From an uncultured Opitutales bacterium (lineage in GTDB: Bacteria > Verrucomicrobiota > Verrucomicrobiia > Opitutales > Intestinicryptomonadaceae): a DNA stretch of 64,000 bases. A program made the position numbers and the translations under genes. Below the pieces are notes generated by a model, which had not been told where the DNA came from, did no database searches, and was given only the letters and a program-made list of their open reading frames with translations. The DNA is taken from assembly GCA_944389215.1 (NCBI GenBank), contig CALXLN010000009.1, positions 1 to 64,000 on the forward strand. The letters run 5' to 3'. Of this stretch, positions 1-64,000 are shown one piece after another (within the stretch, counting starts at the first letter, position 1; each line of letters starts with the position of its first letter).

Positions 1-233
1 AGCATTTTAGCTTCGACAAGCTCGCGCCTGTCTGTCGGCGAAATGCGGTTTGCCTCAACGCCCAATTTTTCATCGTAAACATTTTTTTCGCGGAAAAATT
101 CGAGCGCTTCGGTCTCGGTGGAAAATCTGCGCGCCCAGCGTTTTTGCTTGTCTGTGTCGAAATAGTAAACGACCCAGCGCTCGCGTTTTTTCTCGGCAAC
201 TTTTTTTGGGAAAGAAGGAGATCTGTTCTTCAT
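1..233 (-). CDS. Probable tyrosine-recombinase integrase, N-terminal part (runs off the left edge)
   Basis: The reading frame is open from an ATG at 233 down to base 1 (77 codons) and is preceded by a good ribosome site (AGGAAAGG at about 241-248). The product starts MKNRSPSFPKK and then reads RWVVYYFDTDKQKRWARRFS followed by TETEALEFFREK. A short basic head, a WVV/YYF strand and a turn, and then a 'T-ETEAL-F' helix is the pattern of the arm-binding N-terminus of phage-type integrases. The catalytic domain lies outside the window, so the call rests on this pattern and on the half-tRNA about 100 bp upstream of its start. It could instead be another small basic DNA-binding protein. Confidence 0.5.
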   Translation of the reverse strand, partial: MKNRSPSFPKKVAEKKRERWVVYYFDTDKQKRWARRFSTETEALEFFREKNVYDEKLGVEANRISPTDRRELVEAKM

Positions 234-332
234 ACAAAATCCTTTCCTGTCAAAATTGCGCCTTGGTAAGGGATTGACTTGCCACTGCGAAAATTCTTCG
301 CAAGTTGATTGCAGCTAACAACATTCTATTTG

Positions 333-373
333 TTCCTAAACGCCAAATCGAGGTTCGATTCCTCGTGGGGGCG
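333..373 (+). other. 3' half of a tRNA-Arg(CCU): probable attachment site
   Basis: The sequence runs from an anticodon-loop string TTCCTAA (333-339) through ACGCC (340-344), a four-base variable loop, a perfect T arm (CGAGG TTCGATT CCTCG, 349-365) and an acceptor 3' strand TGGGGGC (366-372) with a G discriminator. The matching 5' half (GCCCCCA acceptor strand, D arm, GGCGT anticodon strand) is missing upstream; ATTTG stands where GGCGT should be. A break exactly in the anticodon loop is typical of integrase crossover sites in tRNA genes. With an integrase-like gene immediately to the left, I read this as the right end of an integrated element that lies off the left edge. Confidence 0.6.
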
Positions 374-393
374 CGGTTTGTTGCTTTTTTGAT

Positions 394-1208
394 ATGGCTG
401 GCAAGACAATTCAGATATATTTGCCTGATGGCGATCCAAAATCTGTAAAGCAGGCGATTATTACAACGGATAAGATTGAAATACTCCAAATTCCAAGGGC
501 AATGCTGTCCGAAAACAAAAAGCTGCTGGATTTCAACGGAATTTATATTTTAGCCGACAGCCTAAAGATTGAAAAACCCAAAATATACATAGGCAAAGGC
601 AATGTAAAATCTAGGGTTTTACTTCACGATAAAAACAAAGACTTTTGGAACGTAATATTCGCAATAAAGTTAAACGACAACGGCTTTGATGACCCCAGAA
701 TAGTTATCTGGAGCATTATTTTATAAAAAAGGCAGCAGATCTGGAAATGTCCATATTGATGGAAAATAAACAGATTCCCCAATGCCCTAAGTTGGCTACG
801 CCCGTTATTTCGGATTTACATTATTATATAAGTACTATTGAAATTTTGCTTTCAACTCTCGGATTAAAATGTTTCCAAGTGATGGAAGCCCAAGCCGGCT
901 CTGTCTTTGTATGCAAAGATAAATACGGAAACATCGGCAAAGGAGAATATTTAGAAGACGGATTCATATTATATAAAGGCGCAAAATGCAGCTTAGAACT
1001 ACATAAGGGAACAAAGTCTCTGCCATTGCGGGACGCCCTAATACAGGACGGAACTCTAAAAAAGTCCGAAGATCATTACGTATTGCAGTCTAATAAAATC
1101 TTCTCATCCGTATCGTCGGCTTCTTCCATCATTCTTGGACGACGCTCCAACGGATGGATAGAATGGAAAGACTTTAACGGGAAAACTCTCGACAAATTAA
1201 AACGTTGA
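394..1208 (+). pseudogene. GIY-YIG nuclease / DUF4357 protein, broken by one frameshift
   Basis: Two reading frames together make one protein. The first (394-726) starts MAGKTIQIYLPDGDP and carries the GIY-YIG core (GIYILAD, then KIYIGKG, then KDFWNV). The second frame continues with YLEHYFIKKAADLEMSI and ends with a DUF4357-type tail (SIILGRRSNGWIEWKD, GKTLDKLKR, stop at 1208). The frames would join if the CCCC run at 693-696 had one more C, so a one-base deletion is the simplest explanation. The family is a small nuclease-fold protein often seen near mobile or defence genes; its biological role is poorly known. It begins only 20 bases after the half-tRNA and has no clear ribosome site. A sequencing error in the C run remains possible. 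Confidence 0.7.
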
Positions 1209-1582
1209 TTAAAACCTCCCGCATATGCTGCATTATATTTCGTTTCTTCTGAATATTAGTACCTTAATACAATCAAGTATCAAATAGATACTAAGCGGAA
1301 AATAGTTTAATCTCTATTCTTGCATTTGCGTATTTTCGATTTTCCAGTTTTGGAATTTGCCGTTAGAATTTACAATTTCAACCTCATCCAATTTTATTCC
1401 TTGGGCGAAACTTCCCCCAATAGAAGACAATATCCAAAAATACAGTATTATGCCTCGACAGGCTGATACTTTTACTAGGAATTTTAATTTTATCCCATAA
1501 TGTATTTCAATCGGGAAGATCACTTAGTTTCTAATTCATTATTTAGTTGAAATACAATTCTTTTTACATTTTATCCGTTTTT
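1209..1582. other. AT-rich spacer, no convincing gene
   Basis: This stretch is clearly more AT-rich than the core genes. A 69-codon frame on the minus strand (1523-1314, GTG start) has a plausible-looking end (LDEVEIVNSNGKFQNWKIE) but no ribosome site and no family I recognise. It may be a remnant of an accessory gene. I see no terminator or RNA here. Confidence 0.4.
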
Positions 1583-2569
1583 ATGCGCAAACACTTATTT
1601 CTGGTATTATCTGTATTTTTAACTACCGCAATTTCCATAGGCGCGGCCGCCGACATCGAAAAAATAAAAAACACGAATTTCGACGATGTAAAAATAACCG
1701 ATGTGCAGCATATCCCGGCCGGGAAAGAGATGGACCGCATTAAGGCTGCAACTGACATGCTGCTTGTAACGGCGCAGGCAAAACCTCCTTCCAAAGTAAA
1801 AATAGCACTGGCTCTGCCGGCTCCCGACAAATGGAACGGAATGTTTCTCGGCAACGGAAACGGAGGAATCGGAGACGCAGTTTCCACCCCGGTTGTGATA
1901 AACGGAGCAAACAGCGGCTATGCAACAGCGCATTGCGATCTTGGCACTGCAGAATGGTGGAAGGATCTGGACAATCTCGACGTAGTCCTCGCCGATTTCG
2001 GGCACGACGCCGTATATATGATGACCAGCTTCGGGAAAAAAGCCGCCCAAGCCTTTTACGGGCGCTCTCCCAAACATTCCTATTACATAGGAGGCTCTAC
2101 AGGCGGGCAGGAAGGGCTTTCCATGGCGGAAAGACATCCCGCGGAGTACGACGGAATCGGCTTATTGTTCCCCGTATCCGACAGGACTTCCCTGCACATC
2201 CGGTTTATGTTTGAAAAGGCGCTGCTATTTCCCGGGGAACATTTCACAAACGCGGAAATAAAAAAAATCACTGAAGAAATCGTAAGGCAAAATAGAAACA
2301 ACGAAGGCGAACCCAAAGATTCTACAAAACCCTATCTGAAATACCCGGAGCGCGCAGAGGTCGACTACTCAAAATTCGATTTTCTCTCAAATGACCAAAC
2401 AGACTTGTTAAAAAAAATACACTCACCGTTTACCGATCCGCAAACCGGGGCTTTCGTAACATTCGGGCTGCCTCCGTCGTGCGAAATAGCCGACGGCGGC
2501 AAAAGCCTCAAAAACGGATTCGGCGGATTTTTTCTAGCGCGCGGCGATTTCAGCGTAACCCGATATTAA
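1583..2569 (+). CDS. Exported tannase/feruloyl-esterase-family protein, C-terminally truncated
   Basis: The ATG at 1583 gives a clean signal peptide (MRKHLFLVLSVFLTTAISI, then GAAAD); a TTG frame extension to 1547 adds nothing sensible. The mature part has tannase-family blocks: WNGMFLGNGNGGIGD, GYATAHCDLGT, YYIGGSTGGQEGLSMAERHP. Family members hydrolyse ester bonds of plant phenolics and usually have 500 or more residues with a Cys-Ser / Asp / His-Cys catalytic set. Here the Cys before the nucleophile Ser is Gly (GGSTGG), and the C-terminal third that should hold Asp and His is absent. The last residues (GFGGFFLARGDFSVTRY) are encoded by the first copy of a repeat array. It is probably inactive, or a decaying gene, although the frame itself is open and exported. 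Confidence 0.65.
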   Translation: MRKHLFLVLSVFLTTAISIGAAADIEKIKNTNFDDVKITDVQHIPAGKEMDRIKAATDMLLVTAQAKPPSKVKIALALPAPDKWNGMFLGNGNGGIGDAVSTPVVINGANSGYATAHCDLGTAEWWKDLDNLDVVLADFGHDAVYMMTSFGKKAAQAFYGRSPKHSYYIGGSTGGQEGLSMAERHPAEYDGIGLLFPVSDRTSLHIRFMFEKALLFPGEHFTNAEIKKITEEIVRQNRNNEGEPKDSTKPYLKYPERAEVDYSKFDFLSNDQTDLLKKIHSPFTDPQTGAFVTFGLPPSCEIADGGKSLKNGFGGFFLARGDFSVTRY

Positions 2570-2760
2570 AAGCCAAAGGCTTACGTTTATTTTAACGCAA
2601 CCCGGCGGATTTTTTTCAAGCGCACGACGATTTCAGCGTAACCCGATATTAAATAAAAGCTCAAGCCGCCTGATGATTCCAGAACGACCCGACAGATTTT
2701 TTCTAGCGCGCGGCGATTTCAGCGCAACGAGGCGGATGTTTTTCAAGCCGCATGCCTTCG
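2522..2760. repeat. Tandem repeat array, unit about 82-87 bp, three copies plus a partial
   Basis: The unit begins GGCGGATTTTTT, continues with CTAGCGCGCGGCGATTTCAG and ends near CGTAACCCGATATTAAA. Copies start at about 2522, 2604 and 2691, and a partial fourth starts at 2731. The first copy forms the end of the upstream esterase frame. No similar sequence is obvious elsewhere in the window. Confidence 0.75.
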
Positions 2761-2837
2761 TTTTTATAAAAATATTTTCCCTATCTCCCGAAGCTCCGCT
2801 TGAAACGAAATTCCGAACGAAAAATTTCTCTCCGCAC

Positions 2838-2882
2838 AAAAAAAGCCCCTCGCCAATATGGAGAATTAGAAAGGGGCTAAAA
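2838..2882 (-). terminator. Intrinsic terminator of purC
   Basis: Read on the minus strand, AGCCCCT and AGGGGCT pair around a loop of about 21 bases and are followed by seven T. It lies about 40 bases past the purC stop. Confidence 0.6.
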
Positions 2883-2919
2883 AGCTGCTGCAATATTTGC
2901 GCTAGAAAAAATCTCCGCG

Positions 2920-3813
2920 CTACTTCATAAGCTTCGATAGGGCTTCGCTGTAACAGGCTATAGTGTTGTTTACAACTTCCGGAGGAAGGACGGGGCCGGG
3001 CGCCTGCTTATTCCAATCCAAAGTCTCCAACCAATCGCGGACGTACTGTTTGTCGTACGACGGCTGCGACTTGCCGATTTCATACTTGTCGGCAGGCCAA
3101 TATCTGGAAGAATCGGGAGTGAGAACTTCGTCTATCAGGTAAACTTTTCCAGAGGCATCTGTGCCGAACTCAAATTTTGTGTCAGCCAAAATTATGCCGC
3201 ATTCGGATGCTTTTTTTGCGCCCATTTCGTAAAGCTTTAGGCTAGCCGATTTAATTTGATTAAACAAATCCCCGCCCAAAATCTTAGCGCACTCGGCGTT
3301 TGTAATTGGCATATCGTGCCCTTCAGCAGCCTTTGTTGTCGGCGTAAAGAGAGGTTCGGGAAGCTTCTGGCTCTCTTTTAGTCCCGCGGGAAGCTCGAAC
3401 TCAAACAACTTTCCGGTGGACTTATACTCTTTCCACCCGCTGCCGGCAAGATACCCGCGCGCAATAGCCTCTATGGGCATTGGTTTGAGCTTCTTTACTA
3501 TCATGGAGCGCTCTATCAAATGCGGATAGTCCTTTAAAAGTTCGCGGACTCTGTTGTTGTGGTCTGGGACCAAGTGCGTTGGCATAATTTTAGCCGCCTG
3601 TTCAAACCACCAAAGACTAATTTGCGTAAGCAAAATGCCTTTTCCGGGAACGCCATTCGGCATTATAACATCAAAGGCAGAAATTCTGTCGGTGGCAACG
3701 ATTAGCAGCTCGTCGCCCAAATCGAAATTTTCGCGAACCTTGCCTTTGGATACCTTTTTAAAAGGCAAGTCGTCCACGGTCATTAAAGCCTCTTTTGGAA
3801 GATTGAATTTCAT
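2920..3813 (-). CDS. purC: Phosphoribosylaminoimidazole-succinocarboxamide synthase (SAICAR synthetase)
   Basis: This enzyme makes SAICAR from CAIR, aspartate and ATP in purine synthesis in the cytoplasm. The 297-residue product is of the longer, yeast Ade1-like type rather than the 240-residue E. coli type. Visible blocks are GKVRENFDLGDELLIVATD, RISAFDV, EAIARGYLAGSGWKEY, ILADTKFEFG and DEVLTPDSSRYWP. I chose the start at 3813 (MKFNLPKEAL); an internal ATG at 3783 is possible and has a slightly better upstream AG-rich stretch. No other purine gene is nearby. It is followed by its own terminator, so it is probably monocistronic. Confidence 0.95.
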   Translation of the reverse strand: MKFNLPKEALMTVDDLPFKKVSKGKVRENFDLGDELLIVATDRISAFDVIMPNGVPGKGILLTQISLWWFEQAAKIMPTHLVPDHNNRVRELLKDYPHLIERSMIVKKLKPMPIEAIARGYLAGSGWKEYKSTGKLFEFELPAGLKESQKLPEPLFTPTTKAAEGHDMPITNAECAKILGGDLFNQIKSASLKLYEMGAKKASECGIILADTKFEFGTDASGKVYLIDEVLTPDSSRYWPADKYEIGKSQPSYDKQYVRDWLETLDWNKQAPGPVLPPEVVNNTIACYSEALSKLMK

Positions 3814-4054
3814 ATTCTGTTTATTTTATTGTTAGTTTTAAATTAAGCTCTGGCTTCACACAAGCGGTTTTGTGGAACAGCGCACATAAAGGACTCTTAC
3901 AGAACCTTTCATTTTGCCGTCCATTCCGCAAAATTTCACGCTAGCGCACAAAAATAATTTTCCCTTTGTCTGGCGTTGATTAAATCCGTCCTCAAAAAAC
4001 TCCCGCGAGCTGGAGTTCCGCATAGCCGCAGGAAGCGGAGAGATGGATAAAAAA

Positions 4055-4906
4055 CTATTTTTTTGCTTCGCCCTCCTTTTTCTTCTCCGAAATATTTTTT
4101 TCAACGGACAAGTCCAATCTGAGCTCGTCTGCCATTTTTTGGGCTTCTTTGTCGCCGCTTGCGGCTGCCGCCTCAAAACACTGCAAAGCGCGGTTGCGGT
4201 CGCGAGTAATGCCCTTGCCCGTCAGATACGCCACACCAAGATACCTGCGCGACTCCATATTGCCGTGTTCTGAAGCATTCGTCCAAATGGCTACAGCTTT
4301 CATGGGATCCGGCTGGACGCCGTCTCCGGTAAAATAACATAAGCCAAGATACGTCTGGGCGACTAGATTACCCTGTTCCGCAGACTGCTTCCAAAGCTCG
4401 AAAGCCTTTTTTAAATCCCTGTCTACGCCTTCTCCGCGCGCATACGCAAACGCGAGATTATTCTGCGCCCTGGCGTGCCCCTGTTTTGCGGCCTTATCCC
4501 ACCAAAACGCCGCCGTTGGATAGTCTCTCAAAACGCCGAAACCGTTGCAATAGGAAACTCCCAGAAAATACTGCGCGTTGGGTTCGCCGCGCTTGGCGGC
4601 TTCGGACCATAAGGCTGTAGCGCCGGGAACGTCGCGCATAGTTCCAGTGCCGGAAAACATGCATATTGCAATTTGCGTCATGGCTTTGGCGCTGCCGCGT
4701 TTTGCGGCCTCTCCCCACCATTTTAAGGCAAGCTCCATATTAGGCGGATATTTTTTACCGTCGCCCGTGGCGTAATAGTCGGCAAGCTCGTTCTGGGCGT
4801 CCACATCGCCTTTAAGCGCCTTTTCTCCAACCTGCTGGAGATCTATTTCAGCAAATGCCGCAAATGCAGCCAAGGCAATTACCGCCAATGCAAATATTTT
4901 CTTCAT
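4055..4906 (-). CDS. Exported Sel1-repeat (TPR-like) protein
   Basis: The 283-residue product begins with a Sec signal peptide (MKKIFALAVIALAAFAAFA, then EID). The rest is a series of about 36-residue Sel1 repeats, recognisable by A-x-W-W/L-W-x-x-A-A-x-x-G and A-Q-x-x-L-G-x-x-Y-x-x-G-x-G (for example ALWSEAAKRGEPNAQYFLG). The end is a charged tail rich in Glu and Lys (EKKKEGEAKK). Sel1 proteins are scaffolds for protein contacts, often in the periplasm. The function here is unknown. It shares the minus strand with uvrB upstream (82 bases between them) and purC downstream (241 bases). Confidence 0.85.
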   Translation of the reverse strand: MKKIFALAVIALAAFAAFAEIDLQQVGEKALKGDVDAQNELADYYATGDGKKYPPNMELALKWWGEAAKRGSAKAMTQIAICMFSGTGTMRDVPGATALWSEAAKRGEPNAQYFLGVSYCNGFGVLRDYPTAAFWWDKAAKQGHARAQNNLAFAYARGEGVDRDLKKAFELWKQSAEQGNLVAQTYLGLCYFTGDGVQPDPMKAVAIWTNASEHGNMESRRYLGVAYLTGKGITRDRNRALQCFEAAAASGDKEAQKMADELRLDLSVEKNISEKKKEGEAKK

Positions 4907-4988
4907 AAAGTATGTATTATTCCGCTATTTTAACTCATTGCAAGCCATTTGTGCGCCCGTCAAACCCAAATTCTGAAAATGTAAAAAA

Positions 4989-6935
4989 CTATTTTCTGAG
5001 CAGCTTTATCTGGTCTCTCAAAAGGGCCGCCCGCTCAAAATCCAACCTGTCGGCGGCCTCGAGCATCTGCTTTTGCAGGCCGTCTATAATCTCTTTCAAC
5101 TGGGCTTTGCCCTTGCCTTTTAACGAAGGAATTTTATCGCTTCGCTTTACGAGAGGTTCTTGAACGGGACGGGAAACACTCTTGGGAATTATGCCGTGCT
5201 TTGCGTTGAAATCCATTTGCTTTGAACGGCGCAATCCGCAGGTTTCTATCGCCTTTTGCAGGGAGCCTGTAATGTTGTCGGCATACAGTATAACTCTTCC
5301 CCTTTCGTGTCGGGCGGCGCGCCCGGCTGTCTGAATTAGACTGGTGGCGCTGCGCAAAAAACCCTCTTTGTCGGCGTCTAAAATGCAAACCAAAGAAACT
5401 TCCGGAACGTCCAAACCCTCGCGCAAAAGATTTACCCCCACAAGAGCGTCGGCCTCGCCGAGACGCAGCCGGCGCAGAATCTCAACGCGCTCTATGGCGT
5501 CTATGTCAGAATGCAAATATTCAACGCGCACTCCGTTTTCGCGCAGGTAGTCGGTGATTTCCTCGCTCATTCTCTTGGTTAGAGTCGTTACAAAAACCCT
5601 CTCGCCGCGGGCCGCCGCCGCCTTAATTTCGGCAGCGCAATCCTCTACCTGCCCCTTTATCGGGCGCACCGCCATCTCCGGATCCAATAGGCCGGTAGGA
5701 CGAATTATCTGCTCCGCCACTGCCTCGCTTACGGAAAGCTCAAACGGCGCGGGAGTCGCCGATACGAAAATAGTCTGCCCTGTCATGGAATCAAACTCCT
5801 CCGGCCTTAGCGGGCGGTTGTCCAGCGCGCTCGGCAGGCGGAATCCGTATTCTATAAGGCGCTCCTTGCGGGACCGGTCTCCGTGGTACATGCCGCGAAT
5901 TTGCGGATATGTAACGTGGCTTTCATCGAGGAACAATATCGTGTCTTCGGGGAAAAAATCCAACAAACACCACGGGCGCGAACCCGCCGGCCGACCGGCA
6001 AGATGCCTTGAATAGTTTTCTATGCCCGTACAGAAACCCGTCTCCGCAAGCATATCCAAATCCTGTTCGGTGCGCATTCTTATGCGCTGCGCCTCGACGA
6101 GCTTGTTTTGCGACTCAAGTTCGGCTACGCGCGCTTCAAGCTCCTTGCGGATTTCGGGAATCGCGCGCTCTATGCTTTCGCGCGGAGTTATGAATCCGCT
6201 GGCGGGATAAAGGTCGAAACGCTCAAGCTTTCCCATATTTTCCCCGGTCAGCGGATCGATTTTTTTAAGGGAATCTATTTCGTCGCCGAAGAACTCGACG
6301 CGCAAAGCGGTGTCCAGATACGCGGGGTAAATGTCAACAACGTCGCCGCGCACGCGGAAAACCCCGCGCTCGAACGCAGTGTCGTTTCTGGAGTAGTGGA
6401 TGTCGACCATCTTTTCAACAAGAGTGTCGCGCTTCATTTGGAGCCCGCGCCGCAACGGCACCATCATTTTGCGAAAATCCTCTGGAGACCCCAGCCCGTA
6501 TATGCACGAAACCGTCGCTACAACTATTACGTCGCGCCGCGAGACAAGCGAGCTTGCCGCAGAAATCCTAAGGCGCTCGATATCGTCGTTTATGGAGGAA
6601 TCTTTTTCTATGTAAACGTCGGTCTGCGGAATGTAGGCTTCGGGCTGGTAATAGTCGTAATAACTTACAAAATATTCCACGGCGTTCTCGGGAAAAAACT
6701 CCTTGAATTCCGAATATAGCTGCGCCGAAAGCGTCTTGTTGTGCGAAATTATCAAAGCGGGACGGTTCATCCTAGCTATGACGTTTGCCATTGTGAAGGT
6801 CTTTCCCGACCCCGTAACCCCGACTAAAGTGGAATATTTAGAGCCGGACGACAATCCCGCGCAAAGAGCCTCAACCGCCTGGGGCTGGTCGCCGGAGAGC
6901 GCGTATTTTGAATGTAGCTTAAAAAGCGGGTCCAT
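4989..6935 (-). CDS. uvrB: Excinuclease ABC subunit B
   Basis: UvrB is the damage-verifying helicase-like subunit of nucleotide excision repair. The 648-residue protein is of normal length. It shows the Walker A loop GVTGSGKTF, the beta-hairpin region [13 protein letters not shown], the DEAD-like box FLDESHVT, motif [16 protein letters not shown] and a C-terminal UVR domain ([17 protein letters not shown]) that contacts UvrA and UvrC. The start MDPLFKLHS is the usual one. It stands alone, divergent from trpS with 105 bases between; no LexA-type box was recognised there. Confidence 0.97.
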
Positions 6936-7040
6936 TTTGGAGCTATATTCAACAGCCGCCAGAATGTTTTTAAAGCTTTTTTTAATTTAAAAAAATGTTG
7001 AACGCAAGCGGGGAATAGCTTAAAAATCCGGCTAATAAAA

Positions 7041-8054
7041 ATGAATACCGAATCAGAGAACAAAAAAGTTGTGCTCACATGCGCGCAGCCTACTGGTAAA
7101 TTGCATCTTGGCAATTACCTTGGCGCGGTTAAAAACTGGGTCGAGATGGTCGAAAAATACGAGTGCTATTTTGGTGTTGTCGATATGCACGCAATCACCA
7201 TACCCTACGTTCCCGCCGACCTTAAGAAAAACGTTTACGACTGCGCTGCGCAGTATATGGCCTGCGGACTAGACCCGCAAAAATGCAATCTATTTTTGCA
7301 GAGCTCGATAATCGGGCACGCAGAGCTTTCTTGGATATTGGGATGCATATGCCCGATAGGGGCCCTTGAGCGGATGACGCAATATAAGGATAAGGCGCGC
7401 AAGCACAAAAACGCCCTAAATAGCGGACTGCTCTATTACCCCGTGCTTATGGCCGCCGACATACTCATCTACAACGCCGACTTGGTGCCTGTTGGAGAAG
7501 ACCAAAAACAACACATAGAACTAACCCGAGACCTCGCGCAGAAATTCAATTCAACCTACTCCGAAACTTTCAAGATGCCCGAACCCTACATACCGGTATC
7601 CGGGGCAAGAATAATGTCGCTGCAAAATCCGGAGTCCAAGATGTCGAAGTCTGATCCCAATCAAAACGGAACGCTATATATAACCGACAAGCCGGAAGTT
7701 TTGCGCAAAAAGATTATGTCTGCGGTAACGGACTCCGGCGGCGAAGTAAAATACGATCCCGAAAGCAAACCCGGAATATCAAACCTCATAAATATAGCCT
7801 CTGCTTTGGGAGGCAAATCTAAAGGTGAAATCGAAGGCGATTTTGCCGGCAAGGGCTATGGAGATTTTAAGAAAGCCGTCGCGGACATCGTCGTCGAGAA
7901 ACTCTCCCCCGTGCGCGAACGCTACGAAGCCATAATTTCCGACAAGCCAATGATAGAAGCCGCCTTAAAGCGCGGCAACGAAAACGCCCAAAGGCGCGTA
8001 AATAAAATTATGGCAAAAGTATACAGAAAAGTAGGCTTTTTAAAATTCGAATAG
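7041..8054 (+). CDS. trpS: Tryptophanyl-tRNA synthetase
   Basis: This class I synthetase charges tRNA-Trp. The 337-residue length matches bacterial TrpRS. The HIGH-type signature is PTGKLHLGNYLGAV and the KMSKS loop is SKMSKSDPNQ, with the GEDQKQHIELTRD block between them. A hypothetical membrane gene starts about 28 bases after its stop, so trpS may head a transcript that includes hisF and speA. No T-box or trp leader structure was seen in the 105 bases before it. Confidence 0.96.
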   Translation: MNTESENKKVVLTCAQPTGKLHLGNYLGAVKNWVEMVEKYECYFGVVDMHAITIPYVPADLKKNVYDCAAQYMACGLDPQKCNLFLQSSIIGHAELSWILGCICPIGALERMTQYKDKARKHKNALNSGLLYYPVLMAADILIYNADLVPVGEDQKQHIELTRDLAQKFNSTYSETFKMPEPYIPVSGARIMSLQNPESKMSKSDPNQNGTLYITDKPEVLRKKIMSAVTDSGGEVKYDPESKPGISNLINIASALGGKSKGEIEGDFAGKGYGDFKKAVADIVVEKLSPVRERYEAIISDKPMIEAALKRGNENAQRRVNKIMAKVYRKVGFLKFE

Positions 8055-8081
8055 TCTAAAAAAATCCGAAGGGTGGAAAAT

Positions 8082-9707
8082 ATGAAAAAGTCCAAAGTTC
8101 CCGTGTGGCCGCTTTACGTCGCGGACGCGCTCATGTTTATAACGGTGTTTGCAATAGCCCTGCCAAGCATAAGATACGCTGAAGACATGGGATTGGGAGT
8201 TGCGTTCTTTTGCTGCCTAATGGTTTTAGGCGCCATGGGAATGCTGTTGGTGCCCTATTGGATTGAATATAAAAAAGACTTGGCAACAAAGGTCGAACAT
8301 ACCCAAGAGGCAGAGGAAAACTTTAAAATTATCTTCGACCAATTATCGGAATTGCAGCTAATGATTGCCGACGTCGAAGAAAAGCGCGAAAAGCTAGAAT
8401 TCGCGCTCGCAGATGTAAAATCCGATTCCGACTCGGCGGCAATAGTGGCTGCGGTAGCCGAATTTAAGGATGCAGTAAAAGCAAAATTCAAGGAAACTTC
8501 TGCTGCAGCCTCCTCAAACGCCGAAGAAATAGCCAATTTAAAATCGGCGGTTGAGTCTAAACTTTCCGCATTGGAAAGCCTCATAAGCAAACATTCCGCG
8601 GCTCTTGAAGAAGCTGATAGACAAATGGAGGAAACCGACGCCACACTCGCCGCGGCAATCGCCGATATGGAAATTGTAAAAGATATGCTCTCCGCCGCCA
8701 ACGAGTCTCTCGGCGACGAAATTTCCCAGTTGCGCGCGCAAATAACCGGATCGGAACCGGACCCCGACAATGGAAGCGACAATTTGCAAATCGGCGATTG
8801 CGCCCCGGAAGTGGAAAATTCCGACAATTCCGAAAGCGAATTGGGAGAAAAGTCTCCTGCAAAAGATTCCGCCCCAAAACTTGGAAGTCTGCTTCAAAAG
8901 GCGCTCGGACAAGCAGAAGATACAAAGATGTCTGTAAGCAGGCTGGTCTCAATGGGGTCTGAGAAAACAAATTCTGCTGCTGAAACCGACAAAGAAAATA
9001 TAGACGCTCAAAGCGGCTCAGGCGGACTTGCGCAAGTCCAGCCCGAAACTCTGGGAGAAAATCCCGACGCCGATTCGCAATTCAAAGAAAGCGGCGAAAC
9101 CGATATTGAAGAAGATGCCGCGGAAAATTCGGACAATGGCGGCTTAGGTGCAAATTCAAACGCCGCCGAAGCTGGGAATGAAGTTTTTGAAGAAGGCGCT
9201 GATTCTGGCGATACAAAAGAAGGTAGCGAAACCGAAGCCTCAAAAGACAAGAAAAAATCTGAAGGATTCGACGACGATATAGATTTTTTTGAAGAAGCGG
9301 ATTCGGCCGTCGCTAAATCCGAATCCGCAAGCTATCCACAAAAGCCTGACAGCGAAACATCCGTAGGCGACGAAATTTCCGATATGCTTTTCGACTCTCT
9401 GCCGGAATCCCCGTCAAAGCCGAAGAAACCCGAAAAAGGTGATTCTGTAGTGATAGTAAACGCCCTAATAGGCATAGGCAACAAGCCGTATATTCGCGGA
9501 AGCGCCGCGGGACTTTCGCCCGACAAGGGAACTGCAATGGAGTATTTGGAAATAGGAAAGTGGCGCTATGTGGCAAAAGACCTGTCCGACGCCTTAAATT
9601 TCTCCATATACAAAAACGATATTCAAGCCCCGGAGGGCGGCAACAGCTTCACATTGGAAGCCGGACAAAAATTGGAAATAGACCTGTCATTTCCGCAGGA
9701 GCAATAG
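8082..9707 (+). CDS. Membrane-anchored coiled-coil protein with acidic linker and a small C-terminal beta domain
   Basis: The ATG at 8082 follows a strong GAAGGGTGGA; a GTG at 8073 is less likely. Two membrane segments come first (about residues 12-30 and 38-60: [14 protein letters not shown] and [16 protein letters not shown]). Next is a long helical, coiled-coil stretch of A/E/S-rich heptads (to about residue 220), then roughly 200 residues of acidic low-complexity linker. The final 90 residues form a compact domain ([20 protein letters not shown], then YLEIGKWRY). This end reminds me of carbohydrate-binding-like beta folds in Opitutae proteins, which is an impression only. The stop is four bases before hisF, so it is likely co-transcribed with hisF and speA. 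Function unknown. Confidence 0.75.
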
Positions 9708-9711
9708 ATAT

Positions 9712-10482
9712 ATGTTAAGCGTAAGAATAATTCCGTGCTTGGACGTGCATGCCGGGCGCGTGGTAAAGGGAGTTAATTTTGTAAATCTCGTAGACGCGGG
9801 AGACCCCGTCGAACAAGCCAAGGCGTACGAAAAGCAAGGCGCCGACGAGCTCGTCTTTCTCGACATAACCGCATCCAGCGACAAGCGCGACATTATGCTT
9901 GAGGTTGTGGAGCGCACAGCCTCTGAATGCTTTATGCCTTTAACTGTAGGCGGCGGATTGCGCAGCGTGGAGGATATACGCAAAATGCTGAACGCGGGCG
10001 CCGACAAAGTTTCGCTCAATACGGCGGCAATTATGAATCCCGACCTCGTTTCCCATGCGTCGGCTAAATTCGGCAACCAGTGCATAGTAGTGGCAATAGA
10101 CGCCAAGCGCGACGGAGAAAATAAATGGCGCGTATACACTCACGGCGGCAGAAACGCTACCGACCTCGACGCAGTTGAATGGGCAAAGGAAGTCGCGCGG
10201 CGCGGCGCGGGCGAAATACTGCTAACCTCAATGGACTGCGACGGCACGAAGAACGGCTACGACATAGCCCTTACAAAGGCCGTCAGCGACGCCGTCCCGA
10301 TTCCCGTAATAGCTTCAGGCGGCGCTGGCAATTTGAAGCATATGGTTGACGTCGTAAAATACGGCGGCGCTAACGCCGTGCTCGCGGCGTCAATTTTCCA
10401 TTTTGGCACATATACGATAGATCAGGCAAAAGCCGCCCTCATGGCGGAGGGCATTCCCGCAAGAAGACTTGGAGACAGCTAG
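9712..10482 (+). CDS. hisF: Imidazole glycerol phosphate synthase, cyclase subunit
   Basis: HisF uses ammonia from HisH to close the imidazole ring, giving IGP and AICAR. The 256-residue (beta/alpha)8 barrel shows [19 protein letters not shown] with the catalytic Asp near residue 11, VVAIDAKRD with the second Asp, and the phosphate loops TVGGGLRS and IASGGAGN. HisH and the other his genes are not in the window. The gene sits four bases after a membrane protein and two bases before speA, so it is translated as part of that set. Confidence 0.96.
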
Positions 10483-10484
10483 CA

Positions 10485-12386
10485 ATGGGAAACTGGGACA
10501 TATCCGAATCCGCAAAACTATACGGTATTAACGATTGGGGAATGGGACATTTCTCAATTTCAAAAGACGGCAATCTCTTGGTGCATCCGCTCGCGGACCC
10601 GCGTTCCATCGACATATCCGACATAGTAAAGGAGGCGCGTTCAATGGGGCTGACAACGCCGCTTACGATACGCGTTCAGGACCTTTTGAGAAACCGAGTG
10701 GAACGCCTAAATAAGGCGTTTGCAAAATCGATAAAAGAGGAAAATTACGACGGCTGCTACCGCGGCGTTTTCCCCATAAAGGTAAACCAGCTGAGGGAAG
10801 TCGTAGAGGAAATTCTAGACGCCGGAGAAGACTACCAATACGGAATAGAGGCCGGAAGCAAAGGCGAACTAATGCTTGCAATGGCGCTCCACAATAGCGA
10901 CAAATCGCTGCTAATCTGCAACGGCTACAAGGACGACGAATACATACGCCTGGCTTTAAACGGCATAAAAATAGGCAAGCCCATATTTATAGTCGTTGAG
11001 CAGCCGTCGGAAATCGATGCAATAATACGCATTTCAAAAAAAGAGGGCGTAAATCCCAATATCGGCCTGCGCGTAAAACTCAATGTAGCCGGCGAAGGCA
11101 AATGGGCTGCGTCGGTGGGAGAAAACGCCAAGTTCGGATTATTCCCAACGGAAATTATGAACGCCGCCGCAAAGCTCAAGCGCGCCGGGCTAAAGAACGC
11201 TCTCAAACTTGTGCATTTTCACGTCGGTTCGCAGGTTCCGAACATCGCCACGATAAAAACCGCCGTCCACGAGGGAGCCCGCTATTATTGCGAACTGCGC
11301 CGAATGGGGTTCGGAGTGGAGTATGTGGACTGCGGCGGAGGGCTCGGAATAGACTACGACGGTTCGCGCGCAAACTATGAAAGCTCGACGAACTACTCGC
11401 TGGAAGAATACGCTGCAACTGTCGTTTACGCAATAAAAACAGTTTGCGACCAAGCCCAAGTTCCCCATCCGACAATCGTAACCGAAAGCGGGCGCGCGAT
11501 AGTAGCCCCGCATTCGATTCTCGTTCTAGAGGTTCGGGATAGCATAGAAAAAAATGCAGACGACAAAATCGTTAAGATAAAAAAGAATTCGCCCCAAGTT
11601 TTAAAAGACCTGCTCCACATCTTAGAGATGAAGAGCTCTTATAAGAGCCATCTCGAACGTTTTCTCGACGCCGAACAACTAAAGAACGAAGCCCACACGC
11701 TGTTCTCGCACGGCTACATGAAGCTGGAAGAATGGGCGCAGGCGGAAAATATATTCTGGCTTATATGTGCCGATATATCGAAAATTTTGCGAGGGCAAAA
11801 TCAAATTCCCGAAGATTTGGCAAAAATCGACGAAATTTTGTCGGCTCAATACGTCTGCAATTTCTCAGTATTCCAATCGCTGCTCGACCACTGGGCTTTA
11901 AAGCAGCTTTTTCCCGTAGTACCCCTGCAGAGGCTGGACGAAGAACCCAATGTGCAAACGACAATTGTGGACATAACATGCGACTCCGACGGGAAGATAA
12001 ACAAGTTTATCGACTTGGAGGACGAGCGCGACACATTGCCGCTTCATAAGCTCCGCAAAAACGAGCCATACTATATAGGAGTATTCCTCGTTGGCGCCTA
12101 TCAGGACATCATGGGAGACCAGCACAACTTGTTTGGCAGGGTAAACGAAGTGCACGTATTTTTAGAGGACGACGAAGAAGACGGCTTCTATATTGAAGAG
12201 GCTATTGAAGGCTCGCAAATAGACGAGATTCTTCCGCAAATCCAATACAAGAGCGAATACATCTCGCGGCTTATGAAAAAGCAGGTCGACGCCGCTGTAA
12301 AGGCGGATAAAATAAAGCCGCGCGAAGGCGTAAAAATATTAAACCTGTATAACGGTATGTTAAAGAGCAAGACTTACCTGGATTAA
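10485..12386 (+). CDS. speA: Biosynthetic arginine decarboxylase
   Basis: This PLP enzyme of the alanine-racemase-like fold converts arginine to agmatine, the first step of the agmatine route to putrescine. The 633-residue length agrees with the SpeA family. The PLP lysine block is GVFPIKVNQLREVVEEI, followed by GIEAGSKGELMLAM, the LVHFHVGSQVPN block and a Gly-rich CGGGLGIDYDG phosphate-binding turn. It begins two bases after hisF, so translation is probably coupled. No agmatinase or agmatine deiminase is present in the window. Confidence 0.95.
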   Translation: MGNWDISESAKLYGINDWGMGHFSISKDGNLLVHPLADPRSIDISDIVKEARSMGLTTPLTIRVQDLLRNRVERLNKAFAKSIKEENYDGCYRGVFPIKVNQLREVVEEILDAGEDYQYGIEAGSKGELMLAMALHNSDKSLLICNGYKDDEYIRLALNGIKIGKPIFIVVEQPSEIDAIIRISKKEGVNPNIGLRVKLNVAGEGKWAASVGENAKFGLFPTEIMNAAAKLKRAGLKNALKLVHFHVGSQVPNIATIKTAVHEGARYYCELRRMGFGVEYVDCGGGLGIDYDGSRANYESSTNYSLEEYAATVVYAIKTVCDQAQVPHPTIVTESGRAIVAPHSILVLEVRDSIEKNADDKIVKIKKNSPQVLKDLLHILEMKSSYKSHLERFLDAEQLKNEAHTLFSHGYMKLEEWAQAENIFWLICADISKILRGQNQIPEDLAKIDEILSAQYVCNFSVFQSLLDHWALKQLFPVVPLQRLDEEPNVQTTIVDITCDSDGKINKFIDLEDERDTLPLHKLRKNEPYYIGVFLVGAYQDIMGDQHNLFGRVNEVHVFLEDDEEDGFYIEEAIEGSQIDEILPQIQYKSEYISRLMKKQVDAAVKADKIKPREGVKILNLYNGMLKSKTYLD

Positions 12387-12530
12387 GATTTACGCTGCCC
12401 GCGCCGCCAAGCCGCAAGTTTTTTGCGCGCGTGGAGGAATTTTTTGCGCGCAGTTTCTTTGCAAAAAAAGAGCTAGAAACAACATCCTTGCCTTCTTAGC
12501 CCCAAGCGCCGGAAGGAAAAAACGCCCGCA

Positions 12531-12733
12531 CCCGTAAAAGCGTCTATGCCAGTAAAACTGTCCGCTCCAGTGAAATGCCACTCCAGTTAAATCGCATACT
12601 CCAGTTAAACGCCACTCCAATAAAACCGCCTGCGACAGTAAAACTACCTGTGCCAGTAAAGCCGCATGCTCCAGTAAAACGCCTGCACCCATAAAAGCGT
12701 CTGTGCAGTAAAACTACCTGTGCCAGTAAAATC
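12531..12733. repeat. Degenerate 16-18 bp tandem array, eleven copies plus a partial
   Basis: The consensus unit is close to CCAGTAAAACNNCNTGNN. Copies begin at 12531, 12549, 12567, 12583, 12601, 12617, 12635, 12653, 12671, 12688, 12706 and 12723. Unit lengths vary between 16 and 18 bases, so no frame stays repetitive throughout. It fills most of the gap between the convergent speA and polB genes; no classical terminator hairpin is seen there. Confidence 0.85.
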
Positions 12734-12763
12734 TTTTTAAACATCCCGCAAGAACAAAAAATT

Positions 12764-14977
12764 TTAAAAGAGCTCCGTTTGGACGGGAGTTTCAGGCTGG
12801 GGCAAAAAACGCTCCCGCCAATCGTCGATTTTTTTCAGATAGTATGAAGCGTCGTATGGCGCCGACAATGGATCGTACAAATCAACAGGCCTGGCTTTTT
12901 TCCAATCTGGAAGTTTCTTTGAATTCTGCGACAAGCAAATGTAGTACGACACTTTATCTCCCGCCTCCGGGCGGGGCGACATAAGCAAAGCCGCCTCCAT
13001 AGCCGCGCGCCTTCCCTTGCCCGACGACGCTATTTCGGATTCATACTGTGCGGGAGATTTGCTTATATATTCGCTCTTTGCAAGCTTCTGCACGTCAAAT
13101 TTTCCGGATGAAATTTCGGCGCGCAAATCCTCAATCTGCGCGTATATGCTGGTATCCTCCCCGCGCAGTTTATCCTCAACAAACATCCGTGTAAGCAAGC
13201 GCAAAAAAGGTTCTGCGGCCCGGTTGCGAAAAGACGACCCGCGCAAAATAATTCCGCCGTCGAGCTCCATAAGCGCGTAATTTTTCGCCTTGTAGCAAAA
13301 CATTGCGGCGTATTTGCCGTCGTAATCCAAATCAACGCCTTCCGGCAGCACATGAATCACCTTTTCCAGCAAAGCTTCGGGGTTTTCGTAATAATCGGGA
13401 GAGGTTAGATATATTCCGTCGGTATCGGCTTCCAAAATGGAGCATCCCTCGGAAACGAAAGCATCCATAAGTTTCACAAGCAAATCCCTGCCGCGCGCGG
13501 TAACCTCGTCAGCCAAAGACGTGTCCCCGAAGATTGCCGTCGAAAGCCCAAGATAACCGTAAAACGAATTTATAAGAATCTTAAAACTCTTTTGTCTGGC
13601 GTCGAACTCTCGCCGCTCTGATTCGTCAGTTGCGGTCTTTGCGAGATTTTTATAATGCAGGCGGTACTCGCGCAATTGGCGGAGCTCGCGCAGGAAAACT
13701 TGGAGATAGTCATTGCGCGGGCACTTGCCGATGACAAGCATAAGACTCGGATAAAGCGAAGCTACGTCGTAATGCAATACGTTTTTAAACACGCCCTCCT
13801 CGTAGCTTGCCGACAGCGCGCCCTCAAAGAACTCGGTCTCCTGAGGCAGAGGCAGCGCCGCGCCCGCGGCAAAATACTTTTCCAAGAACAGGCTTTCAAC
13901 CTTCATTCCCGAACCGCGCAATATGCACTCCTGCAGCGTAAGCGGAAAATTTTGGACTTGCGCGACGTAAGTCGGAAGAAGATTGTCCGCAAGAGCTGCA
14001 GTCTCGCGCAAATCGTCCGAAAGATATGCGCGAAACCGCTTCCGGTCTGAAACGAATACGTCTTTTATTTCGTCCCCGCCAATATATGTGCGCGACTGGC
14101 GGGTGCTTATGCCGAAGTGGATTGCAGACTCCTTTAGCGTGTACGACGGCATTTCCCTTGCAGTTATATCGTAAAGCTGAACTAGAATAAGAGTGTCTAC
14201 GACTGTTCTTCCGGGAATATCGCACCGCGTATAGGCAAATGTGCGCTCGGCTATTTTTAGACGGCTCTTGCGAAACTGCACACCAGCCCCAAATCTGCCC
14301 CAATCCATCGGGACTCCCATACGCTTTGAACGCTCGGCTATATATGGAAGGTCGAATTTAAAAATATTGTGCCCCTCTATCAAATCTGGATCGCGGGACA
14401 AAATCTCGCGCTGCAAATCCGCCAGCAGTTTTTTTTCTGCGGAATCCGTCATTTCAGATATCTCGAGAATCTTCCCGCCGCCGAAACCCGATATCCCGAC
14501 TGCAATAATTCTGTCAGACGGCCTTGACGCTTGCGGGAATCCCTCAACCGAATGGACTTCTATATCCAATTGCACCCTGCGGATTTCGCCGAACTTCAAC
14601 CCAGAAAACATTCTCAGGGAATTGGCGAGCAAATACTGGTTCTCGACGCTCGATATCCTCTCCACCGGCAAGCGCTTGTCGCGGCCTTTAAAATATTTTT
14701 CCATATCCGCCGGCGATGAAAACCGCATTACCGCGTCAAGCGGCGCGCGCGGCCCCCCCTCTGGTGGGGCGGATTGCGCAAAAACGTGCGCATAAGAGCA
14801 TTCCGCCGCGCCGCTTGTCCATAAAAACGGATTGAACTCCACTGATGAACAGCGGCGGGCGCCGCTGCTATCGGCGTGGCAGACATGAATCGAACCGTCG
14901 GAATCGGCCCATATCCCGCAAATGTAATCTTTAAAATCGTTGTCGCCCATAAGAATATGCTTGCCCATTTTTTGCAT
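12764..14977 (-). CDS. Family-B DNA polymerase (Pol II-like)
   Basis: The product is a DNA polymerase with 3'-5' proofreading; E. coli Pol II of this family acts in repair and lesion bypass. From the ATG at 14977 it has about 737 residues. Exonuclease motifs are DIE (about residue 138), EGHNIFKFDLPYI (about 200) and YLSDDLRETAAL (about 318). Polymerase motif A is YDVASLYPS (about 404), motif B is KILINSFYGYLG (about 466) and motif C is ADTDGIY (about 518). The frame stays open to 15166, but that extension overlaps adk and is not homologous-looking. ATGs at 14968 and 14950 are alternatives. Only about 31 bases separate it from the divergent adk start. Confidence 0.92.
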   Translation of the reverse strand: MQKMGKHILMGDNDFKDYICGIWADSDGSIHVCHADSSGARRCSSVEFNPFLWTSGAAECSYAHVFAQSAPPEGGPRAPLDAVMRFSSPADMEKYFKGRDKRLPVERISSVENQYLLANSLRMFSGLKFGEIRRVQLDIEVHSVEGFPQASRPSDRIIAVGISGFGGGKILEISEMTDSAEKKLLADLQREILSRDPDLIEGHNIFKFDLPYIAERSKRMGVPMDWGRFGAGVQFRKSRLKIAERTFAYTRCDIPGRTVVDTLILVQLYDITAREMPSYTLKESAIHFGISTRQSRTYIGGDEIKDVFVSDRKRFRAYLSDDLRETAALADNLLPTYVAQVQNFPLTLQECILRGSGMKVESLFLEKYFAAGAALPLPQETEFFEGALSASYEEGVFKNVLHYDVASLYPSLMLVIGKCPRNDYLQVFLRELRQLREYRLHYKNLAKTATDESERREFDARQKSFKILINSFYGYLGLSTAIFGDTSLADEVTARGRDLLVKLMDAFVSEGCSILEADTDGIYLTSPDYYENPEALLEKVIHVLPEGVDLDYDGKYAAMFCYKAKNYALMELDGGIILRGSSFRNRAAEPFLRLLTRMFVEDKLRGEDTSIYAQIEDLRAEISSGKFDVQKLAKSEYISKSPAQYESEIASSGKGRRAAMEAALLMSPRPEAGDKVSYYICLSQNSKKLPDWKKARPVDLYDPLSAPYDASYYLKKIDDWRERFLPQPETPVQTELF

Positions 14978-15008
14978 GTTTTCAAACTTAATCGGACTAT
15001 TTGGAAAA

Positions 15009-15674
15009 ATGAAAAAATCTAACCTAATTATGTTGGGAGCGCCGGGCAGCGGCAAAGGCACGCGCGCGGTAGCCCTTTGCGAAGTCTTGGGAATAGTGCA
15101 GGTCGCCACGGGCGATCTCTTCAGAAACAACCTGAAAGGCGGCACGGAACTTGGAAAACTTGCCAAATCTTACATGGATAAAGGCGAGCTCGTCCCCGAC
15201 GACGTTACCGCAGCCATGGTAAAAGACAGGCTAATGCAGCCCGACGTAAAAAAAGGATTTGTCCTCGACGGATTTCCGCGCACGGTAAAACAAGCCGATA
15301 TGCTGGAAAATATCCTTAATCAAATCGGGGAGAAAATCGCCGCAGTTATCTATCTAGACGTACCCGACGAAGAAATAATCAAGAGAATTTCCGGCAGGCT
15401 CGTGTGCGAAAAATGCCAAACCCCATACCATAAGACGTTCACGCCTCCGAAGGTCGAAGGCGTCTGCGACAAGTGCGGAGGCAAACTATACACGCGCGAC
15501 GACGATAAACCAGAAACTGTCAAAAAACGGCTCGACGTATTCCGTTCCACAACATTTCCCCTTGTTGAATACTATAGAAACAAGGGACTCCTTGTGCCGA
15601 TTCCAGCCGAACTTTCCGCAAACGGCGCAGTGGCAGATATGCGCGAACTTGCAAAAAAGCTGGAACTGCTCTAA
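15009..15674 (+). CDS. adk: Adenylate kinase (zinc-type LID)
   Basis: It interconverts ATP + AMP and 2 ADP in the cytoplasm. The 221-residue protein starts MKKSNLIMLGAPGSGKG with the P loop and has the LDGFPRT signature. The LID domain holds a four-Cys zinc site (CEKC...CDKC). The frame extends upstream to 14940, but the family start is the ATG at 15009. Its stop and the next gene's start share one base (TAATG at 15672-15676), so the two are translationally coupled. Confidence 0.96.
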   Translation: MKKSNLIMLGAPGSGKGTRAVALCEVLGIVQVATGDLFRNNLKGGTELGKLAKSYMDKGELVPDDVTAAMVKDRLMQPDVKKGFVLDGFPRTVKQADMLENILNQIGEKIAAVIYLDVPDEEIIKRISGRLVCEKCQTPYHKTFTPPKVEGVCDKCGGKLYTRDDDKPETVKKRLDVFRSTTFPLVEYYRNKGLLVPIPAELSANGAVADMRELAKKLELL

Positions 15675-16477
15675 TGCGAATCTTTTTTATAGGGGATATT
15701 GTCGGCAAACCCGGGCGCAAACTTCTTGCCGATAATTTGCTAGACATTAGAGAGTCGATGAAAATCGACTTTGTGATAGCCAATGCCGAAAATTCAGCCG
15801 GCGGCAACGGCGTTACAAAGAATATGGTGGAAGAGCTTCTCCGTTACGGCGTGGACGCTATAACATTGGGAGACCATATTTGGGACCAGCGCTGTTTCGA
15901 GTCGGAAATCGACTCGCTGGAAATGGTTTGCAGACCCGCAAACGTGCCTTACGGAAATCCCGGGCGCGAATACGTGATTCTCGAAAAAGACGGAGTAAAG
16001 CTCGGAATTTTCAGCCTGCTTGGACAGACTCTAATGAAAATAAAGGCAGATTGCCCGTTCGTAAATGCAACGCGCATGGTTGGAGTTCTGGCGCCGCTTT
16101 GCGATATTGCAATTTTAGACTTCCACGCTGAGACGACTTCCGAAAAAGTGTCTATGGCGTGGCATCTAGACGGTAAAATTCAAGCGATTGTTGGAACGCA
16201 CACGCACATTCCCACAAACGACGCAAGAATTTTTCCGCAAGGATTGGCATTTATCAGCGATGTTGGAATGACCGGTCCGTGGAATTCGTGCCTGGGCAGA
16301 AAATGGCAGCCAATTTTGAAGAAATTTATCGAGGGAAGGCCGCAGTCTTTTTTGATGGCGGAAGGAGACGAGCGCATATGCGGATGTATTATCGATATAG
16401 ATCCCGAAACGAAACGCTCTGTATATATAGCCCCGCATATAACGCCGCCGTTTAATAACGGCGAAAGCCTTGTCTAG
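15674..16477 (+). CDS. YmdB/TIGR00282-family metallophosphoesterase
   Basis: The 267-residue protein belongs to the calcineurin-like family of B. subtilis YmdB, which acts on cyclic nucleotides in that organism. Metal-site blocks are FIGDIVGKPGR, IANAENSAGGNG, LGDHIWDQ, DFHAETTSEK, GTHTHIPTND and DVGMTGP, all in the usual order. It overlaps adk by one base (TAATG). An active phosphodiesterase is likely from the intact metal ligands; the substrate in this organism is not known. Confidence 0.9.
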   Translation: MRIFFIGDIVGKPGRKLLADNLLDIRESMKIDFVIANAENSAGGNGVTKNMVEELLRYGVDAITLGDHIWDQRCFESEIDSLEMVCRPANVPYGNPGREYVILEKDGVKLGIFSLLGQTLMKIKADCPFVNATRMVGVLAPLCDIAILDFHAETTSEKVSMAWHLDGKIQAIVGTHTHIPTNDARIFPQGLAFISDVGMTGPWNSCLGRKWQPILKKFIEGRPQSFLMAEGDERICGCIIDIDPETKRSVYIAPHITPPFNNGESLV

Positions 16478-17421
16478 TTATTTCGCCGCGGCCAATCCGC
16501 GCATACTTTAGCGCGGCTGCCGCAAAAACAACGCAAAGCGTCCCGACAAAAACCCCAATGCGCGGCTTTAATGCATTTGCGGGGGAGTTTTATTTTGCGG
16601 AACGCTTTCCCATGGACGTCCGCTCCGAAATTTTCACGCGCGCGGCGCGCGCCATATCCAGTTCCGATTTAAAATTCCGCGACGCGAACAACTCTTCGAT
16701 TCCCTTGCAAAAGGACCGTTAAACAATCCATAATTTCCGCATAAAATAAATATATCCCTTTTGCGGCGGATGAACGACGCTGCCTAAAGTGTGCGAAACA
16801 GCCATGTGTACGTTGAAATACCGCAAGTTTTCCTCCCCGAGAAAGTTTGCCTGCCGGCTGCCTAAACAATTGCAAACGCAAAACGGCCTAAATGCCATCC
16901 TGCGTCATACCCATATCCCCTATCCGCCCAATTCAATGGGGGCGCGGCAAAGGTTTTCCGTGCACCGCGCGCGAATCGGTTGCGGAATCGGCGCCGTTTT
17001 CCTGATTGTTCATAGCGCACCGCTGACACCTTATGTAATGCAGTATGCTGTGGGCTATGAATGCACTGGCGTTTCCGCCAAACTAGCTCCTAGAAAGAAC
17101 ATCTATAGTTTCGTCTATATACGGGGATATCGATATTGTGCGTCGAACGTATGCTTTATCATTTTTCATTGCGCCATTATCCCACAGGCGCGAATAATTT
17201 TCAATAAAAATTAATATTTTATTTAATTAAATTTTATTATTAATTATTACTGATATGTTACGTGAAATTTAACAACCTAAACCTGCCCGAAAATGCAGGC
17301 GCGAAAACTGCAATGCTTCCGGATTGAAAAAAATCCCGCCCGGCAAGACGCATTGGGCAAAACAACAATTTGGAAAAAAAACTTGTTAAATCGGGTTTTA
17401 TATTAACAATTGTAGCCAACA
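16478..17421. other. Long intergenic region, no gene recognised
   Basis: About 940 bases lie between the YmdB-like gene and pntAA. A 141-codon frame at 16789-17214 exists but has no family resemblance, no ribosome site and unlikely composition (Cys- and Arg-rich ends). The last 220 bases are very AT-rich (around 17210-17260), which suits a promoter region for pntAA. I checked by eye for tmRNA, RNase P and SRP RNA signatures and found none. A structured RNA between 16800 and 17200 cannot be excluded. Confidence 0.4.
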
Positions 17422-18537
17422 ATGAAAACCTTATTCGTATGCTCTGAAAGAGACGCCAGAGAAACGCGCGTCTCTATAACGCCGGCCGACGCGAAAAAAC
17501 TAGCGGATATGGGCTGGTTGGTAAACGTAGAGTCCGGAGCCGGCGCAAAAGCCGGGTTCACCGATGCCGATTACGAAGCTTCCGGCGCAAAGATAGCCGA
17601 TGCGGACTTCATAAAAGAAGCGGACTTTGTAGTCGCCGTCCGAAAACCAGAAATAGAAGATGTAGCAAAGTTGAAAAAAGGGGCGTTTCGCATAAGCCTA
17701 TTGGACCCGTTCAACGAAAAAGCACTGATAAAAGCCTTTGCCGACGCGGGAATTACCGCGGCAAGCTTTGAAATGATCCCCCGCACGACAATCGCCCAGA
17801 AAATGGACGTGCTAAGCTCGCAATCGAATCTTGCCGGCTACAGTGCCGTTATAACCGCTGCGGCGCGCCTAAACAAGATTCTGCCGATGATGATGACTCC
17901 TGCGGGGACAATATCTCCGTTAAAATTTTTCATAGTGGGCGTAGGCGTCGCGGGACTTCAGGCTATAGCAACGGCAAAGCGCCTCGGCGCAAGAGTCGAA
18001 GCCTTCGACACCCGCCCGGTCGTCGAGGAGCAAGTAAAGAGCCTTGGAGCTAAATTTATCAAGATAGACCTTGGCGAAACCGGCCAAACAGCCCAAGGAT
18101 ACGCCAAAGAACTCACGCCGGAACAAATAGAGCTTCAGCGCAAGGGAATGGCAAAAGTCTGCGCGCAAGCCGACGTTATAATAACAACCGCCAAACTTTT
18201 CGGCAGAAAAGCCCCGCGCATAATAACCGCAGAAATGGTCGCCGGAATGAAGCCCGGCAGCATCATAATAGACATGGCGGTTGAAAGCGGCGGGAATGTC
18301 GACGGCTCAAAGCCCGACGAAACCGTAATCACTCCAAACGGCGTTACAATCGTAGGCGACACCTGCCTGGAGGCGCATGTACCGGCGACCGCAAGCCAAA
18401 TGTACGGCTCTAACGTATTCAACTTTATATCGCATTTCATGAAGGACGGAGAATTCGTTTTGAATATGGACGACCCCATATTGAAATCGTGCGTAGTCGC
18501 CAATGACGGACAAATAACCGACGAACGCTTTATGTAA
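17422..18537 (+). CDS. pntAA: NAD(P) transhydrogenase subunit alpha, part 1 (soluble domain I)
   Basis: This is the NAD(H)-binding domain of the proton-translocating transhydrogenase, which uses the proton gradient to drive hydride transfer from NADH to NADP+. The 371-residue product has the alanine-dehydrogenase-like fold. The N-terminal block is CSERDARETRVSITPADAKK and the dinucleotide loop is GVGVAGLQAIATAKRLGA. The invariant RQD loop is represented by SQSNLAGYSAV. The gene is the first of three (19 bases to pntAB), the split arrangement seen in Rhodospirillum and many other bacteria. Confidence 0.95.
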   Translation: MKTLFVCSERDARETRVSITPADAKKLADMGWLVNVESGAGAKAGFTDADYEASGAKIADADFIKEADFVVAVRKPEIEDVAKLKKGAFRISLLDPFNEKALIKAFADAGITAASFEMIPRTTIAQKMDVLSSQSNLAGYSAVITAAARLNKILPMMMTPAGTISPLKFFIVGVGVAGLQAIATAKRLGARVEAFDTRPVVEEQVKSLGAKFIKIDLGETGQTAQGYAKELTPEQIELQRKGMAKVCAQADVIITTAKLFGRKAPRIITAEMVAGMKPGSIIIDMAVESGGNVDGSKPDETVITPNGVTIVGDTCLEAHVPATASQMYGSNVFNFISHFMKDGEFVLNMDDPILKSCVVANDGQITDERFM

Positions 18538-18556
18538 CTTTAACGGGAAAAATAAA

Positions 18557-18844
18557 ATGGAAATAATACTGCTCCTATTTATATTTACGCTGGCGGCATT
18601 TTTGGGATTTGAGCTAATCTCAAAAGTTCCAAGCCAACTCCACACGCCGCTAATGAGCGGTTCAAACGCCATAAGCGGAATTACCATAGTCGGCGCGCTG
18701 CTATCGACTGCGGGAACTGAGGGAAGCACATTCGCCACGGTTCTCGGAGCCGCGGCCCTCGTGCTCGCCACTATAAACGTCGTTGGCGGATACATGGTAA
18801 CAGACAGAATGTTGGCAATGTTTAAAAAGAAGGGAGACAAATAA
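18557..18844 (+). CDS. pntAB: NAD(P) transhydrogenase subunit alpha, part 2 (membrane domain)
   Basis: The 95-residue protein has three or four hydrophobic helices (LLLFIFTLAAFLGFELIS; GITIVGALLSTAG; VLGAAALVLATINVVGGYMV). It supplies the alpha part of the membrane proton channel. The ribosome site AACGGGAAA lies eight bases upstream. Its stop is one base before the pntB start. Confidence 0.93.
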   Translation: MEIILLLFIFTLAAFLGFELISKVPSQLHTPLMSGSNAISGITIVGALLSTAGTEGSTFATVLGAAALVLATINVVGGYMVTDRMLAMFKKKGDK

Positions 18845-18845
18845 C

Positions 18846-20255
18846 ATGAGCGACTCCCTCATAAATTTCATATATATAATATCGTCGGTGATGTTCATAA
18901 TGGGCATCAAGATGCTCGGAAAGGCCGAAACAGCAAGAAAGGGCAATTTCGTCTCGGCTGCGGGCATGTTGGTGGCGGTATTGGTAACGCTTTTCGACAA
19001 AAAAATCCTCGACGCCGGCGATCCACTTAGTTGGGCAATTTTGGCGGGAAGCTTGGCGGTCGGAATAGTCATAGGCCTAATTGCCGCCAAGAAAGTCAAA
19101 ATGACCTCTATGCCCGAAATGGTTGCACTCCTCAATGGATTTGGCGGCCTGGCGAGCCTTTTGGTAGCCTGGGCGGAATTCCATTTCGCCGACGTGAAAA
19201 ATACCATGCCCGCCGATTTCTCAAAATTCGCAATTATAGCCGCTATTCTAATAGGCGGAATAACGTTTACAGGAAGCATGTATGCGTGGGGTAAACTATC
19301 CGGCAAAATTTCCGGCAAGCCCAAAGTTTACGCCGGACAAAAAGCGGTAAATGCCTTATTGGCAGCCGTAATGGTGCTGGTCTCGGCCATATTCGTGTTT
19401 GTTGGAAATTTTGAAGCCTGCATGGCTTTGATGATAGCTTCGATTGTGCTGTCGCTTATCTTGGGATTCGCGGCGGTAATGCCGATAGGCGGCGGCGATA
19501 TGCCGGTGGTAATTTCTCTCTTGAATTCACTATCGGGTCTTGCCGCAAGCGCCGCGGGATTTGTCATTCAAAACAACGTGCTTATTGTCGCCGGCTGCTT
19601 GGTTGGCGCAAGCGGTGTAATCCTTACGGTTATAATGTGCAAATCCATGAATAGGACGCTCTCAAACGTCCTGTTCTCAGGATTCGGCTCTGCAGGGCAC
19701 AAATCCGACAAAGCTGTTGAAGGCGAAATGAAGCCGATGAGCGTCGACGACGCTTACTATGTTTTGGAAGCCGCCCAAAATGTAGTATTCATTCCCGGAT
19801 ACGGAATGGCAGTGGCGCAGGCGCAGCACACGGTAAAGGAACTCGCCGAAATACTCGAAAATAACGGCGCGGAAGTATGCTTTGCAATCCATCCCGTCGC
19901 GGGAAGAATGCCCGGGCACATGAATGTTCTCTTGGCGGAAGCGGATGTTCCCTATGAACAGCTCAAGGAAATGGAGGAAGCCAACAGAATTCTGGAGGCC
20001 GCGGATGTTGCCATAGTAATAGGCGCAAACGATGTCGTCAATCCCGCCGCCGCGGAGGACAAGGGAAGCCCGATTTACGGAATGCCTATAATAGAAGCTT
20101 ACAAAGCAAAGACCGTGCTTGCTCTAAAACGCGGCAAAGGCGCCGGATTCTCGGGATTGGAAAACGGACTATTCTTCAGGCCCAACACAAGAATGATTTA
20201 CGGCGACGCCAAAGCCACCATAAACGAACTCGTCGCAAAGTTTAAGGAAAAATAA
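18846..20255 (+). CDS. pntB: NAD(P) transhydrogenase subunit beta
   Basis: PntB carries the rest of the membrane channel and the NADP(H)-binding domain III. The 469-residue protein has about nine membrane helices up to roughly residue 270 (for example ILAGSLAVGIVIGLIAAKKV). The soluble domain follows with VVFIPGYGMAVAQAQH, FAIHPVAGRMPGHMNVLLAE, VAIVIGANDVVNPAA and YGMPIIEAYKAKTVLALKRG, the NADP-binding signatures. The set pntAA-pntAB-pntB is complete. Confidence 0.96.
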   Translation: MSDSLINFIYIISSVMFIMGIKMLGKAETARKGNFVSAAGMLVAVLVTLFDKKILDAGDPLSWAILAGSLAVGIVIGLIAAKKVKMTSMPEMVALLNGFGGLASLLVAWAEFHFADVKNTMPADFSKFAIIAAILIGGITFTGSMYAWGKLSGKISGKPKVYAGQKAVNALLAAVMVLVSAIFVFVGNFEACMALMIASIVLSLILGFAAVMPIGGGDMPVVISLLNSLSGLAASAAGFVIQNNVLIVAGCLVGASGVILTVIMCKSMNRTLSNVLFSGFGSAGHKSDKAVEGEMKPMSVDDAYYVLEAAQNVVFIPGYGMAVAQAQHTVKELAEILENNGAEVCFAIHPVAGRMPGHMNVLLAEADVPYEQLKEMEEANRILEAADVAIVIGANDVVNPAAAEDKGSPIYGMPIIEAYKAKTVLALKRGKGAGFSGLENGLFFRPNTRMIYGDAKATINELVAKFKEK

Positions 20256-21417
20256 CTCCGCAAAAAATCCGACCGAAATTTCTTCCGCGCTATTCTATTT
20301 GCCATCCAAAGCGCTTGCGTTTCGGATGGTTCGTGGGGAGTTTGCGGAGGAATCTGCGTATGCCATGGTGCGTAAAAGCTTTGCTCGAAAGTCCCAACGG
20401 ACACAAAGTTAAAGCGCGGAGCCGGCGGAGGAATCTGCGGATGCCATGGTGCGAAAAAACTTTGCTCGGAAATCCTAGCTGATACAAAGTTAAAGCGCGG
20501 AGCCGGCGAGGAATATCCCGACCTTATAGTTTTTTAATCTTTTTGCGCGCATTGTAATCTTCGCCGCAATCCGGATAAAATTTTTTTGTCCGGATTAAAC
20601 AAGCGCAAAGAAAGACTGTTTTAAATCCAATACTACTAAACGGTTTTTTTATTGTTGCACAATCAACTCCCAAAATTTTCCGTATTCGCGATTTCAGAAG
20701 ATAAAATTATAGCATTAAGCAGCATTTTACGATTCCGCAGACTAAAATCCCGCATTAATATTCCGCAGATTCAAGGGTAAAATCGGTTAAACGGCGCCCT
20801 CCTCTCAACGATTTGGCGCGCGCGAAGATTCGGCAAAAACCGGTCTGAGTCCGCGCCATTGCCGAGCTCCCTGCCGATTACGCGCCGCAAGATCGCTCCC
20901 GGCGCGCAAAACGAATTTAGATTCGCGCTAGAAAACAATAAAGTACGCACCTGCATACTTATTTCCTGCTGCAAATTTTCAGCATGCAATTTCCAGCGTT
21001 TTAGAGTATTGTTGGTGTTGCGTAAAAATCGCAACAGTTTGGAAATTCAAAAATCTTTGAAATACCGGCCAAAAAAACGGTTAGCGCCCTCAATCTCCTG
21101 TATTTTCAAATTAAAAAAATCCAGCCGCCCTATAGAAAATTCTGCAATACAATGAAAAACTAGCATACAGCCAAAAAATCTCGAGACTTAAACCGCCGAA
21201 GTTTTTCACTTTTGTATTATTCGATTCCAAATTCAAACTCCGCGCAAAAATGCGCCATGCGATTGCCAATGCACACAAATCTTGCGCTGCGTCCGCCGCG
21301 AAAAAAAACGCGGAAATTTCCGCTTGCAGGCGCCGTCCTTCCGCAAACGCACGGCTCATAAAAAACTTGTGTTTTTTGGCGCCGGTAAAATATAATCCGC
21401 CGATAAAAATTTTAACT
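20256..21417. other. Long intergenic region with a repeat near its left end
   Basis: Apart from the 81-bp tandem repeat listed separately, I see no coding frame with family resemblance. Frames on both strands (such as 21641-21111 minus) are shadows of the Dabb gene or of repeats. No terminator hairpin with a T run was recognised after pntB. Confidence 0.4.
20344..20520. repeat. 81-bp direct tandem repeat, two copies plus a partial third
   Basis: Unit 1 (20344-20424) and unit 2 (20425-20505) both begin GCGGAGGAATCTGCG, continue ATGCCATGGTGCG, contain ACAAAGTTAAAGCGCGGAG and end CCG. A truncated third copy starts at about 20505 (GCGAGGAAT). They differ at only about a dozen positions. Frames read through them give repetitive peptides and are not genes. 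Confidence 0.8.
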
Positions 21418-21723
21418 ATGCTTACCCATACTGTCATATTTAGAACTCGAAAAGCCGACAAAGTCGCTCTCATACGCGAAGGGCTGGAAACTTTAAAAAA
21501 CATAGAAGGCGTGGCTTTTTTCCATTGCGGAGAACCCGCCCCGAGTCCACGCCCCGTGGTGGATGACTTCTTCGACTGCGCGCTTGTTGTGGCTTTTGAA
21601 GACGATGAAGCCGGACTAAAAAGATATTCCGAACATCCCATACACGTAAACTTTGTAGAAAATTACCTGAAACCGGCAGAAGGCAAACTGCTAGTTTACG
21701 ACGTCAAGACCTTCCAAAAATGA
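21418..21723 (+). CDS. Dabb-family (stress-responsive alpha/beta barrel) protein
   Basis: The product is 101 residues from the ATG at 21418 (MLTHTVIFRTRKADKV). It shows the Dabb pattern: H-x-V-F/I-F strand, IREGLETLKNIEGV, a central FDCALVVAFEDDEAGLKRYS and HPIHVNFVENYL at the end. Dabb proteins form small dimeric ferredoxin-like barrels of diverse or unknown function. The longer frame from 21250 has no homology-like extension. The stop TGA overlaps the start of cca (ATGA at 21720-21723), so the two are coupled. Confidence 0.88.
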   Translation: MLTHTVIFRTRKADKVALIREGLETLKNIEGVAFFHCGEPAPSPRPVVDDFFDCALVVAFEDDEAGLKRYSEHPIHVNFVENYLKPAEGKLLVYDVKTFQK

Positions 21724-23099
21724 TATTCCCCGATTCCCGCCACGAAAAAGCCTGCCAATACATCTGCCAAACCGCAAGGAACGCCGGCGGAAGGGCCTTT
21801 TTAGTGGGCGGATGCGTGAGAGATTGGCTTTTGGGATTGCCGCCCAAAGATTTGGATGTGGAAATATACGGACTCGAACCCGCAAAAATAGAACAGTTCT
21901 TGCGCGCAAAATTCCGCGTTGAAATGGTGGGCAAAAGTTTCGGCGTTTGGATATTAAAGGGCTATAATATAGACGTGAGCTCCCCCCGCAGGGAACGCAA
22001 AACCGGAGGCGGACACAAAGCCTTTGACGTGGAATGCGATCCGTTCATGTCTCCACAAGACGCCTGCTCCCGCAGGGACTTTACCATAAACTCAATGCTC
22101 TTCGACTACCTGACGGGAGAAATTATCGACCCGTACGGGGGGCGTTCAGACATGCGCCTGAAAATTTTGCGCCACACGTCGGAACGCTTTCGAGAAGACC
22201 CTCTGCGGGTGCTGCGCGCAATGCAGTTCTCGGCCAGATTTGAAATGGAAGTCGCCCCAGAGACTGTGCAAATATGCCGCACTATAGAGCCGGAAAACCT
22301 CCCCCAGGAACGCATTTACGAAGAGTGGAAAAAACTTGTGCTAAGGGGAGTAAAAATATCCTTGGGGCTCAATTTTCTGCGCGACTGCGGCTGGATAAAA
22401 TACTTTCCGGAACTCGCCGCAACAGTGGGCTGCAAACAAGACCCCCAATGGCATCCGGAAGGCGACGTATTTACGCACACCGGATTTTGCATGGACTCTT
22501 TTGCAAAAGACCGAATAGGCGACGAATGGGAAGATATTGTCGTCGGTTTTGCGGTGCTTTGCCACGACTTCGGCAAGCCGCGCTGCACTAAAATCTGCGA
22601 AGACGGTAAAATACGCTCATATGGGCACGACATATTGGGAGTAGCGCCGACGCGTTCGTTTCTGCAAAGGCTTACAAGGGAAAAAGCCCTAATAGAACAG
22701 GTATTGCCGTTGGTGGAGCGACATATGGCGATTCTCGACTTGTGGAAAAGCAACGCAGGAGACTCCGCCATACGCAGGCTTGCAAGGAAGGTGGGCCGCA
22801 TAGACAGGCTGGTGCGCATAGACAAAGCCGACCGCAACGGGAGGCCTCCGGAAATTCCCGGAGAATCGCCGCAGGGAGAATGGATTATGGCGCGCGCCGA
22901 AACCCTTAAAGTAAAGGATTCCGCCCCAAAACCCATTATTATGGGCAGACACTTAATTGAACTCGGGCTCAAACCGTCCCCGGATTTCGGAAAGATTACG
23001 AATGCCGCATACGAAGCGCAACTCGACGGAAAATTCGACGACTTGCAAGGCGGATTGGCTTTCGTCAACAAGATGCTTGAAATCCGCCCGCAATTATGA
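21720..23099 (+). CDS. cca: CCA tRNA nucleotidyltransferase / poly(A) polymerase-family protein with HD domain
   Basis: The 459-residue protein carries the class II nucleotidyltransferase head: FLVGGCVRDWLLGLPPKDLD, VEIYG, RRDFTINSM and DPYGG, then RFREDPLRVLRAMQFSARF. An HD domain follows (HTGFCMD, AVLCHDFGKPRC, VERHM). It would add or repair the CCA end of tRNAs; the half-tRNA in this window does not encode CCA either, so such an enzyme is needed. A pure poly(A) polymerase function cannot be excluded from sequence alone. It overlaps the upstream Dabb gene by four bases. Confidence 0.9.
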   Translation: MIFPDSRHEKACQYICQTARNAGGRAFLVGGCVRDWLLGLPPKDLDVEIYGLEPAKIEQFLRAKFRVEMVGKSFGVWILKGYNIDVSSPRRERKTGGGHKAFDVECDPFMSPQDACSRRDFTINSMLFDYLTGEIIDPYGGRSDMRLKILRHTSERFREDPLRVLRAMQFSARFEMEVAPETVQICRTIEPENLPQERIYEEWKKLVLRGVKISLGLNFLRDCGWIKYFPELAATVGCKQDPQWHPEGDVFTHTGFCMDSFAKDRIGDEWEDIVVGFAVLCHDFGKPRCTKICEDGKIRSYGHDILGVAPTRSFLQRLTREKALIEQVLPLVERHMAILDLWKSNAGDSAIRRLARKVGRIDRLVRIDKADRNGRPPEIPGESPQGEWIMARAETLKVKDSAPKPIIMGRHLIELGLKPSPDFGKITNAAYEAQLDGKFDDLQGGLAFVNKMLEIRPQL

Positions 23100-23131
23100 A
23101 AGTCTTTAGCATTCAGGCTATAAAATGCGCG

Positions 23132-23147
23132 TTTTTTTTTTTTTTTT
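23132..23147. repeat. Run of sixteen T
   Basis: A homopolymer of sixteen T on the plus strand lies 29 bases before the grpE start, after GCGCG. Without a preceding strong hairpin it is not a clear terminator; it may vary in length by slippage. Confidence 0.7.
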
Positions 23148-23176
23148 ACAATTTATAAATCGAAGAATGAATCGAC

Positions 23177-23803
23177 ATGAAGCAATCCCATAAAGAAACT
23201 TCAAACAACAAACAAGATATTCCGGAAACAGAGGAAAAGTCCCCAGTTGAAACCGTGGAAGCCGAATGTCCGCCCACCGCCGAAAGCGCGGCAGACAACT
23301 TGGCTACGGAAGAACAAGCCATGAACATGACAGACCTGCTCAATAGGCTGGACGAAGCTACTTTGCAGGCGGAAAAAAATAAAGACTTGTATTTGAGAAC
23401 CGTAGCCGACCTTGACACTTATCGCCGAAAAGTCCAACGCGAAAAGCAAGAGCTTGCAAAATTCGCCCTTCAGCCTCTCGTGGAAGATTTGCTGCCGTCG
23501 GTGGACCATCTCGAGATGGCCATACAAGCGTCGAAAGGCGCCGACGAATGCAAAAGTTTGATTGTCGGCGTGGAAATGGTGTGTTCGCAAATAAAAAAGA
23601 CGCTTGCAAATTTCGGCGTCGAGGAAATATCGGCGGAAGGCAAAGAATTCGACCCGAATTTTGAAGACTGCGTGTCGCATGAACCAAACGAATCCGTCGC
23701 GGAAAATATTGTCATAAAAGTTACGCGGGCCGGCTACAAATACAACGGCAGGCTTTTGCGTCCCGCAAGCGTGGTAGTATCAAGCGGCAAAGCGAAGGCT
23801 TAA
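23177..23803 (+). CDS. grpE: Nucleotide exchange factor GrpE
   Basis: GrpE releases ADP from DnaK. The 208-residue protein has a long disordered acidic head (residues 1-50, rich in Glu and Thr), then the dimerising helix and head domain. Signatures are [39 protein letters not shown] and, near the end, [20 protein letters not shown]. It is two bases upstream of dnaJ, while dnaK is not in the window. I saw no CIRCE-type inverted repeat in front, only the T16 run. Confidence 0.95.
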
Positions 23804-23805
23804 TT

Positions 23806-24957
23806 ATGGCGGAAGATTTCTACAAAGTTCTTGGCGTCGAAAAAAACGCTTCGACTCAAGAGATAAAAAAAGCCTACCGCAAGTTGGCTTTGAAATACCA
23901 TCCCGACAGGAACCCTGGCGACAAGACGGCTGAAGAAAAATTCAGAAAGGTTTCAGAAGCCTACGAAGTCCTCTCTAACGACGAAAAGCGCGCCAAGTAC
24001 GACCAATTTGGACACGCTGCGTTTACTCAAGGCGGAATGGGCGGAGCCGCATACGGAGCTCAAGGCGGCGGATTCCAAGATCCTTTCGATATATTCCGCG
24101 AGGTATTCGGCGGCGGAGGCGGCGGAGGCGGAGCGTTCTACGACTTCTTCGGCGGAGGCGGCGCGCAACAGGACTACAATGAACCAGAGAGAGGTTCCGA
24201 TATACGCGCGGAAATTGAAATTACGCTTGAAGAAGCCGCCAAAGGCGCGACGCGCACCATAAGATACAACCGCGTTGTGGAATGCCCCGACTGCAGGGGA
24301 ACCGGCTCTAAAGACGGCGCCAGCGGCAGAAAAACCTGCCCCAAATGCCACGGTTCCGGGCAGGTCAGAATGGCGCAAGGCCCGATACGCTTCACCCAAC
24401 CATGCCCCGAGTGCAACGGAACGGGAAGCGTGGTTGAAAACCCGTGCCCAAAATGCGGCGGCTCCGGAAGAATCAGGGAGCGCAATGAGGTGAAAATCGA
24501 CATTCCTCCGGGAGTCTACACAGGCTCCCGCCTTCGCAAAACTGGCGCAGGCAACGCCGGATACAACGGCGGGGGATACGGCGATTTGTACGTTGTTATT
24601 TTTGTGGCGCCGCATCAAAAGTTCGAGCGCGAAGGCAATAACCTGCTCTGCGACATAAACGTGAAATTTACACTAGCGGCCTTAGGCGGACAAATAGAAG
24701 TCGAAACCCTCACTGGAAAGGCCCTGCTGAAAATTCCAGCCGGGACGCAACCAGGCACGGCTCTGAGAATGAAAGGGCTAGGAATGCCTAACTTGCGCGG
24801 AGGGGAAAAAGGCGACTTGTTTGTAAGAATAAATATAGAAGTTCCGCGCAAACTCACCGACGAACAGCGCAAAAAGCTTGAGGAGTTCGCCGTTGCATGC
24901 GGAGACAATACAAACAAGGGTTCGTCATCAGAGCCTTTCTATAAAAAATTCTTTTAA
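23806..24957 (+). CDS. dnaJ: Chaperone DnaJ
   Basis: This is a class A J protein of 383 residues that stimulates DnaK and holds unfolded clients. It has the J domain with HPD (YHPDRNPGD), a Gly/Phe-rich region with long Gly runs (about residues 75-125), four CxxCxGxG zinc modules ([32 protein letters not shown]) and the C-terminal client-binding domains. Transcribed with grpE; a terminator follows at 24988. Confidence 0.97.
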
Positions 24958-24987
24958 ACAAGGCGCTATCAAACGCCCAAAAAACGC

Positions 24988-25022
24988 AAAAGGGGACGGC
25001 TTAAAAGCCGCCTCCTTTTTTA
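24988..25022 (+). terminator. Intrinsic terminator after dnaJ
   Basis: AGGGGACGGCTT pairs with AGCCGCCTCCT around a tight A-rich loop, with two mismatched positions, followed by T6. Confidence 0.75.
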
Positions 25023-25111
25023 ATGCAAAATTGGGGCGCTTTTTAGAGCGCGGACAAAACTAAAAGAACGGCACTATGGCTCCGCATTCCGGCGCAAACT
25101 CGAAATGCGAA

Positions 25112-26035
25112 TCAATCAGGCTTGGCGCGGCGCCTGTTTTGAACTGTTATTTTTACGGATGTTGGAAGATTTTTTCCAGATGGCCTTGAACTTCCGGAAC
25201 GGCTTTTCTTCCCGGCATCTTTGGCTCCCGGCGAACGCCTGCATTCGGCGCGGCTTTGCGCGCGCAATCCAGTTTTCTTTGAACGCCGTTTGGGACTGGA
25301 AGAAGCGGCGCCGTGATTCTTTCCGCCCAGCGCGTCGAAAATCTTTTTTATGGTGAGTTTTACGAAAGAGCGCAAATTGAATTTTTTGGACTCCTGTTCC
25401 GGCTCGGGTTCAGGCTCTATGATTGTGCGGTTTTGCTCGACAACCTTTTTTATTTCAAGGAACAGCCTTCGGCTAATCCATGCGTCGGTAGCGGCATACT
25501 GGATCTGCTTCGGCGTAAGATTCTCGCTGGCCCAATTTGTAAGCTGGGCTGACTTTGAAATTTTTTCTCCGAAAATAAGCGCCGTCAGATTGCGCATTCC
25601 CGTATTTACAACCCCCAAATTTGAAGTGTAATCGCTTACGTCCACAAACCCCGCCGGGTTAAAAATGTGCCGCGATCGCAGCGATTTTATATCGCCCTTG
25701 ACTGCAATCCCCGCCTTTTTTACGGCCGGATTTTCCAAAATTTTATAAATGTCAGCAAGCCTGTCTTTCAAAGGATCCAGCCTTATAATCCAAACTTTTT
25801 TTTCTCCGCCCAGTTGGAGTATGGACACGGGATAATTTTTCCCTTTGGTAAAATTTGGCCGTGTTTCGGTGTCGAAACCCAAAACCTTTTCCTTCGATAT
25901 TTCGACGAGAGCCTGGTCGAGAATCTTATCAGTCTCTACCAATGCGATTTCGCCCGTATAGCATACCTGCGGCAGGTATTGAATCATATCAGGATTCACC
26001 CTGCGCGGATACATACATTTTATTTCAAAATTCAT
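25112..26035 (-). CDS. RNase D/WRN-like 3'-5' exonuclease with basic tail
   Basis: The product (307 residues from the ATG at 26035) has all three DEDD exonuclease motifs: LGFDTETRP, VKGDIKSLRS and IQYAATDAWISRRLF. The last, with Y-x-x-x-D, places it with RNase D and WRN-type enzymes. Short forms of this family act on RNA or DNA 3' ends; no HRDC domain is present. The C-terminal 100 residues are odd: a Glu/Pro stretch (EPEPEPEQES), then a long Lys/Arg/Ser-rich tail likely to bind nucleic acid. The frame runs up to 26089, but the shorter start is more family-like. It points toward dnaJ and stands alone. Confidence 0.85.
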   Translation of the reverse strand: MNFEIKCMYPRRVNPDMIQYLPQVCYTGEIALVETDKILDQALVEISKEKVLGFDTETRPNFTKGKNYPVSILQLGGEKKVWIIRLDPLKDRLADIYKILENPAVKKAGIAVKGDIKSLRSRHIFNPAGFVDVSDYTSNLGVVNTGMRNLTALIFGEKISKSAQLTNWASENLTPKQIQYAATDAWISRRLFLEIKKVVEQNRTIIEPEPEPEQESKKFNLRSFVKLTIKKIFDALGGKNHGAASSSPKRRSKKTGLRAQSRAECRRSPGAKDAGKKSRSGSSRPSGKNLPTSVKITVQNRRRAKPD

Positions 26036-26290
26036 CGAAAATCTCAGTTTTAAGTTTTTATTCGTACTCTTATATTGCAAAAAATCCACCTTTTTTTACT
26101 GCCGCCGTGTCTTAATGCAAAGCAAATGGTTTTACACCATACAATTTGCGACGACACAAAGATGAATTTTAACAGCCCGCAAGGCTTAAAACAAATCCAA
26201 AAAATACCCTCACGGCAGAGAAAATGATTGATAAAAATCAAAAAAAAGGCAATATATACCCTTAAAATTCACGATAAATTAGATACTTAT

Positions 26291-27538
26291 ATGGAAAATC
26301 AACTAACTGGAAACGTTTTAGTGGCGCAATCTGGCGGTCCGACATCCGTAATCAACGCAAGTCTTGCGGGCGTCATAACGGAATCTCTCAACCACGATTG
26401 CATTGAAGAAATTTACGGCGGTCTCAACGGAATAGAGGGAATTTTAAAAGAACAGCTTATAGACTTGGCTGAAGAATCGCAGCAGACTGTCCGCGGGCTG
26501 CGCTACACTCCCAGCTCTGCATTGGGAACCTGCCGCTACAAGCTCAAAAGCGAGCAGGATTTTACCCGTTTCATAGACGTTTGCAAAGCCCACAATATAA
26601 GATTTTTCTTCTATATCGGCGGCAACGATTCTCAAGATACAGCCAATAAAATAGCCCAACACGCGGCAGCTCAAGACTATGAAATGCGCGTAATAGGCAT
26701 TCCAAAAACAATAGACAACGACCTCACTATGACTGACCACTGCCCCGGATACGGCAGTGTCGTCAAGTACCTTTGCGCAACAATCCGCGAATTAGCGCTC
26801 GACCACGAGGCAATGGGAAACCACGATTTAGTGTCGATTGTCGAAGTTATGGGCAGGGATGCAGGTTGGATAGCGGCAGGAACAAGCATAGCCAAACGCC
26901 GCAACCAAGTAGACGACCCGCCGCACATCATACTTCTGCCCGAAGTTGCATTTAATCCTGAATACTTCCTTGCACAGGTACAGGAATGCCTTAAAAAGAA
27001 CAAATACTGCCTAGTTGTAGTTAGCGAAGGCATTTGCGACGCCAACGGCAATTTGGTCGCCGCGGGAGAAGCGCAAGATTCATTTGGGCACTCGCAGCTT
27101 GGCGGCGTTGGCGAATACTTGCAGCGCCTAGTCCAAAAGAGCCTTCCGGGAATCAAGGCGCGCTCGTGCAAGCCTGGACACGCCGAAAGAGCGGCTGCGC
27201 ACTGCTCGTCGCTGGCAGACTCCAACGAAGCGTACATGGCGGGACAAGCCGCAGTTAAAGCTGCAGTCGAAGGCAATAGCGGAGTTATGGTGGCGCTCGT
27301 GCGCGGAGACACGGATAAATACTCTTGCGAAACAACATTGGTCGACTTGGCAAGCGTTGCAAACGGCGTAAAACACTTTCCGGAAAACTGGATTGGCGAA
27401 GACAAAATTTCCGTCAACTACCAGTTTAACAAGTACATTCTTCCTCTCTTGCAAGGGGAAGTCGCAGTACCTTACGAAAACGGAATGCCTGCCTATGTAA
27501 GGCTCGACAAAAACGAAGTTCCCAAGAAACTCTCGTAA
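26291..27538 (+). CDS. pfp: Pyrophosphate-dependent 6-phosphofructokinase
   Basis: This enzyme phosphorylates fructose 6-phosphate reversibly with PPi rather than ATP. The 415-residue product begins MENQLTGNVLVAQSGGP; the frame extends to 26228 without family resemblance. The donor site reads GGNDSQDTA and the substrate loop is PKTIDNDLTMTDHCPGYGS. An Asp in GGND and Lys in PKTIDND are the residues that mark PPi-type enzymes, whereas ATP-type PFK has Gly at both places. Further blocks are EVMGRDAGWIAAG and VGEYLQRLV. No partner gene; an excellent terminator follows. Confidence 0.9.
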   Translation: MENQLTGNVLVAQSGGPTSVINASLAGVITESLNHDCIEEIYGGLNGIEGILKEQLIDLAEESQQTVRGLRYTPSSALGTCRYKLKSEQDFTRFIDVCKAHNIRFFFYIGGNDSQDTANKIAQHAAAQDYEMRVIGIPKTIDNDLTMTDHCPGYGSVVKYLCATIRELALDHEAMGNHDLVSIVEVMGRDAGWIAAGTSIAKRRNQVDDPPHIILLPEVAFNPEYFLAQVQECLKKNKYCLVVVSEGICDANGNLVAAGEAQDSFGHSQLGGVGEYLQRLVQKSLPGIKARSCKPGHAERAAAHCSSLADSNEAYMAGQAAVKAAVEGNSGVMVALVRGDTDKYSCETTLVDLASVANGVKHFPENWIGEDKISVNYQFNKYILPLLQGEVAVPYENGMPAYVRLDKNEVPKKLS

Positions 27539-27557
27539 AAAAATTAAAAAAAAAGAG

Positions 27558-27591
27558 AAAAGCCTCCGCATAAAAAGCGGAGGCTTTTTTT
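27558..27591 (+). terminator. Intrinsic terminator after the phosphofructokinase gene
   Basis: AAAAGCCTCCGC and GCGGAGGCTTTT form a perfect 12-pair stem with a seven-base A-rich loop, ending in T7. It can also serve the minus strand because of the upstream A run. Confidence 0.9.
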
Positions 27592-27853
27592 ATGCGCGCA
27601 GTCTCTGAAAAATAAAGGTGCGCAATCCAATAAACGCGCATATAAAACGCCTCGCTCACTCCGCAAAAGACGCTATTTCCCGAGAGCAGCACGCAAAAGA
27701 AGCCTGCCTTGAATTGCCTAAATTGCGCATTGAGAAAGCTTCCTCCCCCTTGAAATATTTTATAAAGGAAAACAATATTTCTAGAATGCGCCCCGCGCGC
27801 AACATTTGCATCCCGCAGAAAAAAATTACGCGCAAGTACAAAAGAGAAAAAGA
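27592..27853. other. Intergenic region between convergent genes, nothing recognised
   Basis: About 260 bases between the PPi-PFK terminator and the stop of the minus-strand GH28-like gene. Short frames only; no hairpin with a T run on the minus strand was identified apart from the bidirectional one at 27558. Confidence 0.4.
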
Positions 27854-28981
27854 CTAATCCAATATCACATTTTCGGTAGGCGCGGATATATCGTACCGCT
27901 TAGTTTCGCCGGAATCAACAAATACATTGCGTATTGCCGAATCGCTCAGCGGGCCCTTTATCCACACGGCGACCTTCCCCCTTGCCATTACTCCGTCAAT
28001 AAGAATATTGCGCATCTCGCCCATTTTCGAGCGCCTTATGCTCCAATAGTTGACATCGCCTATTCGGATTGTCGCCTGTGCGCGCGGATCCGCTCCGGCC
28101 GCAGTGTCGACGACATCCCTTACGATTATGTTATACATTCTGATTCCGTCTTGGTTTAAAAGCCTTATTATTCCGTGCCCTCCAAGGCATTTTGCGCGCA
28201 CGTTTCTTATTGTAATATTATAAATATCGTCGTCGCCCGTGCTCCAATCTCCGCCGAACTGCATTCCGCTTCCGCCAACTTTCCTGTCTTGCGGTTTGAC
28301 ATCCCTCATAAGGCCGGTGAGGGCAACTGCGTCGTCGCCAACCGAACCGAATATATTTTCTATTGTTATATCGTGGCAGCCTTTGCGTATGTCGACACCA
28401 TCCTGGTTTCGAATGTCGTTTTTGTCGTCGAAGGTAATATTTGAAATTCTTCCGTCGCAAGAACCGTTTTCTACCGATATTCCCCAAGCCTGAGTGTTTT
28501 GCAAAGTGATATTTTCTATGCTAAAGCCGCGCACTCCGCAAAAGAGAATTCCTATTGTGCGCCATCCGTTTCTATCGCCGCTGACGGGGGCGTAGTGGGA
28601 CTCCACGCCGCCGCTCAAAACCGCCTTGCCTACTCCCGTTATGGAAATGTTGCGGTTGGGCGCCAACTTGCCCACAACCGCGCCGGCATTGCGTATTATG
28701 TTGTCTTTGACTCCGGGAGAAAGTCTCACAAGACAGTCGCGCAGCACAAGCGTGAAATCGTCGGGCAATAAAATTGCGCGGTCGATAAGCCATATGGCGC
28801 TGTTTCTACCCTTGTTAAAGCGCGGTATTTCAATCGACCTTTCGCCCGATTCGCACGCCTTCTTTATTGCGGCCTCAATGCGTTCCGAATCCCCTCCCTC
28901 AAAATCGTTTGGAGTTATAATAGCATCGGCGCAAATAAAAGCGCAAAATAACACGCAAAATAAAAATATTTTTCGCAACAT
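27854..28981 (-). CDS. Exported GH28-like (polygalacturonase-type) parallel beta-helix protein
   Basis: The start at 28981 has a strong ribosome site (GGGGGAAGA) and a signal peptide MLRKIFLFCVLFCAFICADA. The 375-residue mature-sized chain is a right-handed beta-helix with repeating N-I-T-I/I-x-N strands. GH28 landmarks are NQDGVDIRKG, GSVGDDAVALTG and GGHGIIRLL, which correspond to the family's NTDG, DD and GHG active-site elements. It is probably an exported glycosidase acting on a uronic-acid- or rhamnose-containing glycan, with the exact substrate not inferable. It stands alone on the minus strand. Confidence 0.82.
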   Translation of the reverse strand: MLRKIFLFCVLFCAFICADAIITPNDFEGGDSERIEAAIKKACESGERSIEIPRFNKGRNSAIWLIDRAILLPDDFTLVLRDCLVRLSPGVKDNIIRNAGAVVGKLAPNRNISITGVGKAVLSGGVESHYAPVSGDRNGWRTIGILFCGVRGFSIENITLQNTQAWGISVENGSCDGRISNITFDDKNDIRNQDGVDIRKGCHDITIENIFGSVGDDAVALTGLMRDVKPQDRKVGGSGMQFGGDWSTGDDDIYNITIRNVRAKCLGGHGIIRLLNQDGIRMYNIIVRDVVDTAAGADPRAQATIRIGDVNYWSIRRSKMGEMRNILIDGVMARGKVAVWIKGPLSDSAIRNVFVDSGETKRYDISAPTENVILD

Positions 28982-29393
28982 AAAGTCTTCCCCCTGTTTC
29001 TGTTCACAAAACCGCAAAAAATTTCACAGCCAAAGAACCCCGAGTCAATATTTTTCTATATCCCGGCGCTTTAATCTGGCGCAAGAAATTGAAACGACCT
29101 TGCGCTCCCAATTTCCGGCAATTCGCCGCGATATTTGCCCTCCCATAATTCGCAGCAACAACCTGCTGCGGAATTATCCGAACCGAACAATCCTTGCGCA
29201 AGTGCGCGCACCAAAAAATTTCACCGCGCTGAAATCTCCCCCCAAAAAAGCCTTCAAAGTTTTAATACGCGCAGGAATCCGTTTCCATCCCCGAAAGAGA
29301 GTTTTTTCTCCCGCCTTTTGTATGTGCAAAATACCGAAAAAGCTTGATTATGACACAAAAAAATGGACGCTATACAAATACGATTTTTAAAAA
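28982..29393. other. Divergent intergenic region before aspS
   Basis: About 410 bases between the divergent GH28-like gene and aspS. It should contain both promoters. A frame running through from 28626 is antisense to the GH28-like gene and is not considered real. No RNA or riboswitch signature recognised. Confidence 0.4.
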
Positions 29394-31187
29394 ATGAAAA
29401 GAACCAATACTTGCAATGAATTGACGTCTAAAGACGCCGGTAAAGAAGTAACGCTGATAGGATGGGTAAAATCCGTGCGCGACCACGGCGGAATATTGTT
29501 CGTAGACTTGCGCGACCGAGACGGAATAACGCAAATAGTATTCCATCCGGAAAACGCCGCCGTTTACGAAAAAGCCCAAAAGTTAAAAGACGAAAGCGTA
29601 ATCCAAGTTTCCGGAACGGTGCGCCTGCGCGACGAGGACACAAAGAATAAGAATTTAAATACAGGCGAGATAGAAGTTGAATGCTCGGATATGGTAATCC
29701 ACAATATCTGCGACGTTCTGCCCTTCCCGCTTGAAGACGAGCGCGCAGACAAGGTAAACGAAGACCTCCGCCTGCAATACCGCTACCTTGATTTGCGCCG
29801 GCCGCGCAATCTCAATCTTTTGCGCACGCGCCACAAGGCCGCAACCTCGATACGCGACTATTTAAACTCCAACGGATTCATAGAAGTTGAAACTCCGATA
29901 CTCTTCAAGAGCACTCCTGAAGGCGCCCGCGAATTTCTAGTTCCCAGCCGTTTAAACGCCGGAACTTTCTACGCGCTCACGCAGTCTCCGCAGCAGTACA
30001 AGCAGATGCTTATGGTATCGGGCATAGAGCGCTACTACCAGATGGCAAAGTGCTTCCGCGACGAAGACCTGCGCGCCGACCGCCAGCCTGAGTTTACGCA
30101 AGTAGATATAGAGCTCAGCTTTGTGGAGCGCGAAGACATGTACGCGCTGATAGAGAACATGCTTAAGAAAATTTGGAAGGACGTGTTAGACATAGACATC
30201 CCCACGCCCTTTAAAAGAATGCACTACGAAGAAGCCATGAACCGCTACGGCGTTGACAAGCCCGACACGAGATTTGGAATCGAGCTTTGCGACTTGACCG
30301 ATGTTTTCAAGGCTAGCGCATTTAAAGTATTTTCAGGAGTTGTCGCCAACGGAGGCGTAATAAAGGCAATAAACGCCAAAGGCTTGTCCGACATCACCCA
30401 GGGCGAATTAAAAGGGCTTGAAGATGTTGCAAGAACATTGGGCGCAAAGGGACTTGCTTTCATAAAAGCCGAGAACGGCGCCTGGAAAAGCCCCATATTG
30501 AAATTCCTATCCGAAGAAGAACAAAAAGCCTTGAAGCAACGCCTGAATATAGAAGACGGCGACATTGTATTCTTCGCAGCCACAGACTGGGAACACGCCT
30601 GCGCGATTCTCGGCAGAGTGCGTCTCGAATGCTGCAAACTGCTGCAAAACCGCGGCAAGATAAATATCCCGGCAGACCAGTTTAATTTTCTGTGGGTTAT
30701 TGAATTCCCGCTGATGATATTCGACGAGGAACAAGGCAGGTATGTTTCCGCGCACCATCCTTTCACCGCCCCTGTCGAAGAGGACGTGCAGTATCTAGAC
30801 TCGGATCCCAAGCGCGTGCGCGGGCAACACTACGATATAGTCCTAAACGGAACCGAACTTGGCGGCGGCTCAATAAGAATACACCAGCCCGAAGTTCAGG
30901 AAAAAGTTTTCCGCGACGTTCTAAAAATCCCGGAAGACGTAATTCAGTCGCGCTTTGGCTACATGCTAAAAGCCTTTAAGTACGGGGCTCCCCCGCACGG
31001 CGGAATAGCGTTGGGATTCGACCGCCTTGTTACAATCCTTACAAACCGCCCGAGCATACGCGACATCATCGCCTTCCCCAAGACCCAAAAGGGGCAGGAT
31101 TTGATGGCGCAGTCTCCGTCGCCAGTAACGGAAAAGCAGCTTAAAGACCTGCACATAAAATTGGACGAAGACGAAGCTGTCAAATAG
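29394..31187 (+). CDS. aspS: Aspartyl-tRNA synthetase
   Basis: A class II synthetase of 597 residues, the full bacterial type with an N-terminal OB fold, a GAD insertion (about residues 280-420) and the catalytic core. Visible are GWVKSVRDHGGILFVDLRDR, motif 1 VETPILFKSTPEGAREF, motif 2 CFRDEDLRADRQPEFTQVD and motif 3 GIALGFDRLV. It may be discriminating (tRNA-Asp only) or non-discriminating (also tRNA-Asn); sequence alone does not settle it and no gatCAB genes are nearby. A terminator follows directly. Confidence 0.97.
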   Translation: MKRTNTCNELTSKDAGKEVTLIGWVKSVRDHGGILFVDLRDRDGITQIVFHPENAAVYEKAQKLKDESVIQVSGTVRLRDEDTKNKNLNTGEIEVECSDMVIHNICDVLPFPLEDERADKVNEDLRLQYRYLDLRRPRNLNLLRTRHKAATSIRDYLNSNGFIEVETPILFKSTPEGAREFLVPSRLNAGTFYALTQSPQQYKQMLMVSGIERYYQMAKCFRDEDLRADRQPEFTQVDIELSFVEREDMYALIENMLKKIWKDVLDIDIPTPFKRMHYEEAMNRYGVDKPDTRFGIELCDLTDVFKASAFKVFSGVVANGGVIKAINAKGLSDITQGELKGLEDVARTLGAKGLAFIKAENGAWKSPILKFLSEEEQKALKQRLNIEDGDIVFFAATDWEHACAILGRVRLECCKLLQNRGKINIPADQFNFLWVIEFPLMIFDEEQGRYVSAHHPFTAPVEEDVQYLDSDPKRVRGQHYDIVLNGTELGGGSIRIHQPEVQEKVFRDVLKIPEDVIQSRFGYMLKAFKYGAPPHGGIALGFDRLVTILTNRPSIRDIIAFPKTQKGQDLMAQSPSPVTEKQLKDLHIKLDEDEAVK

Positions 31188-31218
31188 AGCGCAGCCGGTT
31201 TGCTTTCAGCAAAGAAAC

Positions 31219-31263
31219 AAAAAACGCCGCATTTGCATAGATATTGAATGCGGCGTTTTTTTA
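31219..31263 (+). terminator. Intrinsic terminator after aspS
   Basis: AACGCCGCATT pairs with AATGCGGCGTT around a 14-base loop and is followed by T7. The flanking A run makes it usable by the convergent DUF2961 gene as well. Confidence 0.85.
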
Positions 31264-31427
31264 TTTTATGCAGCAGCGCAAAGCAAGAAGCTTCAACCAA
31301 GGCTGAATAAAACGGGCGTTTTACGCGCGCCGAACAAATTTATTTTTCAGCGGAAAAAATTTTTCCTGCAAGCCAAGCTCTAAACTGCAAGGTTTTGCAT
31401 GTTTTCCGCGGCGAAAATAGATGCGCG

Positions 31428-32594
31428 CTAATTATTTTTTAACGCCGCGGCAGTTGGAAGTTCGGGGAATTTTGCATGGGGTTCGGTTTGATACCAATAC
31501 GCAACAGTGGCAATATCTGAAGTCTGTTTTGCGTATTTGCCGTTCTTTCCCCAACCCAAATCCTGCACGGTAACTTTTAATTTAGAATCGAACCTGATGG
31601 GATCGGCTATATGCCAGCGGTACATTCCAAATTTTGTATTTTCGGCATAGGCTTTCCCATTGGCATGCGGAGGCAAAATAACCTCGTGCAAGCCGCTGTA
31701 CGGAGTTGTGAAAACGGTATATTTGCCGCCTTTGTCGAAATTGTAAGAGCCGCAAATATAATCCTCCAATCCCGTGCCGCAAATGGTTGGATATTCGGTA
31801 TCGGAATCCATATAGAATTTTACCTCTCCTTCGCCCCACCAACCTTTACAAGTTGTCAACCACGCAAAGTATGTGCCCACGTACTGCCCCTTGCCTACGA
31901 CTCCGTCGAGGATTGTGTGCAAACCTCCGGAAGTCGGATTAGAGCGCCTAAATTGAGCATGGAAATAAGCCTCTTCGTCTCCGACATGCCCCAAAGCGTA
32001 ATTTATCTGGTAGTAAAGCCTAAAATCCTTATCCGACAAATTCTGCACGGTTATTTTCGCGCTCTTGCGGAACGGCATCTTCCAATAGCAGTTAAATGCG
32101 CTTCCAGGATTCAAACACACTGCCAAAGACGAAAGTTGGGAACATTGCCCGAATCCGCTGCAAAAGAAGTCTCCTATCGGGCATTCCACCGACGGATTTT
32201 CTTCGCCGTCCCAATACATCCTTATTATGACCGAACGCCAATCTCCCGCAGGCGTCATCCACATCTGTTGAATTGCCCCGCATCCGTTTATCTGCGCTAT
32301 TGTAAAAGTTTCGTTCGGGCGAACTATTATATACGGATTTACTTTCCAGCCTTTGCCGTAATCCGAAGCTTGGTGCGCGGCGTTGGAAACATTCCTTATA
32401 TTCTCCGACGGATCCGCCTTGGCGCCTCCGCCGGCTTCTCACGTGTAATTTTCCGGAGATATAGAGCGAGACTTGGCGTCGGAGAGCTTGGAAATAGCGT
32501 CCATGCCGGCATAAATTTTATCCGAGCCCCAAAGCGGAAATGCAACTGTTGCAACAAACAGGAACACCGCGTAAACAATTTTGAATTTCTTCAT
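31428..32594 (-). pseudogene. Exported DUF2961 (GH172-type) protein interrupted by an in-frame TGA
   Basis: The frame starts at 32594 with a signal peptide (MKKFKIVYAVFLFVATVAFP) and is open to 31428 except for one TGA at 32441-32439. Before it the chain reads SISPENYT, after it EAGGGAKADPSEN; related proteins have a Gly at this point (PTGE...), so a single GGA-to-TGA change explains it. The remainder is a normal DUF2961 protein: GAIQQMWMTPAGDW, YWDGEENPSVECPIGDFF, VCLNPGSAFNCYWKMPFRK, GKGQYVGTYFAW, CGTGLEDYICGSYNFD. The family founded GH172, which acts on fructofuranose and D-arabinofuranose linkages. The 388-residue total is near family length. Downstream of the exported FAD oxidoreductase (93 bases). 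Confidence 0.8.
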
Positions 32595-32687
32595 ATGATA
32601 CCTCTTTCTAAAAAAACTCCACATTACTAAAGAATTTCAGCATTTCCCCGCGCGGACAATTATCCCGCAGTACAAACGCCAGCGTGC

Positions 32688-34658
32688 CTAAGCGTACGCT
32701 CGAATTTCAAATATAGACGCAAATGCGGAACCGCATGTTGCCAGGCAATCGACCCGCAGCGCTTTTAATTCCGTTGGATTGAACCTATGCGAAACCAGCT
32801 TTTGGTGGTTTTTGCGGACTTCGGCGAGAATTTTCTCGGAGCCGTCGGGAAGGATTCCAACAAGATTGTAATCCCGCAAAGTTTCCGGTTGCGGCGCCCG
32901 GAGAATAGTTTGGGCAAACTTGGTTTCAAGGGAAATTGTGAGAAATCTGCAGCCAGTGTCCAAATACAAAAGAACGTTTGAAATTTTTTGGGCGGACTTC
33001 CACTCAAGCTTTATCCACGGCTTGTCGGCTATTGGAGCCTGCCATTTATTCTCGGACGAACCGGGCTTGTCAATAAAGACTCCGCTCAATATATTTTGCG
33101 CAGCAGTCGAGTTTGAGGCGGCGCTTGCCGATACCGAAGCCGTGCGCGCCAAATCGCCACTGTCTGAATTTGAAATATTCAAAATCGGCTGTGCGTCCCG
33201 CAAGAGGGTCTGCTGAACTTTTGAAATTGTTTGCGCACTTTCCAAAATTTCCGCCGCAGATATATTTTCGCGCAATGCCACCGCCGCAGCCGTTCCGGCA
33301 GCCTGCCCGGCGACTGCGCAACTTTTCATAACCCGCAAGCAAGAAAACGCCAAGTGCGACGCGCTCACATTGCGCCCCGCCATCATCAAATTAGAGAAGT
33401 CTTTTGATATTAAAATCGAGAGTGGAATATTGAACGGCTGCGTCTCTCTATGCGGCATTGCCGGAGGAGTTTTCGTGTCATAAAATCCCCCCGACGGCTG
33501 GTCTTCCAATTTCCAGCCCACAGCGCCGACGGAATCCGGCTGGTTTTGCCATCCTCCGCGAATGTCGAATTGCTTGAAGATTTTTACGCCTTTTATTCTA
33601 TAGCTGTCGCGCTTGCCGGGAATCATTCCAATTGTGTCTATTGCCCTGTTGTCGGCTTCGGGATATTTGCCGCTATTCTTTATATAATCCCATACGCCCA
33701 ATACCGTCGAAAGAAGTTCGAAACGGATTACCTCATTGTCTCTAACCGTGTCCGAAAGCCCTCCGTGGGATATGAACCAATATCCATAATCGAAACCGCA
33801 GCTGCGCGGATCGCGGAATTTTAAGTTTTCGGCGGTTATTTTTTTCGCCCAAGCCGGAGCCTTAAACGGCATCGGGCGGTCGAATACGCGGGTGGTGAAC
33901 ATTATCGACGAACATAAATGCCCGCCAAGAGGATAGCTTGGCACAACTTCATCCTCGCCGTATTTGCCCGATCCTTCCCGCCCGCTCATAAGCTCGGCGC
34001 CAGCCTCCATTGCAAGGCGGCTGTCTCCGGTGCAGTCTATGTAGGTCTTCGCGGTTATCTCGTATATTTTCAGCGTCTTGTCGGAGCGCGCGTAAACGCG
34101 CTTCACCATGCCGCCGTCCGTTTCCGCGCGATATACGAACGCATCTAAAATCAAAGTGATGTTTTGCTCAGAAACGCATTTGTCGTAGAGCATCAAATCC
34201 CAAACCTCCCAAGAGTTTTGCGGATTGCAAACAGCGTTTTCCAAAAGGAGCTCCTCCAGAATCCCGCCTTCCCTGAACCCGTATCTTACAGAATCGACGC
34301 CCAAAGGATGCATTTTTATCTCGCTGCTCGCGTTGCCGCCCAATCTTGAGCGGTCTTGAACCAAGACCACTTTTGCACCGTTTCTGGCAGCGGCTATTGC
34401 CGCGCATATCCCAGCCATTCCTCCGCCGGCAACTAGAACATCGCAATTTAGGCGCACTCCCTGCATGTGAATTTCTGTCCCAGCGGAATATTTAGCGCCG
34501 CTCAGCGCGCCGTCAATCTTGCGCCCAATCGAGCTTATCGCCGCAGATCCCGGAACCTCTGAAGCCTTAGACGGCACGTTTACCATTAGAGAGTATCCAA
34601 ATAGCGACATAGCGCTCTTGCTTAGAAAATTTCTGCGGCTTATACTTGTGTTGCTCAT
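32688..34658 (-). CDS. Tat-exported FAD-dependent oxidoreductase (FAD_oxidored family)
   Basis: The 656-residue protein opens with a twin-arginine signal (SISRRNFLSKSA, then a hydrophobic stretch). The FAD-binding Rossmann motif is DVLVAGGGMAGICAAIAAAR, followed by RSRLGGNASSEIKMHP, TYIDCTGDSRLAMEAGA and, later, NLMMAGRNVSASHLAF, all typical of this family. The last 150 residues form a separate beta-rich, discoidin-like part. Substrates of this family are mostly unknown; Tat transport suits a protein folded with its cofactor before export. The downstream DUF2961 gene on the same strand suggests a joint role in processing an extracellular or periplasmic glycan. Confidence 0.85.
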   Translation of the reverse strand: MSNTSISRRNFLSKSAMSLFGYSLMVNVPSKASEVPGSAAISSIGRKIDGALSGAKYSAGTEIHMQGVRLNCDVLVAGGGMAGICAAIAAARNGAKVVLVQDRSRLGGNASSEIKMHPLGVDSVRYGFREGGILEELLLENAVCNPQNSWEVWDLMLYDKCVSEQNITLILDAFVYRAETDGGMVKRVYARSDKTLKIYEITAKTYIDCTGDSRLAMEAGAELMSGREGSGKYGEDEVVPSYPLGGHLCSSIMFTTRVFDRPMPFKAPAWAKKITAENLKFRDPRSCGFDYGYWFISHGGLSDTVRDNEVIRFELLSTVLGVWDYIKNSGKYPEADNRAIDTIGMIPGKRDSYRIKGVKIFKQFDIRGGWQNQPDSVGAVGWKLEDQPSGGFYDTKTPPAMPHRETQPFNIPLSILISKDFSNLMMAGRNVSASHLAFSCLRVMKSCAVAGQAAGTAAAVALRENISAAEILESAQTISKVQQTLLRDAQPILNISNSDSGDLARTASVSASAASNSTAAQNILSGVFIDKPGSSENKWQAPIADKPWIKLEWKSAQKISNVLLYLDTGCRFLTISLETKFAQTILRAPQPETLRDYNLVGILPDGSEKILAEVRKNHQKLVSHRFNPTELKALRVDCLATCGSAFASIFEIRAYA

Positions 34659-35035
34659 AAAGTAAAATTATTAAAACGCTTTGCTTCTCTCAATAAAATT
34701 CTTCAAGTTTTTGCCAAGCAACGCAAAATAAAGCCGTTTTTTTTTAATTTGTCGGCGCGAAAATTGGCGCTGCTGCTTCTACTCGGCTTTTAATATAAAG
34801 CGCAACATTTATAAACGCTTTTGCTAGCGGCGCTTTGCGCGCACATTCCGCCCAGAGGACGAAAGCTCTTTGCCTACGGCGCAGTCCGCATATATTTCTA
34901 CCTAGAACCAAAACTTTTTACGGACGGCGCTTTGCGCATCATCCGTGCTATTTTTCATTTTGAATATACTATAATGCTTGCAAAAAAAATGCGAGAACCT
35001 TCGCTTCAAAAAAATTTGACTTGCACAATGGACAA
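34659..35035. other. Intergenic region, nothing recognised
   Basis: About 380 bases upstream of the FAD oxidoreductase gene and downstream of pnp. It contains a short imperfect duplication (GGCGCTTTGCGC at about 34828 and 34927), but no gene or RNA that I can support. Confidence 0.4.
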
Positions 35036-35066
35036 TAAAAAAAGCCCTCCCAACGGAGGGCTTTCA
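35036..35066 (-). terminator. Intrinsic terminator of the rpsO-pnp transcript
   Basis: On the minus strand AAAGCCCTCC pairs with GGAGGGCTTT through a four-base loop and runs into T7. It is about 30 bases beyond the pnp stop. Confidence 0.88.
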
Positions 35067-35094
35067 ACCTTGCTTTTCTAAAGCCTATAAAACT

Positions 35095-37242
35095 TTATTT
35101 TCCCTTAGGCTCGTAGGGAATCCCCTGCTGTTCGCAGAGAGCCGCGCGACGCGAAAGCTTTACGCGACCCTTGTCGTCTATGCCTATGCACTTTACGATA
35201 ATTTCGTCGCCAAGCTTGCAGACATCTTCAGTCTTGTTGACGCGGAAATCAGCGAGCTCGGAGATGTGGACCAATCCCTCTTTGCCGGGCAAGCATTCAA
35301 CGAACGCTCCGAACTCTTTTATTGAGCGAACTATGCCGCGGTATGTCTTTCCTACTTCAATTTCGCCCGTAACCATTTCAACTTCCGAAACGGCGCGGTT
35401 CATGCTGTCGGCGCTTGTTGCGTATATGAGGACTCTGCCGGGGTTGTCGTCGTCGACGTCAACCTGGGCGCCCGAAACCTCAACTATGCGGCGGATATTT
35501 TTACCGCCGGGGCCTATGAGCATGCCTATCTTTTCGGGGTCTATCTGCATTACTTTTATGCGCGGCGCGCACGGCTTCAAATCCTTGTTGGGCTCGGCTA
35601 TGGCGTTGTGCATAATGTCGAGAATCTTCATGCGGGTCTGGCGGTTGCGCTCTATTGCCTCCTTTACAATGTCAAACGGCAATCCTTGAATTTTCAAGTC
35701 GAGCTGGAAGCCAGTTATGCCGTTTTTAGTTCCGCAAATTTTGAAGTCCATATCGCCAAAGTGGTCTTCGGCCCCGATAATGTCGGTCAACACAACGTGC
35801 TTTAAAAGCTTTCCGTTTTCGTCGAAACGCGTAACCAAGCCGCAGCTGATTCCCGCTACGGGTGTTTGAATCGGAACGCCTGCATCCATAAGGCTCAAGC
35901 ATCCTCCGCAAACCGACGCCATAGAAGTGGAACCATTGGATTCCATAATTTCGGACACCAAGCGGATTGCGTACGGGAACTCGTCTTCCGACGGCAATAC
36001 GGGCAAAAGCGAGCGTTCGGCGAGCGCGCCATGGCCTATCTCGCGGCGGCCGGGCGTTCCGAACCTGCCGGTTTCACCAACGGAATACGGAGGGAAATTA
36101 TAGTGCAATATAAACGACTTCTGTTTAGTGCCGCCGGTCAAACCGTCCAAATCCTGAAAATCGCGGCTGGTGCCGAGAGTCGTCATAACAAACGCCTGCG
36201 TTTCTCCGCGCGTAAATAGAGCCGTGCCGTGCACGCGCGGGAGCAGATTTGTAGAGCAGGATATTGGGCGAAGTTCGTCGTACGCCCTGCCGTCGCAGCG
36301 CTTGCCCGCATCTAGAATATTGTTGCGGTAAACTTCCTCCTGCAGGACTTCAAACGCCATCTTTATTTGCGCCAATTCAAAGTTTTCATCGCCAACCTTT
36401 GCCTTTACAGCCTCGGCGGTTTCGTTCATGAGGGCGTCGACATCCGCCTGGCGTTTCAGTTTGTTGTCCTGGAATACAGCCTCCAAGAGCCTGCCGCCGA
36501 CATACTCCTTGCACATTTCAAGAATTTCTGGCTTGCAGACGATTAATGGGAATTCGCGCTTTGGCTTGCCGCAAATTTTTGCAAGCTCCTTTTGCGCGGC
36601 GATTATCTTTTGCACTTGGCCGTGCGCGTACTGCAAAGCTTCAAAGAACCTGTCTTCGGGGCATTGTTCCGCGGAACCCTCAATCATCATCATTTCGCGC
36701 TCATTGCCAACGTATATCAAGTCGAGCGTGGAATCCAGCATCTGGTCGTGCGTTGGATTTACGACAAACTCTCCGTCTATCTCGCCCAAGCGCACGCATC
36801 CAACGGGGCCGTTCCACGGTATATCCGATATCAACATAGCAGCGCTTGCGCCGTTTACCATCAGGATGTCGGGATCGTTCACCATATCCGCGGACAACAA
36901 GAGCCCAATAACCTGAACCTCGTTCATGAAGCCCTTTGGGAAAAGCGGGCGCAGAGGCCTATCGCATAGGCGGGATGTTAAAATTTCCTTTTCGCTCGGG
37001 CGGCCTTCGCGCTTAAAATATCCGCCGGGGAAACGCCCAGCAGCGGAGAATGTTTCGCGGTAGTCTACTGTAAGCGGGAAGAAATCCTGGCCGTCGCGCA
37101 ACGCTCCCGCAGCAGTGGCATTGACCAACAAATTGGTCTCGCCCAAACTTATAACGACCGATCCGTTAGCCTGTTTGGCTATCGTGCCTGTCGAAAACTT
37201 TATACCGAGGTCTTCGACCTCTACCATATATTTTTGATCCAT
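35095..37242 (-). CDS. pnp: Polynucleotide phosphorylase
   Basis: PNPase degrades RNA 3'-5' using phosphate and is a degradosome component in many bacteria. The 715-residue protein has two RNase PH-like domains (first with [10 protein letters not shown] and [16 protein letters not shown]; second with [20 protein letters not shown]), then KH ([15 protein letters not shown]) and S1 ([19 protein letters not shown]) RNA-binding domains. rpsO is upstream on the same strand, a conserved pairing. The 185-base gap contains a strong hairpin, see the entry at 37348. Confidence 0.97.
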
Positions 37243-37347
37243 TTTCTATCTTTCCTTGTCTTTCCGCCGAACGGATCGGACGTTCTATGCGGTTTATTCC
37301 GAATCGGGATGTGTGAATCCCGAAAATTTTTATCTATAACTCTTTGA

Positions 37348-37392
37348 TAAAAACAAAAGAGACAATAGATGTCGAGCATCTTATTGTCCCTA
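37348..37392 (-). terminator. Strong hairpin with T run between rpsO and pnp
   Basis: Minus strand: GACAATAAGATG and CATCTATTGTC pair with one bulged A and a five-base loop, the stem extends three more pairs outward, and TTTTGTTTTT follows. It is a probable terminator or attenuator just after rpsO, and could double as an RNase III site. In E. coli the same position also holds a terminator and an RNase III processing site. Confidence 0.75.
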
Positions 37393-37427
37393 TGGTTAAA
37401 AATTTCCGAAAAAATTTCTCGTTGCGC

Positions 37428-37700
37428 TTATTTGCGAAGCTTGAGGCGGGAAATAATCGAATTGTACCTGTCCAGAGAATTTTTCTTAAGGTAGTCAAGC
37501 AACTTTCTGCGGCGGCTGGTCATGGCGATTAGCCCGCGGCGAGAATGGAAGTCCTTCTTATTGGACGCCAAGTGCGCAGTCAAGTGCGCGATGCGCGCGC
37601 TCAATATGGCGATCTGAACTTCGCAAGAGCCCGTATCCTTGTCGTCTAAACGGTATTCGTTTATAATTGCCTGTTTGTCTATTGATTTATGTTCCGACAT
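37428..37700 (-). CDS. rpsO: Ribosomal protein S15
   Basis: S15 binds 16S rRNA early in assembly of the small-subunit platform. The ATG at 37700 gives [20 protein letters not shown] and a 90-residue protein, one longer than E. coli S15, with [20 protein letters not shown] and [20 protein letters not shown] intact. The frame extends to 37796, but that part is a basic non-homologous extension. A ribosome site AAGAAAG precedes the chosen start. Confidence 0.95.
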
Positions 37701-37986
37701 TTTATTTCTTTCTTTATTCGCGAATTTTGGGGCTTTTACCGTAAAGCCCGCGAGCCCAGCCCGTCGCCGGATTCGCCGTCTTAACTTGCCGCGCAAAATT
37801 CAAGCGCGCGGCGAAGTTTCGCGGAACCGCCCGCAGAAGCCCCAGCAGCGGCGCAATCTATAAAAATAGTGCGGCAACCAGTACAACGCGCGCGTTTCTA
37901 ACGCAATATTTGAGACAGGGTGCCGATTTGCGCGGCTTGCGCAAGCTTTTTTTTACGCAAATAATTTTTTTACGCAAATTATGCCT
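37701..37986. other. Intergenic region between cheA and rpsO
   Basis: About 290 bases that should hold the rpsO promoter. The cheA 3' side shows a repeated TTTTTACGCAAAT(A)A pattern near 37950-37980. No clear terminator hairpin for the chemosensory operon was seen. Confidence 0.35.
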
Positions 37987-40695
37987 TTAGGATGGATTCA
38001 AAAATTTTTTCACGCAATCAATAAAAGTGTCGTCGCTAAAACTGCTTTTAGTAAGATGCATATTTGCGCCTACTTCCAAGCTGCGCTCGCCGTCCTCTCG
38101 CCTGTCTTTATACGAAACCATTATGATGGGCACAAGCTTGTCGCGCGCGCGGATTTTCTTTACAAGCTCGAAACCGTTCATGCGGGGCATATCGATGTCG
38201 CTGACAATCAGGTCGTAGTGGTTCAGGCGCACGCAATTCCAGCCGTCGACGCCGTCGGATGCAAGTTCAACCGCAAATCCCGCCTGCTGCAGTATCTTGC
38301 GCTGGGTCTCGCGGACCGTCGCCGAATCGTCCACAACCAAAATTTTTTTTGCGGCGGATTTCTCCGAAACTCCAGTTGCATTGTCGACCGATTCGGAGCT
38401 TTCCAATACCTTTTTTGCGGACAATATGATGTCGTCTATATCTAGAATTAACACCGGGGCGCCGTCCTCCGCAATGGAAGTCGCCGACACGCACTGTACC
38501 TTGCCCAATAGCGGATGAAGCGGGCGCACAACCAAATCGACCTCAAAAGGCATATCGTCGACCTCGAAACCGAAAGACTCGTGCGCGCCTGCAACCACAA
38601 CTACATATGAAAAATCCGAATCTGTTCTCAACTTTTCAAAACCCAGCGCGCGCGCGGCATCCACAAGAGCAACCTTCCGATTTGAATGCAAGAAATACCT
38701 GCGCCCGCCCTCAAAAGAAATTTCATCCCTCCTAACAATGGCAGTCGCCGAAACTTTGCTCAATGGAAATGCATACAACTGTCCGTCTATGGACGCGCCC
38801 AAAGATTTCATCACTGACCTTGTAATCGGAAGACGCATAGTAAAAGAAGTTCCAACTCCGACCTCCGACTCCACCTCTATTGTGCCGCCAACCTCTTGAA
38901 GCATCGTATGGACTATATCCAACCCTACGCCCCTGCCGCTCAGCTTGCTCACATTCTCCTTTGTGGTAAATCCAGGCAAAAACAGGAACGCCATAATTTC
39001 CTGTCCGCTCATATTTTCAAGCATCTCTGGAGTTGCCAATTTTTTTTGCAGTATCTTTTCACGGATTTTGCCGATATCCATTCCAACACCGTCGTCCGAA
39101 ACCTTCAGCATCAGAAATCCCGCCGCATGCCATGCCTTTATTGATATCCTTCCTTTGGCGGGTTTGCCCAGAGCCGCGCGCTCATCCGGAGACTCTATGC
39201 CGTGGTCGCAGGCGTTGCGCAATATTTGGGTAAGCGGAGACTCCAATTTGTCTAGCACGTCCCTGTCGACGGGAACGTCGCGCCCGTCTATTTCCAATAT
39301 TATTTTTTTGCCCGCCGACTTAGCCAAATCGCGGACCATTCTGGGAAACATCTGCACACCCTCGGCCAGCGGACGCATCTTGCTCGCCAACACTTCGGAG
39401 TAAAGGCGCGATGAAAGCTGCGCGCTTCTGCGCGAGTATTCGCCTATTTCCCCGATTTGCGCGCGCAAATCGGCAAGCGTGGACTCCATACCCCTGCGCA
39501 CGGATTCTATGCGTTCCATCGACGATTCCGCTCCGCGCACGCCCTCGAGCAAACAAAGCGCCTGCTCCAAAACTCCAGCCAGCCTTTGCTGGGATGTTTT
39601 CAGCTCCGACAAATTCTCGCGGAAAATTTCTATTTTTGCGTTTTCAACCAGAGACTCCGCCGCAAGCTCCATCAAAGCGCGCAAATTTTTTGCCGACACT
39701 TTTACGGCAGAATCGCGCGCGGCTCCATTCCTGCGCCCCGCCCCCGAAAGTTGCGACACCGACAGCTGCGGAAACTGAATGGAATCTTCATGCGAATTTG
39801 AATCGGAAACAGGAGAGCGAGCATCCAAAACCGCTCCGCCGGACGCGGACTCTTCCGGTCCTACCGTAGAAGCCGGACCGGCGCCCGACGCTAGCGCACC
39901 AAGGGCGTCCATGCACTCTTTGAGCTTCGCCTTGTCTATCTTTGAAAATTTTATCTCACAAAGAGAATAAATAAAATCCACGCAATCCAATATCACGTCT
40001 AAAGAATCGCTGTCCAACTCCATCTCGGAATTCTGCGCGGCAACAAAGCAATCCTCCATTTTATGGGTCAAATCCACTATATCCGAAAGCCCCACTACGC
40101 GCGCAGCGCCCTTCATGCTGTGGCAGGCGCGCATCAGGCGCTCCAGTTTCTGGGGATTTTTAAAATCGTCCTCAATGTCGATCAAAAGCTGGCCCATATT
40201 GGCAAGCTGCGCGCGAGTTTCGTCTAAAAACATCGCCGCCATGGAATCGTCTGCATCCAACGCGGACTTGCCTTCCGAATCCGGCGCAGAATCCTGTTCC
40301 CGCAAATTTTGCGGCGCAGCTGAATGTTCCTGGGGAGGTAGAGATACGCCCTCCTCCAAAACCGACGACAAAGCCGACGACGACGACTCTATCTTTTGCT
40401 CCAATTCAAGCAGCGGCGCATCCGCGCAATCCGAAAGAATTTTAACGACCCGCGCGGCGGCAGAATCTTCTGAGGGTCTCCCCCCTCCCGTTGCGAAGGC
40501 ATTTTCCAACGCCTGGCATGCGCCGGCAAACACTTCAAACCCCAACATTTTGGCATCCGCCTTTAACGACGCCGCGGCAGCCCTGCATTCTTCGGGAGAA
40601 AACTCCCCGCCGGAGAATATGTTGGATGACATCGTCGCGCAATGCGCGCGCGCGTCTTTTGAAAAAAGCTCCAACATAAACATATCCGCGCTCAT
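37987..40695 (-). CDS. CheA-type histidine kinase with C-terminal receiver domain (WspE-like)
   Basis: The start at 40695 follows AAGGAAAT and gives about 902 residues. Domain order: an Hpt-like helix bundle (1-100) with Ala42 where the phospho-His should be (ASLKADAKMLGF); a linker; a canonical Hpt with His192 (RACHSMKGAARVVG); dimerisation helices; the ATPase (LRNACDHGIESPDERAALG, VSDDGVGMD, GRGVGLDIVHTMLQEVGG); a CheW-like domain; and a receiver with SDIDMPRMNG. An attached receiver on CheA is the layout of WspE in surface-sensing systems. There is no P2 domain for a separate CheY. It overlaps cheW by four bases (ATGA). Confidence 0.93.
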   Translation of the reverse strand: MSADMFMLELFSKDARAHCATMSSNIFSGGEFSPEECRAAAASLKADAKMLGFEVFAGACQALENAFATGGGRPSEDSAAARVVKILSDCADAPLLELEQKIESSSSALSSVLEEGVSLPPQEHSAAPQNLREQDSAPDSEGKSALDADDSMAAMFLDETRAQLANMGQLLIDIEDDFKNPQKLERLMRACHSMKGAARVVGLSDIVDLTHKMEDCFVAAQNSEMELDSDSLDVILDCVDFIYSLCEIKFSKIDKAKLKECMDALGALASGAGPASTVGPEESASGGAVLDARSPVSDSNSHEDSIQFPQLSVSQLSGAGRRNGAARDSAVKVSAKNLRALMELAAESLVENAKIEIFRENLSELKTSQQRLAGVLEQALCLLEGVRGAESSMERIESVRRGMESTLADLRAQIGEIGEYSRRSAQLSSRLYSEVLASKMRPLAEGVQMFPRMVRDLAKSAGKKIILEIDGRDVPVDRDVLDKLESPLTQILRNACDHGIESPDERAALGKPAKGRISIKAWHAAGFLMLKVSDDGVGMDIGKIREKILQKKLATPEMLENMSGQEIMAFLFLPGFTTKENVSKLSGRGVGLDIVHTMLQEVGGTIEVESEVGVGTSFTMRLPITRSVMKSLGASIDGQLYAFPLSKVSATAIVRRDEISFEGGRRYFLHSNRKVALVDAARALGFEKLRTDSDFSYVVVVAGAHESFGFEVDDMPFEVDLVVRPLHPLLGKVQCVSATSIAEDGAPVLILDIDDIILSAKKVLESSESVDNATGVSEKSAAKKILVVDDSATVRETQRKILQQAGFAVELASDGVDGWNCVRLNHYDLIVSDIDMPRMNGFELVKKIRARDKLVPIIMVSYKDRREDGERSLEVGANMHLTKSSFSDDTFIDCVKKFLNPS

Positions 40696-41357
40696 AAATA
40701 TTTCCTTGTAAGTGCGTGAAAAAACAGTTCGCAATCTATCAATAGAAATTTCTGCCCGTTATGGAGAAAGAACCCGTAAATGAATGCGGCGTAGGGCTTG
40801 TCGTCTTCAAACGGCAAAAGTTCCCGCTCCCCGGCGCGCGCGACCCCCCATACGAAATCCGCGTTAAAAGCGAATTTATCATCTCCGGCGGCGCACACCA
40901 CCATTTTTCCGGCGTCGCATTTGGATTGGCCCAAATCCATCAGTCTGAGGATGTCAACCGTTATCACAAGCTCTCCGTTTATGTTTGAAAGCCCGGACAA
41001 CACTTTGTCTTTGCGGTGCGGTATGCGGTGCGTCGGGCGCGAATTGGCTATTTCCCTCACAACCTCCATAGGCAGCGCAAAATTAAAATCCGCGCACTTA
41101 AAAAGCAGATACGAACGCTCCTTGCCCGTTCTGTCGCCCGCAGGGATAGGCTCGGAAGGCTCCGAACCGCCCGCTGGCGCAGACGCCTCGCCGTCCTTTC
41201 TGCCGCGGCGAACGCGCTCTATGAAATCCGCCCCCGCCCGCATGTACACCGCGCAATTATGGCAATGCCCAACGCGCGCGAGTTCGGGACAAACGGCGTC
41301 GCCCCAAATTCCATCCGTCGCCCAGCAGCGGGCGGCTATCTTCTTTTCAAAATCCAT
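40692..41357 (-). CDS. CheW-type coupling protein with N-terminal Cys motif (WspD-like)
   Basis: The ATG at 41357 gives 221 residues; it shares one base with the MCP stop (TGATG). The C-terminal half is a CheW fold (SYLLFKCADFNFALPMEVV, LSNINGELVITVDILRLMD). The N-terminus has four Cys spaced C-x12-C-x8-C-x2-C, with the text CPELARVGHCHNCAVYMRAG. I recall the same CPEL...CxNCPVY pattern in WspD-type CheW proteins, where its role (metal binding or redox) is not established. It would link the receptor to the kinase at the membrane. Confidence 0.9.
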   Translation of the reverse strand: MDFEKKIAARCWATDGIWGDAVCPELARVGHCHNCAVYMRAGADFIERVRRGRKDGEASAPAGGSEPSEPIPAGDRTGKERSYLLFKCADFNFALPMEVVREIANSRPTHRIPHRKDKVLSGLSNINGELVITVDILRLMDLGQSKCDAGKMVVCAAGDDKFAFNADFVWGVARAGERELLPFEDDKPYAAFIYGFFLHNGQKFLLIDCELFFHALTRKYL

Positions 41358-43582
41358 CAACCGTTATTGGACGAGTCTGGTTTTATGTCTTTTATATCTT
41401 CGCGCATTCTGACTACCGCAGCTCTCAAGCGTTCCCTGCTTTCGACCGCCAAACGAATAAGTTCGGACGTGTGCTCCATTCCGGCGTCAAGGTTTGCAAG
41501 ATTGGCGTTTATGTCGGATACGGATTCGCGCTGCCAGCCTATTCCGCCAGAAAGCGACTCCACCTGCGGGGCAACCGACTGAATTTTCGTAATTGCCGAG
41601 TCCATTGCCGCCACAACCGACGCCATCTGCCCGGCGGCCCCCTCGACTTCGGCCGCAAAATTCTTAACCTCCGCGGCTCCCGCATCCACCGCCGACTTCA
41701 TCTCCTTCATTATAGCGTCTATGTCCGACGTGGCAACCGCCGTCTGTTCCGCAAGCCTCCCTATTTCGCGCGCAACCACGGCGAATCCCACTCCGTAGGA
41801 GCCAGCCTTTTCCGCCTCTATCGAAGCGTTCAATGAAAGCAGATTGGTTTCGTCGGCAACCTTCGACACGGCAGTAACAACGCTGTTGACGCTATTGGCG
41901 CGCTCGCTTATTATCGAAAATCTGCGCGCAATGGCGGACGTATTTGCGGAGAGGCCGGAAACTATGTCGTTCAACAGCGATACGTTTCTGCGGCCGTTCT
42001 CGGCCATTTCGGAGGCGTCGTTGGCGGCCGCGCATACGGACTCCGCATTTTTGGAAAGTTCCGCTGCGTTGTCGCCTATGCTGCGCACGGCGTGCGACAC
42101 AGAAGACGCAGATTTTCCAAAATCGGCTATGGCGCTTTCGCAATTGGCGGAAACCCGTTCTATAGAAGCGGACGCAGATTCCAATTGAGTCTGAGAATCC
42201 TCTATTTGGCGCGCCGACGTCCTAAGCTTGCGCGCCATGTTGGACATCGACAAAAGCAGCTGGGATGTTTCGTCGTTAGACTTCGACACGGTTATTTCGA
42301 CGTCAAAGTTGCCTGCCGCAATTTCGTCAGCGACGGCGGTAGCGCGCGTTACGCGCCTGAGAATCGCGTTTGCAAACAGTATGGAGGCAATGAATATCAG
42401 CGCAAAAACTCCCATCTCAATAAGTTCAGCCCTGATGTACGCATACACCGGCGCAAGGACCTCGGATTGCGGCATAATTTGCACCACAACCCAATTTCCG
42501 GGGCGTATCAAAGCTTGCGATACGCAATACGAGCGTTTAGTCTTGGAATCCTTAAAATACGACACAGCCCGCTCGCCTTCGGAAAGCAGGCCGGCATTTT
42601 TTGCCTTGTCGAAGGCGGAGCTCAAAATATCCCTATAAGACGTTCCTAGCTTAGCCACATCCGTTCCCGCGCTGTCGTCCCGCACAAGCCTTCCGTTTTC
42701 GTCTCGCAAAAACGACATCACAAAAGCTCCCGCATCGTCGGTGTACAAGTCGTATATCGAAAGCGTGCGCAGATTCTGATTTTTTGTGCAGGCAATTATT
42801 CTGGCCTGTGAGCTCAAAAGAAATATCTCAGATTGTGCGCTGGTTTTCAAATTTGCCACGAAATTGGAAAAATTCGTAAGGTCTCTGTCAAACGCGACCT
42901 GCCCCATAAATCTGCCGTCCTGCAAAATCGGAGCGGAATATTCCACCATAAGAACCTTGTTGTTGTACAAATAAGGTTCGGTAACTATGAAGTGCTCAGA
43001 ACTTCCTGAATCGAGTTTCTTCTTTAGTCCTGCCGAATACATCGACGAACCCATGTCGACAAGAGGCTCAAGTTCCAAATCTCCCTTCGCCCTGTTCCAA
43101 TAGGCGGCAAACCTTCCGCCTTCGGATTTTGCGAGCCATTCGTCGTAGCTTACTGATGTGGGGTTTGACCTGAAATTGTACGAATCCACGGCGTCGTCAA
43201 AAGTCGCCTCCCTGCCGTCGCGAAGATTTCTTATTCCGCGCTCCGAACGGAAGTCGTTGAGGTCGGCGTTTACCTCATAACCGATGCTTGCTCCGATAAA
43301 GGCAGGAAAAATCTGCAAAAGTTCCCTTATGTAGGTTGTGCTATTGGAACGGTCCGCAAACCACACGTTGGCCGCTGTCGCGGCGGTGCGCGAAACTGAT
43401 ACGCCGTTCTCGTTTTCGCGCGCTATTTTTAAGGCTATGTTTTCGGTATGCGACAGAAATTTTTCTTCGGCAAGCGCCTTGAGCGCATTGTAGTTGCCTA
43501 TGCCGTTAACGAGCGAAACCGCCAAGTCCGTAACAAAAATTGGCGCAATTATGAACAGGGCGATTTTTGTCTTTATCCTCAT
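41357..43582 (-). CDS. Methyl-accepting chemotaxis receptor with periplasmic sensor domain
   Basis: The 741-residue receptor has a membrane helix at residues 7-28, a large periplasmic sensor (about 30-387, a double-Cache-like fold by length and by DxYNFRSNP...YWNRAKGDL...VEYSAPILQDGRFMGQVAFD features), a second helix at 388-408 (MGVFALIFIASILFANAI), a HAMP-like segment and a cytoplasmic coiled coil. The kinase-contact tip is NLLSLNASIEAEKAGSYGVG followed by FAVVAREIGRLAEQT, well conserved. Double-Cache domains bind small molecules; the ligand is unknown. First gene of the operon; no CheR or CheB gene follows. Confidence 0.93.
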   Translation of the reverse strand: MRIKTKIALFIIAPIFVTDLAVSLVNGIGNYNALKALAEEKFLSHTENIALKIARENENGVSVSRTAATAANVWFADRSNSTTYIRELLQIFPAFIGASIGYEVNADLNDFRSERGIRNLRDGREATFDDAVDSYNFRSNPTSVSYDEWLAKSEGGRFAAYWNRAKGDLELEPLVDMGSSMYSAGLKKKLDSGSSEHFIVTEPYLYNNKVLMVEYSAPILQDGRFMGQVAFDRDLTNFSNFVANLKTSAQSEIFLLSSQARIIACTKNQNLRTLSIYDLYTDDAGAFVMSFLRDENGRLVRDDSAGTDVAKLGTSYRDILSSAFDKAKNAGLLSEGERAVSYFKDSKTKRSYCVSQALIRPGNWVVVQIMPQSEVLAPVYAYIRAELIEMGVFALIFIASILFANAILRRVTRATAVADEIAAGNFDVEITVSKSNDETSQLLLSMSNMARKLRTSARQIEDSQTQLESASASIERVSANCESAIADFGKSASSVSHAVRSIGDNAAELSKNAESVCAAANDASEMAENGRRNVSLLNDIVSGLSANTSAIARRFSIISERANSVNSVVTAVSKVADETNLLSLNASIEAEKAGSYGVGFAVVAREIGRLAEQTAVATSDIDAIMKEMKSAVDAGAAEVKNFAAEVEGAAGQMASVVAAMDSAITKIQSVAPQVESLSGGIGWQRESVSDINANLANLDAGMEHTSELIRLAVESRERLRAAVVRMREDIKDIKPDSSNNG

Positions 43583-44179
43583 AAATAGACTCCGCGAAAT
43601 CCTGCGTTAGAATCCCAAATTGCATGCCGGCTTGCAAGTTTTTTATAACGCTCAAAAAAAGAAATTTTTATTTATTCGCCGCCATGCACACAGTTCTTTT
43701 GCATTCTATCTTTTCCGCAATTCCTAGCGCCGGAGGAACGCCGCGGCACAAAAGCCGGTCTGTATAAAAAATGCGGGCTCAAAGCGGAAAATAATAGCCC
43801 CCGCCCCGTTCGGCACAATTTTATCCACACAATAGACGCCTCATGCCGGGCGGCGCGCACCAAGAGCCCCCGCTGCGCAGACCGAAAAAACCGCCTATCT
43901 TCGGATTCCCCCAAAACCGCCTCCGCGAGGCAAACGCGCAGCTTTCATTCAATCGACAAAGCCGCACAAAGTTTTTCAAACCATGCAATTCCCCGCATCG
44001 GGCAAAACCCGCCTTTTACGCCGCGCGCCGGGTTAAAAGCCTACCGAGCACTAAAGAAAAGGGAAACTTTACCCCCCTCAAATGAAGATGAAAGCGCAGC
44101 ATTCACTTGTGCATTGCCTTTGCCGCCCATGTTTAAAAACTTTGCAAAAAAGCGTTATGCGCGATTAACCGCATAAACA
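43583..44179. other. Intergenic region, no gene recognised
   Basis: About 600 bases upstream of the receptor gene. Only short frames of improbable composition occur. One exact DnaA-box-like 9-mer (TTATCCACA) is at 43821 but it is solitary. The promoter of the chemosensory operon should be near the left end. Confidence 0.4.
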
Positions 44180-44210
44180 AAAAACCCGCGCGCGGTTTGC
44201 GGCGGGTTTT
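44180..44210 (-). terminator. Intrinsic terminator downstream of the Gfo/Idh gene
   Basis: On the minus strand AAAACCCGCCGC and GCGCGCGGGTTTT form a GC-rich stem (ACCCGC with GCGGGT plus flanks) followed by T6. It lies 51 bases after the oxidoreductase stop. Confidence 0.75.
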
Positions 44211-44260
44211 GAAAGTTGCTAGCGTTTCTGCAATGTTGGGCGCCTTGCCCGAGCAGGCGA

Positions 44261-45559
44261 CTACGACAACTTGTAAACGCCCGGAAGCGGAACGCCTTCA
44301 AGCTCGTGCTGGCCGAGTTTCCATTCCTTCGGGGCAAACGACTGCTTGGAACGCACTTTTATCCAGTCGTATTTAAAGTTGAGCCCCGAATAGCAGCTTT
44401 CGCGTCCGGCTATCGCCATCAATGTGGAATTTACCATCTCGCGAAGCATATTTAGCGGCTTATTGTTCTGCACGGAATCCAACAACACGCGGTGTTCTTC
44501 GACCAAAGCCTGCGGCATTTTCTTCTGGTCTATCTCGACGGGCTTTTCGCCTATGATACGCTGTATACCGCCGTCTAAGTGCGTCTCCATTATGCCCTTT
44601 GTGCCCACGACGCGCTCCAAGACGTAATCCTTGGACTTCGGTTCGCGGCGGCTATAACTTGCGCAATGCAGGCCGTCGCCGAAATCGAAATCAACTGCAA
44701 AGTGGCTAAAGCGGTCGCCCAAATCCGGATATTGCAAATCGAAACGCCTTCCGCCGACGCCGTTGACTTCCTTGGGCTCCTTGCCCAATACCCAGCTTAT
44801 GACGTCCAAGTTGTGCACGTGCTGTTCCACATAGCAGTCTCCGGAAGCCCACCTGAATATAAACCAGTTGCGAATCTGGTATTCCATCGACATCGGATCC
44901 TTATTTTGCAGGTAGAGGTTTCCGCCGTTCTGAATCCAGAAGCGGGAATTGAGCCAATATGCCTGGGCGCTGACAATCTCGCCTATCTGGCCGTCTTGCA
45001 CGCGCTTTATTATCTCCTGGTATCCGGGATGGAAACGGCGCTGGACGCCCGGAATTATGCTGAGCCCCTTTTTGTCTGCCATGTCGGCGATTTCCATCAG
45101 TTCGCGAGCCTGAACGGGATCTACGCACGCGGGCTTTTCAACAAACATGTGCTTGCCCGCCTCTACTATCGCGCGCAAATGGAGCGGACGGAATACCGGC
45201 GGAGTCGCATGTATTACTATGTCCACATTTTCCGCCAACAACTGTTTGTAGGCATCCCACCCTGAAAAGCGGCGCGACGCGGGAACGTCGAAACATTCCT
45301 TGCCATAATTTTTCGCGTGCTTTTCAAAAGCCTTCATTGCCACATCCAACCTGTCCGGGAAAAGGTCGGCGATTGCAACAATTTGAACCGAACCTTTGGC
45401 TGCCGCAAGCATATCGCCCACCGCCGCAAGTCCTCTTCCGCTACAACCTATGAGACCTACCCTCGTTTTACTGTTTTGACCGACAGCCCCCGAAAAGCGA
45501 GGAAGCGTGGCGGCGGCACCAGCCAGCGCCATTGTCTTAATTGCATTTCTTCTGTCCAT
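44261..45559 (-). CDS. Tat-signal Gfo/Idh/MocA-family oxidoreductase
   Basis: The 432-residue protein starts MDRRNAIKTMALAGAAATLP, a twin-arginine-like signal. Next comes the NAD(P)-binding loop VGLIGCSGRGLAAVG, then ADLFPDRL, the HMFVEKPACVD motif with the conserved Lys and a substrate part with VEQHVHNLDVISWVLG. Such exported members dehydrogenate or epimerise sugars; a few relatives (GH109) use the NAD cofactor for hydrolysis, and that cannot be ruled out here. Fifty bases separate it from the upstream isomerase gene, so the two are one transcript. Confidence 0.88.
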   Translation of the reverse strand: MDRRNAIKTMALAGAAATLPRFSGAVGQNSKTRVGLIGCSGRGLAAVGDMLAAAKGSVQIVAIADLFPDRLDVAMKAFEKHAKNYGKECFDVPASRRFSGWDAYKQLLAENVDIVIHATPPVFRPLHLRAIVEAGKHMFVEKPACVDPVQARELMEIADMADKKGLSIIPGVQRRFHPGYQEIIKRVQDGQIGEIVSAQAYWLNSRFWIQNGGNLYLQNKDPMSMEYQIRNWFIFRWASGDCYVEQHVHNLDVISWVLGKEPKEVNGVGGRRFDLQYPDLGDRFSHFAVDFDFGDGLHCASYSRREPKSKDYVLERVVGTKGIMETHLDGGIQRIIGEKPVEIDQKKMPQALVEEHRVLLDSVQNNKPLNMLREMVNSTLMAIAGRESCYSGLNFKYDWIKVRSKQSFAPKEWKLGQHELEGVPLPGVYKLS

Positions 45560-45608
45560 TGCGTGTGTGTATTTTAATGTTTATAGTGTATAAATTGACA
45601 TATTGCCT

Positions 45609-46586
45609 CTAAACTTGCGCGTCAAAGGCGCGGTATGTCGCCAAAATCTTCTCGTCAACTTCCGCCGACTGGACGGATTGGCCGTGCTCCAAGCCCAAAA
45701 TACCCCGGAAACCCTTGTCCCAAATCTTTTTGAAAGTCTTCATAAAGTCCATATTGCCGCTGCCGGGTTCATTGCGCCCGGGAGCGTCGGCTATATGGAA
45801 AGACTCTATATGTTTCCATACGACGGGATTGTCTAGGGAGTCCAAATTGCCAACTTGCATTTGCTCGTGGAAAAGATCGTAGAGAATTCTGCAGTTGGGG
45901 CTCTTTACGTCCTCGCAAATTCTCGCGCCCAACTCGGCCCTGTCGCAGAACATGTTCGGATGGCTTGTGGTATTGAGCGGCTCTATCTCCATAACAAAGC
46001 CGTTCTTCTTGCAGTAATCCGCGCAGAACGCCATGTTTTCGACCACATTGTCGTACTGTTTGTTCCAAGAAAGCTCCTTGTCGACAGTTCCGGGCCCGAT
46101 TATAAAAGTCTTAGAGCCGACGCGCTTGAGTATGTCGAAAGTGTTGTCCATCTGCCACACGAGAAAATCGCGTATGGCGGATTTGTCGCGCACGACTTTC
46201 TCCTTGGAAGGAACCTGGTTAGCGGACATCGTCGGAAAATCCTTCTCGTTCATTGAGCTCATGCAGCCGACTTCCAAACCAAGCTTCTTTGCCAAGTCTC
46301 CCAAATCCTGCTGCATTTGTTTTTCTTTATCGCTTAAAGGCTTGTGCGATATCCATACTATTCCCTCGACAGCAATAAACCCCTGGTCCTTAAAGAACTG
46401 AAGCCGCTTCAGCGGATCCTTGCCGGCTATTGTTCTAAAAACTTCGCTGCCGCGCCCCGGGGCAAATTTCATTTTAAATTGCCTTACCCCGGATTTTGCC
46501 TCTGCAAAAGACAACCCAGGAACGGCAAAAGCCAACGAACCCATCGCCCCCAATCTTATAAAATCGCGCCTATTTAGTTTTTCCAT
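45609..46586 (-). CDS. Tat-signal sugar isomerase/epimerase-type TIM barrel (hydroxypyruvate-isomerase-like)
   Basis: From the ATG at 46586 (ribosome site AAAGGG) the 325-residue protein begins with a twin-arginine signal (LNRRDFIRLGAMGSLAFAVP). The body is an AP-endonuclease-2-like barrel: QFFKDQGFIAVEGI, FVMEIEPLNTTSHPN, ILYDLFHEQMQVG, HIADAPGRNEPGSGNMDF and GILGLEHG. Glu, Asp, His and Glu of these blocks are the metal ligands and catalytic residues of the hydroxypyruvate isomerase group. Substrate unknown. It precedes the Gfo/Idh gene, a common partnership for modified-sugar metabolism, here apparently exported. Confidence 0.87.
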   Translation of the reverse strand: MEKLNRRDFIRLGAMGSLAFAVPGLSFAEAKSGVRQFKMKFAPGRGSEVFRTIAGKDPLKRLQFFKDQGFIAVEGIVWISHKPLSDKEKQMQQDLGDLAKKLGLEVGCMSSMNEKDFPTMSANQVPSKEKVVRDKSAIRDFLVWQMDNTFDILKRVGSKTFIIGPGTVDKELSWNKQYDNVVENMAFCADYCKKNGFVMEIEPLNTTSHPNMFCDRAELGARICEDVKSPNCRILYDLFHEQMQVGNLDSLDNPVVWKHIESFHIADAPGRNEPGSGNMDFMKTFKKIWDKGFRGILGLEHGQSVQSAEVDEKILATYRAFDAQV

Positions 46587-46792
46587 CCTATCCCTTTCGC
46601 AAATTATTTTACACGGACGCACTTCTTTAAATGCACCTCAAACGTTTGATTAGACTTTAGTATCCAAATTTTCCAAATCAATGTCAAGATTTATAAACCA
46701 TAAAATTTCTCCGCCGCGCCGATTTGCCATAAATACGCTTGCACGCGCGCAAAAAAAAGCTTTAATTTTCCCAAAAAAAGCAAAAGCCGATT

Positions 46793-47011
46793 ATGAAAAA
46801 CCTGTTCAAGACAATTTCCGCACTCGCCCTGCTAGCTCTGACCGCGCTGCTATGCGGTTGCGAATGCGCGGGATTTAATCCGCGCGGCGTGGGCGAAGCC
46901 ATTACTCCGGGAACGGGCGCCGAAACTACAGTTCGGACTTGGGAAAAGAATAAAGACGGAACAAATACTCCCGTCGAAAAGGAGGTTGCCAATCCGCAAG
47001 CCTTCCAATAA
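46793..47011 (+). CDS. Small lipoprotein
   Basis: The 72-residue product has a typical lipoprotein signal with lipobox LLCGC (ALALLALTALLCGCECAG). The remaining 45 residues are polar (FNPRGVGEAITPGTGAETT) and match no family I know. It is 112 bases before the GH110-like gene on the same strand. It may be a separate envelope protein of unknown role. Confidence 0.6.
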   Translation: MKNLFKTISALALLALTALLCGCECAGFNPRGVGEAITPGTGAETTVRTWEKNKDGTNTPVEKEVANPQAFQ

Positions 47012-47112
47012 CACCAAACTCGCGCGACGCCCTTTTAACAATATTGAACTTGCGCAAATTTTTAATATCCACCACATATAAGCCCGCAATAATTTAAAAC
47101 ACAAAAAAAACA

Positions 47113-47118
47113 GGAGGA
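47113..47118 (+). promoter_or_regulatory. Strong Shine-Dalgarno site of the GH110-like gene
   Basis: AGGAGG lies six bases before the ATG at 47124. Few genes in this window have so complete a site, which suggests high translation. Confidence 0.7.
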
Positions 47119-47123
47119 AATAA

Positions 47124-48785
47124 ATGAAAAATTCACTACCGCTACTGCTATGCGCTTTTGCGCTTGCCGCCGGCTGCGCGAAACAAGACGGCCCGGACGC
47201 CGCCGCAAACGCCGACGGATACGCCGTGCTAACTCTCGACCAGGCAAAAAAACTTTATCCCACAACAATCAACGCGCGCGACTTTGGAGCCATTCCCAAC
47301 GACGGCAAAGACGACGCCAAAGCCTTGCGCGACGCCCTTGAAGCCGCAAAGAAAAAAGGCGGCGGCGTACGCATTGCCCTTGAAAAAGGCAATTACGACT
47401 TGATGACATTTGATAAAGGCGCTGCAATACCTGTGATAGGCGCAAACGCCGTAATGTTCGACGGCAATGGAGCCACACTCGTACACCACAAGATGTACAC
47501 AAACTTTCAGGTTAGCGACAGCAGCGACATCACCGTAGCAAATATAACTTTCGACGCCAATGAAGTTCCATTCGCCGGAGCTGTCGTAACCGCGACCGGA
47601 GACGGATACTTCGATTGCAAGGTGATTCCTCCGCACAAAGTAAAAGACGGCGCCCATCCCAAGGGAGTGATATCGTTCGACCAGAAAAACGACGCTATGG
47701 GCGGCGACAGCAAATATAGGATAGACAACTACCAGCTCGCCACCAAACTCAAGATAAAAAAGCTCACCGAAGACACAATGCGCGTGCCGCTCGAGAAATA
47801 CGCCCGGATGCCGAAAGTCGGCGATGTCGTGCTTGTGCGCTACGAAGTCTACGGCCCCGGCGTTATAAACTCGCACGGGGCAAAGAATTTGCGCGTGTAC
47901 AACGTAACTATAAACTCCCATCCCGGAATGGGAATCCACGGTTCCGACACGGAAAATATTCTCATAGACAATCTGAAAGTACAATCCAAGACTAAGGATT
48001 TGTTTATGTCCGCCACCGCCGACGCCACACACTTCAACTATTGCCGCGGGCACATAGACATTTTGAATTCGACTTTTGAAAAGATGGGCGACGACGCCAC
48101 AAATGTGCACCAAATGTACTGGATGCTTGACGAAAAGCTGAATCCGCAGTCAATCAAGGTAAAATGGGGCAAAGAACGGCAAGGCGGATTCCCTGCAGAA
48201 CATCTGCCCAAGGTCGGCGACACTATATCTTTCGGCACAAAAGACAACTGGCTGCGCATGGAGACCTTCGCCAAAGTTTCAAAAGTCGACGTAAACGCAA
48301 AGGATAAATTTGCCGTAATATCGCTCGAGACCCCCCTGCCGGACTTTGTTGTAAAGGGAATGCCGATGGGCAACTATTCGTCAAATCCCGTTCTCAACAT
48401 AAAGAACTGCAAGGTAAGGGGCAACCGCGCGCGCGGTTTCCTGATAAAAGTCGCCGAAGCAAACGTAGAGAACTGCTCTTTTGAGCGCACGACACTGCCC
48501 GCGATTCTAATGGAAAACGACGCCAACTACTGGTACGAGGGCTGCCGCACCGAAAACGTCAACATAAAGAATTGCACATTTAAAGACTGCAATTTCTGGG
48601 GTGCCGGCGGCAGAGAGGGAATAGCCGTTTTGGACGCCGCGGCTTTCACCAAGGGAATGCCCAACCAGGGAGCCGTAAATCTTACCACAACAATAGAGAA
48701 TTGCACATTCTCTGGTTGCGGAGAAGATCCTATCTCCATAAAACAAACGCAGAATCCTATCTTAAAAAACAATACAATCAAATAA
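47124..48785 (+). CDS. GH110-like alpha-1,3-galactosidase, lipoprotein
   Basis: The 553-residue protein begins with a lipoprotein signal (LLLCAFALAAGCAKQ). An N-terminal turn INARDFGAIPNDGKDDAKAL opens a right-handed parallel beta-helix. The block ATHFNYCRGHIDILNSTFEK followed by MGDDATNVHQ is characteristic of GH110, whose known members remove alpha-1,3-linked galactose, including blood-group B type caps, without needing the fucose in some subgroups. A second beta-barrel-like insertion (PKVGDVVLVRYEVYGPG) matches the family layout. It is likely anchored in the outer or inner membrane facing a glycan substrate. A terminator follows; it is probably its own unit with the small lipoprotein. Confidence 0.85.
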   Translation: MKNSLPLLLCAFALAAGCAKQDGPDAAANADGYAVLTLDQAKKLYPTTINARDFGAIPNDGKDDAKALRDALEAAKKKGGGVRIALEKGNYDLMTFDKGAAIPVIGANAVMFDGNGATLVHHKMYTNFQVSDSSDITVANITFDANEVPFAGAVVTATGDGYFDCKVIPPHKVKDGAHPKGVISFDQKNDAMGGDSKYRIDNYQLATKLKIKKLTEDTMRVPLEKYARMPKVGDVVLVRYEVYGPGVINSHGAKNLRVYNVTINSHPGMGIHGSDTENILIDNLKVQSKTKDLFMSATADATHFNYCRGHIDILNSTFEKMGDDATNVHQMYWMLDEKLNPQSIKVKWGKERQGGFPAEHLPKVGDTISFGTKDNWLRMETFAKVSKVDVNAKDKFAVISLETPLPDFVVKGMPMGNYSSNPVLNIKNCKVRGNRARGFLIKVAEANVENCSFERTTLPAILMENDANYWYEGCRTENVNIKNCTFKDCNFWGAGGREGIAVLDAAAFTKGMPNQGAVNLTTTIENCTFSGCGEDPISIKQTQNPILKNNTIK

Positions 48786-48807
48786 TAAAAACTGCGGTAC
48801 TTTAGCG

Positions 48808-48854
48808 AAAAACCGCGCTCTGGATAAAAAAATCTTTCAGGCGCGGTTTTTTTA
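48808..48854 (+). terminator. Intrinsic terminator after the GH110-like gene
   Basis: AAACCGCGC pairs with GCGCGGTTT across a loop of about 22 bases and is followed by T7. Confidence 0.7.
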
Positions 48855-49141
48855 TTGCCCCAGCCCGCAATTTTCGCAAAAATATATCTTCAGAGGAAAT
48901 TCAGGCGCAATACGCATTTGCGAAGGAGCGCAAGAAATGCAAAAAGCGCGGGGGGAAATCGAGTTTTTCACGCGCGACTAAAACCCTAAGCGCGCTTTTT
49001 TCAAAGACATTTTCGCGTTGCCTGGATATCCCCTATGCAATTCGGATTCCGGCAAGCTGCAATAAAACCGCCTAAATTAGGCTTGGGAATCCGTTTTTTT
49101 AACGTTCTCCTCCCACAATATAAAATACCGACAAAGCCGAT
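48855..49141. other. Intergenic region before the GH28-like lipoprotein gene
   Basis: About 290 bases, presumably containing the promoter. Nothing else recognised. Confidence 0.35.
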
Positions 49142-50695
49142 ATGAAAAATTCAAAAAGCATATTTACAACAATCGCCGCCGCGGCAATTCTAGCCTTGTC
49201 CCTATGCGGATGCGGCAAGAAAGCAATCGTGTTTCCCGCGCCGGAAGGCGTAGCAAAATCCGAGCACTACGGCATCACCGCCGACGGTCAAAATGTGTTC
49301 GCATACGCAACGTACCGCATGGACAGGAACTCTGAAGATAAAATCGCAAATTCTAGAGTGTCTCCTCTTGCATTCTGCATATTCGATTTTGAGAAAAACG
49401 CAAAAGTGGAGCTTAAATTGCCAAAGGGAATAATAAAAAATCCGTCCGACGCCGTCGTAAGGCCGCTCGCGCTCGGAATAAAGCCCGCAGTGGACCCGTC
49501 AAACCCGGACTTCGACAAAGTCTCGCTGCTGCTTCCCAAGCCCGACAACTACACTTTCGACCCGCGCGGGGACGGCACTTGCGCGCTGCATATCTTCACA
49601 AACGCCCCGGAAACATCCCGTCCCGACAAAAACGACCCAAACGTAATATATCTCGGCGCGGGCGTGCACAAAATCGACGACATGAAGCTAGAGTCCAATA
49701 AGACCCTTTATTTGGAGGGCGGCGCAGTTTTGCTGTGCTCGCCCAAGACGCGCAAGGGAATATACAAAGTAAACGGCATAGAGCTGAACAACATGAAAGA
49801 GCCCATAACCCTGAGGGACGCCGAAAACGTAACAATCTGCGGGCGCGGAATAATATCGTGCGCGGGCTCGCTTCAGCGGGGCGAGCGCATGACGCCGTTC
49901 AGAATACGCGGCGTCAAAAACTTCACCATGCGCGACATTGCAATTATAGAGGCGAGCGAATGGAACATATCTCTCTACGGCGCAAAAGACGTTCTCATAG
50001 ACGGCCTGCGCATATTGTCGTACTACGTCAACAGCGACGGCATATGCCCGACAAGCAACTGCGAAAATATTTTCGTGAAAAACTGTTTCATCCACAACGC
50101 CGACGACGCCTATGAAATCAAGGCAATGGATTCGTACTGGGGACATAAGCCCAAAGCCGACGAAAAATATTTCGGCGATATACGCAATGTCGTTTTCGAA
50201 AACTGCCAAGTTTGGAACGACCTTGCAATAGCCATGGGAGTAACGCATGAAATCGGACACAACATTGAAAATGTAACATTCAGGAACATAACCGTCCTCC
50301 ACCATACTTCAATAGCGGGCCCATATCCTGTGCGCGGGCACATTGCGATATTCCCCGCAGGCGGCGGAAAAGTGTCGAACATGCTGTTTGAAAATATCAC
50401 ATTGGAAAATTCTTCGTCGAAGTACAAGCATTGCATTGTCATAAACAACACCCACGGCGACAGCTGGCGCAAGAATACTCCGCGCTACGACAGCCGCCCG
50501 CATTCGGTTGTGGAAAATATAACATTCCGCAACATAGACTTTAAGAATACAAAAGCCGATAAAATAGGCCTGTTCAACCACGGGAAATCCGATGAAATCC
50601 GTTCTATCAAGTTTGACAACGTATCCGTAAACGGCAAGAAACTCGGCGCAAAAGACGTGGAAAATAACGGCGCCAAGTTTGAATTCGCGCCTTAA
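49142..50695 (+). CDS. GH28-like beta-helix glycosidase, lipoprotein
   Basis: The 517-residue protein has a lipobox signal (AAAILALSLCGCGKK). About 160 N-terminal residues form a beta domain (FDPRGDGTCALHIFTNAPE), then the helix begins (GAGVHKIDDMKLESNKTLYL, EGGAVLL). GH28-type active-site strings are NSDGICPTSNCENI and NADDAYEIKAMD, with later HIAIFPAGGG. Exo-acting GH28 relatives often carry such an N-terminal domain. Cleavage of a uronide or a similar acidic glycan is likely, substrate not determinable. It is followed by a perfect terminator. Confidence 0.85.
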   Translation: MKNSKSIFTTIAAAAILALSLCGCGKKAIVFPAPEGVAKSEHYGITADGQNVFAYATYRMDRNSEDKIANSRVSPLAFCIFDFEKNAKVELKLPKGIIKNPSDAVVRPLALGIKPAVDPSNPDFDKVSLLLPKPDNYTFDPRGDGTCALHIFTNAPETSRPDKNDPNVIYLGAGVHKIDDMKLESNKTLYLEGGAVLLCSPKTRKGIYKVNGIELNNMKEPITLRDAENVTICGRGIISCAGSLQRGERMTPFRIRGVKNFTMRDIAIIEASEWNISLYGAKDVLIDGLRILSYYVNSDGICPTSNCENIFVKNCFIHNADDAYEIKAMDSYWGHKPKADEKYFGDIRNVVFENCQVWNDLAIAMGVTHEIGHNIENVTFRNITVLHHTSIAGPYPVRGHIAIFPAGGGKVSNMLFENITLENSSSKYKHCIVINNTHGDSWRKNTPRYDSRPHSVVENITFRNIDFKNTKADKIGLFNHGKSDEIRSIKFDNVSVNGKKLGAKDVENNGAKFEFAP

Positions 50696-50728
50696 AAGCG
50701 CGCTAATTCAGGCTTACACATCCCATAT

Positions 50729-50756
50729 GAACGCCCGCCGGCAAGCGGGCGTTCGC
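50729..50756 (+). terminator. Hairpin terminator after the GH28-like lipoprotein gene
   Basis: GAACGCCCGC and GCGGGCGTTC form a perfect 10-pair stem with a six-base loop. The T run after it is weak (GCTATTT). Confidence 0.65.
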
Positions 50757-50855
50757 TATTTAAGAGCCAGCAAAAAACGCCCTAATCCACTCCAAAGCCG
50801 CGCAATCCGCGCGTTCTACGGGAAAAGCGCCCTACCCTTAAAAGAATCCCCAAAA

Positions 50856-51150
50856 AACCGTTACTCCACCACCCCGCCAATATAGGCGATTGCGCCCAAC
50901 AGCAGCATATTTCGACGCAAAACCCCAAAAGTATAAAGCCGCCGCATAAATAAAAAAACGTTACTCCACGCACCCCGCCAATATAAGCGATTGCGCCCAA
51001 CACAGCATTTTTCGACGCAAAAGCCCAAAAGCATAAAGCCGCCGCATAAATAAAAAAACCGTTACTCCACCACCCCGCCAATATAGGCGATTGCGCCCAG
51101 CGCAGCATTTTTCGACGCAAAAGCCCAAAAGCATAAAGCCTCCGCATAAA
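50856..51150. repeat. 99-102 bp tandem repeat, three copies
   Basis: Each unit starts ACCGTTACTCCAC, continues ACCCCGCCAATATAGGCG and ATTGCGCCCA, then TTTCGACGCAAAA and ends AAAGCCGCCGCATAAAT. GTTACTCC recurs at 50860, 50959 and 51061. Copies differ by few substitutions and short indels. Frames through the array encode repetitive hydrophobic peptides on the minus strand and are not taken as genes. The remaining stretches 50757-50855 and 51151-51438 hold nothing recognised. Confidence 0.8.
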
Positions 51151-51438
51151 TTAAAACACTTATCCGCAAAACGCTTTAAACACCTTTTCCGCCCCCGACC
51201 TTTCCCCACATCCGCGCCAAACGGTTTAAAAGTATTTCAGCCTTTTTTAAATATTCCTGAACTTCCCGCCCAAATTATCGTCTTACAATATGCGGAGAAA
51301 TTTTTCTTTTGCCGGAAACGCGATGAAATCTGTTGACTTGGATGAAGATGAAAATAAAGTTTAATTCGTTTATTTTGTGTACGGCGCGCCGTTTTGAAGA
51401 TGAGCGATTCTTGAAAACGGACAAAAGACCGCATTGAT

Positions 51439-52599
51439 ATGAAAACTATCGAAACGCTTTTTTTCACAACGGCGGCTGCCATGGCGGCAACGCTGCTTTG
51501 CGCGCAGTCCGACATATCGAAAATAGACAAAAATTTTAAAATCGAAAGCGTCGATGGTCTTAGCGTAGTCTATCACAACGCCCTTAAAAAGCCGTTTTCC
51601 GTGGAAGGCTTTGCGTGGCGCGCGCCCGGAGAACAGCTTAGCCGCATATCAAAAGAAACGGCCTCCAATCCTAAACTCTCGATTGTCGCAGGACTCTCCA
51701 AGCAAACCGCAGGCGGCGCAGTTAGATTTAAGACTGACTCCAAACACCTGGCTTTGCGCTACAAATTAAGAAACACAACCGATATGCCGCATATGACGCG
51801 CGCGGGCGCGTGCGGATTCGACGTTTTTATATCTCCCGAAGGGAAACCCGATTCCTATATAAAGACCGTGCTTCCAACCCGCGATGCCATATCAAAATTA
51901 TCGGTCGAGCAAGCAAAGATAGCGGAATTCGGGAACGGCCAAATGCGCCAAATTACAATTTGGCTGCCGCTTTACGGCGGGGTGGAATCGCTCGAGGTCG
52001 GGATAGAAAAGGACGCTAAAATCCTGCCTCCGGCGCCGCACAAGATAAAAAAGCCGATTCTATTTTACGGGTCGTCGATAACGCAGGGCGGATGTGCATC
52101 AAGACCCGCCAACGCATACACCACGATGCTGTGCCGCGAGCTTGACGCAGAACAGATAAATTTGGGCTTTTCTGGAAACGCAAAAGGCGAAATTGAAATC
52201 GCGCGCGACATAGCCTCTCTGGATTTGGCAGCCTTCGTGTACGACTACGACTACAATGCCCCAACGCCCGCCCACTTGCAAAAAACCCACGAACCTTTCT
52301 TTCTGGAAATACGCAAAAAGCGCCCCGACCTTCCTATTATAATTCTTTCGCGCTGTTCAAATATGACCGGCCAGCGCCGCGACATCGTAAAACGGACATA
52401 TCTCAACGCCATCGAGCGCGGAGATGAAAATGTCCAATTTATAGACGGCGCGGAGCTTTTCGGGAGCGTCGACAAAAAATACCCCACAGTCGACGGTTGC
52501 CATCCGACGGATCTGGGTTTTTACCTGATGTTTCAGCGCATACTGCCAACGTTAAAAAAATCCCTAAAAAATGACACTCAAAATATACCAACCAATTAA
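51439..52599 (+). CDS. Exported SGNH/GDSL hydrolase with N-terminal beta domain (probable carbohydrate esterase)
   Basis: The 386-residue protein has a signal peptide (FFTTAAAMAATLLCAQS). Residues 25-190 make a jelly-roll-like domain (GFAWRAPGEQLSRI, AVRFKTDSKHLALRYKL) and residues 195-380 an SGNH hydrolase. The nucleophile block is ILFYGSSITQGGCAS, the oxyanion Gly block is NLGFSGN, and the Asp-His pair is DGCHPTDLGFY. SGNH enzymes of this layout remove acetyl or other acyl groups from glycans. The gene's 3' end overlaps the next gene by 29 bases, which implies translational coupling and a joint function. Confidence 0.87.
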   Translation: MKTIETLFFTTAAAMAATLLCAQSDISKIDKNFKIESVDGLSVVYHNALKKPFSVEGFAWRAPGEQLSRISKETASNPKLSIVAGLSKQTAGGAVRFKTDSKHLALRYKLRNTTDMPHMTRAGACGFDVFISPEGKPDSYIKTVLPTRDAISKLSVEQAKIAEFGNGQMRQITIWLPLYGGVESLEVGIEKDAKILPPAPHKIKKPILFYGSSITQGGCASRPANAYTTMLCRELDAEQINLGFSGNAKGEIEIARDIASLDLAAFVYDYDYNAPTPAHLQKTHEPFFLEIRKKRPDLPIIILSRCSNMTGQRRDIVKRTYLNAIERGDENVQFIDGAELFGSVDKKYPTVDGCHPTDLGFYLMFQRILPTLKKSLKNDTQNIPTN

Positions 52600-54286
52600 A
52601 ACCGTTATTGCGGCTGCCGCGGCTTTTGCAATATGCGCAGTCTCAAGCGCAAAAGACGCCATAGCCGTTTACAGCTTCGACAAAGAATTGTCGGAAAGCG
52701 GCCAGGGCGAATTTGCCGCGATGAAATCCATGCTAGGCAAGGCCTTGACCGAAAAATCCAGCGGAGTAAAAATAGTCTTTGAAAAAAAACTCTATGAACT
52801 CAAACACTGTCCTACGGATTTTCCGTTTATAAACGCCGAAAAAATCAAAAATTTGGAGATAGACGGCAACGGCGCAACAGTCGTTCTCGACCCCGCAAAT
52901 TCGTTTTTGCGGATTCAAAACTGCGAGAATGTAACGGTAAAAAATTTCACCATCATATATTCCCCATGCCCGTTTACCCAAGGGACGATATCTGACGTAA
53001 ACCCCGCGAACGGAACCTTTACGCTGGCTATAGATAAAGGGTATCCGCTTCTTCCCGACGACGCAAAGATGCGCGAACACTACGGCGAAAAGTGCTGGCA
53101 ATGGGGGTCCGTAATGGATTCCAAACTGCGCCAACGCAAGCGTGGAGTATCCGACCACTATTTTATAGACAAAGTTGAAAAAACACCTACGCCCGGCAAA
53201 TTTAAGATTGTTCTGGATAAATCCTACGCCGACAGATTAAAGGGAGTTACAAACGGCGACCGCTTTGCAATGCCTGTATATTATTTTAAGGACAACCGCA
53301 AAAACAACTTCACCCCAAATGTCGCAGTCGGCGGCTCTGCAAATATTACGGTTGAAAACATAACTCTCTACCGCAACCGCAATTCAATGTGTTTTTGGAT
53401 AGGCGGCAACCGTGGGAAAGTAACTATGCGCGGCAACAATATAACGTGGCTGCCAAAATCCGAAGACATAATAGCATCTTGGCGCGACGGCTACCACTGC
53501 AAAACAAACGAAACTGGGCCCACAATAGAAAAATGCCGCAGCGAAGGCCTTTTGGACGACTCCATTAATATCAGCACAGATACCACAATGATAAAAAAAG
53601 TCGTCGATGACAAAACCTTGGAACTCACCAACGGTGGATTTTCCGTCGGCGACGAAATAGGCCTGCTTTATATCGACACAGCAAAGTGGATTGACGGAAT
53701 AAAGATAGTCGGCGTGGAGGGCAATACCGTAAAGCTCGATACCCCCGTAAGCAATATAAAAACCGGTCTCAGGCGCCCTCATACCGACAAGGACTCCACT
53801 CAAGTTTACAATCTCAAAAGAGTAAACAAAGATTTTAAAATCAAGGACTGTTTTTTCGGAATGCAGCGCCGAAATGCGATGTTAATCCGCGCCTTTAACG
53901 GCAGAATTGAGGGAAATACCGTTGAAGAATGCAGCGCAAACGGAGTTTCCCTTGGCAATGAAACCGGATGGTTTTACGAAGGGCCGTTCCCGCGCAACAT
54001 AACCATAAAGGAAAATACGTTTAAAAATCTTTGGTCGTCAGGGGTTTCGGTGTATTCGTCGACTGCCGCGAATACCCCCATCAACGTAGATTTCAATATA
54101 AAAATCCTAAAAAACACATTCATAAAAGATTCTGATTCCCCGCATCCGCCCGCGATATACGTCTCAAAGATTCGCGGCGCTGAAATAAAGAACAACATAT
54201 TTAAAACTTCCGCAGATAAACTTTTAACTCCGGAATCGGCAGTAAAAGTTTACAATTCCCAAAATGTGGATGTTGGACAGGATTAA
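52571..54286 (+). CDS. Exported right-handed parallel beta-helix protein (GH110-like or lyase-like)
   Basis: The 571-residue protein begins MTLKIYQPIKT with a hydrophobic export signal (AAAAAFAICAVSSA). It shares the layout of the GH110-like protein at 47124: N-terminal helix turns (NLEIDGNGATVVLDPANSFL), an inserted beta domain (GVTNGDRFAMPVYYFKDN), then more turns with a conserved-looking DGYHCKTNETGPTIEKC and LLDDSINIS. Repeated N-I-T-I/V-x-x-N strands continue to the end. I cannot decide between a GH110-type galactosidase and another beta-helix glycosidase. Overlaps the SGNH gene upstream; a hairpin terminator sits about 105 bases downstream. Confidence 0.8.
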   Translation: MTLKIYQPIKTVIAAAAAFAICAVSSAKDAIAVYSFDKELSESGQGEFAAMKSMLGKALTEKSSGVKIVFEKKLYELKHCPTDFPFINAEKIKNLEIDGNGATVVLDPANSFLRIQNCENVTVKNFTIIYSPCPFTQGTISDVNPANGTFTLAIDKGYPLLPDDAKMREHYGEKCWQWGSVMDSKLRQRKRGVSDHYFIDKVEKTPTPGKFKIVLDKSYADRLKGVTNGDRFAMPVYYFKDNRKNNFTPNVAVGGSANITVENITLYRNRNSMCFWIGGNRGKVTMRGNNITWLPKSEDIIASWRDGYHCKTNETGPTIEKCRSEGLLDDSINISTDTTMIKKVVDDKTLELTNGGFSVGDEIGLLYIDTAKWIDGIKIVGVEGNTVKLDTPVSNIKTGLRRPHTDKDSTQVYNLKRVNKDFKIKDCFFGMQRRNAMLIRAFNGRIEGNTVEECSANGVSLGNETGWFYEGPFPRNITIKENTFKNLWSSGVSVYSSTAANTPINVDFNIKILKNTFIKDSDSPHPPAIYVSKIRGAEIKNNIFKTSADKLLTPESAVKVYNSQNVDVGQD

Positions 54287-54291
54287 CCCTA

Positions 54292-54390
54292 AAAAAACAT
54301 ACTGCAACAGGCAGTCTTATTTCTAAAAACACCCGCACAATTAAATATTTAACAAGAAAAACATACTGCAAAATAGGCAGCCTTATCTCC
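54292..54390. repeat. Short direct repeat pair
   Basis: AAAAACATACTGCAA followed a few bases later by GGCAGTCTTAT occurs at about 54293 and again, as AAAAACATACTGCAA then GGCAGCCTTAT, at about 54356. They lie between the beta-helix gene and its probable terminator. Confidence 0.55.
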
Positions 54391-54424
54391 GCGCACTCTC
54401 TGGATATTTTCGGAGAGTGTGCTT
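54391..54424 (+). terminator. Probable terminator after the beta-helix gene
   Basis: GCGCACTCTC pairs with GAGAGTGTGC with one G-T pair across a 12-base loop; the tail TTGTTTAT is only moderately T-rich. Confidence 0.5.
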
Positions 54425-54687
54425 GTTTATATCTGGAGCATCGCCGATTATTTCGGCAAAACTTAAAAATTTTCTAGCCAGCAAAATTTTAGGCATAGGA
54501 GAGCCAAGCCAGCCTAACTGCAATAAAACCCGCGCAATCCCATTGAAACAACGCCCTTTCCCTAAAAAACAACGGCGGTTTTGGTGCAGGCTCTCCGGCT
54601 ATGGAAAGTTAATCTAAAAGACACCTCCCTATATTTTTCCTAAATACAAATAGCCGAATTTTCGGCAAACGGCACATTCAAGCGCGC
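54425..54687. other. Intergenic region with a long-range inverted repeat
   Basis: GGAGAGCC near 54499 is complementary to GGCTCTCC near 54586, with further pairing of TGCA on both sides. It could be a small structured transcript or chance. No gene was recognised. Confidence 0.3.
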
Positions 54688-55329
54688 TTAAATCTTTAAA
54701 ACGCTTTCAGTAGAAAAATGAAGTATGCGCTTGCCCTCAAATCTGTCATCCTCAAAAAAACGCTGTAAATCCAGTTCGGCGGAGGGAAATATTTTCTTTT
54801 TTACAAGCTCGTCTTCTATTTCCCCGCCTTTAAAATATATGACGCCGTTTGCCAAGTTTCCTGCCCGCCCGCGCAATAGGCGCTTCCGCACAAATCCAAA
54901 AAACATGGGCAGCGCGCAAACAGAGCGTCCGACGGCATAGTCAAACATCCCTTTCTGCTCCTCCACGCGCGCATGCAACGCGCTTGCGTTGGGAAGGTAC
55001 AATTCCGCAAGCATCTCGTTTATCATGCTGATTTTTTTGCCGACTCCGTCAAACATAACAATTTTCGCATGGGGATAAAGTATGGCAAGAACAATTCCAG
55101 GCAATCCGCCACCCGTGCCCACGTCAGCTATCCTCGCTCCCTTTGAAGGTTTGAAGAATGCGTTTATTGCCGCGCAAAAAGCCACATGGCGATATTCGAC
55201 ATCGTCGATATCCTTTCGGGAAAGCAGGTTTACTTTTGCGTTTTTTTCGCGCAAAAGCGCGGAATACGCCTCCAATTTCTCGACAGCCTCGGGAGCAACA
55301 TCCGGAATTCTTGCAAACGGATTTTCCAT
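54688..55329 (-). CDS. rsmG: 16S rRNA m7G527 methyltransferase
   Basis: RsmG (GidB) methylates G527 of 16S rRNA using SAM. The 213-residue length is normal. It has NAKVNLLSRKDIDDVEYRH, the SAM loop IADVGTGGGLPGIVLAI, FDGVGKKISMINEML and DYAVGRSVCALPMF. It stands alone; the classical mnmG and parAB neighbours are absent, so it is not near an origin of replication on this evidence. Confidence 0.94.
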   Translation of the reverse strand: MENPFARIPDVAPEAVEKLEAYSALLREKNAKVNLLSRKDIDDVEYRHVAFCAAINAFFKPSKGARIADVGTGGGLPGIVLAILYPHAKIVMFDGVGKKISMINEMLAELYLPNASALHARVEEQKGMFDYAVGRSVCALPMFFGFVRKRLLRGRAGNLANGVIYFKGGEIEDELVKKKIFPSAELDLQRFFEDDRFEGKRILHFSTESVLKI

Positions 55330-55518
55330 ATAAGAAATCTTATCTCACAATCCAACCCGCCTTGCCACAAAAAAATTTTCTTTTTCGTACTGTAGCCGCA
55401 TACCTCCGTTACCACTAAACACAAACACGGCACACAAAACAAAATACACAGTCAAAACGCGAAAATTCACATAATAAGCCATCATTGCGCCAATATACAT
55501 TGAGCCATGCCCATATAT
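55330..55518. other. Short intergenic region
   Basis: About 190 bases between rsmG and the terminator of the pgi cluster; it probably carries the rsmG promoter. No gene. Confidence 0.3.
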
Positions 55519-55559
55519 AAAACAAGCCGCCTTTTCTTTCAAAAAGGCGGCTTGTTTCA
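55519..55559 (-). terminator. Intrinsic terminator of the pgi cluster
   Basis: On the minus strand AACAAGCCGCCTTTT pairs with AAAAGGCGGCTTGTT through a short A/G loop; the stem itself ends in a T-rich stretch (TTGTTTTATAT). Confidence 0.82.
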
Positions 55560-55583
55560 AACAAAAAGCTTTTTCTATAATTT

Positions 55584-55784
55584 TTAGTAACGCGTGCTCG
55601 ACGGATTTGTATTCAATCCGCCCATGCCCGGCAGACCACCCTCCCAGGACGCAGGACGCGCCCAAGGAAGATCTCCGCCGTCGGTTTCGCGCGACGGCAA
55701 AGTTTTCCGCGACGACGAAGAAGATTCGCATCCGGCTAAACAAAGAGCCAAAACCGCAAAGAACAGTGCAAAAAAAACTCTCAT
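55584..55784 (-). CDS. Small lipoprotein
   Basis: The 66-residue product has a signal with lipobox LAGCE (FALFFAVLALCLAGCESS). The remainder is short and polar, with DLPWARPASWEGGLPGMGGL near the end. I believe short lipoproteins with a similar 'PW-RP--WEG' tail recur in Opitutae, but cannot verify this. A very good ribosome site (AGGAGA) precedes it. It is 11 bases after the coiled-coil gene and just before the terminator, so it is the last gene of the pgi transcript. Confidence 0.75.
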   Translation of the reverse strand: MRVFFALFFAVLALCLAGCESSSSSRKTLPSRETDGGDLPWARPASWEGGLPGMGGLNTNPSSTRY

Positions 55785-55795
55785 AGAATCTCCTA

Positions 55796-56752
55796 TTAAG
55801 CCTCCGACGCTTCAGCCGCAGGCTTTTCCGCAGGAGCTGCCGGAGCCGAAGCGGGAGCCGCGGGAGCTGCCGCCTTATTTGAAATAGGCGAAGCCATTTC
55901 TAAAAGGTCTCCAATTTCAATTGTTTCCGGTATGCCCATATTGCGATTGATAAGGCCTACTGAAACTTCGTCGGCAACCTCCATCATCAATATTTCAGAA
56001 ACAACTTTGCCTTCGCGCTTCAATATTATTTTTTGGTCCGGCTTTACTCCGTTCTTTTTGCCGCGATTTATAGAAACCATCGCATTCTTCTGGTCAACCG
56101 TAAGAACGGTGGCAATGTCGCCTGTGGGAATGTATGGAGTTTTCACTATCGTCCTCTTGACTTTGTTGCCGTTGTCGTCAGTTTCGATAACTTCAACAAT
56201 CTCGGACATATCCAAAATCTTAAGTTTTTCTTTTGCGGCGGCAAGCTCGCTATCCTTGGCTTTTAGCTGGGATTCAAGAGTTGAAACTCTTTCTTTCAAA
56301 CCGTCGGATTCGTTGTTTTGTGTAACAAGAGTCTTGGAAGCGACAATTTCGCGCTTGAGAGTCTCAATGAGAGTATCTTTTTCTGCTATCTGTTTCTTAG
56401 ATGTAGACAACGACGAATTTAAATTGCGGATTTCAGCGTTCTTCTTGACTAAATCAGAGTTTGCCTGCACATTCTTTGCGCGCTCCGATTCCAATTCAGA
56501 ATTCATGCTGTTGTTGCGCTGTTCAAGAGTGCTCACGCGACCTTCAAACGCCTTGATTTTCTCGGCCATTTGAGCCTTTTCTTTAAGGATTGAGGGTACT
56601 TTTGCGGCACGAGCTTCCAAGGATTCGCCAGCAATGTCTTTTAGGTGGCCTTCCGCGGAGCTGATTTTGCCTCTCGTATCCATCCAAGCGTAAACGCAGA
56701 ACGCCGCAGCAAGAATGGCTACTATTTTAAGTGTTAGGGATACTGCTTTCAT
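55796..56752 (-). CDS. Membrane-anchored coiled-coil envelope protein
   Basis: The 318-residue protein has an N-terminal membrane helix (LTLKIVAILAAAFCVYAW), then about 150 residues of coiled coil rich in E, K, S and L. Next comes a compact beta domain (GDIATVLTVDQKNAMVSINR, GKKNGVKPDQKIILK) and an Ala/Pro-rich tail. The beta part recalls FlgT-C-like barrels of envelope proteins (alternating V-x-I-N-x-G, GVKPG-type turn, ending ...EIGDLLE). Function unknown. It lies seven bases downstream of pgi. Confidence 0.75.
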   Translation of the reverse strand: MKAVSLTLKIVAILAAAFCVYAWMDTRGKISSAEGHLKDIAGESLEARAAKVPSILKEKAQMAEKIKAFEGRVSTLEQRNNSMNSELESERAKNVQANSDLVKKNAEIRNLNSSLSTSKKQIAEKDTLIETLKREIVASKTLVTQNNESDGLKERVSTLESQLKAKDSELAAAKEKLKILDMSEIVEVIETDDNGNKVKRTIVKTPYIPTGDIATVLTVDQKNAMVSINRGKKNGVKPDQKIILKREGKVVSEILMMEVADEVSVGLINRNMGIPETIEIGDLLEMASPISNKAAAPAAPASAPAAPAEKPAAEASEA

Positions 56753-56759
56753 TTTTTAT

Positions 56760-58334
56760 TTATTTTGCTATTATAAATTTTTTATCAAAGCCGTTACCGG
56801 AGGAAACTTTGATTCCTCTTTGTGGATTAGATGCAAGATGTATTAATAGCTTAAATATTATTTCTTTCTCATTTTCAAGCTTTATTTCACTTGCAATTTC
56901 ATCGACAGTCATTTCTTTGCCTGAAGACTCCAACGCCGCTATTATTTTCGCCTTTGTTGCGAGTATGGAACTTGCGGCTTTCTTGCCCGCTTCAACGCCC
57001 GGCTGGTGGTAGGCGTTTATGTTAACAAGACTTGCGTAAAAGCCTACAGTTCTGTCATATAGGGCAATCAGCATCCCTATGGAAGACGGCGAGCAGTCTT
57101 TTACCGTAATTGTTATATTGTCGCGTTTTTTTGCGGAAATAGCCTCGCGGGTGCCGAGCAAAAACGCCTGCAAATAATCTCCGCTAGTCTGCCCCGCTTC
57201 AACTTCCGGGCTCTCGCCCTTGCGGTCGGAAAGCACTTCTATAAAAGTTATAAAATAATTATTTATTCCGTCGCGCAGCTGCTGGACGTACGCGTGCTGG
57301 TCTGTGGAGCCTTTATTGCCGTAAACGGAAATTCCCTGCTCAACTTTATTGCCGTTGAGATCCAACTCTTTACCCAGCGATTCCATTATCAGCTGCTGCA
57401 AGTAGCGCGAGAACAGCAAAAGCCTGTCTTTGTACGGCAAAATGACCATATCTTTTAGCCCCTTGCCTCCGGTGCATTTATACCACATCAGCGCCAGAAG
57501 AGCCGCAGGGTTGCGCATTGTATTCTGGTTGCGGGTCGCCGCGTCCATAGCGGCAGCCCCCGCCGACATAGCGTCAATATCTATTCCCTGCAATGCCGCG
57601 GGCAACAGGCCGACAGCGGCAAATTCACTAGTTCTGCCGCCTACCCAATCCCACATCGGGAAGAACTCTAAATATCCCTTTTCTTTTGCAAAGTTGTAGA
57701 GTTTGCTGCCTACGCCGGTCGTAACGACAGCATGTTTCGAGAAATCCAAACCGGCCTTCTGCCAACGCGAAATGGATTCCATCATAGCGTTGCGTGGTTC
57801 GGGAGTTCCGCCGGATTTCGATGCAATCACGGCGAGAGTTTTTCCGAGTTTGCCGTCAAGTTTGTCGAACACCAAATCGAATCCGTCCGGATCGGTGTTG
57901 TCTAGGAAGAACACTTTCATCTTGTCGGATTTCGGATCGGACAGGGCTTCGCTGACAAACTGCGGCCCCAAGGCTGATCCGCCTATGCCTATGCACAAGA
58001 CATATTCAAATTTTCCGTCTGCGCCCTTTAATTGACCGTCGTGCACTTTTTTTGCAAAGTCTTTTATTTTTGCAACAGTTTCCTTTATCTCGCCCTTTAT
58101 TTCCGGAGTTGGCGCGAGCTCGGGAGTGCGCAGCCAATAGTGCCCGACCATTCGATTTTCGTCGGGATTGGCTATTGCCCCGCCTTCAAGAGCAGCCATT
58201 GCGGCGAAAGCTTCCCGCATTTTGCCTTCCATAGAAGCCAAATAAGCATCGTCGAAATCGACTCTGCTAACATCCATACCGAATCCAAGGTTGTCCAAAC
58301 CAAGGAAATATTTTTTATAGCGTTCCCAAGACAT
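56760..58334 (-). CDS. pgi: Glucose-6-phosphate isomerase
   Basis: The enzyme interconverts glucose 6-phosphate and fructose 6-phosphate. The 524-residue protein shows [53 protein letters not shown] and [15 protein letters not shown], with conserved Glu, His and Lys positions. The extra C-terminal part (about 80 residues with [12 protein letters not shown]) is longer than in E. coli-like short forms. With PPi-PFK it feeds hexoses into glycolysis. First gene of a three-gene unit. Confidence 0.95.
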
Positions 58335-58864
58335 AATAAATATCGGAAAGATTAAGAGGGGGTTTTACTTTGTCAAAATAAAAAAAGCGGGAAAGTCTTG
58401 TAAAGAAACAAGGAAATAAGCCGGAACAAAGGATTATTTTTATTCGAAAATCGATTTATCCTCCCCATAGAAAAAATAAAATAAAACTCCCGGCAAGCAT
58501 CGCCGCATTATTTGGCGGTAAAATAAAAAATCACATCAAAAAAAGCCCACGCACACGCGCAACGCCTGCACTCTCCATTCCGGCGGGTTTCAAACAACAA
58601 CCGCCCATTGGAAAAAGCGCCCGTCAACTCTTAATAACTTATCTCCCCTGGCAAGGCGCCAAATGAACAAAAGCTGGCGCATTTGAAGCATTCTCATTTT
58701 TAACGCAAATTATCAAAGCCGGCATTGCGCGCGCAAAGAAAACCCCACTTGCGGCGATACCGCAAAAAATTTTAAATGCGCCCGCGCCAAAAAATTTTTT
58801 TCCCAAAGCCCAAAAATTGCTTTACACAAAAGAAGCCTAAAATAGGGTTTGGCAATTTAAATTT
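58335..58864. other. Divergent intergenic region
   Basis: About 530 bases between the pgi and EamA genes. It contains several A- and T-rich tracts, such as AAAAAATAAAATAAAA around 58472, and should hold both promoters. No gene, RNA or long repeat was recognised. Confidence 0.4.
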
Positions 58865-59773
58865 ATGGAGAAACTCGTCGGAATAATCCTCGGAATAATC
58901 TCCGCTGTCGCATACGGGACGAATCCCCTTTTCGGGGTAAAGCTGCTGCGAGATGGAGTAAGCGTCGACGCAATGCTCTTTTGGAGATTTGCGGGCGCCG
59001 CCTTGCTGCTGGCGCCCGCAGCCTACTGCGCCGCGGGCAATTTAAAAATATCAGCAAGGGACATTCCCGCTCTAGCAACGCTCGGAGCGCTTTTTGCGGT
59101 ATCGGCGCATTCGCTCTTTGCGGCATTTGAAATTATTCCCGCGGGAATAGCGTCTACTATGCTTTTTTTGTATCCGGTTTTTGTTGCGCTTATAATGTCG
59201 ATTTTTTTTGGTGAAAAACCAAAAGCCACTACAATTATCGCAATAATTATGTCTCTGGCGGGTGTGGCGTTTCTTTACGCCGACGACGCAAATTTTGAAG
59301 GCTTAAATATAAAAGGCGCGCTTTTGGTAATAATATCAGCACTAACATACGCTTTTTACATTGTAATCGTAAAAGTATCGCGCGTATCTGCAATGGACGG
59401 GGTAAAACTCGCATTTTACGCAATCGTATTTGCGGCCTTCGCTGCTTTCGCAAAGTGCGCGCTAGACGGAAATTTATCGCTTCCACAAAACTCATTTGAA
59501 ACTCTGAACGCTTTTGGACTTGTAGTTTTTCCCACCGCGCTTTCAATTGTTGCAATATCCTACTCTATAAAGTATGCAGGCGCCACAATCGCCGCATTGC
59601 TGGGAGCGTTCGAGCCTGTAACCGCCGTATCGATAAGCTCCGCCCTTCTCGGCGAAAAGTTTTCATTGTACATAGGAATCGGAATAGCCCTAATCCTGTC
59701 CGCAACAATTATTATAACCCTATCGGCGTCGCAGTCGGCATTTCGCCGCGGCATGCAAAAAAATTCTGCGTAA
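58865..59773 (+). CDS. EamA/DMT-superfamily transporter
   Basis: The 302-residue protein consists of two five-helix EamA repeats, ten membrane helices in all (for example IILGIISAVAYGTNPLFG, IASTMLFLYPVFVALIMS, ATIAALLGAFEPVTAVSISS). The second repeat has the usual 'EPV' turn. DMT proteins export or import amino acids, nucleotides or other metabolites; specificity cannot be told. It stands 41 bases before a GDSL hydrolase gene on the same strand. Confidence 0.9.
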   Translation: MEKLVGIILGIISAVAYGTNPLFGVKLLRDGVSVDAMLFWRFAGAALLLAPAAYCAAGNLKISARDIPALATLGALFAVSAHSLFAAFEIIPAGIASTMLFLYPVFVALIMSIFFGEKPKATTIIAIIMSLAGVAFLYADDANFEGLNIKGALLVIISALTYAFYIVIVKVSRVSAMDGVKLAFYAIVFAAFAAFAKCALDGNLSLPQNSFETLNAFGLVVFPTALSIVAISYSIKYAGATIAALLGAFEPVTAVSISSALLGEKFSLYIGIGIALILSATIIITLSASQSAFRRGMQKNSA

Positions 59774-59814
59774 TGCCTTGAACGCGCGCAAAAAAATTTT
59801 ATTTTGGCAATATC

Positions 59815-60480
59815 ATGAAAAAATTATTTGTCTCATTATTTATAGCAGCAATTTCAACTTTGTGCGCACTCTCCGCCGATTGGGCAAACTTTGCGCGCTA
59901 CGAACAAGCCAACAAGTCTGCGCCAAAAAACCCCCAAGCCGTGTTGCTGGGAGACTCTATAACCGACAACTGGGCTCGCATGCACGGAGATTTTTTTGAA
60001 AAGAACAATCTGGTCGGGCGCGGAATCAGCGGGCAGGTAACATCGCAGATGCTGGTGCGCATGCGCCGCGACGTGCTTGACCTGAATCCGAAATTCGTCG
60101 CGATTCTGGCAGGAACCAACGACATCGCAAAGAACAACGGCGACATAAGCATAGAAAACATATACGGAAATATCGTATCCATTGCCGAAATCGCAAAACT
60201 GCACGGAATAAAAGTCGCCATATGCTCCGTTCTCCCGGTATACCAGTATCCTTGGCGCAAAGAGATTTCAGAGCCTGCAGAGCAAATAAAGAAGCTCAAT
60301 GCGATGCTGAAAAAATATGCCGCTGAAAACGGCTGCATATACGTTGACTACCACTCCGCAATGGCAGACGCAAGGGGCGGGCTTCCGGAAAGCCTCGCAA
60401 AAGACGGAGTCCATCCGACATTGGAAGGCTACGCTATTATGGAAAAAATACTTCTGAAAACCTTCTCGGAAAACAAATAG
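59815..60480 (+). CDS. Exported GDSL/SGNH-type esterase
   Basis: The 221-residue protein starts with a signal peptide (LFVSLFIAAISTLCALSA). The four SGNH blocks are complete: VLLGDSITDNW (Ser), VGRGISGQVT (Gly), LAGTNDIAKN (Asn) and DGVHPTLEGY (Asp-His). It resembles the platelet-activating-factor-acetylhydrolase-like exported esterases of gut bacteria that deacylate glycans. It follows the EamA transporter by 41 bases and is followed by a terminator. Confidence 0.88.
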   Translation: MKKLFVSLFIAAISTLCALSADWANFARYEQANKSAPKNPQAVLLGDSITDNWARMHGDFFEKNNLVGRGISGQVTSQMLVRMRRDVLDLNPKFVAILAGTNDIAKNNGDISIENIYGNIVSIAEIAKLHGIKVAICSVLPVYQYPWRKEISEPAEQIKKLNAMLKKYAAENGCIYVDYHSAMADARGGLPESLAKDGVHPTLEGYAIMEKILLKTFSENK

Positions 60481-60549
60481 TAAAATTCTAATCCACAAGC
60501 GAAATTCGCGAAAATACCAGAATGCCGCGAAACTTTTTGGCGGCGGATG

Positions 60550-60582
60550 AACGGGAGTTTTTAGTCGCTCCCGTTTTTTTTT
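60550..60582 (+). terminator. Intrinsic terminator after the GDSL gene
   Basis: AACGGGAG pairs with CTCCCGTT around a 10-base loop and is followed by T8. Confidence 0.85.
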
Positions 60583-60816
60583 ATGTATTTTTTGCCTTGG
60601 CGGCAAACAAAGCGGAGTAAAACATTTCAGCTATCCCCCAGCCAAAGAAAAGGCTATAGCAACTATCTTTCCGCGCGGATTCTAAAATAAACCGCAATAA
60701 TCCGATAAGGATATACTCTCCGCCCACTAGGCGAAAAAATCTCCAAAGACATCGCTAAAAAAAAAGAATGCGTAAAATTTCTGCTTTCAACCAATAGAAA
60801 ATGCAACCGAAAAATC
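60583..60816. other. Intergenic region, nothing recognised
   Basis: About 230 bases between the GDSL terminator and the duplicated araC fragment. No gene. Confidence 0.35.
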
Positions 60817-60919
60817 TTCTACCGCAATGAAGCCCGCGCGCTCTTCGGGGGTTTTGCCGCAATGCGACTTGAATGCCTTCGAGAAAGTATATGCGTCGGC
60901 GTAGCCTATCTTGCGGGCT
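60817..60919 (-). pseudogene. Duplicated 3' fragment of the adjacent AraC-type gene
   Basis: This 103-base segment is about 93 percent identical to 60992-61093, the 3' end of the araC-type gene, including the second helix-turn-helix (IGYADAYTFSKAFKSH). It carries a one-base insertion (CGGGGG against CGGAG) that changes the reading frame of the last residues, so it would end KTPEERAGFIAVEDF instead of KTPKSARASLR. It has no 5' part and is a gene relic or an alternative tail. Confidence 0.85.
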
Positions 60920-60992
60920 GCCTCTAGAAAAACTTCATTTCCGGAAAAAAACTTAGCTCAAGAAAAAACAACTTACTTATCCACGTACATTT

Positions 60993-61916
60993 CTACCGCA
61001 ACGAAGCCCGCGCGCTCTTCGGAGTTTTGCCGTAATGCGACTTGAATGCTTTCGAGAAAGTATATGCGTCGGCGTAGCCTATCTTGCGGGCTATTTCCGC
61101 AAAACGCGCGCCGCGCGCCATCATGCCTAGAGCCGCTTCCATCCGAGCCGTTAAAAGTATTTTAAAGAAAGTTGCCGAATAGCGCTCTAGGCACATCTTG
61201 TTGAATTTTGCCGCGGATACCCCAAGCAACTTTGAAATCTCCGCCGCTCGCCAATTTTTCAAAGGCTTTGCGCGGACATCGGAGATTATTTTGTCGACAG
61301 CCGAACTATTCAGACGCGTTCCGGCAAAAATATCATCCCTCAAAAGTTTCAATATTCTGTCTGCGCCCAACTCCATGGTAAGAAGATTCGGGCGCGGCAA
61401 ATAAACCTCTTTCAAATAATTTTCCGCGGCTATGGCAAGCTCGCGTATATTCTTTGATTCGCGCACGAAAACTTCGCCGCCAAGAGCCCTATCAATAAGC
61501 GCCGACGGCTCCAGATGGAACCAAAAGACCCGCCAACCTGCAGAATCCGACGAAAACTCGTACGAGCATCCTGCAGGAGCGGCAAAAATAGAACCGCCGC
61601 CTATCTTTATTCCCCTTCGCTCAATCCGCAGCGTCGCGCTTCCATCGAGCGTATATATTATTAAGTGAAATGGCGCCCCGCTCCTGGATTGATAGTATCC
61701 GCCCTTGTGCCCGGTGAACGCCGCGGCGGAAATTCCGCGCCGCGCAAGCGAATCAATCTCCAAATTAGCCGGGGCGGTAACTATGGTTTTGCGGTTGCGG
61801 GTATTTATGTCTCCAGTAGGCAGAAACGGGGCGGTGATGTAGCGTTCGGTGCTCGACGACGGCCAAAGCTGCAATTCGCCGTCGGTCTTTTTATCCCATA
61901 CGTATCTTGTCGCCAT
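60993..61916 (-). CDS. AraC-family transcriptional regulator
   Basis: The 307-residue protein has an N-terminal cupin-like sensor domain (FHLIIYTLDGSATLRIER, IFAAPAGCSYEFSSD) and two C-terminal helix-turn-helix motifs (WRAAEISKLLGVSAAKFNK; FAEIARKIGYADAYTFSKAF) with HYGKTP. AraC proteins of this size usually respond to sugars. It diverges from a SIS-ROK-MFS gene set (137 bases between starts) and is the likely activator of it. The 3' end is duplicated just downstream. Confidence 0.92.
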   Translation of the reverse strand: MATRYVWDKKTDGELQLWPSSSTERYITAPFLPTGDINTRNRKTIVTAPANLEIDSLARRGISAAAFTGHKGGYYQSRSGAPFHLIIYTLDGSATLRIERRGIKIGGGSIFAAPAGCSYEFSSDSAGWRVFWFHLEPSALIDRALGGEVFVRESKNIRELAIAAENYLKEVYLPRPNLLTMELGADRILKLLRDDIFAGTRLNSSAVDKIISDVRAKPLKNWRAAEISKLLGVSAAKFNKMCLERYSATFFKILLTARMEAALGMMARGARFAEIARKIGYADAYTFSKAFKSHYGKTPKSARASLR

Positions 61917-61936
61917 ATAAATTTAGAATAATATAA
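61907..61936 (+). promoter_or_regulatory. Possible promoter of the SIS-ROK-MFS operon
   Basis: TTGTCG at 61907 and a perfect TATAAT at 61931 are separated by 18 bases. The site lies 118 bases before the SIS gene start, just inside the 5' end of the divergent araC-type gene. It is predicted by pattern only. Confidence 0.35.
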
Positions 61937-62053
61937 TTTCCGCGGATATTTCAAGCGCGGAAATAAATGCGCAAAAAAAATGTCATTTATTTTCTTTGCC
62001 CCAAACTTTCAGCGGTAATAAAGTATTGGAACTTAAAAGAGCGATTTTGCTTT

Positions 62054-62620
62054 ATGAAAACCGATCCCCTGAAAAATATAGACGAACTGGTTCAAACTCT
62101 GCAGTCATTAAAAAAGCTTTCCGCGCAGATATGCGGCGCCGCCCAGTTGTGCGCCAAGCGCATATCCGAAGGCAGCTCGATATTCTCCTGCGGGAACGGC
62201 GGAAGCGCAGCCGACGCAATGCACTTTGCAGAGGAACTCTCCGGCAGGTATAAGCACGATAGGCGCGCGCTCCCAGGAATCTGCCTAAATTCCGACTCCT
62301 GCGCCTTGACCTGCATAGCCAACGATTTCGGATATGAACGCGTTTTTGCGCGCCAGCTCGAAGCCTTTGCAAAAGCCGGAGACGTTCTAGTGCTGTTTTC
62401 GTCGAGCGGGAATTCGCCCAATCTAGTTGCGGCGTTGGAAACCGCCAAACGTCTCGGCGTTTATACTGTAATGCTTTGCGGCAAAGACGGAGGAAAGTGC
62501 GCAGGTCTTGCGGATGCGGAAATCATCGTACCTTCGCAAAACGGCGCGCGCGTCCAAGAGGCGCACTCGGTTTTATTGCATACAATTATAGAGGAAATAG
62601 AAGCCAACATCCAAAAATAA
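62054..62620 (+). CDS. SIS-domain sugar-phosphate isomerase (GmhA/sedoheptulose-7-phosphate isomerase family)
   Basis: From the ATG at 62054 the protein has 188 residues; the open extension to 61967 overlaps the promoter region. It shows the family block FSCGNGGSAADAMHFAEELS, then GRYKHDRRALPGICLN, ANDFGYERVFARQLEA, LFSSSGNSPN and EAHSVLLHTIIEEIE. GmhA isomerises sedoheptulose 7-phosphate for LPS heptose, but the group also includes other SIS isomerases. Next to a ROK kinase and an MFS transporter, a catabolic sugar-phosphate role is at least as likely as heptose synthesis. Confidence 0.87.
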   Translation: MKTDPLKNIDELVQTLQSLKKLSAQICGAAQLCAKRISEGSSIFSCGNGGSAADAMHFAEELSGRYKHDRRALPGICLNSDSCALTCIANDFGYERVFARQLEAFAKAGDVLVLFSSSGNSPNLVAALETAKRLGVYTVMLCGKDGGKCAGLADAEIIVPSQNGARVQEAHSVLLHTIIEEIEANIQK

Positions 62621-62624
62621 ACTT

Positions 62625-63599
62625 ATGAAAAAACTAATCGGCATAGACATAGGCGGGACCAAATGCGCAATAACCCTGGGGACGCTGTCGGGAAGAAATG
62701 AAATCGCAATCAAATCAAAAAAAGGATTTCCGACAATTCCCGGCAATCCGAAAAAAGTAGTCGAATCTTTCTTTAAAAATATCGACGCCGTGCTGCGCGA
62801 AAACGGAATGGCGGAATCGGATATAGACGCAATCGGCGTAAGCTGCGGCGGCCCCCTCGACAGCAAGTCGGGAACCATAATGAATCCGCCCAATCTCGTC
62901 GGCTGGGACAATGTCAAGATAACGGAAATCTTCGAGAAAAAATACAAAGTTCCATGCGGGCTGCAAAACGACGCCAATGCATGCGCTCTTGCTGAATGGA
63001 AATTCGGAGCCGGGAAAGGCTTAAAAAACGTAATTTTTATGACATTCGGAACGGGGCTTGGAGCCGGGCTTATTCTAGACGGAAAACTCTACGCGGGAAC
63101 AAACGACAACGCGGGCGAAGTCGGACATATCAGGCTGTCGGAGTTCGGCCCTGTGGGCTACGGGAAAGCGGGGTCTTTTGAGGGCTTTTGCAGCGGAGGC
63201 GGAATCGCGCAAATAGCGAAGATGAAAGTTGCCGAAAAACTGCAGATGGGCGAAAAGGTCTCTTTCTGCAAGGCACCCGCAGACCTAGACAAGCTGGACG
63301 CAAAAACCGTCGCCGCCGCCGCAGACTCCGGAGACGAACTGGCGCGCGAAATTTACGCCGAAAGCGGAAGAAAGCTAGGCGCGGGACTTGCAATCATAGT
63401 GGACATACTAAACCCGCAGGCTGTGATAATAGGCAGCATATTCGCGCGTTCCCGCAACCTGCTTTGGAAACACGCCCGCGAAGTGTTGGAGCGGGAATCC
63501 CTGCCCCTTGCGCGAAAAGCCTGCAAAATACTGCCTGCAAAACTTGGGGAAAACATAGGCGACTACGCCGCGCTATCCGTGGCCGCATACAAAATTTAA
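62625..63599 (+). CDS. ROK-family sugar kinase
   Basis: The 324-residue protein has the phosphate-1 loop GIDIGGTKCAITLG, CGGPLDSKSG, NPPNLVGW, QNDANACALAEWKFG, FGTGLGAGLILDG and GEVGHIRL. The usual zinc cysteines (CxCGxxGC) are not there: the stretch reads GYGKAGSFEGFCSGGG. ROK kinases phosphorylate glucose, fructose, N-acetylmannosamine and related sugars. It starts four bases after the SIS gene and 21 bases before the transporter gene, so the three form one operon. Confidence 0.9.
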   Translation: MKKLIGIDIGGTKCAITLGTLSGRNEIAIKSKKGFPTIPGNPKKVVESFFKNIDAVLRENGMAESDIDAIGVSCGGPLDSKSGTIMNPPNLVGWDNVKITEIFEKKYKVPCGLQNDANACALAEWKFGAGKGLKNVIFMTFGTGLGAGLILDGKLYAGTNDNAGEVGHIRLSEFGPVGYGKAGSFEGFCSGGGIAQIAKMKVAEKLQMGEKVSFCKAPADLDKLDAKTVAAAADSGDELAREIYAESGRKLGAGLAIIVDILNPQAVIIGSIFARSRNLLWKHAREVLERESLPLARKACKILPAKLGENIGDYAALSVAAYKI

Positions 63600-63620
63600 A
63601 CGCAACAAAGCCGCAAAACA

Positions 63621-64000
63621 ATGAAAAACAAATCTATTCTTACCGCGCTGGTTCCGATAATGTTCGGATTTTTCGTAATGGGGTTCGTTGACATAGTTGG
63701 AATTTCCACAAGCTATGTAAAGGCGGATTTCGGGGGGCAGCTTCCCGAACATTGGTTCGGATTTCTGCCGTCGGTCGTCCTAATATGGTTTTTGGTGCTA
63801 TCAGTACCGACATCGCTGTTGATGAATTCAATCGGCAGAAAAAACACAGTTCTTCTGAGCGTGGCAATAACGTTGGCGGGAATGGCTATTCCGTTTGCCC
63901 ACTACAACTTGTATACATGCCTTGCGGGTTTCGCGCTGCTCGGGATAGGGAACGCAATTTTGCAAGTATCGTTAATGCCGTTGCTGACAAATGTTGTGTC
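63621..64000 (+). CDS. MFS sugar transporter, N-terminal part (runs off the right edge)
   Basis: The frame from the ATG at 63621 is open to the end of the window (126 codons). It begins MKNKSILTALVPIMFGFFVM with four hydrophobic helices (VVLIWFLVLSVPTSLLM; TVLLSVAITLAGMAIPF; CLAGFALLGIGNAILQVSL) and an MNSIGRKNT loop, the MFS G-x-x-x-D/N-R-x-G-R-R-type turn between helices 2 and 3. The layout resembles the FucP-like sugar:H+ symporters. It probably imports the sugar phosphorylated by the ROK kinase. Confidence 0.82.
   Translation, partial: MKNKSILTALVPIMFGFFVMGFVDIVGISTSYVKADFGGQLPEHWFGFLPSVVLIWFLVLSVPTSLLMNSIGRKNTVLLSVAITLAGMAIPFAHYNLYTCLAGFALLGIGNAILQVSLMPLLTNVV

Follow-up and report, generated by a model that had tools for sequence, protein, structure and literature searches.

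A reduced Wsp-type chemosensory operon in an Opitutales bacterium and its likely output through an unlinked REC-PP2C phosphatase

The window analysed here, the whole stretch of 64,000 nucleotides from an uncultured Opitutales bacterium, contains a cluster of only three chemosensory genes, encoding an MCP, a CheW and a CheA. The question raised by this locus is how such a cluster came to stand without adaptation genes and to which output it delivers its signal. The window genome (G000) is a 2.4 Mb assembly of 136 contigs, 80.3% complete, and was compared with a family sample of 19 genomes, 18 of them readable, of which 11 were CheA-positive and 7 CheA-negative. The congener G010, a single contig listed as 95% complete, was left out of the counts, having given zero matches, PNPase included.

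Structure of the operon and phylogeny of its kinase

The genes for MCP, CheW and CheA are all complete, tightly coupled and located on the minus strand. The WspA-type MCP of 741 aa (41357..43582) has a HAMP domain (42221-42379, Pfam 5.6e-8) and a signalling domain (41486-42025, Pfam MCPsignal 5.6e-23), and its periplasmic part is possibly dCache-like, with 24.5 bits to MCP-like_PDC_1, under the cut-off of 27. A WspD-type CheW of 221 aa (40692..41357, Pfam CheW 6e-17) and a WspE-type CheA-REC hybrid kinase of 902 aa (37987..40695), assigned by Pfam Hpt, HATPase_c, CheW and Response_reg and by the CheA tree, complete the operon. Direct reading of the junctions showed that the MCP stop overlaps the CheW start in ggTGATGgat and the CheW stop the CheA start in ttATGAgc, and together with the Pfam matches this confirms the arrangement of MCP, CheW and receiver-bearing CheA described in the first-pass annotation. 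The CheA open frame begins at a TTG further upstream, and translation likely starts at the ATG (40695) within the ATGA junction. The CPEL and CHNC residues, which had been regarded as a Wsp feature, belong to an N-terminal Cys motif of CheW, CW..GIWGD..CPEL..HCHNCAVY (41244..41327), identified by sequence comparison with WspD and indeed shared by the WspD proteins of Mesorhizobium and Azoarcus. This motif was present in 20 of 39 WspD-like neighbours and in 0 of 40 WspB-like neighbours.

The Pfam order of CheA is Hpt (in two stretches), HATPase, CheW and REC. By alignment, the functional Hpt (P1; 39976..40242, Pfam Hpt 5.4e-22) has an intact His (ACHSMKG), and the C-terminal receiver (38041..38343, Pfam Response_reg 3.8e-26) has its DD, Asp and Lys intact. 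The P1 His was kept in all 18 aligned CheAs and, together with the catalytic motifs, in every family CheA. An extra N-terminal domain (40342..40695) has the Hpt fold without a phospho-accepting His (pseudo-Hpt), as judged from alignment and a model. It was found in 11 of 11 family CheAs and was absent from the five other Opitutales CheAs and two WspE references aligned. The pseudo-Hpt of the window CheA was modelled as five helices (pLDDT 81.5), the best PDB matches being CheA P1 domains with probability 1.00 and a weak E of about 0.02; CheAs with His-less Hpt domains are already known (PMC10782961).

In a tree of 84 kinase cores the window CheA fell into a 68-row clade (100/99) with the WspE-type proteins of Mesorhizobium, Azoarcus, Cupriavidus, Novosphingobium and Burkholderia, separate from E. 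coli CheA and the other flagellar-type Opitutales CheAs. Its own clade of 12 rows (99/81) consists of the family and G037, and the five WspE-type references form with G052 a subclade (99/97) that does not include the window CheA. The Mesorhizobium and Azoarcus references come from operons annotated in wsp order, the last gene of which encodes a diguanylate cyclase or a PleD-type regulator; Cupriavidus and Novosphingobium have, by similarity, a WspR-like gene in the same place, and Burkholderia has none. The phylogeny that the first-pass annotation had proposed as a check thus groups the core with WspE and away from the flagellar-type CheAs. FlhA/FHIPEP, the flagellar export gene, had no match in the window genome and was found in 0 of 19 family genomes, in keeping with the earlier remarks that the system is Wsp-like and non-flagellar and that no flagellar gene is seen. 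With a CheA core outside the flagellar classes, in a tree without labelled Tfp references, and with this FHIPEP result, the system is non-flagellar in the sense of the ACF class.

Gene loss and receptor complement

The window genome has one CheA gene and one CheW gene. No second CheW (WspB) was found in this 80% complete assembly, the only other CheW domain being that inside CheA. CheR and CheB gave 0 matches across the whole assembly (80.3% complete), and GGDEF was found neither there nor elsewhere in the search of 19 family genomes. The genome search for WspR-like GGDEF, CheR and CheB, suggested in the first-pass annotation, thereby extends its observation that none of the three is adjacent to the operon to the whole 80% complete genome, and the congeners agree as to CheR and CheB. 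Among the 11 CheA-positive family genomes G001, G014 and G016 alone had these two genes, in each case next to CheA, the presence of CheB in relatives resting on a PF01339 search. Neither was found in the CheA-positive congeners G003, G004, G005, G008, G009, G012 and G013 (92-97% complete), and because these seven near-complete genomes also lack both, the absence in the window genome is credible despite its 80% completeness.

The full order MCP-CheW-CheR-CheW-CheA-CheB, corresponding to wspA to wspF, is present in G001, G014, G016, G037, G026 and G052. A-B-D-E is retained in G004, G008 and G012 and likewise, judged by spacing, in G005, and A-D-E in the window genome, G003, G009 and G013. In the operons of relatives CheR and CheB were placed by Pfam searches and the remaining genes by similarity; the WspB-type CheW was verified by Pfam in G001 and G008 and assigned elsewhere by position and length. 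The window operon is a reduced Wsp operon (wspA-wspD-wspE) derived from the complete wspABCDEF order. CheR and CheB disappeared jointly from most of the genus, and the window genome has also lost WspB. The earlier description of an operon without adaptation genes is accordingly right in that CheR and CheB are absent and is corrected in that the absence is a within-genus loss from an operon of complete Wsp order. The CheW Cys motif is also gone in G003 and G013. On the PNPase tree the presence of CheA needs at least three changes and that of CheR/CheB among CheA-positive genomes at least two, the within-genus branches being weakly supported.

Since CheR and CheB were lost together, the array in the living cell would be without methylation-based adaptation. 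The operon MCP of the window has no consensus methylation site. The motif, 108 residues ahead of the tip, occurs in the WspA references, G026 and G052 and in none of the family operon MCPs scored, CheR-positive genomes included (those of G003, G009 and G012 were outside the scoring). That methylation sites decay only once CheR/CheB are lost is unsupported because family MCPs lack the motif even where CheR is present, and site loss does not simply track enzyme loss.

The operon cluster is not the whole chemosensory system, as the window genome has four MCP genes, three of them on contig C101. Two of these are tandem genes (L008:3464-5698 and L008:5695-7887) with Cache_3-Cache_2 sensors and a 4-base overlap, and such pairs are present in most CheA-positive family genomes. 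The tandem Cache MCPs of C101 probably feed the same single CheA as the operon MCP. The third, a divergent MCP gene (L007:7782-9734) in whose product no Pfam sensor or HAMP was found, adjoins GspF-, GspE- and GspD-like secretion genes (L007:9778-16040).

The REC-PP2C phosphatase and its candidate partners

Four receiver domains occur in the window genome: that of CheA, one PhoB-like, one NtrC-like and that of a REC-SpoIIE phosphatase. The last, a REC-PP2C (SpoIIE-type) phosphatase of 422 aa, is encoded at G000:C31:5081-6349 on a separate contig from the operon, and throughout the family it is unlinked to the che operon. Orthologues (>300 bits) were found in 11 of 11 CheA-positive and 0 of 7 readable CheA-negative family genomes. 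Outside the family the matches in G037, G027, G030 and G023 range from 289 down to 177 bits, and no other PP2C in the comparison reached 80 bits. The receiver Asp and the PP2C active-site acids are conserved in 12 of 12 aligned REC-PP2Cs, and the G030 protein is without part of the receiver acidic pocket. An RsbW-like HATPase gene (Pfam HATPase_c_2 7e-23) directly follows REC-PP2C in 11 of 11 family genomes, its products having Ala instead of Gly in the G1 box.

In G027, from another family of the order, the REC-PP2C orthologue is directly downstream of CheA, and in G023 and G037 it is located elsewhere in the genome. Named genomes were scanned with the aligned REC-PP2C family, giving 589 relatives, and among the best 80 loci CheA was found within 10 kb in 52 and some che gene in 58; 34 of the 80 have CheB immediately upstream of REC-PP2C, which there holds the wspR position. 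An RsbW-like gene was near CheA in only 8 of the best 80 loci, and STAS was present in 5. These 80 loci span about ten phyla (Planctomycetota, Lentisphaerota, Acidobacteriota, Thermodesulfobacteriota, Ignavibacteriota, Elusimicrobiota, Chlamydiota, Myxococcota, Pseudomonadota and Verrucomicrobiota), and locus L220 displays the order MCP-CheW-CheR-CheW-CheA-CheB-PP2C-RsbW-STAS. Cultivable carriers of a REC-PP2C-linked operon include Zavarzinella formosa and Limnoglobus roseus. Five Planctomycete CheAs near REC-PP2C fall in the flagellar-type clade of the CheA tree, so that being neighbours need not always mean that the two proteins are paired. Across 11 genomes the pairwise CheA distances correlated with those of REC-PP2C when PNPase was allowed for (partial r = 0.52, permutation p = 0.014). 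On the PNPase tree the co-occurrence of the two comes down to about three independent events, a number that gives a sign test too little power.

No REC-PP2C was found in G026 and G052, both with the full operon and a hybrid histidine kinase downstream, and outputs therefore differ within the order. These hybrid kinases after CheB were at first read as REC-PP2C on account of the shared receiver and were dropped when Pfam gave HisKA-HATPase-REC3. In two Methylococcaceae loci (L253 and L262) the wsp-like operon has a WspR-like gene at one of its ends and, at the other, a REC-PP2C gene in divergent orientation, possibly a dual output.

The pairing of CheA with REC-PP2C rests on their co-occurrence, on how the genes are ordered in other bacteria and on their correlated divergence, and from these sequence comparisons the most likely output of the operon would be the unlinked REC-PP2C and then the RsbW-like kinase. 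The first-pass view of an operon without output is corrected to this extent, as both genes are co-inherited with the operon and REC-PP2C adjoins it in many other bacteria, and its guess of an unlinked output protein is the option with the strongest backing.

A candidate STAS protein is encoded on another contig, C127, and scores over the cut-off for the NCBIfam superfamily TIGR00377 (anti-sigma factor antagonist). Its alignment contains an ISSAGL stretch, which we take to be where SpoIIAA/RsbV-type antagonists carry the phosphorylatable Ser. STAS is linked to PP2C/RsbW in L220, L221 and L241, and G037 carries, 205 bp upstream of the operon, a STAS gene resembling that of C127. The C127-type protein is also found in CheA-negative relatives and is thus not specific to the che pathway. 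In place of REC-PP2C the CheA-negative relatives have a different PP2C, not found in CheA-positive genomes, which in G006 and G011 is an MCP-like_PDC_1-HAMP-SpoIIE protein. In L152:142-2058 and L156:1564-3573, from CheA-negative relatives, the MCP-like sensor (PDC) and HAMP are fused straight to PP2C. It looks as though a one-piece sensor phosphatase had replaced the array, a putative link given that proteins of this type are common. Nearly all family genomes, with or without CheA, also have a STAS gene with a GAF-PP2C gene after it (L148:1251-3171), a second, independent partner-switch module.

A probable partner switch as output, its alternatives and its meaning

We consider it probable that an adaptation-free Wsp-type (ACF-class) array drives a partner switch via the unlinked REC-PP2C and not via c-di-GMP. 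The operon MCP, probably with the three MCPs of C101, would sense periplasmic ligands or the state of the envelope and gate CheA through the WspD-type CheW. CheA, whose His and ATP-site motifs are intact, is predicted to phosphorylate its own P1 His, from where the phosphoryl group could pass to the fused receiver, which would tune or drain the signal, and also to the unlinked REC-PP2C. The phosphatase would then dephosphorylate a STAS anti-sigma-antagonist, with the C127 protein as candidate, and the RsbW-like kinase encoded beside it would phosphorylate the same protein. Freed STAS protein may bind the RsbW-like protein and so release a regulatory target, possibly a sigma factor. The stimulus, the phosphotransfer, the STAS substrate and the final target are all putative. 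Without adaptation such an array should report the absolute level of the stimulus and not its change.

The first-pass annotation let the signal leave through the attached receiver or through an unlinked protein, and the second part is the better supported. That the signal ends in the receiver of CheA, acting towards an unnamed partner or as a phosphate sink while REC-PP2C serves another kinase, seems rather unlikely. The fused receiver is intact, the operon has no output gene, and a receiver of this kind is frequent in ACF and Tfp CheAs, with a sink as its common role where studied (PMC10782961), yet WspE, which has one too, acts on WspR and WspF as distinct regulators (PMC8552884), and REC-PP2C follows the distribution of CheA within the family and is linked to the operon in many bacteria. 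Functionless remnants of a decaying system after loss of CheR, CheB and WspB could account for the stepwise gene loss across the genus, the missing methylation site of the operon MCP, the CheW motif lost in G003 and G013 and the long branch of the G013 CheA in the tree. This is improbable, however, for an operon that is intact and tight, with the catalytic motifs and the P1 His preserved in every family CheA, four receptors retained and the REC-PP2C and RsbW pair kept in 11 of 11 genomes.

Control of a type IV pilus or a secretion machine, as by Chp or Frz, might be read from the divergent MCP gene beside the GspD/GspE/GspF-like genes of C101. We hold this to be very improbable, as the operon has no such genes, the link to REC-PP2C is much stronger, and the CheA core, in a tree without Tfp references, is of the Wsp-like kind and lies far from the flagellar set. 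Classical Wsp function, in which surface sensing raises c-di-GMP via an unlinked diguanylate cyclase, would fit the architecture and the CheW motif, but it retains hardly any probability: the GGDEF-type WspE references form a subclade of their own without the window CheA, and the absence of GGDEF from all 19 family genomes searched, the window genome included, nearly refutes the c-di-GMP reading. With no c-di-GMP branch, the surface sensing to which the first-pass annotation likened the system is not supported via WspR.

The system that we favour, with REC-PP2C as output, resembles Pseudomonas Wsp (wspABCDEF-wspR) and the Burkholderia WspH variant (PMC8552884) in the gene order of its relatives, the WspD-type motif, the WspE-type CheA-receiver and the shared kinase-core clade, but differs from Wsp in being without wspB, wspC (CheR), wspF (CheB) and GGDEF and in its likely output, the unlinked REC-PP2C. 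Wsp has been described as confined to beta- and gammaproteobacteria and as never without WspB or WspD (PMC8552884); neither statement holds for the operons described here if these are counted as Wsp. The ACF survey (PMC3447774), as far as it is considered here, lists fusions of a receiver domain with a protein phosphatase among the regulators of CheR-TPR clusters, and the TPR matches in the CheR of G001 recall these clusters, whereas RsbW/STAS partners or members without CheR/CheB are not named in the same parts of the survey. REC-PP2C would be an ACF-type multidomain (non-CheY) output regulator, going by co-occurrence and by linkage elsewhere, and in the window genome it is unlinked. In Shewanella oneidensis the Che1 chemosensory cluster is genetically tied to the CrsR/CrsA partner switch of a response regulator and an anti-sigma-factor antagonist (PMC9855816). 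Che1 is, however, an F7-type array with CheY, CheR, CheD and CheB, whereas the window kinase is Wsp-like, and CrsR has its own anti-sigma domain, whereas the RsbW-like protein here is a separate gene (PMC9855816). The PP2C phosphatase, RsbW-like HATPase and STAS antagonist (TIGR00377 over cut-off) are like RsbU/RsbV/RsbW, but the RsbW-like protein scores 39 of 145 bits with the RsbW equivalog models, far below cut-off, and a sigma factor is here only a possible target. Receiver-phosphatase outputs of ACF clusters and the Shewanella che-partner-switch cluster are thus already known; literature joining Wsp-type operons to REC-PP2C, RsbW and STAS was not found in a search omitting most subscription journals.

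CheR and CheB are usually treated as core array parts, and a genus in which both are lost and the array, the kinase and the likely output are kept offers a natural test of the purpose of adaptation where no motility is steered. A concrete candidate output is given for a kind of Wsp-like operon found across about ten phyla with a REC-PP2C neighbour, suggesting that a partner switch rather than c-di-GMP may often be the target of Wsp-type sensing. We give even chances to the wider view that Wsp-ordered operons driving a PP2C/RsbW/STAS switch constitute a widespread class in about ten phyla, with c-di-GMP output as one branch, in which case this genus would harbour its minimal form, an array working stably without methylation-based adaptation.
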